The notes under the pieces: model-generated
Seen by the model: only the letters and a program-made list of their open reading frames with translations
Databases searched by the model: none
Told to the model about the DNA's origin: nothing
Position numbers and translations under genes: made by a program
Shown: positions 1 through 26,680 of the stretch, one piece after another
How positions within the stretch are numbered: position 1 is the stretch's first letter
How the letters are laid out: every line of letters begins with the position of its first letter
IMG/VR virus record: IMGVR_UViG_3300048584_000117
Span: 1-26,680 of that record
Length of the DNA: 26,680 bases
DNA from: a virus
Direction: 5' to 3' (one strand)

Positions 1-339
1 AAGGGGAATGGCCATCCCCCTACCGAAGCGGAGAAAGTTTTGCTAGACCGTTTACCCAAGGCGGCGTGGAATCACGCAGTGCCGCTTGGCGGGCGGCAGC
101 CTGGCTATCCGACAAACTACAAAGTGGATTTGGCCTTTGTCGAAAAGCGATTAGCGATCGAAGTCGACGGCTTTTCTCATTGTTCAAACTCCAGAAAAGA
201 GCAAGACCTCAAAAAGACTCAGAAGCTTTCTTCACTCGGCTGGACCGTGTTGAGGTTCACGAACGAAGAGGTTCTGAAGCAAACAGAGACAGTTATTTCT
301 ACGATCTATCAGTCTCTGGGCATCCAAGCTACGTCGTAA
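1..339 (+). CDS. Vsr/DUF559-type endonuclease associated with the terminase intein (5' end outside window)
   Basis: The reading frame is open from the window edge to the TAA at 337-339, giving 112 visible codons. The real start is probably upstream, because the family-like stretch GNGHPPTEAE lies before the first possible start (TTG at 40). The fold signature is PDDEXK/Vsr-like: YKVDLAF (Asp codon at 127), IEVDGFSH (Glu 160, Asp 166, His 178), then a basic helix and the strand GWTVLRFTNEE that ends such domains. Vsr-like (EDxHD) proteins are known as homing endonucleases linked to inteins in split phage genes. The inferred role is therefore double-strand cleavage of intein-less terminase alleles. 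The 3' third shares its DNA with the intein C-terminal segment in another frame. The family call is firm; the link to homing is inferred from context. Confidence 0.8.
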   Translation, partial: KGNGHPPTEAEKVLLDRLPKAAWNHAVPLGGRQPGYPTNYKVDLAFVEKRLAIEVDGFSHCSNSRKEQDLKKTQKLSSLGWTVLRFTNEEVLKQTETVISTIYQSLGIQATS

Positions 340-1364
340 ACGGCGTCTTAGTCCATAACTGCCAATCGTTCCGGGCCTACATAAGAGGCTTGGTCGATGA
401 GGTGATAGCTCCCGCGCTGTTTGACCACGCGGGCTCGCTTTGTCTGACTGGAACACCGGGCCCGGTTCCGGCGGGCTACTTCTATGAGGCGTCGCATAAC
501 CCGGCGTGGGGAAACTTTCACTGGACGATGTTTGATAACCCGTGGCTGGAAAAGAAGTCTGGGATGACTGTGCAGGCTTTGCTAGAGCGGGACCTTGCGA
601 GAAAAGGCGTTAAGGCTGATCACCCTTCGGTGCAGCGCGAGGTATTCGGCCGTTGGGTTTCCGATCCCGATGCCCTCGTTATCAAGTACAACGCGGAGCT
701 TAATCATTTCGATGAGCTCCCGAAAAGTTCCACGTGGAACTATGTTTTCGGCGTCGACTTGGGCTTTGACGATTCGGATGCGATTTCGGTTATCGGTTGG
801 ACCGAAGAGAGCCCAGATTGCTACCTTGTTTATGAGGAAGAGCGTGCAAAGCAAGGGATCACCGAGCTTGCCCAGTGGATTGAGTCCTTAGTCACACAGT
901 TTGAGCCCCTTCGTATCAGAATGGACACAGGTGGACTGGGCAAAAAGATTGCGGAGGAAATCCGCATTCGATTTGCGATCCCTATTGAGGCAGCGGAGAA
1001 GGTTCGAAAGTTTGAATTCATTGAGATCCTAAACGATGCGCTCCGCACCGGAAGGTTTAGAGCTAAGAAAGACGGGCTCTTTGCGCAAGACAGCCAAAAG
1101 CTAGAGTGGGAGCGGGATCCGGATGATCCGTCTAAGCTGAAAATTAAAGACACGTTCCACTCTGACGTGATCGATTCAACTCTTTACGCCTATCGCGACG
1201 CGTTACACTGGTTGCATGAGCCGACAAACCCAAAGCCGTTACCCGGAACGCCTGCGTTCCAAAAAATGGAGGAAGACGAAATGGAAGGTTTTGTGGCAAA
1301 TCAGTTAAGGGACCAAAGAGAATCGACGGGCGGTTTTGATGATTGGTCATCGGCGGGACTTTAG
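66..1364 (+). CDS. terL: Terminase large subunit, C-terminal part preceded by intein C-terminal segment
   Basis: This frame encodes an intein C-terminus ending in His-Asn, then the C-extein from Cys at 360-362. The extein opens with CQSFRAYI and continues with LTGTPGP, a coupling-type motif of terminase ATPases. The C-terminal RNase H-like nuclease shows three acidic sites: GVDLGFDD (Asp codon at 756), RMDTGG (Asp at 924) and FHSDVIDSTLYAYR (Asp at 1164 and 1173). TerL packages DNA through the portal using ATP and cuts concatemers. The N-terminal ATPase with Walker A lies outside the window. The frame is open from base 3, so the true start cannot be fixed. GTG at 66, with a weak AAGG four bases upstream, is only the first start codon in view. 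Splicing is predicted, not shown. Confidence 0.85.
   Translation: MESRSAAWRAAAWLSDKLQSGFGLCRKAISDRSRRLFSLFKLQKRARPQKDSEAFFTRLDRVEVHERRGSEANRDSYFYDLSVSGHPSYVVNGVLVHNCQSFRAYIRGLVDEVIAPALFDHAGSLCLTGTPGPVPAGYFYEASHNPAWGNFHWTMFDNPWLEKKSGMTVQALLERDLARKGVKADHPSVQREVFGRWVSDPDALVIKYNAELNHFDELPKSSTWNYVFGVDLGFDDSDAISVIGWTEESPDCYLVYEEERAKQGITELAQWIESLVTQFEPLRIRMDTGGLGKKIAEEIRIRFAIPIEAAEKVRKFEFIEILNDALRTGRFRAKKDGLFAQDSQKLEWERDPDDPSKLKIKDTFHSDVIDSTLYAYRDALHWLHEPTNPKPLPGTPAFQKMEEDEMEGFVANQLRDQRESTGGFDDWSSAGL
243..359 (+). other. Intein C-terminal segment (blocks F and G)
   Basis: The terminase frame reads YDLSVSGHPSYVVNG and then VLVHN, immediately followed by Cys. This is the standard intein block F and block G, with the penultimate His, the terminal Asn that cyclises and a +1 Cys nucleophile. 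The strongly conserved part is 300-359. The upstream strand (RVEVHERRG at about 246-272) is a plausible but weaker part of the intein fold. It is read in the -1 frame relative to the endonuclease that occupies the same DNA. The N-terminal intein part is not in the window, so a continuous intein and a split intein both remain possible. Confidence 0.85.
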
Positions 1365-1384
1365 TGAACATTGGAGTTTGGGTT

Positions 1385-1606
1385 ATGGCTTTCGAAGAGA
1401 TCAAGCAGCTTATGGAGATCGCAAAGACCAATGGGTGCAAGCGAGTGAAGTTCCACGACGTGGAGTTTGAGTTTTGGGAAAGCTCGCTTGAACCGGCGAT
1501 GCCGAATTTAGAGGAGCCTCCCGATGCAAAGATGCCAACGGGCGATGATTTGCTATACTGGTCAAGCACTCCGCCAACAGAAGGGGTAAAGCCAGATGGC
1601 AATTGA
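1385..1606 (+). CDS. Small hypothetical protein between terminase and portal
   Basis: A 73-residue protein starting at ATG 1385 (MAFEEIKQLMEIAK), with GGAG about seven bases upstream. A longer frame from 1343 would overlap the terminase 3' end and add an unlikely hydrophobic leader. The N-terminal 30 residues form a predicted amphipathic helix followed by a short strand (CKRVKFHDVEFEF); the rest is acidic and proline-rich, so probably disordered. It overlaps the portal start by 11 bases, suggesting coupled translation. Position between terL and the portal gene is typical of small packaging or head accessory proteins, but no family is recognised and no function is assigned. Confidence 0.65.
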   Translation: MAFEEIKQLMEIAKTNGCKRVKFHDVEFEFWESSLEPAMPNLEEPPDAKMPTGDDLLYWSSTPPTEGVKPDGN

Positions 1607-3485
1607 CTACAAAAGCTTTTCAGATTCAGGCCCGAGCAAAGACTTAACCCCCGCGTCAAAGCGTTGGTGGCTACTTCCAAAGAGCGAACGGCCGGATGCT
1701 ATCGCGTCGGTTGTAAAGTCTCTGTTTAGTCAGCAAACAGCTAGGTTCACTCAAAACGTAGTGTCAGCAAGGCTGTACGGCAATTTGCCTGTTCTAGGAA
1801 CGAACGGGCTTTCGTTCACCCGGATGGCAAGCGCGATCCCTGGCCTGAGAGAGCGAATTAGTTGGAACGTCGTTCAGTCCTGTGTCGACACGGTTACCTC
1901 AAAGATCGCAAAGAACAAACCCCGTCCCCTCTTTCTGACTTCGGGCGGTGACTACCGAATTCAACGCAAAGCAAAAAAGCTCACCAAGTTCACTGACGGA
2001 ATTTTCTATCAGAACCGTGCTTACGAAATGGGAAAGAACGCCTTCCGAGACGGCGCTGTTTGGGGCACCGGCGTGATTCACGTCTTTAGGCGGCATAACA
2101 GGGTTATGTGGGAAAGGGTTCTCCCTGAGGAACTACTGGTTGACGAGATCGAAGCTCTTTATGTTAACCCAACGCAAATTCACCGCGTCAAAGCTATTGA
2201 TCGCGATATTCTGAAGGAAGCATTCCCCGAAAGTCGGAAGCAAATCGAAGGCCTTGATATCGTGAACTTCCGAAGCGGTATCAACACTGGGGCTGTTTCG
2301 GACGTGGTAGAGGTTCGAGAGTCGTATCACTTGCCCTCGGGCCCCGATGCCGATGACGGCCTTCACGCTATCACTATCGACGGGCATGAAATTCTCTCCG
2401 AGAAGTGGGAGCGGCCTTACTTTCCATTTGCATTCTTTCATTGGAACAAAAGACTTTTCGGGTTCTTTGGCCAGGGCGGCGTTGAGCAAATTCAAAGCAT
2501 CCAGGTTGAGATCAATAAGATCCTTTGGATCATGCAGCGATCGCATCACTTGGCTGGCACTTTCAAGATCGCGGTTGAGAACACTGCGAAGATCACAAAA
2601 TCGTTCTTTAACAACGAAATTGGAACGATCATCCCGTTCACGACTACGCCTCCCGCTTATCTGCTACCTCCTATTGTTCAGCCGGAGCTCTATGAGCACT
2701 TAATGCGCCTTACCGCGCAGGCGTTTCAACAGTTCGGTATCAGTCAGCTATCGGCGCAGAGCAAAAAACCAGACGGTCTCGACTCCGGGAAAGCCCTTCG
2801 CGAGTTCAATGATATTGAATCGGATCGATTCATGACTGTGGGGCAGGCTTACGAACAATTCTACCTAGACCTTGCTCGGCTCAGCATTGACGAGGCAAAG
2901 GCGATTGCTAAGGAAACCGGCAATTATAAGGTTGCGGTCCCCGGCTCGAAATTCTTGGAAACGATTGAGTGGAACAAAGTCAGTCTCGACGAGTCGCAGT
3001 ACGAAATGAAGTGCTATCCGACTAGCAGCTTGCCGCAGGATCCGGCAGGCAGACTTCAAACGATTCAAGAGTACATTCAGGCGGGCTTTCTTTCTCCTCG
3101 TTCTGGGCGAAGGCTCTTAGGCTTCCCCGATCTAGAACAGATTGAAACGCTCGCAAACGCGCAAGAGGAATACATTCACAAGGTCTTTGAAGGCATCTTG
3201 GATGCAAAGGACTTAGAGGAAGCGAATACCGCCTACGTTCCTCCCGAGCCGTTTGACGATATGGTTCTAGCGGAAGAACTTGCCATTCAGTACTATACCG
3301 ATGGAAAGATGAATGGGGTTGAGGAGTACAAGCTTGATCTAATGCGTCAGTTTTTAGATCAACTTGAGGTGCTAAAGACTAAAGCGCAAACTCCTCCCGA
3401 GGGAGCATTGCCGCCTGACGGCGGGATGCCTCTAGCCAATCCGGAACCTTTGCCGGTTTCGGACTTGGTGCCCCAAGTAGCATAA
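1596..3485 (+). CDS. Portal protein
   Basis: A 629-residue protein located directly after the terminase and before scaffold and capsid genes. It starts at ATG 1596 with AAGGGG upstream. Portal features seen are ISWNVVQSCVDTVTSKIAK with KPRPLFLT, then FRDGAVWGTGVIHVFR, ERVLPEELLVDEIEAL and later a long helical region around residues 290-420. This layout (clip, stem and wing with an acidic C-terminal tail) matches the P22-type portals of short-tailed phages, which form the dodecameric ring for DNA passage and terminase docking. The last 40 residues are proline-rich (TPPEGALPPDGG) and probably disordered. The assignment comes from recognisable motifs and gene order, not from a search. Confidence 0.88.
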   Translation: MAIDYKSFSDSGPSKDLTPASKRWWLLPKSERPDAIASVVKSLFSQQTARFTQNVVSARLYGNLPVLGTNGLSFTRMASAIPGLRERISWNVVQSCVDTVTSKIAKNKPRPLFLTSGGDYRIQRKAKKLTKFTDGIFYQNRAYEMGKNAFRDGAVWGTGVIHVFRRHNRVMWERVLPEELLVDEIEALYVNPTQIHRVKAIDRDILKEAFPESRKQIEGLDIVNFRSGINTGAVSDVVEVRESYHLPSGPDADDGLHAITIDGHEILSEKWERPYFPFAFFHWNKRLFGFFGQGGVEQIQSIQVEINKILWIMQRSHHLAGTFKIAVENTAKITKSFFNNEIGTIIPFTTTPPAYLLPPIVQPELYEHLMRLTAQAFQQFGISQLSAQSKKPDGLDSGKALREFNDIESDRFMTVGQAYEQFYLDLARLSIDEAKAIAKETGNYKVAVPGSKFLETIEWNKVSLDESQYEMKCYPTSSLPQDPAGRLQTIQEYIQAGFLSPRSGRRLLGFPDLEQIETLANAQEEYIHKVFEGILDAKDLEEANTAYVPPEPFDDMVLAEELAIQYYTDGKMNGVEEYKLDLMRQFLDQLEVLKTKAQTPPEGALPPDGGMPLANPEPLPVSDLVPQVA

Positions 3486-3497
3486 GCGGAGAGCTCT

Positions 3498-3794
3498 TTG
3501 AGTACGCCGAATCATATACCGGGCACGGTCCGTTACTTTACCCACTATCTGACGTTTCCAGACGGTGACGTTTGGTGCAAACAATACCCCTTCGTTCACG
3601 AGTTACAGTTTCAGCTAAAGAACACTCCGTTTAAGAACAGGCCGGATGCAATTCGAGACTTTCTGCAAAAGGGTGAACATCGGTACATAGACCGCAACGG
3701 CCTTATCAACCTAATCCGAATCGACAATGAGCCGGTGCCAGAGAACTGGGGCAACGCTCCGACTGCACTTAATAAACTAAGGAAAAGAAAATGA
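3498..3794 (+). CDS. Hypothetical protein between portal and scaffold genes
   Basis: A 98-residue protein that begins with TTG at 3498, supported by GGAG at 3488-3491. Its last four bases overlap the scaffold start (ATGA at 3791-3794), which indicates coupled translation. The sequence is mixed alpha/beta with several aromatic residues and a basic C-terminus (ALNKLRKRK); there is no signal peptide, membrane segment or known motif. It could be a small capsid-assembly protein given its position. No family is recognised. Confidence 0.7.
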   Translation: MSTPNHIPGTVRYFTHYLTFPDGDVWCKQYPFVHELQFQLKNTPFKNRPDAIRDFLQKGEHRYIDRNGLINLIRIDNEPVPENWGNAPTALNKLRKRK

Positions 3795-4681
3795 GCAATG
3801 AAATGCAAGCGGCCATGGCCCTACTAAACGCGCCGGGGGTTACGCCTTCGGCAACGCCCGCCGCGCCTGTTGCGACGCCCGAAACGCCCGAGGCACCCAA
3901 AGCGCCGACTGACGCGAAGCTCACAGAGTCTACTTCGCAACGCTTTGCAGCACTGGCCCGAAGGGAACAACAGCTAGTCAAGGAGCGTCAAGCGATAGCC
4001 GCGGAGAAAACCCGGATCGCTTCATTAGAGGCAAAGATTAAGGAGCTCACCGAGCAGCAAGAGTCAATTAAACAACAGGCGAGACTAAATCCTCGAAAGG
4101 CGCTAGAATATCTTGGTACGAATTATGAGGATATAACCAATCACTTCCTCAAGGGTGAAGCTGTAACGCCCGAACTGGTTGCCGGAGTAGTCGAAGAAAA
4201 GCTGACTGCATTCCAAAAGCAACAGATTGAGGAAAGGGAAGCCGAAAAGAAGGCAGCCGAAGAAGCGAAACGGTTATCTACTCAGGCCGAAGCCGATAGA
4301 ACGATCAATGAGTTCAAGTCGGACTTGCGGACGTACTTAGATCAAAACAAAGACAAGTATGAGCTTATCAGCTTGTACGACTCGCAAGACGCAGTCTATG
4401 AAACCATTGAACAGTACTTCGCCAAGGAAAAGAAAATCCTTTCCGCTGACGAGGCTGCTGAAATGGTTGAAAAGCAATTAGAGGAATTGGCCAAACGCCT
4501 TAGCGCGACTGAGAAGTATGGCAGCCTCGTGACACCGGCAAAACCGGAGTCCAAAACACCAAACGCGCAGCCCCGCACAATAGATAACTCGTTCAGTGCT
4601 CAATCGTCTGGCTTAAGCGGTCCCGCTAAGACCGAAGCTGAGGCGTTCCAAAGAGCACTAGCGCATTTAAATAACTCTTAG
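3791..4681 (+). CDS. Capsid scaffolding protein
   Basis: A 296-residue, highly charged protein placed immediately before the major capsid gene, the classic scaffold position. Residues 15-45 are a Pro/Ala/Thr-rich disordered leader. Residues 50-105 and 135-175 are strongly predicted coiled coils rich in Glu, Lys, Gln and Ala (for example QQLVKERQAIAAEKTRIASL). A further helical region (about 180-240) leads to a C-terminal tail ending FQRALAHLNNS, the sort of short helical segment scaffolds use to touch capsid protein. It has AGGAAAAG just upstream of ATG 3791. Scaffolds direct procapsid assembly and leave or are degraded on maturation. The call rests on composition and context. Confidence 0.8.
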   Translation: MSNEMQAAMALLNAPGVTPSATPAAPVATPETPEAPKAPTDAKLTESTSQRFAALARREQQLVKERQAIAAEKTRIASLEAKIKELTEQQESIKQQARLNPRKALEYLGTNYEDITNHFLKGEAVTPELVAGVVEEKLTAFQKQQIEEREAEKKAAEEAKRLSTQAEADRTINEFKSDLRTYLDQNKDKYELISLYDSQDAVYETIEQYFAKEKKILSADEAAEMVEKQLEELAKRLSATEKYGSLVTPAKPESKTPNAQPRTIDNSFSAQSSGLSGPAKTEAEAFQRALAHLNNS

Positions 4682-4724
4682 GGCTTTCAAGCTTTCGCGG
4701 GTGCGATTTGCGGCGAGGCCCTAA
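4678..4724 (+). promoter_or_regulatory. Inverted repeat in the capsid gene leader
   Basis: Seven-base perfect arms TTAGGGC (4678-4684) and GCCCTAA (4718-4724) enclose 33 bases between the scaffold stop and the capsid ribosome-binding site (AAAGGGGA at about 4728-4735). It may be an RNA stem that protects or processes the abundant capsid transcript. No T-tract follows, so it is not a good terminator. The function is uncertain. Confidence 0.35.
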
Positions 4725-4743
4725 TCAAAGGGGAATGCCGTAA

Positions 4744-5967
4744 ATGGAAACCAGTTTAAATTTAGCAGCTATGAATGCTGCGCTGAGGGAATTGTATTCC
4801 GGTCAAGTCGTTGAAAACCTTGTCTACGCTGACAATCCTTTCATGGCCATGGTGCCAAAGAAGACCGACTTCGGCGGTAAGTACAAGCCAGTGCCAATCA
4901 TCATTGGCGTGTCTCAAGGCCGTTCGAGCACTTTCGCAAACGCTCAAGGCAACCAAACTGCGAACGTGATCGAATCGTTCTTTCTCACTCGGGCAAAGGA
5001 TTACTCCATTGCCACAATCGACAATGAAACGATGCTTGCATCGCAAACCGACAAAATGGCGTTCTTGGAAGGTTCCAAGATCCTCATCGACGGCGCGATT
5101 CGCTCGATCACCAACAGCGCTGCCTCGGCATTGTTCCGTAGCGGCACGGGTTCGATTGGACAGCTCGGCGGAATCAGCACGGGTGTTATCACTCTCCTGA
5201 ACCCCCAAGACGTTGTTCAGTTTGAACTTGGGATGACCTTGCAAGCGGCAGCAACGGACGGCGGAACTCCTCGCGCAGCCCTTGGCTACGTGATTGCAGT
5301 CAACCGAACGCTCGGAACTGTCACCGTGTCTGCTACCTCGATCTCGGGCGTGGCTGGCTCTCCGGCTCTCTGGGCAGCAAACGACTTCCTTCTCGTTCAG
5401 GGCGATTCGAACCTGAAAATGCGGGGATTGGCTGCTTGGCTTCCAGACGTTGCTCCAGGCGGATCGGATAACTTCTTCGGCGTAAACCGAAGCGTTGACA
5501 CGACTCGTCTAGCAGGCGTTCGGTACGACGGCTCGGCTCAAAGCATTGAAGAGGCGCTCATTGACGCAAGCTCTTTGGTTGCTCGCGAAGGCGGGAAGCC
5601 AGACGTTGCGATCATGAACTTCGCTTCGTATGCCGCTCTTGAGAAATCTCTTGGCAGCAAAGTTCAGTACTGCGACCTGAAAGGGCCTGCTGAAATTGCA
5701 TTCCGAGGGATCATGGTCTCTGGGGCAAACGGCATGATCAAGTGCTTGGCGGACCGCTCTCAGCGCGCTCAGCGAGCAAGCTTGCTCCAAATGAATACTT
5801 GGTGCTTGGAAGGTCTGGGCGATGTTCCTCAGATCCTTCGCTACGGTGACGGCCTTGAAATGCTTCGTATTTCAAATGCCGATGCCGGTGAAGTCCGCGT
5901 CGGTTACTACGCAAACCTGTCATGTCGCGGTCCAGGCTGGTCAGCGAACGTGTTACTCGGCGCGTAA
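4744..5967 (+). CDS. Major capsid protein (HK97-type fold, P22-5-like group)
   Basis: A 407-residue protein directly after the scaffold gene. The N-terminal region has the pattern typical of capsid proteins from short-tailed phages: LNLAAMNAALRELYSGQVVENLVYADNPF and KYKPVPI, followed by an ATIDNETM strand and a helix-rich spine (about residues 80-140). The C-terminal half includes SVDTTRLAGVRYDG and an A-domain-like region ending in NLSCRGPGWSANVLLGA. Its start is ATG 4744 with AAAGGGGA upstream. Codon use is noticeably more GC-ending and regular than in neighbouring genes, as expected for the most abundant virion protein. A hairpin terminator follows within 20 bases of the stop. The HK97 fold is inferred from family resemblance. 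Confidence 0.88.
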   Translation: METSLNLAAMNAALRELYSGQVVENLVYADNPFMAMVPKKTDFGGKYKPVPIIIGVSQGRSSTFANAQGNQTANVIESFFLTRAKDYSIATIDNETMLASQTDKMAFLEGSKILIDGAIRSITNSAASALFRSGTGSIGQLGGISTGVITLLNPQDVVQFELGMTLQAAATDGGTPRAALGYVIAVNRTLGTVTVSATSISGVAGSPALWAANDFLLVQGDSNLKMRGLAAWLPDVAPGGSDNFFGVNRSVDTTRLAGVRYDGSAQSIEEALIDASSLVAREGGKPDVAIMNFASYAALEKSLGSKVQYCDLKGPAEIAFRGIMVSGANGMIKCLADRSQRAQRASLLQMNTWCLEGLGDVPQILRYGDGLEMLRISNADAGEVRVGYYANLSCRGPGWSANVLLGA

Positions 5968-5982
5968 GTACAATTCATGATT

Positions 5983-6014
5983 GGGCGGGGGGCATATAGC
6001 TCCTCGCCCCTTCT
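5983..6014 (+). terminator. Hairpin terminator after major capsid gene
   Basis: An 11-base-pair stem (GGGCGGGGGGC at 5983-5993 with GCTCCTCGCCC at 5999-6009, two G-U pairs) closes on an ATATA loop and is followed by CTTCT. The U-tract is short, so termination may be partial, which would set the ratio of capsid to downstream transcript. Confidence 0.6.
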
Positions 6015-6079
6015 AATGCTCGGGGGCGAGTGATAGAAGTATCCATACCCTGGCCCATAGAGGCCTAAAGGAAAATCAA

Positions 6080-6469
6080 ATGGCAAATCGTCTATACACT
6101 CAGTTCTATATGAGCCTGGAGAGAGTCAAGGTAGTGCTCTTTGGGCAAGCAGCTATTGGCGCGGCAGGTGTCGCGACTATCAGTCCTGTGAACTCAAAAG
6201 GGATTGCCTCAATCACACGTGGCGGATCCGCTGGGCTCTACACGATTGTTCTTCAGGATCAATACGTGCGGTTCCTCGGAATTCAGTTCACTCCAATCTT
6301 TGCAACCACGCCGGGAGTGCTGGGATTCTATGTGGTCTCGGAAACTGTTGCAGGCGCTGCAAAAAACATCGTCGTTCAGTTTCTTGACGCGGCTGGCAGT
6401 GCCGCCGATCCAGCTTCCGGCACTGTGCTGAAGTGGGAAATTAACCTCTCTAATTCGACGGCGCTATAA
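6080..6469 (+). CDS. Putative head decoration or structural protein
   Basis: A 129-residue protein, first gene after the capsid terminator, with AAAGGAAAA before ATG 6080. It is rich in beta-branched and small residues, low in charge and predicted to be all-beta after the first 20 residues (strands such as GLYTIVLQDQYVRFLGIQF and KNIVVQFLDAAG). Position between capsid and connector, size and beta content fit a capsid cement or head-fibre protein, but no named family is recognised, so the role is inferred only from context. Confidence 0.6.
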   Translation: MANRLYTQFYMSLERVKVVLFGQAAIGAAGVATISPVNSKGIASITRGGSAGLYTIVLQDQYVRFLGIQFTPIFATTPGVLGFYVVSETVAGAAKNIVVQFLDAAGSAADPASGTVLKWEINLSNSTAL

Positions 6470-6471
6470 CC

Positions 6472-6729
6472 ATGATGCCAGATAGCAAAAAAATCGCGGC
6501 ACTCATTGTTTCAAAAGCCAGCCCCTCCGAAGAGGGGAAAGGGGAGAAAGAGTACGACGCCGAGGAAGGGCTCGATGCAACCTCTGAAGAGATCATGGCA
6601 GCTTTCGAAAAGAAGGATGCTAAGGGCCTCAAGGTTGCTCTAAAGTCTTTCTTTGAACAGTGCGATGCAATGCCCCATGAAGAGGGTGAGCATACTGAAG
6701 AGGAATCGGACTCGAAAGAGCTCGAATAA
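6472..6729 (+). CDS. Small acidic hypothetical protein
   Basis: An 85-residue acidic protein starting at ATG 6472, two bases after the preceding stop; the adjacent ATG at 6475 is equally possible. Both ends are disordered and Glu-rich (YDAEEGLDATSEE; GEHTEEESDSKELE). The centre is a helix, IMAAFEKKDAKGLKVALKSFF. No domain is recognised. Its position among head genes and likely translational coupling suggest a virion or assembly accessory protein. Confidence 0.6.
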   Translation: MMPDSKKIAALIVSKASPSEEGKGEKEYDAEEGLDATSEEIMAAFEKKDAKGLKVALKSFFEQCDAMPHEEGEHTEEESDSKELE

Positions 6730-6734
6730 TGGAA

Positions 6735-6766
6735 GTCGCCCGAGGGCATCTACACTCTCGGGCGGC
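6735..6766 (+). terminator. Hairpin between head accessory genes and connector genes
   Basis: Perfect arms CGCCCGAG (6737-6744) and CTCGGGCG (6757-6764) extend by two outer pairs and enclose a 12-base loop. CCTCTTAAC follows, a poor U-tract, so this could be a weak terminator or an RNA-processing stem. Confidence 0.5.
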
Positions 6767-6791
6767 CTCTTAACTTTGGGGAGTCTTTAGC

Positions 6792-7508
6792 ATGGCACTT
6801 GGAAGGTTGACGCTAGCCGAGATCAGACAAGCAGCGCGACAGCGCTCGGATATGGTCAACTCGCAATTTGTCACGGATCCCGAATTCGACTCTTACATTA
6901 ATCAGTCAGCGTATGAACTTTACGATTTAATCATTCAGAAGTACGGCTCTGACTACTACGTTGCAAGCCCACTCGTTTTCACGATTGCGCCAAATCAAGA
7001 CACTCATCCTCTCCCGAACGACTTTTATAAAGGCCTAGGCGTCGATCTCCAAATAAACAACGCGCTAGATCGCTGGGTTCGGCTTAACCGATTCAACTTT
7101 TCTGATCGGAACAGGTTTCAATCTGCGGTTGCGCAGCCAATCTTAGGCCGAACGAACTTACGCTACAGATTTAGAGACAATGTGCTTTGGTTTACGCCTG
7201 TCCCCTCGGCTGGGCTCACGTTCAGGCTCTGGTACATTCCACGGCTCACTGAGCTTGTTCTAGATACCGACGTACTAGACGGGGTTTCGGGTTGGACTGA
7301 GTACGTGATCATCGACGCGGCTATCAAAGCGCTGCAAAAAGAAGAAAGCGACGTAAGTGTTTTGTCTGGTCAAAAGCAGGCAATGATAGCTCGCATCGAA
7401 GCCGCAGCGGAGAATCGCGATGCAGGCAGCCCAAGCACTGTTTCCGACACGGCTGTTATGAGTACCGAGTGGGGTAACGGCGTGGGCGGGTTCTGGGGAG
7501 GCTGGTAA
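6792..7508 (+). CDS. Head-to-tail connector (gp4-like adaptor)
   Basis: A 238-residue protein with a helical N-terminus (LTLAEIRQAARQRSDM, then FDSYINQSAYELYDLIIQKYG), a central strand-rich region and a C-terminal helix with IDAAIKALQKEESDVS. Helical adaptors that bind beneath the portal ring in P22-like phages have this kind of layout, and gene order (capsid, accessory genes, connector, fibre, nozzle) agrees. The C-terminus ends in a Gly/Trp tail (GVGGFWGGW), possibly an arm inserted into a neighbouring protein. A weak GGGGAG lies upstream of ATG 6792. The specific gp4 relationship is an inference. Confidence 0.65.
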   Translation: MALGRLTLAEIRQAARQRSDMVNSQFVTDPEFDSYINQSAYELYDLIIQKYGSDYYVASPLVFTIAPNQDTHPLPNDFYKGLGVDLQINNALDRWVRLNRFNFSDRNRFQSAVAQPILGRTNLRYRFRDNVLWFTPVPSAGLTFRLWYIPRLTELVLDTDVLDGVSGWTEYVIIDAAIKALQKEESDVSVLSGQKQAMIARIEAAAENRDAGSPSTVSDTAVMSTEWGNGVGGFWGGW

Positions 7509-7509
7509 C

Positions 7510-7821
7510 GTGATCCCAAAGTTTTCTCCCGTTCAGTCTGAGGATCGGGTTGTTAATCAGCTACAGGATCGCGTGGCAAAGACTCTAAACTTGGTTGCGT
7601 CGCAGGTTATTTTGGACAGCAATATTTTAAAGTCCGTTGCCCTCGCGGTTGGTGATAACGCGATTCAGCACGGCCTAGGCAGGCCCTTAGTGGGCTGGTT
7701 TTTGGTGCGAGTTCGGGCTGGCACTGTGATTTTCGACAAGCAGGATACGAACGGTTCTCCGGGTGCGACTTTGATTTTGAATAGCTCGGGAACAAATAAC
7801 GTGGATATCTACGTTTTTTAA
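7510..7821 (+). CDS. Hypothetical tail-assembly protein
   Basis: A 103-residue protein beginning with GTG at 7510, with a strong GGGGAGG at 7495-7501 inside the end of the connector gene. The N-terminal 40 residues are helical and include VNQLQDRVAKTLNLVASQ. The remainder is strand-rich with the phrase AIQHGLGRPLVGWFLVRVRAGT and a terminal NVDIYVF. The second half resembles the beta-sandwich end domains found in small proteins between connector and fibre genes in many short-tailed phages. The function is unknown; a minor tail role is likely from location. Confidence 0.65.
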   Translation: MIPKFSPVQSEDRVVNQLQDRVAKTLNLVASQVILDSNILKSVALAVGDNAIQHGLGRPLVGWFLVRVRAGTVIFDKQDTNGSPGATLILNSSGTNNVDIYVF

Positions 7822-7833
7822 AGGGGGATTAAA

Positions 7834-8967
7834 GTGGCAACGCCAAATATGGGTCTGACTCTTCCGGTGCCGACGGTAACGCCCGGTCCCCTCTATGGCT
7901 CTCAGAACAACGCGGCCTTCGAACTCATCGACTCGCACGATCACTCAGTCGGAAGAGGTGTTCCAGTTCGGACGGAGGGTCTCAATATTGATAATGACTT
8001 GCCGCTGCAATCAAACAACGCAACGCTTGTAAGATCGGTGCGATTCCTTCCGAACGCAACCCCATTGGCGCTACCGGCTGACTTGGGATGCGTCTACATT
8101 GCAGGCGGGGATTTTTGGTTTAATAACGCTGCCGGGCAGCAAATTCAGATAACTGCCGGGGGAGCTCTCAACGCTGCTAGCATCGGCGGGATCGGCGGCG
8201 ACTACACTACGTCGACGGCGTCAGTGTTCTATCTTGCGGCTCAGCAAAAGTTCTTCTTTACGCAGAACACTAACAATGCTGCCCTCATGGACTTTGGGGC
8301 GATGACGGTTCGCGCAGCCGGGGTATCGGCAAACGGCGTTACCATTAAGGCCCCAGCGGGACTTGCCGCAAGCTATGAAACAACACTTCCCACGGCTCTT
8401 CCGGCTGATCCCGCAGCTTTGGTTTTGAACAATGCGGGTCTTATCAGGGCAATCATCGGAGCTTTCTTGCCGGTCGGTGCCTTCTTAGACTTTGCGGGTA
8501 CGACAGCTCCCCCAGGATTTTTAGAATGCGATGGCTCGGAAGTATCCCGAACTACCTACGCTGATTTGTTTGCAGTGATTGGCACTATCTGGGGACCGGG
8601 GGACGGCACTACGACGTTCAACCTTCCGGATGCGCGTCGCAGAACGAATATCGGTAAGGGAGGATCTGTTCTTCAGTCGCCCGGTAACATAGTGGGGAAC
8701 GTTGGTGGGGAGCAAGAGCACGTTCAAACGATCAATGAGATAGCGGCGCACGATCATGAAATTAGCGATCCTGGGCATTCGCATCAACAGTTTGTCGGCG
8801 CTGGCGGCGCATCCCTAGTTCCGCAGTCAACTACAGCAAACGTTTTTGCGGGTGCCAATTTCACTGGTACCTCTACCACAGGCGTGATCACTCTTAACTC
8901 GGGCGGAAGCGAACCATTCAACGTGATGCAGCCTTCCATGACTGTAACGCGGTTGATTAAATTCTAA
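7834..8967 (+). CDS. Tail fibre with phage tail collar domain
   Basis: A 377-residue fibre starting at GTG 7834 behind AAAGGGGG. Residues 1-40 (NMGLTLPVPTVTPGPLYG, ELIDSHDHSVG) look like a virion-attachment segment; residues about 60-205 are repetitive beta structure. Residues about 208-270 are a clear tail collar domain (LPVGAFLDFAGTTAPPGF, LECDGSEVSRTTYADLF, FNLPDARRR). A His-rich end domain follows, with AAHDHEISDPGHSHQ, as in long-tail-fibre tips where such His clusters bind metal. It ends in a TAATG overlap with the next gene. The role is receptor binding or a tail collar. Confidence 0.85.
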   Translation: MATPNMGLTLPVPTVTPGPLYGSQNNAAFELIDSHDHSVGRGVPVRTEGLNIDNDLPLQSNNATLVRSVRFLPNATPLALPADLGCVYIAGGDFWFNNAAGQQIQITAGGALNAASIGGIGGDYTTSTASVFYLAAQQKFFFTQNTNNAALMDFGAMTVRAAGVSANGVTIKAPAGLAASYETTLPTALPADPAALVLNNAGLIRAIIGAFLPVGAFLDFAGTTAPPGFLECDGSEVSRTTYADLFAVIGTIWGPGDGTTTFNLPDARRRTNIGKGGSVLQSPGNIVGNVGGEQEHVQTINEIAAHDHEISDPGHSHQQFVGAGGASLVPQSTTANVFAGANFTGTSTTGVITLNSGGSEPFNVMQPSMTVTRLIKF

Positions 8968-11900
8968 TGGGATTAGACAAACAAATAATTCCGATCTCGT
9001 TCGGAACCGGACAGGATACCAAGACTGATCCGAAGCAAGTCGAGCTTGGAACTTTGATAGAGCTCCAAAACGGCATTTTCCCGAGCTTGAAACGTCTTGA
9101 AAAGCGAGACGGCTACGGCCCCTTCATGAGGAACATTGAGGGAACGAGTCAGAGCATAAGCAAAGCCGTAGCAGGGATGACTTTTAAGAATGAGCTTTGT
9201 CTCTTTACTGGAGAGAGGCTCTATTCCTATTCCAAAGCGAGTGATCGGTGGAGCGATAAGGGCCAGGCGGTAAGCTGTTCTGTCTCTGTGACTCCAGTCA
9301 ATCGAAACACCTATGGTCAAACCGCAGCGGATTCGTGTTTGCACCCTTCGGGCGTGTTTGCCTACGCGTGGGAGGACACTCGCGGGGGTATTCGGTATTC
9401 GATTATCGATCAAAGGACGGGGCATAGCATCGTCTCGGATGAGCTCTTAACTTCAATCGGCACAAAGCCCAGGTGCGTTGCGCTTGGTGTTTACGTTCTT
9501 CTCTTTTATTTGGATGAGGCGGCAAACCGAATCATCTACCACGCAATTTCAATCAACTCCCCTTCTGTTTTGGGGCCTCTAGTCGAGTTTGCTCTGAATC
9601 TGTCCAATAACAACGCATACGACGTGTGTGTGAACTCAGAACGGGTGTTTGTCACCTGGGACACGACAGAGGTTGGGAACGCTGTTGCAATTCGCTACAT
9701 AAATTCATTTTTGACTGTGTCGGCCGTGGTCTTACTTGGCGCTCAGGTTGCTGAGCGAATCACCGTCACTAGCGATGCGACAAATCAGAACGTTTGGATT
9801 GCTTACCGGAACGGGAGCACGGTAAGGGCCGCTTGTTTTGACTACTCCTTGAATTCTGTGCGCGCGTTTACGACGTTGGAAACAGGCGTAGTGGACGTGG
9901 AGAACATCACGGCCTCGGCTCAGAATCAAACCGTCACGGTCTTTTATGAATTGCCTGCAGCGCTAAAGAGCAATCACTTTGTCAGAGTAACGACCTGTCC
10001 TCAAGTAGGGGCAATCGGAACTCCGGCTACCATGCTGCGATCCGTTGGGCTTGGAAGTAAGTCTTTCATCTATGAGGGAGCAATCTACCTCGCGGTAGTT
10101 CACGACTCTGCGCTGCAGCCTACCTATTTCATCGTCAATGCGACTGGCTTCATTGTCGCAAAGATTGCTTCCAATCTGGCAGGCGGTTTAGTCACGAGTC
10201 GTTCTCTGCCGCAGGTCTATGGGACGGGAACTGCGACAAGGTTTGGGTTTGCGTATTTGATTCGAGACACTTTGACCACGATCAACGGGGCAGTGTTCAC
10301 TCAAACAGGCGTTCAGGCAGCGACAGTTAATTTCAATACCTCAAACACGTACCTGAGGGCTGAGATCGCAAGCAATCAGCATATTGCGGGCGGCATCGTG
10401 AACATGTACGACGGGGCAAACCTCGTTGAGCACGGGTTCAATTTATTTCCAGAGGGGCTTACGGTAACTCCGGCTACAACGGGCGGAGGTTTGAATGCGG
10501 GAACGAGACTTTATTACGCCGTCTACACTTGGACCGATAACCAGGGGCAGATTCACCGCTCTGCACCCAGCATTCCCATTCAGGCTGTTAACACAGTAGG
10601 AACGACGCTAAACATAACCTGCGACTTAACTGCTGGAAGCCCCACGGCTACGGGAATCGCTTCTACAGCAGGCGTCTTTATAGGAATGATTTTTAGTGAC
10701 GGGACTACTAGCGGACGAGTTATCGCCTTCACGTCTAGCACGATCACTATTGACCAGAACTTTCTGACCACGGCACCGGGAGTCGTGATTGCGAGTACTA
10801 CCACGAGCTCAAACACTCTTTCTTTGCCCACGCTTCGATTGACCGCAAAGAACAACGCGAGAAGTCCAGTAACGATCGTGGTCTATCGAACGCAGGATTT
10901 GGGGCAAACGCCGTATCAGGTGAGTTCAATATCTTCACCCATTTTCAATGATCCAAGCGTCGACACGGTTTCGTTTGTGGACACGACTTCGGACTCTGTG
11001 ATTATCGGCAATCCGATTCTGTACACGTTTGGCGGGGAAATTGAGAACATTTCCCTACCCGCAACCTCTGTGCTGATTCCCTATAAGAACAGAATGATCG
11101 CTTTGCCGAGCGAGTCAGATACCTCGTTCTGGTATTCAAAGGAGTCACCTCCGGGCGTGCCCATTGAATTCAATGATGGCTTTGTGCAGAACGTCGTTCA
11201 GCAAGGCGGGGGACTCACCGGGGGAGCCGAGCTAGACGATAAGCTGATTCTGTTCAAGCGGCAGAACATTCTCGCCACGGCTTTTGCGGGCCCTCTAAAC
11301 ACGGGAGCTCAAAACGACGTTGCGCAGCCTGAGTTGATACCTACAGACTCCGGGTGCGACAATCCAAGGAGCATCGTTCTGACTCCAGTGGGACTTATGT
11401 TCCAATCCCTAAAAGGGATCTACCTACTTGATCGCTCCCTTTCCGTTTCCTACGTCGGTGCAGCGGTTGAGAAGTACAACGATCAGAAAATCACTAGCGC
11501 TATCCTCGTTTCGAATACGAACCTCGTTATCTTTACGCTAGAGAACGGGCTTGCACTCACTTACGACTACCTAATTAAGCAGTGGGGAGAGTTCTCAAAT
11601 ATCGCGGCCGTGGATGCGGTCTTGTTTGAGAGAAAGCACACGTTCTTTACCCGATTTGGTGTCGCGAATCAGGAAACGCCTGGGCTTAACACCGATAACG
11701 GGGCCCTAGTGCCTTTAAAGCTGACCACGGCCTGGATCTCTTTGGCTGGGTTGCAGGGTTTTCAGAGGATCTATCACGTTCTTCTTTTGGGTGAGTACAA
11801 ATCCCCTCATACGCTACGGGTTCAAGTCGCTTACGACTTCAATCCCACAGTCGTGCAAGATGAGCTCATCGATGCGACGGCTGTCTGTGCGACTCCAAAC

Positions 11901-12125
11901 TACGGGGATGATGCCGAGTACGGGGATACGACTCCCTACGGCGGGGAGTTCCCTCTCTATCAGTGGCGAATCAATTTCATTCGGCAAAAGTGCCAGTCCA
12001 TTCGGCTCACGATCCAAGATGTTCAAAGCACAAATATTGGAGAGGGTTTCAATATTTCGGGGATGACTTTGACGGCTGGCCTAAAGAAGGGCACCAACAA
12101 GCTTCCCGCGACGAGGGTGACGTGA
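8967..12125 (+). CDS. Large tail nozzle/hub-like protein
   Basis: A 1052-residue protein starting in a TAATG overlap with the fibre gene. Residues 1-450 are repeated short beta strands with aromatic and Asp turns, resembling a propeller. Residues about 490-660 look like inserted Ig/FN3-type modules (AGTRLYYAVYTWTDNQG). Residues about 700-900 resemble the P22 gp10/T7 gp12-type nozzle (DTSFWYSKESPPGVPIEFND, DDKLILFKRQNILAT, GLMFQSLKGIYLLDRSL). P22 gp10 is about 470 residues, so this protein is roughly twice as long. The expected place is the tail tip plugging the portal channel. The beta-rich structural nature is secure; the nozzle role is inferred. Confidence 0.7.
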   Translation: MGLDKQIIPISFGTGQDTKTDPKQVELGTLIELQNGIFPSLKRLEKRDGYGPFMRNIEGTSQSISKAVAGMTFKNELCLFTGERLYSYSKASDRWSDKGQAVSCSVSVTPVNRNTYGQTAADSCLHPSGVFAYAWEDTRGGIRYSIIDQRTGHSIVSDELLTSIGTKPRCVALGVYVLLFYLDEAANRIIYHAISINSPSVLGPLVEFALNLSNNNAYDVCVNSERVFVTWDTTEVGNAVAIRYINSFLTVSAVVLLGAQVAERITVTSDATNQNVWIAYRNGSTVRAACFDYSLNSVRAFTTLETGVVDVENITASAQNQTVTVFYELPAALKSNHFVRVTTCPQVGAIGTPATMLRSVGLGSKSFIYEGAIYLAVVHDSALQPTYFIVNATGFIVAKIASNLAGGLVTSRSLPQVYGTGTATRFGFAYLIRDTLTTINGAVFTQTGVQAATVNFNTSNTYLRAEIASNQHIAGGIVNMYDGANLVEHGFNLFPEGLTVTPATTGGGLNAGTRLYYAVYTWTDNQGQIHRSAPSIPIQAVNTVGTTLNITCDLTAGSPTATGIASTAGVFIGMIFSDGTTSGRVIAFTSSTITIDQNFLTTAPGVVIASTTTSSNTLSLPTLRLTAKNNARSPVTIVVYRTQDLGQTPYQVSSISSPIFNDPSVDTVSFVDTTSDSVIIGNPILYTFGGEIENISLPATSVLIPYKNRMIALPSESDTSFWYSKESPPGVPIEFNDGFVQNVVQQGGGLTGGAELDDKLILFKRQNILATAFAGPLNTGAQNDVAQPELIPTDSGCDNPRSIVLTPVGLMFQSLKGIYLLDRSLSVSYVGAAVEKYNDQKITSAILVSNTNLVIFTLENGLALTYDYLIKQWGEFSNIAAVDAVLFERKHTFFTRFGVANQETPGLNTDNGALVPLKLTTAWISLAGLQGFQRIYHVLLLGEYKSPHTLRVQVAYDFNPTVVQDELIDATAVCATPNYGDDAEYGDTTPYGGEFPLYQWRINFIRQKCQSIRLTIQDVQSTNIGEGFNISGMTLTAGLKKGTNKLPATRVT

Positions 12126-12490
12126 TCGTGCCGATGGACGCAATCTATCAAAAAGAAGCTGAGGCGTGGTTTTTGGCTCGCGGTATTGAAATTAAAGATC
12201 TGTGTTTCCCTCCCGTAGGATTCATTTATCCCGGCGTTGCAGCGGGATGGCTTGGGCAGACAGACTTCGACGTTTGTTTCGTGGACTGTTTGATCAGTAA
12301 CCCTGAGGCCCCGAAAGAGCTTCGCGCTGAAGCTTTGGATCAGGTGATTTTGGCTCTCGTTCAAAAGGGTAAGGATTTGCGGTACCATACTGTGGCGGGG
12401 CTTACGAAAGTTCCGGCAGTTATGGAGCGAGCTTTGGGGCTAGGCATGATCCACCTTGGAAACTATGCGTTATACCAATCGGAGAAATAA
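12122..12490 (+). CDS. Small GNAT-like or hypothetical phage protein
   Basis: A 122-residue protein. The chosen start is GTG 12122, which forms a four-base GTGA overlap with the preceding stop and has GAGGGTGA upstream; an earlier ATG at 11963 would put 53 residues inside the tail gene. The sequence alternates strands and helices: AEAWFLARGIEIKDL, GFIYPGVAAGWLGQTD, FDVCFVDCLISNPEAPKE, a long helix, and a C-terminal GLGMIHLGNYALYQ. The pattern resembles small acetyltransferase-like proteins found beside ejection genes in some phages, but the acetyl-CoA loop is not clear. It may be structural instead. Confidence 0.6.
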   Translation: MIVPMDAIYQKEAEAWFLARGIEIKDLCFPPVGFIYPGVAAGWLGQTDFDVCFVDCLISNPEAPKELRAEALDQVILALVQKGKDLRYHTVAGLTKVPAVMERALGLGMIHLGNYALYQSEK

Positions 12491-13468
12491 ATGGGATTCA
12501 TTGCGGATATTATCGGGGCCACAAATAAGTACAAAGCTGACGGCGGGTTACCCCAAGAAATAGACCGAGCGGAGCTTGCACAGGCCTTAAGCGCTTCGCT
12601 ACAGGGTAAAGGAATCGCGGGAAGCGAAGCCGATGCCGCAACGCAAAGGGAGCTGATCAACACTTTGCAAGGTGACGTGGCTGGTACGGGCCCGAGCGTT
12701 GCCATGAATCAACTCAGGGGTGCAACCGACGCAAACCAAAAAACGAATGCGGCGCAGCTTGCGGGTGTGCGGGGACTGAACCCTGCCATCTCGGCTCGTC
12801 TCATTGCGCAAGGGAACGCCGAAAGTCAGCAAAAGCTTGCAAGCGACGCGGCTACTTTGAGAGCTCAAGAACAGATTGCGGCGCGGGCGGGGCTCGGGCA
12901 GGCGCTGTCTGAAAAGAGAGCGGCTGATATTCAGGGCTTTGGGGCTCAGACTCAAAGAGCGGGAAACATCGCCAATACTTTCCTTTCGGCGAAGCAAGAG
13001 GCCGACAGGGTCAATGCGGGCGTCGCTGGGCAAAACGCACAGACAAATGCGGGTATCGGCGGGGGCCTCGTGGGCGGGGTTGCAAGCGGACTTACGAAGC
13101 TACTTCCCTTTGCAGAAGGCGGAGAAGTTCCAGGCATGCCGAGGGTTCCAGGCGATAGCCCAGTGAACGACACGGTCCCCATCATGGCCTCTCCCGGTGA
13201 AGTCGTGTTGCCTCGAACGGTTGCAAATGATCCAGACGAGGCGAAAGCGTTTGTCGCAGCGCTTAAGAAGAAAGACAAAAAACCAAGCTACGGTGACGTG
13301 CTTGAGCGGCTTCGTGCGGTTGAGGGGATGTTTGCAGGAGGCAGAGTGGGCTACGCTTCGGGCGGAGCGGTGAAGGCCCCTACTCCGGCGCAGGATGTTC
13401 AAGATGCTTTTCTCAAAAACCTGGGAGCGAGCTACCTAAAGTCGCGACTCGTAAAGGCGGGGGCATAA
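12491..13468 (+). CDS. Ejection-type internal virion protein 1
   Basis: A 325-residue protein rich in Ala, Gln and Gly. Residues 20-180 are almost entirely helical (many AQ/QA heptads), residues 185-205 are a Gly/Ala/Val-rich apolar stretch (GIGGGLVGGVASGL), and the second half carries AEGGEVPG and GDSPVNDTVPIMASPGEVVL, a motif often seen in phage tape-measure and ejection proteins. It is the first of three long, start/stop-coupled genes where P22- and T7-like phages encode proteins ejected into the host to form a DNA conduit. GGAG precedes ATG 12491. The family is not named with certainty. Confidence 0.65.
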   Translation: MGFIADIIGATNKYKADGGLPQEIDRAELAQALSASLQGKGIAGSEADAATQRELINTLQGDVAGTGPSVAMNQLRGATDANQKTNAAQLAGVRGLNPAISARLIAQGNAESQQKLASDAATLRAQEQIAARAGLGQALSEKRAADIQGFGAQTQRAGNIANTFLSAKQEADRVNAGVAGQNAQTNAGIGGGLVGGVASGLTKLLPFAEGGEVPGMPRVPGDSPVNDTVPIMASPGEVVLPRTVANDPDEAKAFVAALKKKDKKPSYGDVLERLRAVEGMFAGGRVGYASGGAVKAPTPAQDVQDAFLKNLGASYLKSRLVKAGA

Positions 13469-15079
13469 ATGGCTGAGCCGCTTTCTTTTGATCAGTACAA
13501 GGTAGCCAAAGAGGACGATAAGTCGGTTGAGGTTATCGGGCCGAGCGGAAACCCTTTGCTCATTGCGAAGTCTGGGCTTGGGAAACAGGCTCTAGAGCGC
13601 GTGGCATCTTTGCCTCGAGTAGAGCCGGTAGCTCCCGAGGTTGAGAATCCTGGGGTTCTTTACGGGGTAGGAAAAGCACTGCGTGGCGGTGCCGACTACG
13701 TTTCCGGGATCGGAAAGAACGTTGTAGAGGATATTCAAGGCGTGAAGTCTCGGCTTGGGGAGGGCGTTTCGAGTGTCGCCGCTGGGTTCACGGGTGCGCC
13801 GCCAAAGCTAAAGGGAACTCTCGCTAGCAATGAGCCTGTTGGGGTACCTGGCCTTGAAACTCCCGCTCCGGATATCGACACTACTGACACGATTGGAGTG
13901 AATGCGCCTCAAGCCGCGCCGGTCGTGGATCCTCTTGCAACTCCGGCCGCTCCAAAAGTCGACGGCGTGACCACGTCTTTGGATCAATTGACTGAGGCAA
14001 AGGTTGCGAATGAGCAAGCCAAGCGTGACGCGCTCGATGCGGAGACTGCCGGGCTTCAAAAAATTGCCGAGCAATACGAAGCGGACCGCGCAAAGTTTCA
14101 GACCGATATTGACGATATGCAAAAGCAGATCGCCGAAGGGCAGGTAAGCCCTAATCGCCTTTGGGATCAGGCCGGAACCGGAAGCCAAATCGGCGCGGCG
14201 ATTGCTATCGCGCTTGGGGGAATAGGCGCTGGGCTTTCTGGGGGCAAAAATCAGGCGCTCGACGTGATTGAAAACGCTATTGCACGGGATGTCGCCGCTC
14301 AGGAAAAAAACCTAGGCAGAAAAGAGTCCCTACTTCAAACGATGCTTACTCGTTACAAGGACTTGGACACGGCCAAAGCGCAGGCAGCTAATGCGATGCG
14401 ACAGAATACGCTTTCTCAAATTGCTCGGGCTGAGACTTCGGTAAACAGCAAGGAAGCAAAGTTTCAGGGGGAAACTCTTAAGGCAGCGCTACTCGCAAAG
14501 CAAAAGGAAGCGACTGACGCTGCCGCTCAAAAGGCGGCTCTACTTCGGGTAGGCACTCCGGGTGCGGCTCCAATCAATCCCGAGATCCTAATTGGAATGG
14601 GCGGGGCAGCTAAAGAAGTGGGAGAGCGGCTCATTCGGCTACCCGATGGACGGCAAGTGCTTATCACTCGCAAAGAAGATGTGGGACCTTTGACTGACGA
14701 GGTAGCTACCATTTCCCCGATCAGAGGCCTTTTGAAAGAGCTCGATACGCTTTCCAAAAATCCAAACGCCATGACATCTCCGGTTTTGGCAGACAAGGCT
14801 CAGGCGATTCGGGCAAAGCTTGTACCTCTGTTGAAAGAAAATCAGAACGTGAAAAAGCTTATGGAAGGCGCTACGGGGAAAGACGGCGAGAAGTTCAGCC
14901 TCCTAGACTCGGTTGAGGATCCCACTGCTTTTAAAAATCTTTTGGGAGACGCAAAACTAAATGCAAGCTTGGTGAAGTACCTCGACGATAAGCTCGACGC
15001 GAAGCTTACCGCCAAGGCTTCAAACTACGCGCCTGCTTTCACGCCAAAAACGGCGACTCCATTCGTGGCGGCAAGATAA
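13469..15079 (+). CDS. Ejection-type internal virion protein 2
   Basis: A 536-residue protein whose ATG follows the previous stop directly (TAAATG). Residues 1-160 are low-complexity, Pro/Val/Gly-rich and probably flexible. Residues 170-225 are a coiled coil (KVANEQAKRDALDAETAGLQ). Residues 236-258 form an apolar helix, GSQIGAAIAIALGGIGAGLS, a possible membrane-inserting segment. Helices with Lys, Gln and Ala dominate to about residue 360, and a compact globular region follows (VGERLIRLPDGRQVLITRK). Alternation of coiled coil and amphipathic membrane helix is typical of ejected pilot proteins. The exact equivalent in P22 or T7 cannot be told from the sequence. Confidence 0.65.
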   Translation: MAEPLSFDQYKVAKEDDKSVEVIGPSGNPLLIAKSGLGKQALERVASLPRVEPVAPEVENPGVLYGVGKALRGGADYVSGIGKNVVEDIQGVKSRLGEGVSSVAAGFTGAPPKLKGTLASNEPVGVPGLETPAPDIDTTDTIGVNAPQAAPVVDPLATPAAPKVDGVTTSLDQLTEAKVANEQAKRDALDAETAGLQKIAEQYEADRAKFQTDIDDMQKQIAEGQVSPNRLWDQAGTGSQIGAAIAIALGGIGAGLSGGKNQALDVIENAIARDVAAQEKNLGRKESLLQTMLTRYKDLDTAKAQAANAMRQNTLSQIARAETSVNSKEAKFQGETLKAALLAKQKEATDAAAQKAALLRVGTPGAAPINPEILIGMGGAAKEVGERLIRLPDGRQVLITRKEDVGPLTDEVATISPIRGLLKELDTLSKNPNAMTSPVLADKAQAIRAKLVPLLKENQNVKKLMEGATGKDGEKFSLLDSVEDPTAFKNLLGDAKLNASLVKYLDDKLDAKLTAKASNYAPAFTPKTATPFVAAR

Positions 15080-17955
15080 TGGCAAAACTCGTTAACAATG
15101 AGACTGGCAAGCTTGAGGATCTGGACGCGGACGTAGCGCAGGCCTCTTTCTTGGGCGGGACGCATAACCTGCCCCGGTCCCAGCCCGTTGTTTTAAAGAA
15201 CGAGTACGACGAGCTAGTTCAGGTTGATCCAAGCGAGGTCTACCAGTCTCTGACGGCTGGGAAATTCAAGATCGCGTCCGATGCGGATATAGCCAAAGAG
15301 ACTCAGCGTCAAAAGTTTGGCGAAGCTCCGGGGAGCTCAATCAAGGCTTTCGGGGAGGGAGCGTTGCGTTCTGCAACGTTTGGCGTCTCTGACGTGGCAC
15401 TTCCGGCGCTCGGGATCACGACAGAGGAAGCTCTCAAAGGCCGTAAGGAAGAAAACCCACTTGCGGAAGGCGCAGGGCAGGTTGCCGGTTTCCTGGGAAC
15501 ACTTCCAATTCCGGCCTCTCCCGTCGCTCGGCTCGCTAAGGTTGGGGAGGCAGTCACCAAGGGTGCGGCTGCGACAAAAGCCTTAACCTCTCTTGCGGGA
15601 AAAGGGATTGTTGGCAAGGCGCTCGCTTCGGGTGCAGCGGTCGGCGCGGGGAGTGCTGTTGAGGGCCTCGCGCAAGGGGCTGGGCAAATCGTTTCCGAGG
15701 CAGCGCTCGGGGATCCAGATCTCACGGCTCAGAAAGCGGCGGCTCAAATCGGATTCTCCGGTCTTTTAGGCGGAGCTCTCGGCGGGGCCTTGGGGACTGT
15801 GACTCGCAGTGCTGCACGGGTAGTAGGCGACGCTCCCATTGTTACCGAAGCCGGAGAGCAAGTACTAAAAGCCTCGGGGGCTGGCAAAGCCAGTACTACC
15901 GGCCGGTCCGCAATCAATGAATTGTCCGTTGATCAGGCCATTGAGGATCAGCTTGCAAACGCCACTCGATTTAAACCCGATGCGCCTGAAATTCAGGCCG
16001 CTGCCGATAGGTTCGGAGCTAAGGCGTTCCCTGGAATGCTTTCCAAGGTCAAAGCGGATCAGAATGCTCAGACGCTTTTGTGGAAAAGCGCTACCCCCAT
16101 AGGTATCAAGGCAGAGCAAGAACTCGCCGAGTCTATCGGCAAAGTTCAAACGAAGATCGACGATGCTTTCAAGACAGCGTCTCAATTATCTGAGAACGAA
16201 GCGGGGCAAAGCGTTCGCGACGGACTAGTAAAGCGTCTCGACGCCGAGTATCAGCCAATCAAAGAGCTATACGACAGCCTTGGGATGCAATCCACTATCC
16301 CGGTTGCTGAGCAAGAAGTTAAGTCTCTCATCAAAACACTAAAGGGCATTAGCGGTCTTGATGACGTTCGTAACAAAAAGTCCTTTTACCGTGGAAGCAT
16401 TCTTCGCGACTTAGATCGCATGGCAAACGATCCGGCAGGTATTTCGATTCAGCGCCTTCGAGACTATAAGCAGCAAGTGAAAAGCATGGACCCGGAGCTG
16501 AAATACATCTCTCAGGTTTTTGGCGAAGCCGTCGATGAGGTTGAAGAGGCGGCCGTTGTTCGCGCGGCAAAGTCTATTAAGGATCCTGTAGGAAAATCGA
16601 AGGTAGAAGCCCTTCTGACAAACCACAACGCTGCCAAAAAGAAGTACGGCGCATTTAAAGGAAAGCTAGAAGAGTTAGGTCAAAAGCTTGGCCTTGGTCA
16701 GATTCGTGGGGCTCAAGGCTTCCTCGACGCGCTAGAAGAAAAGTCGAACGAACAACTCGCAAAGCGCCTATTCGACAATAACGACGTTGGGTTTATTAAT
16801 TTCATGAAGGAAAACTTTCCTGAGCAATTTGAGACCTTGGTCTCGCAGCAAAAGGGAAGAATCGTTGCGGGTGCCGAATCCACAAAAGGCCTTGCGACTA
16901 ATCGGTATTTGAAGGCGATTGAAAAGCTCCCTAAAGAAGTGAAACAGGCGCTCTTTACGCCCGATCAGCTAGACGATATAGCGGCGGCTCAAGTCTACAT
17001 GAAGAACGTTCCGGCTGACTTTAATCCCTCTGGCACTAGCGGGGCTGAGGGGATGCGGCGATTCTTATCTGAGCCTTGGAAGGCTTCGACTGAGTTCGTT
17101 CAAGACTTTGCGACAAACACTTATTTGAACGCAATGAATCAGACTCAAGGCCTTTCGGCTTTGGAGCGCGCTGCAAATAAGACGGCTCGATCTGTTCAGA
17201 CTGCCGTGGACCGGGCCTATGATGCGGCGATGGCCGGGTATTTGGGTTCTCGGATCACAAAGCCTATCATCGATACCCGTTACAAATTCAAGTCCGAGGA
17301 AGATCCAGTAGGGGCCTACAAAGGGAGTGTTTCCCGGATCGCAAAGCTCAGCAGTGATCCTGCTTTGTTTGCCGAGCGCCTTGCCAGTGCAACAAGCTCA
17401 GTGAACGAGTATGCGCCAAACATTTCTCAGCAAATGCAGGTCACGGCGGCGCGGTCTCTTTCGTTCTTACAGAGCAAGATTCCTGTGCGTCCAATCCCAG
17501 CAAAGCCCTTGAGCGCTCCCTATGAACCGAGCGTTACCGAAATGGCTCGCTTCAATCGGTACTACAACACGGTTGATAAGCCGCTTTCTGTGCTTCAAAG
17601 CATCGAGGCTGGGACTTTGACAAAAGAGCAAGTGGAGGCGGTTGCGACTGTTTACCCTGCGCTCTACACCGAAATGAAGTCGAAGCTACTTGAGAAGGTA
17701 ACCTCAAAGAAGAACGTCGTTCCCTACCGCATGCGGATGATGATGAGTCTTTTCATGGCTCAAGATATGGATGATTCAACCACGGCGCAGTCCATTCTTT
17801 CTTTCCAAGCGGCTCACGACCGAAGCCAAATGCGGACCGAGGCCGAGCAAGTGCAGTCATCGGGGAAGGTAACTCAAGGAGGCCTTGGCAAGCTTGACGT
17901 GGCGTCGCGTCAATTAACTCCCGCGCAACGGTCTAGCAATCGCGCTGAAGTGTAG
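15079..17955 (+). CDS. Ejection-type internal virion protein 3 (large)
   Basis: A 958-residue protein, largest of the three, starting in a TAATG overlap. After a short N-terminal domain, residues 80-255 hold several Gly/Ala-rich apolar segments (for example ALASGAAVGAGSAVEG and GFSGLLGGALGGALG) suited to membrane insertion. Residues 340-600 are long charged helices with VKSLIKTL and EVEEAAVVRAAKSI. The C-terminal third is helical with few motifs. No lytic transglycosylase signature is evident in it. The inferred role is DNA translocation across the cell envelope. It is followed by a 57-base gap with a fresh AAGGAGG site, so the operon block ends here or restarts. Confidence 0.65.
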   Translation: MAKLVNNETGKLEDLDADVAQASFLGGTHNLPRSQPVVLKNEYDELVQVDPSEVYQSLTAGKFKIASDADIAKETQRQKFGEAPGSSIKAFGEGALRSATFGVSDVALPALGITTEEALKGRKEENPLAEGAGQVAGFLGTLPIPASPVARLAKVGEAVTKGAAATKALTSLAGKGIVGKALASGAAVGAGSAVEGLAQGAGQIVSEAALGDPDLTAQKAAAQIGFSGLLGGALGGALGTVTRSAARVVGDAPIVTEAGEQVLKASGAGKASTTGRSAINELSVDQAIEDQLANATRFKPDAPEIQAAADRFGAKAFPGMLSKVKADQNAQTLLWKSATPIGIKAEQELAESIGKVQTKIDDAFKTASQLSENEAGQSVRDGLVKRLDAEYQPIKELYDSLGMQSTIPVAEQEVKSLIKTLKGISGLDDVRNKKSFYRGSILRDLDRMANDPAGISIQRLRDYKQQVKSMDPELKYISQVFGEAVDEVEEAAVVRAAKSIKDPVGKSKVEALLTNHNAAKKKYGAFKGKLEELGQKLGLGQIRGAQGFLDALEEKSNEQLAKRLFDNNDVGFINFMKENFPEQFETLVSQQKGRIVAGAESTKGLATNRYLKAIEKLPKEVKQALFTPDQLDDIAAAQVYMKNVPADFNPSGTSGAEGMRRFLSEPWKASTEFVQDFATNTYLNAMNQTQGLSALERAANKTARSVQTAVDRAYDAAMAGYLGSRITKPIIDTRYKFKSEEDPVGAYKGSVSRIAKLSSDPALFAERLASATSSVNEYAPNISQQMQVTAARSLSFLQSKIPVRPIPAKPLSAPYEPSVTEMARFNRYYNTVDKPLSVLQSIEAGTLTKEQVEAVATVYPALYTEMKSKLLEKVTSKKNVVPYRMRMMMSLFMAQDMDDSTTAQSILSFQAAHDRSQMRTEAEQVQSSGKVTQGGLGKLDVASRQLTPAQRSSNRAEV

Positions 17956-18012
17956 TTACAATAAATTTTGCCTGTAGCCAAAAGCTATTAACCCATAAGG
18001 AGGCACTCCAAA

Positions 18013-18342
18013 ATGAGCGGCCGCAAGAACTTCCTAGCTCCCCACAAAGTTATCACCGACGGCGATATGAGCCTGACTCTCACCGCACCTCTTACCGATA
18101 TTTCCTACATGGACAATCTTACCTTGCAAGCAGTCTGGACGGGCGATGCGGTCGGACGCTTTGGAGTAGAGGGATCGCACGATGGAACGAACTGGGTTGA
18201 ATTCGTATTCAGCCTAGCCGCGACAGGCTCCCCACTTCTCATCGATATGAATCAGCTTTCGTTTCCCAAGATGCGATTTGTGTACACGCCTGACACTGGC
18301 ACTGGGGTTCTAAACGTAACCGTTTCAGGAAAGATGCTCTAA
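18013..18342 (+). CDS. Small beta-rich structural protein
   Basis: A 109-residue protein with a near-perfect AAGGAGG at about 17998-18004 before ATG 18013, the best ribosome-binding site in this part of the window, suggesting high expression. It is predicted all-beta: MSLTLTAPLTDISYMDNL, AVGRFGVEGSHDGTNWVEF and a closing GVLNVTVSGKML. The SHDGTNWVEF phrase resembles sandwich domains of virion accessory proteins. It ends in an ATGA-type overlap with the adhesin gene (last base shared). No named family is recognised; it is likely a tail or head-surface protein. Confidence 0.65.
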   Translation: MSGRKNFLAPHKVITDGDMSLTLTAPLTDISYMDNLTLQAVWTGDAVGRFGVEGSHDGTNWVEFVFSLAATGSPLLIDMNQLSFPKMRFVYTPDTGTGVLNVTVSGKML

Positions 18343-19556
18343 TGAGTACCTTTGTACGATTCCCAACAGTATCTGGTGGCGGTGGCGGCGCAGTAGACAG
18401 CGTCAACGGGCAAACCGGAATCGTCGTTTTGGATAAGTCTGATATTGGCTTAGGCAACGCTGATAATACTTCTGACGCAAACAAGCCGATTTCAACCGCG
18501 ACACAAACAGCGCTAGATCAAAAACAAGACTTAGGGGAGCTTCAAGCAGCTCTTTATGCATCGGGAATAGACGGGGACGTAACGTTTTCTTCTGGCACGA
18601 TCACTTTGGATCGCGATCGTTATTATAACAACCTGACTGTCGAGGGTACGGCCTCTCTCGTTACGGGACAGCACAGAGTTTTCGTTCGAAACATTTTAAA
18701 TTTAGATGCGGCTCCCGCAAACGCAATTGTTGCGCAAACTTCTAATGGAAATACCGCCGTTGGCACTGCGGCGGGAGTTCAGGCAGCAAACATTGTTGCT
18801 GCAAATCTGGGCGTTGGAACTCGTGGAGTGATTGGTGTTGTAGGAGGAATTAATGCGGGTGCGGCTGGGACGGCGGGCGGCGCAACGGCCGTATCAGTAG
18901 GTCAGCTAGGCGGCGTCGGCGGGGCTGGAGGCTTAGGTTCTGCAGGCGCGGGAGGCGCAGGCGGTGCAGCTCCGACAATCACAGCTACCTTACGGTTGCA
19001 GGGCTATAAACAAGATATCTTGCGAGGCGCTGTTATCGCCTCTGGCGGATCTGCGGGTTCGGCTGGCGGCGGCGGCGGCGGTGACGGGGTAGCCGGGGGA
19101 GGATCTGGATCAAGTGGATCAGGCGGCGGTATCTTGTGGCTTGCGGCTCGAATCATATCGCGCACTGGAGCAACGGCAGCGGGAGCTATAAATGCAAACG
19201 GAGGTAACGGCGGCGGCGGCGGCACTCCTGCGGGAGGCAACCGAGGTGGCGGCGGCGGTGGTGCAGGCGGCGGCGGCGGCTTTGCTTTTGTGTTCACAGA
19301 GGCGTGCATCGGGACTGCTGCTACCAACTTGATCACAGCAAACGGCGGTAACGGTGGTAACGGCGGTAACGGACTTGGTACCGGAGTTGGTGGAGCGGGT
19401 GGCGGTGGCGGTTCGGGCGGTAGAATTTTTTATTCTGAGACAAGTACAAATACTTTTGTTTTGGTCGAAGGCACCGGGCCCGTCGCGGGCGGCGCTGCAA
19501 GTGGAAATACCGGGGGAACTGGAGCGACTGGGAACGCTTGCGTGTTAACAGTTTAA
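18342..19556 (+). CDS. Glycine-rich tail fibre/adhesin
   Basis: A 404-residue protein. Residues 1-15 carry a VRFP-type motif (MSTFVRFPTVSGGGGG) also found in the lectin-like gene at 20003. Residues 17-60 hold the standard fibre linker: VNGQTGIVVLDKSDIGLGN and ADNTSDANKPIST, widespread in tail fibres. Residues about 70-130 are beta-rich. Residues about 145-400 hold long Gly/Ala/Asn runs (NGGNGGGGGTPAGGN, GGGGGGAGGGGG), similar in composition to the polyglycine sandwich of T-even S16-like adhesin tips, and interleaved with short apolar strands. This makes receptor recognition the likely role. The adhesin-tip parallel is by composition, not proven homology. Confidence 0.8.
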   Translation: MSTFVRFPTVSGGGGGAVDSVNGQTGIVVLDKSDIGLGNADNTSDANKPISTATQTALDQKQDLGELQAALYASGIDGDVTFSSGTITLDRDRYYNNLTVEGTASLVTGQHRVFVRNILNLDAAPANAIVAQTSNGNTAVGTAAGVQAANIVAANLGVGTRGVIGVVGGINAGAAGTAGGATAVSVGQLGGVGGAGGLGSAGAGGAGGAAPTITATLRLQGYKQDILRGAVIASGGSAGSAGGGGGGDGVAGGGSGSSGSGGGILWLAARIISRTGATAAGAINANGGNGGGGGTPAGGNRGGGGGGAGGGGGFAFVFTEACIGTAATNLITANGGNGGNGGNGLGTGVGGAGGGGGSGGRIFYSETSTNTFVLVEGTGPVAGGAASGNTGGTGATGNACVLTV

Positions 19557-19568
19557 TTGGGTGTGACT

Positions 19569-19991
<423 letters not shown>

Positions 19992-20002
19992 GGTAGGTAT
20001 TT

Positions 20003-20833
20003 GTGGCGACTTATGTAAGATTCCCTCCAGTTCAGAGCGGATTAGCTGGGGGCACCTACGTCAGGTACCCCGCGTCTACTGGGGGGCCAACGCCTCCTCC
20101 CGCTCCTAGTGTTCCGGCGCAAGCAAACGTTCGGCTCTGGTTTGACTCTGAGTTTACCACCAGCACTGCGCCTCCTCTGATAAACAGCTTCATTGATAGG
20201 TCCACTTTCAGCGTTTCAAATTCTCGCGTTGGCGATAACAGCCTGGTAGCCGCTGCCATCAATGGTCGGCCGATGATTGAGTATGTAGCCTTTTCGGGCT
20301 ACATGGTCTCGACACCCGCGACGCCTCTGTTCACGATTGGCCAACCCTTGACTGTTGCCTTTGTTGCCCGAGCGATGAGCACTCTTGTCGGCGGTGCCGA
20401 CGTTCGGGTTGTTCAGCTTCCGGGTCCAGGTGACGAGGCGCTAGGCATTCAACTCTATAACCCAAATGTAGTGGAAGAGCCTCTTGTTTACATTTCGACG
20501 GGCAACGTGGATCTTGGCGGCGTGATTGAAACCTCCGCTGTTATCACCGCAAGTACTGCGGGGCAGCACTTGAGCAATTTCTATTGCGTCGTGACTTATA
20601 ACGGCGGCAACAGAGCGCTTGCTAGTAGCTTCACGGTTTCCATCAACGGAGTAGACCAAGCGACTTCAGTGGGTGCGGTTGCGGGAGTGATCTTGAACGA
20701 AGATCAGACTCCTGCCGGTCCTCAAGTAAATATTCGATACGCTTCCCTCATCATTTGGAACAAAGAGCTAGACGTGACTGAGAAGGCTCAGCTCAACACT
20801 TACTACCTTTCTCAATACGGCCTGGGCGTGTGA
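20003..20833 (+). CDS. Lectin-like (LamG/ConA-like) tail fibre
   Basis: A 276-residue protein beginning with GTG 20003 after AAGGTAGG. The N-terminus has two VRFP-type motifs in tandem (ATYVRFPPVQSG, then GGTYVRYPASTGG) followed by a Pro-rich linker. Residues about 45-275 look like a concanavalin-A/LamG beta sandwich: ANVRLWFDSEFT, NSFIDRS, INGRPMIEY, LTVAFVARA, SFTVSINGV and the terminal ASLIIWNKELDVTEKAQLNTYYLS. The last phrase is typical of such lectin domains in secreted and phage proteins. It probably binds host surface sugars. The domain call is by pattern. Confidence 0.7.
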   Translation: MATYVRFPPVQSGLAGGTYVRYPASTGGPTPPPAPSVPAQANVRLWFDSEFTTSTAPPLINSFIDRSTFSVSNSRVGDNSLVAAAINGRPMIEYVAFSGYMVSTPATPLFTIGQPLTVAFVARAMSTLVGGADVRVVQLPGPGDEALGIQLYNPNVVEEPLVYISTGNVDLGGVIETSAVITASTAGQHLSNFYCVVTYNGGNRALASSFTVSINGVDQATSVGAVAGVILNEDQTPAGPQVNIRYASLIIWNKELDVTEKAQLNTYYLSQYGLGV

Positions 20834-20843
20834 GGTTTTCTTT

Positions 20844-21317
20844 ATGCATACCGGCGAGCGAGTAGTCGAGTACCTGATGCGCTTCATAGGACAGCCCTAC
20901 ATTTGGGGAGGTCAAAACCCCTTAGTCGGTTGGGATTGCAGTGGGCTTGTCTGTGAGGGTTTGAAGTTCGCGGGTCTTATGAAGAATCATGAGGATATGA
21001 ATGCTCATTCGATGTTCCTAAAGTTTAAAGCCGAGCCTATCGAGAGCTTTCCTTTTCGCGCAGGCAGTCTCGCCTTCTTTGGAACGACACAGAGAATCAC
21101 CCACGTTGGCATTGTAGTCGACGGTAACTTTATGCTCGAGGCAGGCGGAGGAAACGAGAACACGCGCTCTGCACAGATTGCAGCGCAGCGTGGCGCGTTT
21201 GTCAGGCTTCGCACTGTTACGCATCGCAGTGACTTTGTGGCGTGCTACATGCCCCCGTACACACCTAAAGTCCCGCCGCCTTCAGAGCAAGGATCGCCTC
21301 GTCCAAGGATCGGATGA
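20844..21317 (+). CDS. NlpC/P60-type peptidoglycan peptidase
   Basis: A 157-residue protein with the NlpC/P60 Cys protease motifs: FIGQPYIWGGQNP, the catalytic Cys in WDCSGLV (about residue 32), catalytic His in ITHVGIVV, and a third polar site near MLEAGGGN. These enzymes cut peptide stems of peptidoglycan. With no signal sequence and a position between fibres and the holin candidate, it may be the endolysin or a virion-borne hydrolase. The C-terminal 20 residues are Pro-rich and the 3' end overlaps the opposite-strand nuclease gene by 53 bases. The start is ATG 20844 with a short GAGG at about 20831. Confidence 0.85.
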   Translation: MHTGERVVEYLMRFIGQPYIWGGQNPLVGWDCSGLVCEGLKFAGLMKNHEDMNAHSMFLKFKAEPIESFPFRAGSLAFFGTTQRITHVGIVVDGNFMLEAGGGNENTRSAQIAAQRGAFVRLRTVTHRSDFVACYMPPYTPKVPPPSEQGSPRPRIG

Positions 21318-21609
21318 TCAGGTACCAGTGGCCCATTCGGCCCACTTCGACTTCGAACTTCTTTTGATTCAGAGACTGAACTCCGACGGGACTCTTTAGC
21401 TCCCAGCAATGCACTGGGCCGTCTTTGATCCAAACGATTAGGTCTGGCATTCCTGCCATATCCCTGTTGGGAGTTAAGGTTTTTGCCTTGCCGATAATTT
21501 TCGCCTGCGTGTTGATTCTTCGGTAAACGAGATTCCCTCTTTTCGTGTGAATATCGAGGAGGTTCTTAACATCGCGCATCACGTCTCGTTCAAGTGTTTT
21601 GGGTCGCAT
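21265..21609 (-). CDS. VRR-NUC domain nuclease
   Basis: A 114-residue reverse-strand protein, starting at the ATG complementary to 21607-21609 with AGAGGA upstream. VRR-NUC features are present: an N-terminal helix (RPKTLERDVMRDVKNL), a GMPDLIVWIKDG strand with the acidic site, WELKSPVGVQSLNQKKF with the Glu-Leu-Lys and downstream Gln, and a final strand. Single-domain VRR-NUC proteins are PD-(D/E)XK nucleases often found in phages and implicated in branched-DNA cutting. It lies backwards between the peptidase and lysis genes, and its 3' end runs into the peptidase gene. It may have arrived as a single-gene insertion. Confidence 0.82.
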   Translation of the reverse strand: MRPKTLERDVMRDVKNLLDIHTKRGNLVYRRINTQAKIIGKAKTLTPNRDMAGMPDLIVWIKDGPVHCWELKSPVGVQSLNQKKFEVEVGRMGHWYLIIRSLDEAILALKAAGL

Positions 21610-21621
21610 TTGATTTTCCTC

Positions 21622-21630
21622 TGCTATAAT
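21622..21630 (+). promoter_or_regulatory. Extended -10 promoter for lysis genes
   Basis: TGCTATAAT is a perfect TGn extended -10 with consensus TATAAT. No good -35 is seen, which extended -10 promoters do not need. A start near 21637 would give a short leader with GGGGGAAA before ATG 21654. It lies just upstream of the reverse-strand nuclease gene's start, so the two transcription units diverge. Confidence 0.65.
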
Positions 21631-21653
21631 TGTCTACTGTAACGGGGGAAACC

Positions 21654-22028
21654 ATGAAAACACTATTAGTCTTTGGTCTGTTCACAGCGGTTGCTTTTGG
21701 GGTAGATGTCACTCCTCTTCCGGAGTCAGCAATCTTTCAGGAAATTCTAAAACTGATTCAAGTGATCGCGGGCGGAAACGTCTCTTTGTTTGTTCTTGGC
21801 GTGTCGGCGGTACAGGTTGCGATTGTTCTCTTTCGCACCACGTTCGGAGCAAACTTAAGTGGCAAGTGGACGCTTGCACTTTTGTACGCGCTAAACGCTC
21901 TTTTGGTTGCAATGCTTGCAGTCGGTAACGGTGCCTCTTTTGGTGACGTGATTGGCGGAGCCGCGTTCCTAAGCCTTGTTATGAACGGGCTGTCTGAGCT
22001 AACCAAACACTTGTTTAAGAGCGCCTAA
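21654..22028 (+). CDS. Small multi-membrane-segment protein, holin candidate
   Basis: A 124-residue apolar protein starting at ATG 21654 behind GGGGGAAA; an upstream TTG at 21630 overlaps the promoter and is unlikely. Membrane segments predicted by eye are residues 1-16 (MKTLLVFGLFTAVAFG, perhaps a signal), 40-62 (SLFVLGVSAVQVAIVLF), 70-92 (KWTLALLYALNALLVAML) and 95-118. Together with the promoter, peptidase and spanin-like neighbours, this fits a holin that permits endolysin release. No specific holin family is recognised. Confidence 0.6.
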   Translation: MKTLLVFGLFTAVAFGVDVTPLPESAIFQEILKLIQVIAGGNVSLFVLGVSAVQVAIVLFRTTFGANLSGKWTLALLYALNALLVAMLAVGNGASFGDVIGGAAFLSLVMNGLSELTKHLFKSA

Positions 22029-22268
22029 ATGATGTTCACACTGATTTTGTCGGTGCTAGATACTGGTCTGAAGCTTTGGCTATCCAAGGAGCGGACTAAA
22101 TACGTCGACAAATTGATGCGCCTTCAAAAGGAGTATTATGAAGAGTCTAATAAACCCGCTGAGGAGCGCTCTGACGCTGTTCTTGATAACTTGTTCTTTG
22201 AGCTGCGCATCCTCGCAAGTGCATTTGCCGCCGAAGCTCGAGTTTCGGACGCTCCGCCTAAGCCCTGA
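22029..22268 (+). CDS. Small membrane-anchored coiled-coil protein, i-spanin candidate
   Basis: A 79-residue protein starting one base after the holin candidate stop. Residues 1-18 are apolar (MMFTLILSVLDTGLKLWL), followed by charged helix rich in Lys/Glu (KYVDKLMRLQKEYYEE), and a short Pro-rich end. The lipoprotein gene starts within it in another frame and overlaps by 131 bases, the arrangement of Rz/Rz1-type spanin pairs. The apolar stretch is short for a transmembrane anchor, so the gene at 22437 is an alternative i-spanin. Confidence 0.55.
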   Translation: MMFTLILSVLDTGLKLWLSKERTKYVDKLMRLQKEYYEESNKPAEERSDAVLDNLFFELRILASAFAAEARVSDAPPKP

Positions 22269-22440
22269 GGTTGCTGGTTTTGAATACCAGTATCAGGTGT
22301 GTGTTAAGTCTGGGCTCTTTGGCAATTGCAGAAAGTGGGAAAAGCGCGTCGAAGTCTTTGACTTAAACGACGTGGAGACGCGAAAGATGCTTATCAATAT
22401 GGGCTTTGTAGCAAGGGTGCGAGACAAGGTAGTGCCATGA
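22138..22440 (+). CDS. Lipoprotein, o-spanin candidate (overlapping gene)
   Basis: A 100-residue protein beginning within the preceding gene in the +1 frame; ATG 22138 has AAAAGGAG seven bases upstream. The N-terminus is a lipoprotein signal: Lys, Arg charges, ALTLFLITC and the lipobox SLSC (Cys about residue 23), then Ala-Ser-Ser. Asp is absent at position +2, so outer membrane sorting is expected. The mature part is short, with two Cys (VCVKSGLFGNC) and a basic strand end. Outer-membrane lipoproteins of this kind link with inner-membrane partners to fuse membranes at lysis. It has a four-base ATGA overlap with the next gene. Confidence 0.7.
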   Translation: MKSLINPLRSALTLFLITCSLSCASSQVHLPPKLEFRTLRLSPEVAGFEYQYQVCVKSGLFGNCRKWEKRVEVFDLNDVETRKMLINMGFVARVRDKVVP

Positions 22441-22700
22441 ATGATTCGGGGTTGTCCTGGGACGCGTTCATGCGTTGGATGTTCTACGCCTTGCTGTCAA
22501 GCTTTGGCGTCGTGATCTCAGGCTTTCTCTTTAACATTCAGACAAGCATCAAGGAAATGAGCGAGAGCATTGTCGTGTTGAACCGCACGATTGCAGTCAT
22601 GACCACGACAAACGGATTCATGCAGCGGGAAATTGAGGGCCTTCAAAACCGCTTAGACAAAGTTGAAATTAAGCTTTCCAAGGAACTTCACAGTCAGTAA
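22437..22700 (+). CDS. Single-span membrane protein with coiled coil
   Basis: An 87-residue protein with one N-terminal membrane segment (residues 13-32, WMFYALLSSFGVVISGFLF) and a C-terminal coiled coil from about residue 36 (KEMSESIVVLN, EIEGLQNRLDKVEIKL). The topology fits an i-spanin or a membrane-bound lysis regulator. It starts by ATGA overlap with the lipoprotein gene and is closed by a strong terminator. Which of this and the gene at 22029 is the lipoprotein's partner is open. Confidence 0.65.
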   Translation: MNDSGLSWDAFMRWMFYALLSSFGVVISGFLFNIQTSIKEMSESIVVLNRTIAVMTTTNGFMQREIEGLQNRLDKVEIKLSKELHSQ

Positions 22701-22733
22701 CGTTTTCTTTCCTTGGTGATGCGAACATGACTA

Positions 22734-22770
22734 CCCCTCCACGCGATTGCAACCGCGGGAGGGGTTTTTT
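22734..22770 (+). terminator. Rho-independent terminator of the lysis operon
   Basis: Arms CCCCTCC-A-CGCG (22734-22745) and CGCGGGAGGGG (22754-22764) make an 11-pair stem with one bulged A and an 8-base loop, followed by six T. It ends the rightward late transcript. The reverse strand has no T-tract here. Confidence 0.9.
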
Positions 22771-22993
22771 ATTCTTCAGACTCAAGCTCTAAGCTTTCCT
22801 GTCTCGTGATAACCGGGGAAACATAGAAGGAGCCGTCCAGGGTTCTCGTCACTGCGTAAGTTTGGCCCAGTTGATACCTTGGGTGCCCTAGCTCGGTACA
22901 AATGAAATGCAGGCCGTCCTCGGACCTTGGCCATCCTCTAAAGAAGAGCACGCTATTTGTGTTTTGAACTGTCTCTGAATTTTGCTGTTCCAT
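22769..22993 (-). CDS. Small leftward hypothetical protein
   Basis: A 74-residue reverse-strand protein (starts MEQQNSETVQNTNSVLFF; centre DGLHFICTELGHPRYQLG). It is mixed, with acidic ends and no membrane segment, HTH or zinc motif. No ribosome-binding site is evident before its ATG, but a TTGACA hexamer lies 32 bases upstream at a distance compatible with transcription starting almost at the ATG. Its stop touches the lysis terminator. It is the only leftward gene here besides the nuclease, and could be a small regulator, but nothing in the sequence proves function. Confidence 0.45.
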   Translation of the reverse strand: MEQQNSETVQNTNSVLFFRGWPRSEDGLHFICTELGHPRYQLGQTYAVTRTLDGSFYVSPVITRQESLELESEE

Positions 22994-23001
22994 GATCTGG
23001 A

Positions 23002-23030
23002 CAGGTATGAATATTGACTAAGCGTGTCAA
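23002..23030 (-). promoter_or_regulatory. Leftward promoter candidate with palindromic operator
   Basis: On the reverse strand TTGACA (complement of 23025-23030) is a consensus -35; the hexamer 17 bases further (TACCTG) is a poor -10. The -35 is one arm of the inverted repeat TTGAC-N7-GTCAA at 23014-23030, the shape of a dimeric repressor site. Confidence 0.4.
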
Positions 23031-23078
23031 CACTTTTTTGTTTCAATTTCAATTCAGGTAGGGTTTGGTTGCCGAAGC

Positions 23079-23120
23079 AAAAAAAAAACGCGGCCCGCGA
23101 GGTATATAGCCTCCGAGCCG
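23079..23120 (-). terminator. Leftward rho-independent terminator
   Basis: Read leftward, a stem of about 11 pairs (arms complementary to 23110-23120 and 23091-23102, one bulge, one G-U pair) with a seven-base loop is followed by ten T (A-run at 23079-23088). It would stop leftward transcripts arising to the right, yet no convincing leftward gene is seen there. Confidence 0.65.
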
Positions 23121-23194
23121 CCAGACCCAGATTGATGAAACCAACCCGGATGCACTCCCTATAGCGCTCCTTCAGGTCGAGATCAATCGCCTTT

Positions 23195-23653
23195 TTGGAG
23201 TTCGCTATTAAAGATTTCAAAAAAATCATCCACCGGATCACGATTCTCAACTGGGTTCAGGCCTTCAAAGCCGAGCTAAAGCCCTCAGAAGACCCTGAGA
23301 GTCCTTTCATTCCTGAATCGTTGTTCATTCCTTGTTTGGCATTTAATCATCGACAGCGCGGCGTTTGGGTCCATTTAGTGCGGATAGGCATGGTCAAAGC
23401 AAAGGACACCGGTGTTTTTGAATGCGAGAAAGCCGATCTAAATACTGGCAGAGCCAGCTTTAGAGAATGCCTAACAGCATATCGCGATGCAGGCCTTATT
23501 GAATTCACAGAGACGGAAGTCTCGCCAATCAAAAAAGTTTTACAGGTGGAACCAATACCTTCCGAAACCACTTTAAAAAAAGACGGAAGGGTCTGGATAG
23601 TACGACGGACTAATAAACCAGCCAAAGAACAAACGCCGGGCATCGCTTCGTGA
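23195..23653 (+). CDS. Hypothetical protein with winged-helix-like segment
   Basis: A 152-residue protein. The start is unsure: TTG 23195 has no ribosome-binding site, while GGAG at 23197-23200 would suit a rare ATT at 23207. Residues about 60-108 (WVHLVRIGMVKAKDTGVF, then GRASFRECLTAYRDAGLIEF) fit a helix-turn-helix plus wing, as in replication-initiation or transcription factors. The N-terminus is basic and helical (KDFKKIIHRITI), the C-terminus Lys/Arg/Thr-rich. It is followed by the 350-base structured region, so it could act there. No family is recognised. Confidence 0.55.
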   Translation: MEFAIKDFKKIIHRITILNWVQAFKAELKPSEDPESPFIPESLFIPCLAFNHRQRGVWVHLVRIGMVKAKDTGVFECEKADLNTGRASFRECLTAYRDAGLIEFTETEVSPIKKVLQVEPIPSETTLKKDGRVWIVRRTNKPAKEQTPGIAS

Positions 23654-23674
23654 GAGTTCTTTGAGTGTTGTACC

Positions 23675-23766
23675 AAGGGGGACCCTTTGTCTGAGGGTTA
23701 AGGATTGAGTGATGAGGGGCAAGATCGCTCCATGGGTGAAGCTCTTTCTGGTGGCGAAAGCCACTG
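23675..23766 (+). other. Cluster of three RNA hairpins (structured RNA candidate)
   Basis: In order: ACCCT/AGGGT (23682-23686 with 23694-23698), which competes with AAGGG/CCCTT (23675-23679 with 23683-23687); GAGTGAT/ATCGCTC (23707-23713 with 23724-23730, one G-U); and GTGGC-GAAA-GCCAC (23751-23764), a GNRA tetraloop with two outer wobble pairs. Mutually exclusive stems suggest a switching leader, but no known riboswitch is recognised. Confidence 0.35.
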
Positions 23767-23791
23767 ACTAACTATTCTTTTTGAATGGTTG

Positions 23792-23835
23792 GGATAGCAC
23801 AGGACTGTCTGGATGATTCGGATAGTTCAGGACTG
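23792..23835 (+). repeat. Two direct repeats, 28-base spacing
   Basis: GGATAGCACAGGACTG (23792-23807) and GGATAGTTCAGGACTG (23820-23835) differ at two of 16 positions. A partial third unit, GGATGATTC, lies between them, and an inverted AGTCCT occurs near 23888. The layout resembles iterons or repressor sites. Confidence 0.6.
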
Positions 23836-24002
23836 GCCGATGTACTGTGACAGGGGAATACGGGGGAGACATCCTGGATTCAAAGATAGTCCTAATCATA
23901 TGGACACAGACAAGCGGGGCCTTAGGCCTCCGTCTGTTCTTTGGGATCCGGGGGTTTAATAAGAAGAAAGATCGATCTAAAAAAACAAAAAAAAGGAAGC
24001 AA

Positions 24003-24395
24003 ATGTTTAAAGATAACGAAATGGTTGTAGTGAAACTCCTCAGTTACAAGGTTGACTATACGGAGAAGGCTGAGGACGTTGTTGAGGACGATACTTCTAT
24101 TGTGATCTACAGAGTTCTCGATAGCATAGGAATTTCGCTCAAACTAATGGATGAACTTCGTTTTCTCGAAGACCGGCATTTAGGAATTGGGTTGTTTATG
24201 GCTCTTGCCTCTGCTTGTGAACAAGCTGGAAAAGAGGACGGTGTTGCTTGGCCAGAATACAACAAACCGTTTTGGGGGATTTGTCGAAAGCGCCTCAAGC
24301 ATAATTTAGAAGTGTTGAAACAAGCCGGCCATCTAAAATACCAAGCAGTTCCAAGAAAGGGTTTTCCTTGTAGGCAGCTTGCTTGGGAAGACTAA
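24003..24395 (+). CDS. Winged-helix-like phage protein
   Basis: A 130-residue protein from ATG 24003, chosen because AGGAAG sits right before it; an ATG at 23847 in frame would add an unconvincing, Lys-rich leader across the repeats. Residues about 55-125 (LGIGLFMALASACEQAGK, FWGICRKRLKHNLEVLKQAGHLKYQ) look like a winged helix with a recognition helix and wing, similar in pattern to the gene at 23195. It may be a replication or transcription factor. Two such proteins flanking a repeat region is suggestive. Confidence 0.65.
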   Translation: MFKDNEMVVVKLLSYKVDYTEKAEDVVEDDTSIVIYRVLDSIGISLKLMDELRFLEDRHLGIGLFMALASACEQAGKEDGVAWPEYNKPFWGICRKRLKHNLEVLKQAGHLKYQAVPRKGFPCRQLAWED

Positions 24396-24656
24396 GTGAA
24401 AGACTATTCAAACAGAAGCATCTTTCCGATTCTTCGGATGCTTCGAAAGTATTCGTTCAAAGGCCCCGTCGTTCTGTACCTCGGCGACGACGATTTTGAA
24501 TTTGTGAGGGAGGAAATTCTCGACTGGGAGCTCCTGGAGGCAGGCAGAGACAGCGTGAGCAAGGACCGTGTCTCTTTGTACGACAAGCAGATAATTATCT
24601 TGCGAGGGGACGCCACAAAGCCGTTCTGGGTTATGCCGGAGGGGAGGCCCCTTTGA
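24396..24656 (+). CDS. Hypothetical early protein
   Basis: An 86-residue protein beginning with GTG 24396 directly after the previous stop, with GGGAAG upstream. The sequence has a basic N-terminal helix (FPILRMLRKYSF), strands GPVVLYLGDDDFEFV and KQIIILRGDATKPFWV, and no recognised domain. It overlaps the next gene's TTG start by four bases, so it is part of a coupled early operon. Confidence 0.6.
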   Translation: MKDYSNRSIFPILRMLRKYSFKGPVVLYLGDDDFEFVREEILDWELLEAGRDSVSKDRVSLYDKQIIILRGDATKPFWVMPEGRPL

Positions 24657-25249
24657 AAGAGTACGAAGGCGAAAGGGGAGCGGTAGGCGCCGTCACCGAG
24701 TTCAAGGCAGCAACCGAGCTTCGGGTTTTGTACGAGAATCTGTACAAGAAAAGATACGGCACGATGCCTTTCATCGAGGAAACGGACGCAGGCGCGTTTG
24801 GGTTCTTGGCTTCAAAGTTCAAAGGCGCTGAGGGGAAGAAACTCATCGAGGCGTACTTTCAGATTCAAGACAAATTCATTCAAGAAAACTGTCACCCGAT
24901 CGGATTCATTCGAAAGAGCATAAATAAGCTTTTGCCTGTTATGGCTAAGTCCAGGCCAAGGACAGAGGGAGGGATACGGGTTACCGTCAGTCTGTCGTGT
25001 GACGCATGTACCAAACTCTACAATTGGATTGGCGATCCAAGAGCTTTGCCAAACACGCGGCGATGCGCTGAATGCATATCTAGTAACAAGCAAGCTCAAG
25101 CATTCTTTGCGACAAGAAAGAAACTAGAATTGCCGGAAATGATAAAGTCCATGAGTGCGCCGCCAAACCCCGAAGCCGAAGATCCGGAAAGCATCGAGCC
25201 CCCGCCAATCATTAACTCCTTGCCTAGCGTGTCGGGCGATTCCGACTGA
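24653..25249 (+). CDS. Zinc-ribbon protein, possible replication factor
   Basis: A 198-residue protein starting at TTG 24653, supported by GGAGGGGAGG just upstream. Residues 10-90 are mostly helical (TEFKAATELRVLYENLYKKR, KKLIEAYFQIQDKFIQEN). A four-Cys zinc-binding site follows: CDAC at about residue 115 and CAEC about 20 residues later. The C-terminus is Pro/Glu-rich and disordered. Helical domain plus zinc ribbon with no enzyme motif suggests DNA or protein binding in replication, but the family is not known. Confidence 0.65.
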   Translation: MKEYEGERGAVGAVTEFKAATELRVLYENLYKKRYGTMPFIEETDAGAFGFLASKFKGAEGKKLIEAYFQIQDKFIQENCHPIGFIRKSINKLLPVMAKSRPRTEGGIRVTVSLSCDACTKLYNWIGDPRALPNTRRCAECISSNKQAQAFFATRKKLELPEMIKSMSAPPNPEAEDPESIEPPPIINSLPSVSGDSD

Positions 25250-25339
25250 CAGAGCGCATATTGGTTTTAAAGGGGCTGGGCGGCCCGTGGTTAAGTTTAA
25301 TCGAGTAAACCTATGGTAAAGGTAGGAGTGAGAAAAGAA

Positions 25340-25846
25340 ATGGAAATAAAGCTGCCTTGTGGCGCTACGGCACTAATAGACGAAGAAGATGCCTGGACAA
25401 TAGAAGTATTTCCTTGGTGGAGAAAAGTTAGATCGCACGTGAGGGTAAAGCGCACCATGCCCAACGAGTTTGGCGTGTGGAAGCAAGACATCTACTTACA
25501 TCGGTTAATTATGTTTAAGATTTTTGGAGCCCACATCCTTGGCTTTGAGATCGATCACATAAACAGAAATGGTCTTGATAACAGAAGAAGCAACTTGCGC
25601 TTAGCGAGCAGGGGAGAAAACGCTGCCAATAAGTCAAAAGCCAAGGGGGCATCCTCAAAGTACAGGGGTGTTGCCTGGAGGCAGAACAATAGGAAGAACC
25701 CGTGGGTAGCCTATATAAGCAAAAATAACCGAAGAATTGATTTAGGTTACTTTGCCACTGAAGAGTTAGCTGCCGCAGCATATGACAAAAAAGCAGCGGA
25801 GCTTTGGGGTTCTTTTGCTTACCGAAACTTGCCTGATAAAAATTAA
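25340..25846 (+). CDS. HNH homing endonuclease with AP2 DNA-binding domain
   Basis: A 168-residue protein from ATG 25340 (MEIKLPCGATALIDEEDA), which matches the usual N-terminus; AGGAG lies 11 bases upstream. A longer form from ATG 25313 lacks a ribosome-binding site. The HNH core is seen as YLHRLIMFKIFG, FEIDHINRNGLDNRRSNLRL and ENAANK. The AP2-like part is SKYRGVAWRQNNRKNPWVAY, LGYFATEELAAAAYD and FAYRNLP. Such free-standing enzymes cut phage DNA at a specific site and spread by homing. It sits alone between early genes without an intron or intein, so it is a selfish single-gene insertion. Confidence 0.88.
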   Translation: MEIKLPCGATALIDEEDAWTIEVFPWWRKVRSHVRVKRTMPNEFGVWKQDIYLHRLIMFKIFGAHILGFEIDHINRNGLDNRRSNLRLASRGENAANKSKAKGASSKYRGVAWRQNNRKNPWVAYISKNNRRIDLGYFATEELAAAAYDKKAAELWGSFAYRNLPDKN

Positions 25847-25882
25847 AGGGTTGGGTGTTAATTGAAGAGTTCGGTATTCTTC

Positions 25883-25898
25883 GTCTCAAATATGAGAC
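25883..25898 (+). promoter_or_regulatory. Inverted repeat before small gene
   Basis: GTCTCA-AATA-TGAGAC is a perfect six-base inverted repeat 15 bases before ATG 25914 and adjoins AAAGGA. It may be an operator or a hairpin that limits ribosome access. Confidence 0.35.
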
Positions 25899-25913
25899 AA
25901 AGGATTCTCAAGA

Positions 25914-26234
25914 ATGATACCCCGATACGATCTTACCGTTCCCCCGGATATGCAGGTCTTTGTCGTGGTCTATCGCGATCCGGAGCTTGGGGACTTGCTC
26001 ATGCCAGAGGCTTACTACACGCATAAGCAGGCCCGGTTCCATTGGCGCTTTTGTCGCTCATACGTTGAGCCGGAGGAAATGGAGTCAACTTACATCGTCG
26101 AGACGTTTTATTTCCAATTCATAAAGCAGGCCTACGGCTACAGTTCTAGCGAAGCCGAGCTCTACAAAAACGCTGATTTTCTCATCGAGTACGAAACGAA
26201 GTGGGCAAAGAAGAAAATGCTTGAGAACAGCTAG
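25914..26234 (+). CDS. Hypothetical protein
   Basis: A 106-residue protein with AAAGGA upstream of ATG 25914. It is rich in aromatic residues (MQVFVVVYRDPE, ARFHWRFCRSYVEPEEME, ETFYFQFIKQAYGY), with a helical C-terminus ending in KWAKKKML. It has no signal or known motif. As part of the early cluster of small genes its function is unknown. Confidence 0.6.
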   Translation: MIPRYDLTVPPDMQVFVVVYRDPELGDLLMPEAYYTHKQARFHWRFCRSYVEPEEMESTYIVETFYFQFIKQAYGYSSSEAELYKNADFLIEYETKWAKKKMLENS

Positions 26235-26252
26235 CGGATAGTATTTAAGAGG

Positions 26253-26294
26253 TTCCTGGCCAGGGTGATCGTTCAAAAAAACCCCAGCCAGGAA
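26253..26294 (+). promoter_or_regulatory. Hairpin directly before the next ribosome-binding site
   Basis: Arms TTCCTGGC (26253-26260) and GCCAGGAA (26287-26294) plus inner GGGT/ACCC make 12 pairs around an A-rich loop. CCTGGCCAGG (26255-26264) is also a perfect palindrome, so two folds compete. The right arm merges with the AAAAGGA site of the gene at 26305. Confidence 0.4.
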
Positions 26295-26304
26295 AAGGAA
26301 CAGC

Positions 26305-26619
26305 GTGGACAGTAGTAAAGAAAATCTTACCGAAAATCAATCACTAGAAAATTTGAAGAGCACGGTTCGGGGCCTTCGGCACTTGCTTGCACTTTTGGAA
26401 CAGACCGAAGAGCGAATGAGCGTCGAGTGTCGGTCTATCGCTTTGCAGAAGGAAGTCGTGCAGAGCCTTATCCTAGAGTTGGATGATACCTCAAGCTTCG
26501 CGGCCGACGCGCTTAAGTACGCCGCAGCGCCTGATTTTTCAAAACCGGGCTCATACACAGTGCCTGGAATTGGAAAGATAACGGTCACTAATTTTTGCAA
26601 GGGATTTGAGAAAGAATGA
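26305..26619 (+). CDS. Hypothetical protein with coiled-coil segment
   Basis: A 104-residue protein from GTG 26305, with AAAAGGAA upstream. Residues 10-62 form a long predicted helix/coiled coil (ENLKSTVRGLRHLLALLEQTE, ALQKEVVQSLILEL). The rest has short strands (GSYTVPGIGKITVTNF). It ends in an ATGA overlap with the next, incomplete gene. No family is recognised. Confidence 0.6.
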   Translation: MDSSKENLTENQSLENLKSTVRGLRHLLALLEQTEERMSVECRSIALQKEVVQSLILELDDTSSFAADALKYAAAPDFSKPGSYTVPGIGKITVTNFCKGFEKE

Positions 26620-26680
26620 GCAAAACAAAAAGCCCTTCATTGGTTGACTTACATAACGAACTGCAAATGGTGTCGGAGGA
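26616..26680 (+). CDS. Partial hypothetical gene (3' end outside window)
   Basis: Starts at ATG 26616 in an ATGA overlap with the preceding stop. Only about 21 residues are visible (MSKTKSPSLVDLHNELQMVSE), mostly a predicted helix. Too short to classify. Confidence 0.5.
   Translation, partial: MSKTKSPSLVDLHNELQMVSE

Follow-up and report, generated by a model that had tools for sequence, protein, structure and literature searches.

A nested endonuclease frame at the start of the viral fragment

The window, that is the whole stretch of DNA analyzed here, is the linear viral fragment IMGVR_UViG_3300048584_000117 of 26,680 bases. Two reading frames are open from its start, and all of the features described below lie on the + strand. 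Frame 1 is open over positions 1-339, with 112 codons and a TAA stop at 337-339. Frame 3 is open over positions 3-1364 and reads through FYDLSVSGHPSYVVNGVLVHN|C, with the Asn codon at 357-359 and the +1 Cys codon at 360-362. The first base of the record already falls inside the intein, and the upstream half of the terminase and intein is therefore unreadable in the window; it presumably lies upstream of the contig.

Frame 1 (1..339) encodes the C-terminal catalytic domain of a nested EDxHD/DUF559 homing endonuclease, an assignment based on the ORF itself, a match to Pfam DUF559 (4e-17), alignment with full-length relatives and the fold of the homologue in locus L004. The same alignment places the 5' part of the gene, with a zinc finger and an NNPM region, upstream of the contig end. 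The EDxHD residues, E54, D56, H60 and D69 of the translated fragment (160..207), correspond to invariant alignment columns and are all retained. By analogy with EDxHD enzymes, named as a phage homing endonuclease family (PMC3943268), these four residues would be catalytic.

Frame 3 encodes the C-terminal part of an intein in the terminase frame (3..359), which comprises a linker, the penultimate strand of the splicing domain and a C-terminal block ending in His-Asn. It was assigned from a match to TIGR01443 (2e-5, above the family cut-off), from homology with the L004 linker and from the L004 Hint model. The linker spans about 3-236 and is recognizable by its homology with L004 (SDKLQSGF / SLQLQSGF). 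It is followed by a dual-coded core at 237..264, which is read as GWTVLRFTN in the endonuclease frame (238-264) and as RLDRVEVHE in the intein frame (237-263). The C-intein block FYDLSVSGHPSYVVNGVLVHN with its +1 Cys occupies 297..362, with His-Asn at 354-359 and the endonuclease stop codon inside the block. The C-extein, a terminase large subunit that begins CQSFRAY after the Walker B Asp-Glu, extends over 360..1364 and was identified by a match to phrog_2 (terminase large subunit, 4e-19) and by the intein-free homologues in L003 and L002. No match to the window terminase was found in the cultured-phage collection.

A sequence-only reading of this DNA had proposed an intein C-terminus within a terminase and a Vsr-like endonuclease, both open over 1-339 and offset by one base, with the last strand and helix of the endonuclease sharing bases with the strands of the intein. 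The ORFs, the profile matches and the fold comparisons reported below bear out each of these points, and the absence of stops from the intein frame is likewise beyond chance, as that reading had supposed.

Two other regions of the window were noted. A second putative homing endonuclease, with HNH_3 and AP2 domains, is encoded free-standing near the other contig end (25313-25846, +). The ORFs at 19557-19991 (+) and 18342-19556 (+) have a long Pro-Glu repeat and a Gly-rich body and are likely tail-fibre region proteins.

Host gene and intein form one frame in relatives

A first scan, with the endonuclease fragment as query, gave 55 loci, and a second, with the alignment as query, gave 54 further distinct sequence contexts, some of them on contigs of the first scan. 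In 56 of 56 core-motif loci, a count that includes the window and one cultured phage, the C-intein is read in the -1 frame relative to the endonuclease, as part of a long uninterrupted ORF. The register was identical and the ORF continuous in 54 of 54 distinct second-scan loci, four of which end in VSNC, were missed by the automatic label and were read as continuous. Over both scans and the phage collection at least 77 distinct nested core contexts (phage loci) were counted, the collections being rich in near-copies and the loci of the two scans overlapping. Dozens of independent contigs, as well as cultured phages, show this same register, which rules out a one-base assembly error in 1-339, the finding that the sequence-only reading had named as able to overturn it. 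Plasmid matches resemble ordinary DUF559 genes.

Relatives with enough upstream DNA have a single ORF that runs from the host gene through the N-intein, linker and C-intein back into the host gene. The host gene is continuous through the intein in all complete relatives; in the window this continuity is seen on the C-side. The best complete homologue, L004, has the same terminase and the same insertion site as the window. Its ORF at 2200-4509 encodes the terminase, the intein (2665-3465, with Cys1 at DE|CFHPDT) and the C-extein, and the endonuclease is encoded at 2909-3457 in the +1 frame. An RNA intron in place of an intein was rejected, as no Rfam family was found in L004 2000-4600 and the frame is open throughout. 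The host ORFs of L056 (1982-6085) and L049 (572-7897) each appear to bear a second, ordinary in-frame intein.

We consider it very probable that the window is the 3' end of a mobile intein of the terminase Walker B motif, encoded as a continuous ORF, with a complete homing endonuclease nested in its +1 frame. In the proposed arrangement the intein would be inserted in Walker B (DE|CQSF), would form one coding sequence with the terminase in the terminase frame, and would excise itself from the terminase through protein splicing. A gene for a zinc finger, NNPM region and EDxHD/DUF559 nuclease would sit between the halves of the splicing domain in the +1 frame, would be translated from an internal start on the shared mRNA, with a ribosome-binding site of its own, and would stop within the C-terminal splicing block. 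Read in the intein frame, the endonuclease stretch would give a stop-free, mostly disordered linker. The endonuclease would presumably cut intein-free Walker B DNA, and recombination would then copy in the whole composite.

The sequence-only reading had instead explained the offset by a split gene with a separate C-half or by a -1 frameshift joining the two parts, and had allowed for an N-intein and terminase ATPase in the endonuclease frame. The relatives argue against all three: the intein frame is unbroken in L004 and the other relatives examined, so that neither a separate C-half start nor a frameshift is required, the endonuclease has its own start, and the N-intein of complete relatives is in the C-intein frame instead. 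A fractured terminase would have its N-half and N-intein end upstream, a free-standing endonuclease, and a C-half translated separately and joined by trans splicing. The window taken alone is compatible with this account, the intein profile matches gp41-1 inteins, and endonucleases of this superfamily are reported to adjoin split inteins in work cited in PMC12350094. However, every distinct locus examined is free of a stop and of a separate C-half. Upstream of the C-intein in the window there is also no conspicuous start codon accompanied by a ribosome-binding site, and the intein frame of the window avoids stops, an avoidance that a split gene would not require. A fractured terminase is thus very improbable, and the endonuclease is better described as a nested gene because the host-intein ORF of its relatives is continuous. 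No fractured gene, with host and intein as two separately translated ORFs, was encountered among the relatives examined, all of which are continuous. Nor did the scans of these collections return this endonuclease-intein pair in an in-frame or a split form, which is not proof that such forms are absent.

Putative internal initiation of the endonuclease

The predicted endonuclease starts lie a median of 4.5 codons past the last stop of the endonuclease frame. Their Shine-Dalgarno energy is -6.1 kcal/mol, versus -3.8 kcal/mol for control codons, and none of 2000 control means was as strong. The nearest relatives of the window have a TTG start behind AGGAG or GGAGG. Internal initiation of the nested endonuclease is therefore likely, although a good Shine-Dalgarno site was not found at about a third of the loci.

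These starts also bear on a programmed -1 frameshift, which would fuse the endonuclease frame to the C-intein and make the endonuclease a fused intein domain. The offset is indeed -1, and the window contains C AAA AAG at about 212-218. In all complete relatives, however, the N-intein shares the frame of the C-intein and not that of the endonuclease, so that frameshifting would fuse parts that do not belong together. Moreover, the endonuclease frame usually opens just a few codons ahead of its own start, and a frameshift from the N-half would have hardly any space in which to occur. We regard frameshifting as exceedingly improbable.

Both frames are constrained

A stop in the intein frame requires an endonuclease codon ending in T followed by a codon beginning AA, AG or GA. 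When the synonymous endonuclease codons of the window were permuted, 4.95 intein-frame stops were expected and none is present (P 0.0012); with codons drawn from the usage of the phage itself, 6.8 were expected (P 0.0004). T-ending codons precede AA, AG or GA codons in 0 of 28 cases in the window, versus 25 of 83 elsewhere, and in 0 of 1491 cases across the loci compared, versus 1464 of 4040 elsewhere. None of 34 non-redundant loci has an intein-frame stop across the endonuclease gene, with 2.6-20 expected in each. A long open second frame is not a general trait of DUF559 genes, to judge from five free-standing bacterial chromosomal genes, a small control set mostly from G+C-rich hosts, in which the corresponding -1 ORFs have only 13-141 codons.

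Variability by codon position changes along the intein. In the N-intein it is.33/.24/.51 by intein codon position, with position 3 the most variable, as is also the case between the exteins of relatives. Across the nested gene it is.49/.32/.30, and the most variable position is intein position 1, which is the wobble (third) position of the endonuclease; after the endonuclease stop it is.13/.10/.52, with intein position 3 again the most variable. The Vibrio pair L062/L064 differs by.15/.02/.00 in the nested body and by.01/.02/.15 in the N-intein. Differences between the window and L004 (30/19/50) fall mainly at the third codon position of the endonuclease, as they do against other relatives. 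The product of the nested stretch is constrained mainly in the endonuclease frame, and the avoidance of stops together with the codon-position pattern indicates that both proteins are under selection.

Predicted folds and the shared core

The intein alignment of 34 relatives has invariant Cys1, H62, V265, H266 and N267. These include the position-1 nucleophile, and the block B Thr/His, C-terminal His-Asn and +1 Cys/Ser expected of an intein are present as well; the window itself has HN|C. The L004 intein matches Pfam Intein_splicing (7e-13), and in its AlphaFold model residues 1-100 and about 221-267 are confident (block pLDDT 78-98) and form a Hint fold, with the nested stretch between them disordered (pLDDT 43-57). 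This model matches gp41-1, BIL and other inteins in structure comparison, as the profile does gp41-1 inteins. The conserved residues and the profile match suggest an intein that removes itself by protein splicing.

The E, D, H and D of the EDxHD nuclease are invariant in alignments A2 and A4. The AlphaFold model of the L004 endonuclease has a pLDDT of 93. It matches the DUF559 structure 3hrl with Z 13.1, I-Bth0305I (3r3p) with Z 12.1 over 91 residues at 2.2 A (VIA-align), and Vsr (1cw0) with Z 9.8; 3r3p was also the first Foldseek match, and I-Bth0305I was matched by profile search too.

The core that joins the two proteins is a single stretch coding for GWTVLRFTN in the endonuclease and for R-V-[DE]-S-[VI]-E-[IV]-[YH], for example RVDSVEVY, in the intein. 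In the L004 models it forms a Hint strand (intein residues 225-235) and a nuclease strand with the start of a helix (residues 148-159). The core Leu is encoded by TTG and the core Arg by AGG or AGA in 62 of 77 nested contexts each, versus CTG/CTC and CGC/CGT, respectively, in the five free-standing genes. The scan patterns contain WTVLRFTN, and the conservation of that peptide is therefore partly built in by the search; this bias does not extend to the codon choice or to the openness of the second frame. One tentative reading, to which we give somewhat less than an even chance, is that the two genes are naturally entangled: a single ancestral event would have fixed the nuclease strand GWTVLRFTN and the splicing strand RVDSVEVY on a common set of bases, after which the composite would have spread as a unit among unrelated ATPase genes; the need of the host for splicing would thereby shield the 3' end of the nuclease from decay.

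Insertion sites, putative mobility and possible decay

At most loci the intein interrupts Walker B between Glu and Cys (DE|C), the host genes coding for terminases, SNF2/ResIII-type helicases and clamp loaders. The endonucleases nearest to that of the window occur in a terminase, in SNF2-type helicases and in a clamp loader. Other sites are used in L046, L049 and L054-L056. The last three carry the same kind of element at RLMA|C of a large phage protein, for which Pfam gave no match in L055; their endonuclease is longer and has multiple zinc fingers.

Intein-free terminases preserve the empty site, as YLDE|CQSF in L003 and YIDE|CGSF in L002. Inteins are 99.2% identical within exteins of 89-90% identity, and 94.4% identical within exteins of 80-83%. 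Intein identity in excess of extein identity, together with intein-free alleles, is the sequence pattern expected of homing, and on this basis the endonuclease probably spreads the intein.

Shortened inteins with truncated endonuclease frames were found in L044 (4706-5293, 196 residues), L049 (4697-5257, 187 residues) and L057 (1293-1811, 173 residues), the last of which has also lost the catalytic Glu. All three inteins are intact, as would be expected of a required intein with a dispensable endonuclease, and the three loci are possible stages of decay. They would also favor the view that the endonuclease frame of the window is itself a decayed remnant within an otherwise ordinary mini-intein. 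The window, however, retains all four EDxHD residues and the complete domain, and its differences from relatives, as described above for L004, lie mainly at the third codon position of the endonuclease. Such decay in the window is very unlikely.

Comparison with known systems and annotation

The out-of-frame HNH endonuclease of the ShiLan domain is the nearest published precedent. Like the elements described here, the ShiLan domain/Pacc40 insertion (Arsenault, Gosselin and Gogarten 2025, PMC11855218) carries a homing endonuclease out of frame within an insertion that reads through in the host frame, and it occurs with a patchy distribution in phage DNA-processing genes. Its endonuclease is of the HNH type, no splicing domain was found, and the insertion is thought to be retained in the protein (PMC11855218), whereas here a Hint intein, which would remove itself from the protein, is combined with an EDxHD nuclease whose 3' end also codes for strands of the splicing domain. 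For frequent overlapping frames in actinobacteriophages, PMC11855218 cites a 2025 preprint on non-canonical actinobacteriophage inteins. As represented there, the preprint shares with the present case phage inteins and overlapping frames, and the layout it describes may be this one or one like it.

Large LAGLIDADG or HNH inteins of the canonical type resemble the present element in having a Hint domain interrupted at the usual site between the splicing parts, in insertion at conserved sites and in homing. Their endonuclease, however, is an in-frame domain of the intein protein, whereas here it would be made as a separate protein from another frame. I-Bth0305I (PDB 3r3p) shares the catalytic fold and the EDxHD residues but is encoded in a group I RNA intron, unlike the endonuclease in the intein linker described here. 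Dassa et al. 2009 reportedly described fractured phage DNA-metabolism genes with split inteins, in which an EDxHD/Vsr-like endonuclease gene lies between the intein halves. In that arrangement the host gene is broken and splicing is in trans, whereas here host and intein share one frame and the endonuclease overlaps them. The papers covered by the literature search contained no description of an intein overlapped by an EDxHD endonuclease.

The arrangement would be a third way for an intein to carry a homing endonuclease, neither fused in frame nor placed beside a split gene, the endonuclease being overprinted, in a different frame, on most of the linker and extending into the splicing domain. 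If the predicted folds hold, it would be a large natural example of dual coding, with two catalytic proteins of different folds using common bases, and a natural counterpart to engineered sequence entanglement. It may also represent a route between large inteins, mini-inteins and fractured genes.

The layout is present in 40 cultured-phage records (Vibrio, Pseudomonas, Corynebacterium). Six of these were inspected, and in each a single long CDS is annotated (as a helicase, or as hypothetical/ATPase) and the endonuclease is unannotated; judged from these six records, the endonuclease family has been overlooked by annotation. Phages CP-T1, MR14 and phi673 (L059, within the NC_019457.1 helicase CDS 6842-9823, L060 and L061) bear such an unannotated nested endonuclease, MR14 being a Pseudomonas phage and phi673 one that can be grown on C. 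glutamicum ATCC 13032, a laboratory host.
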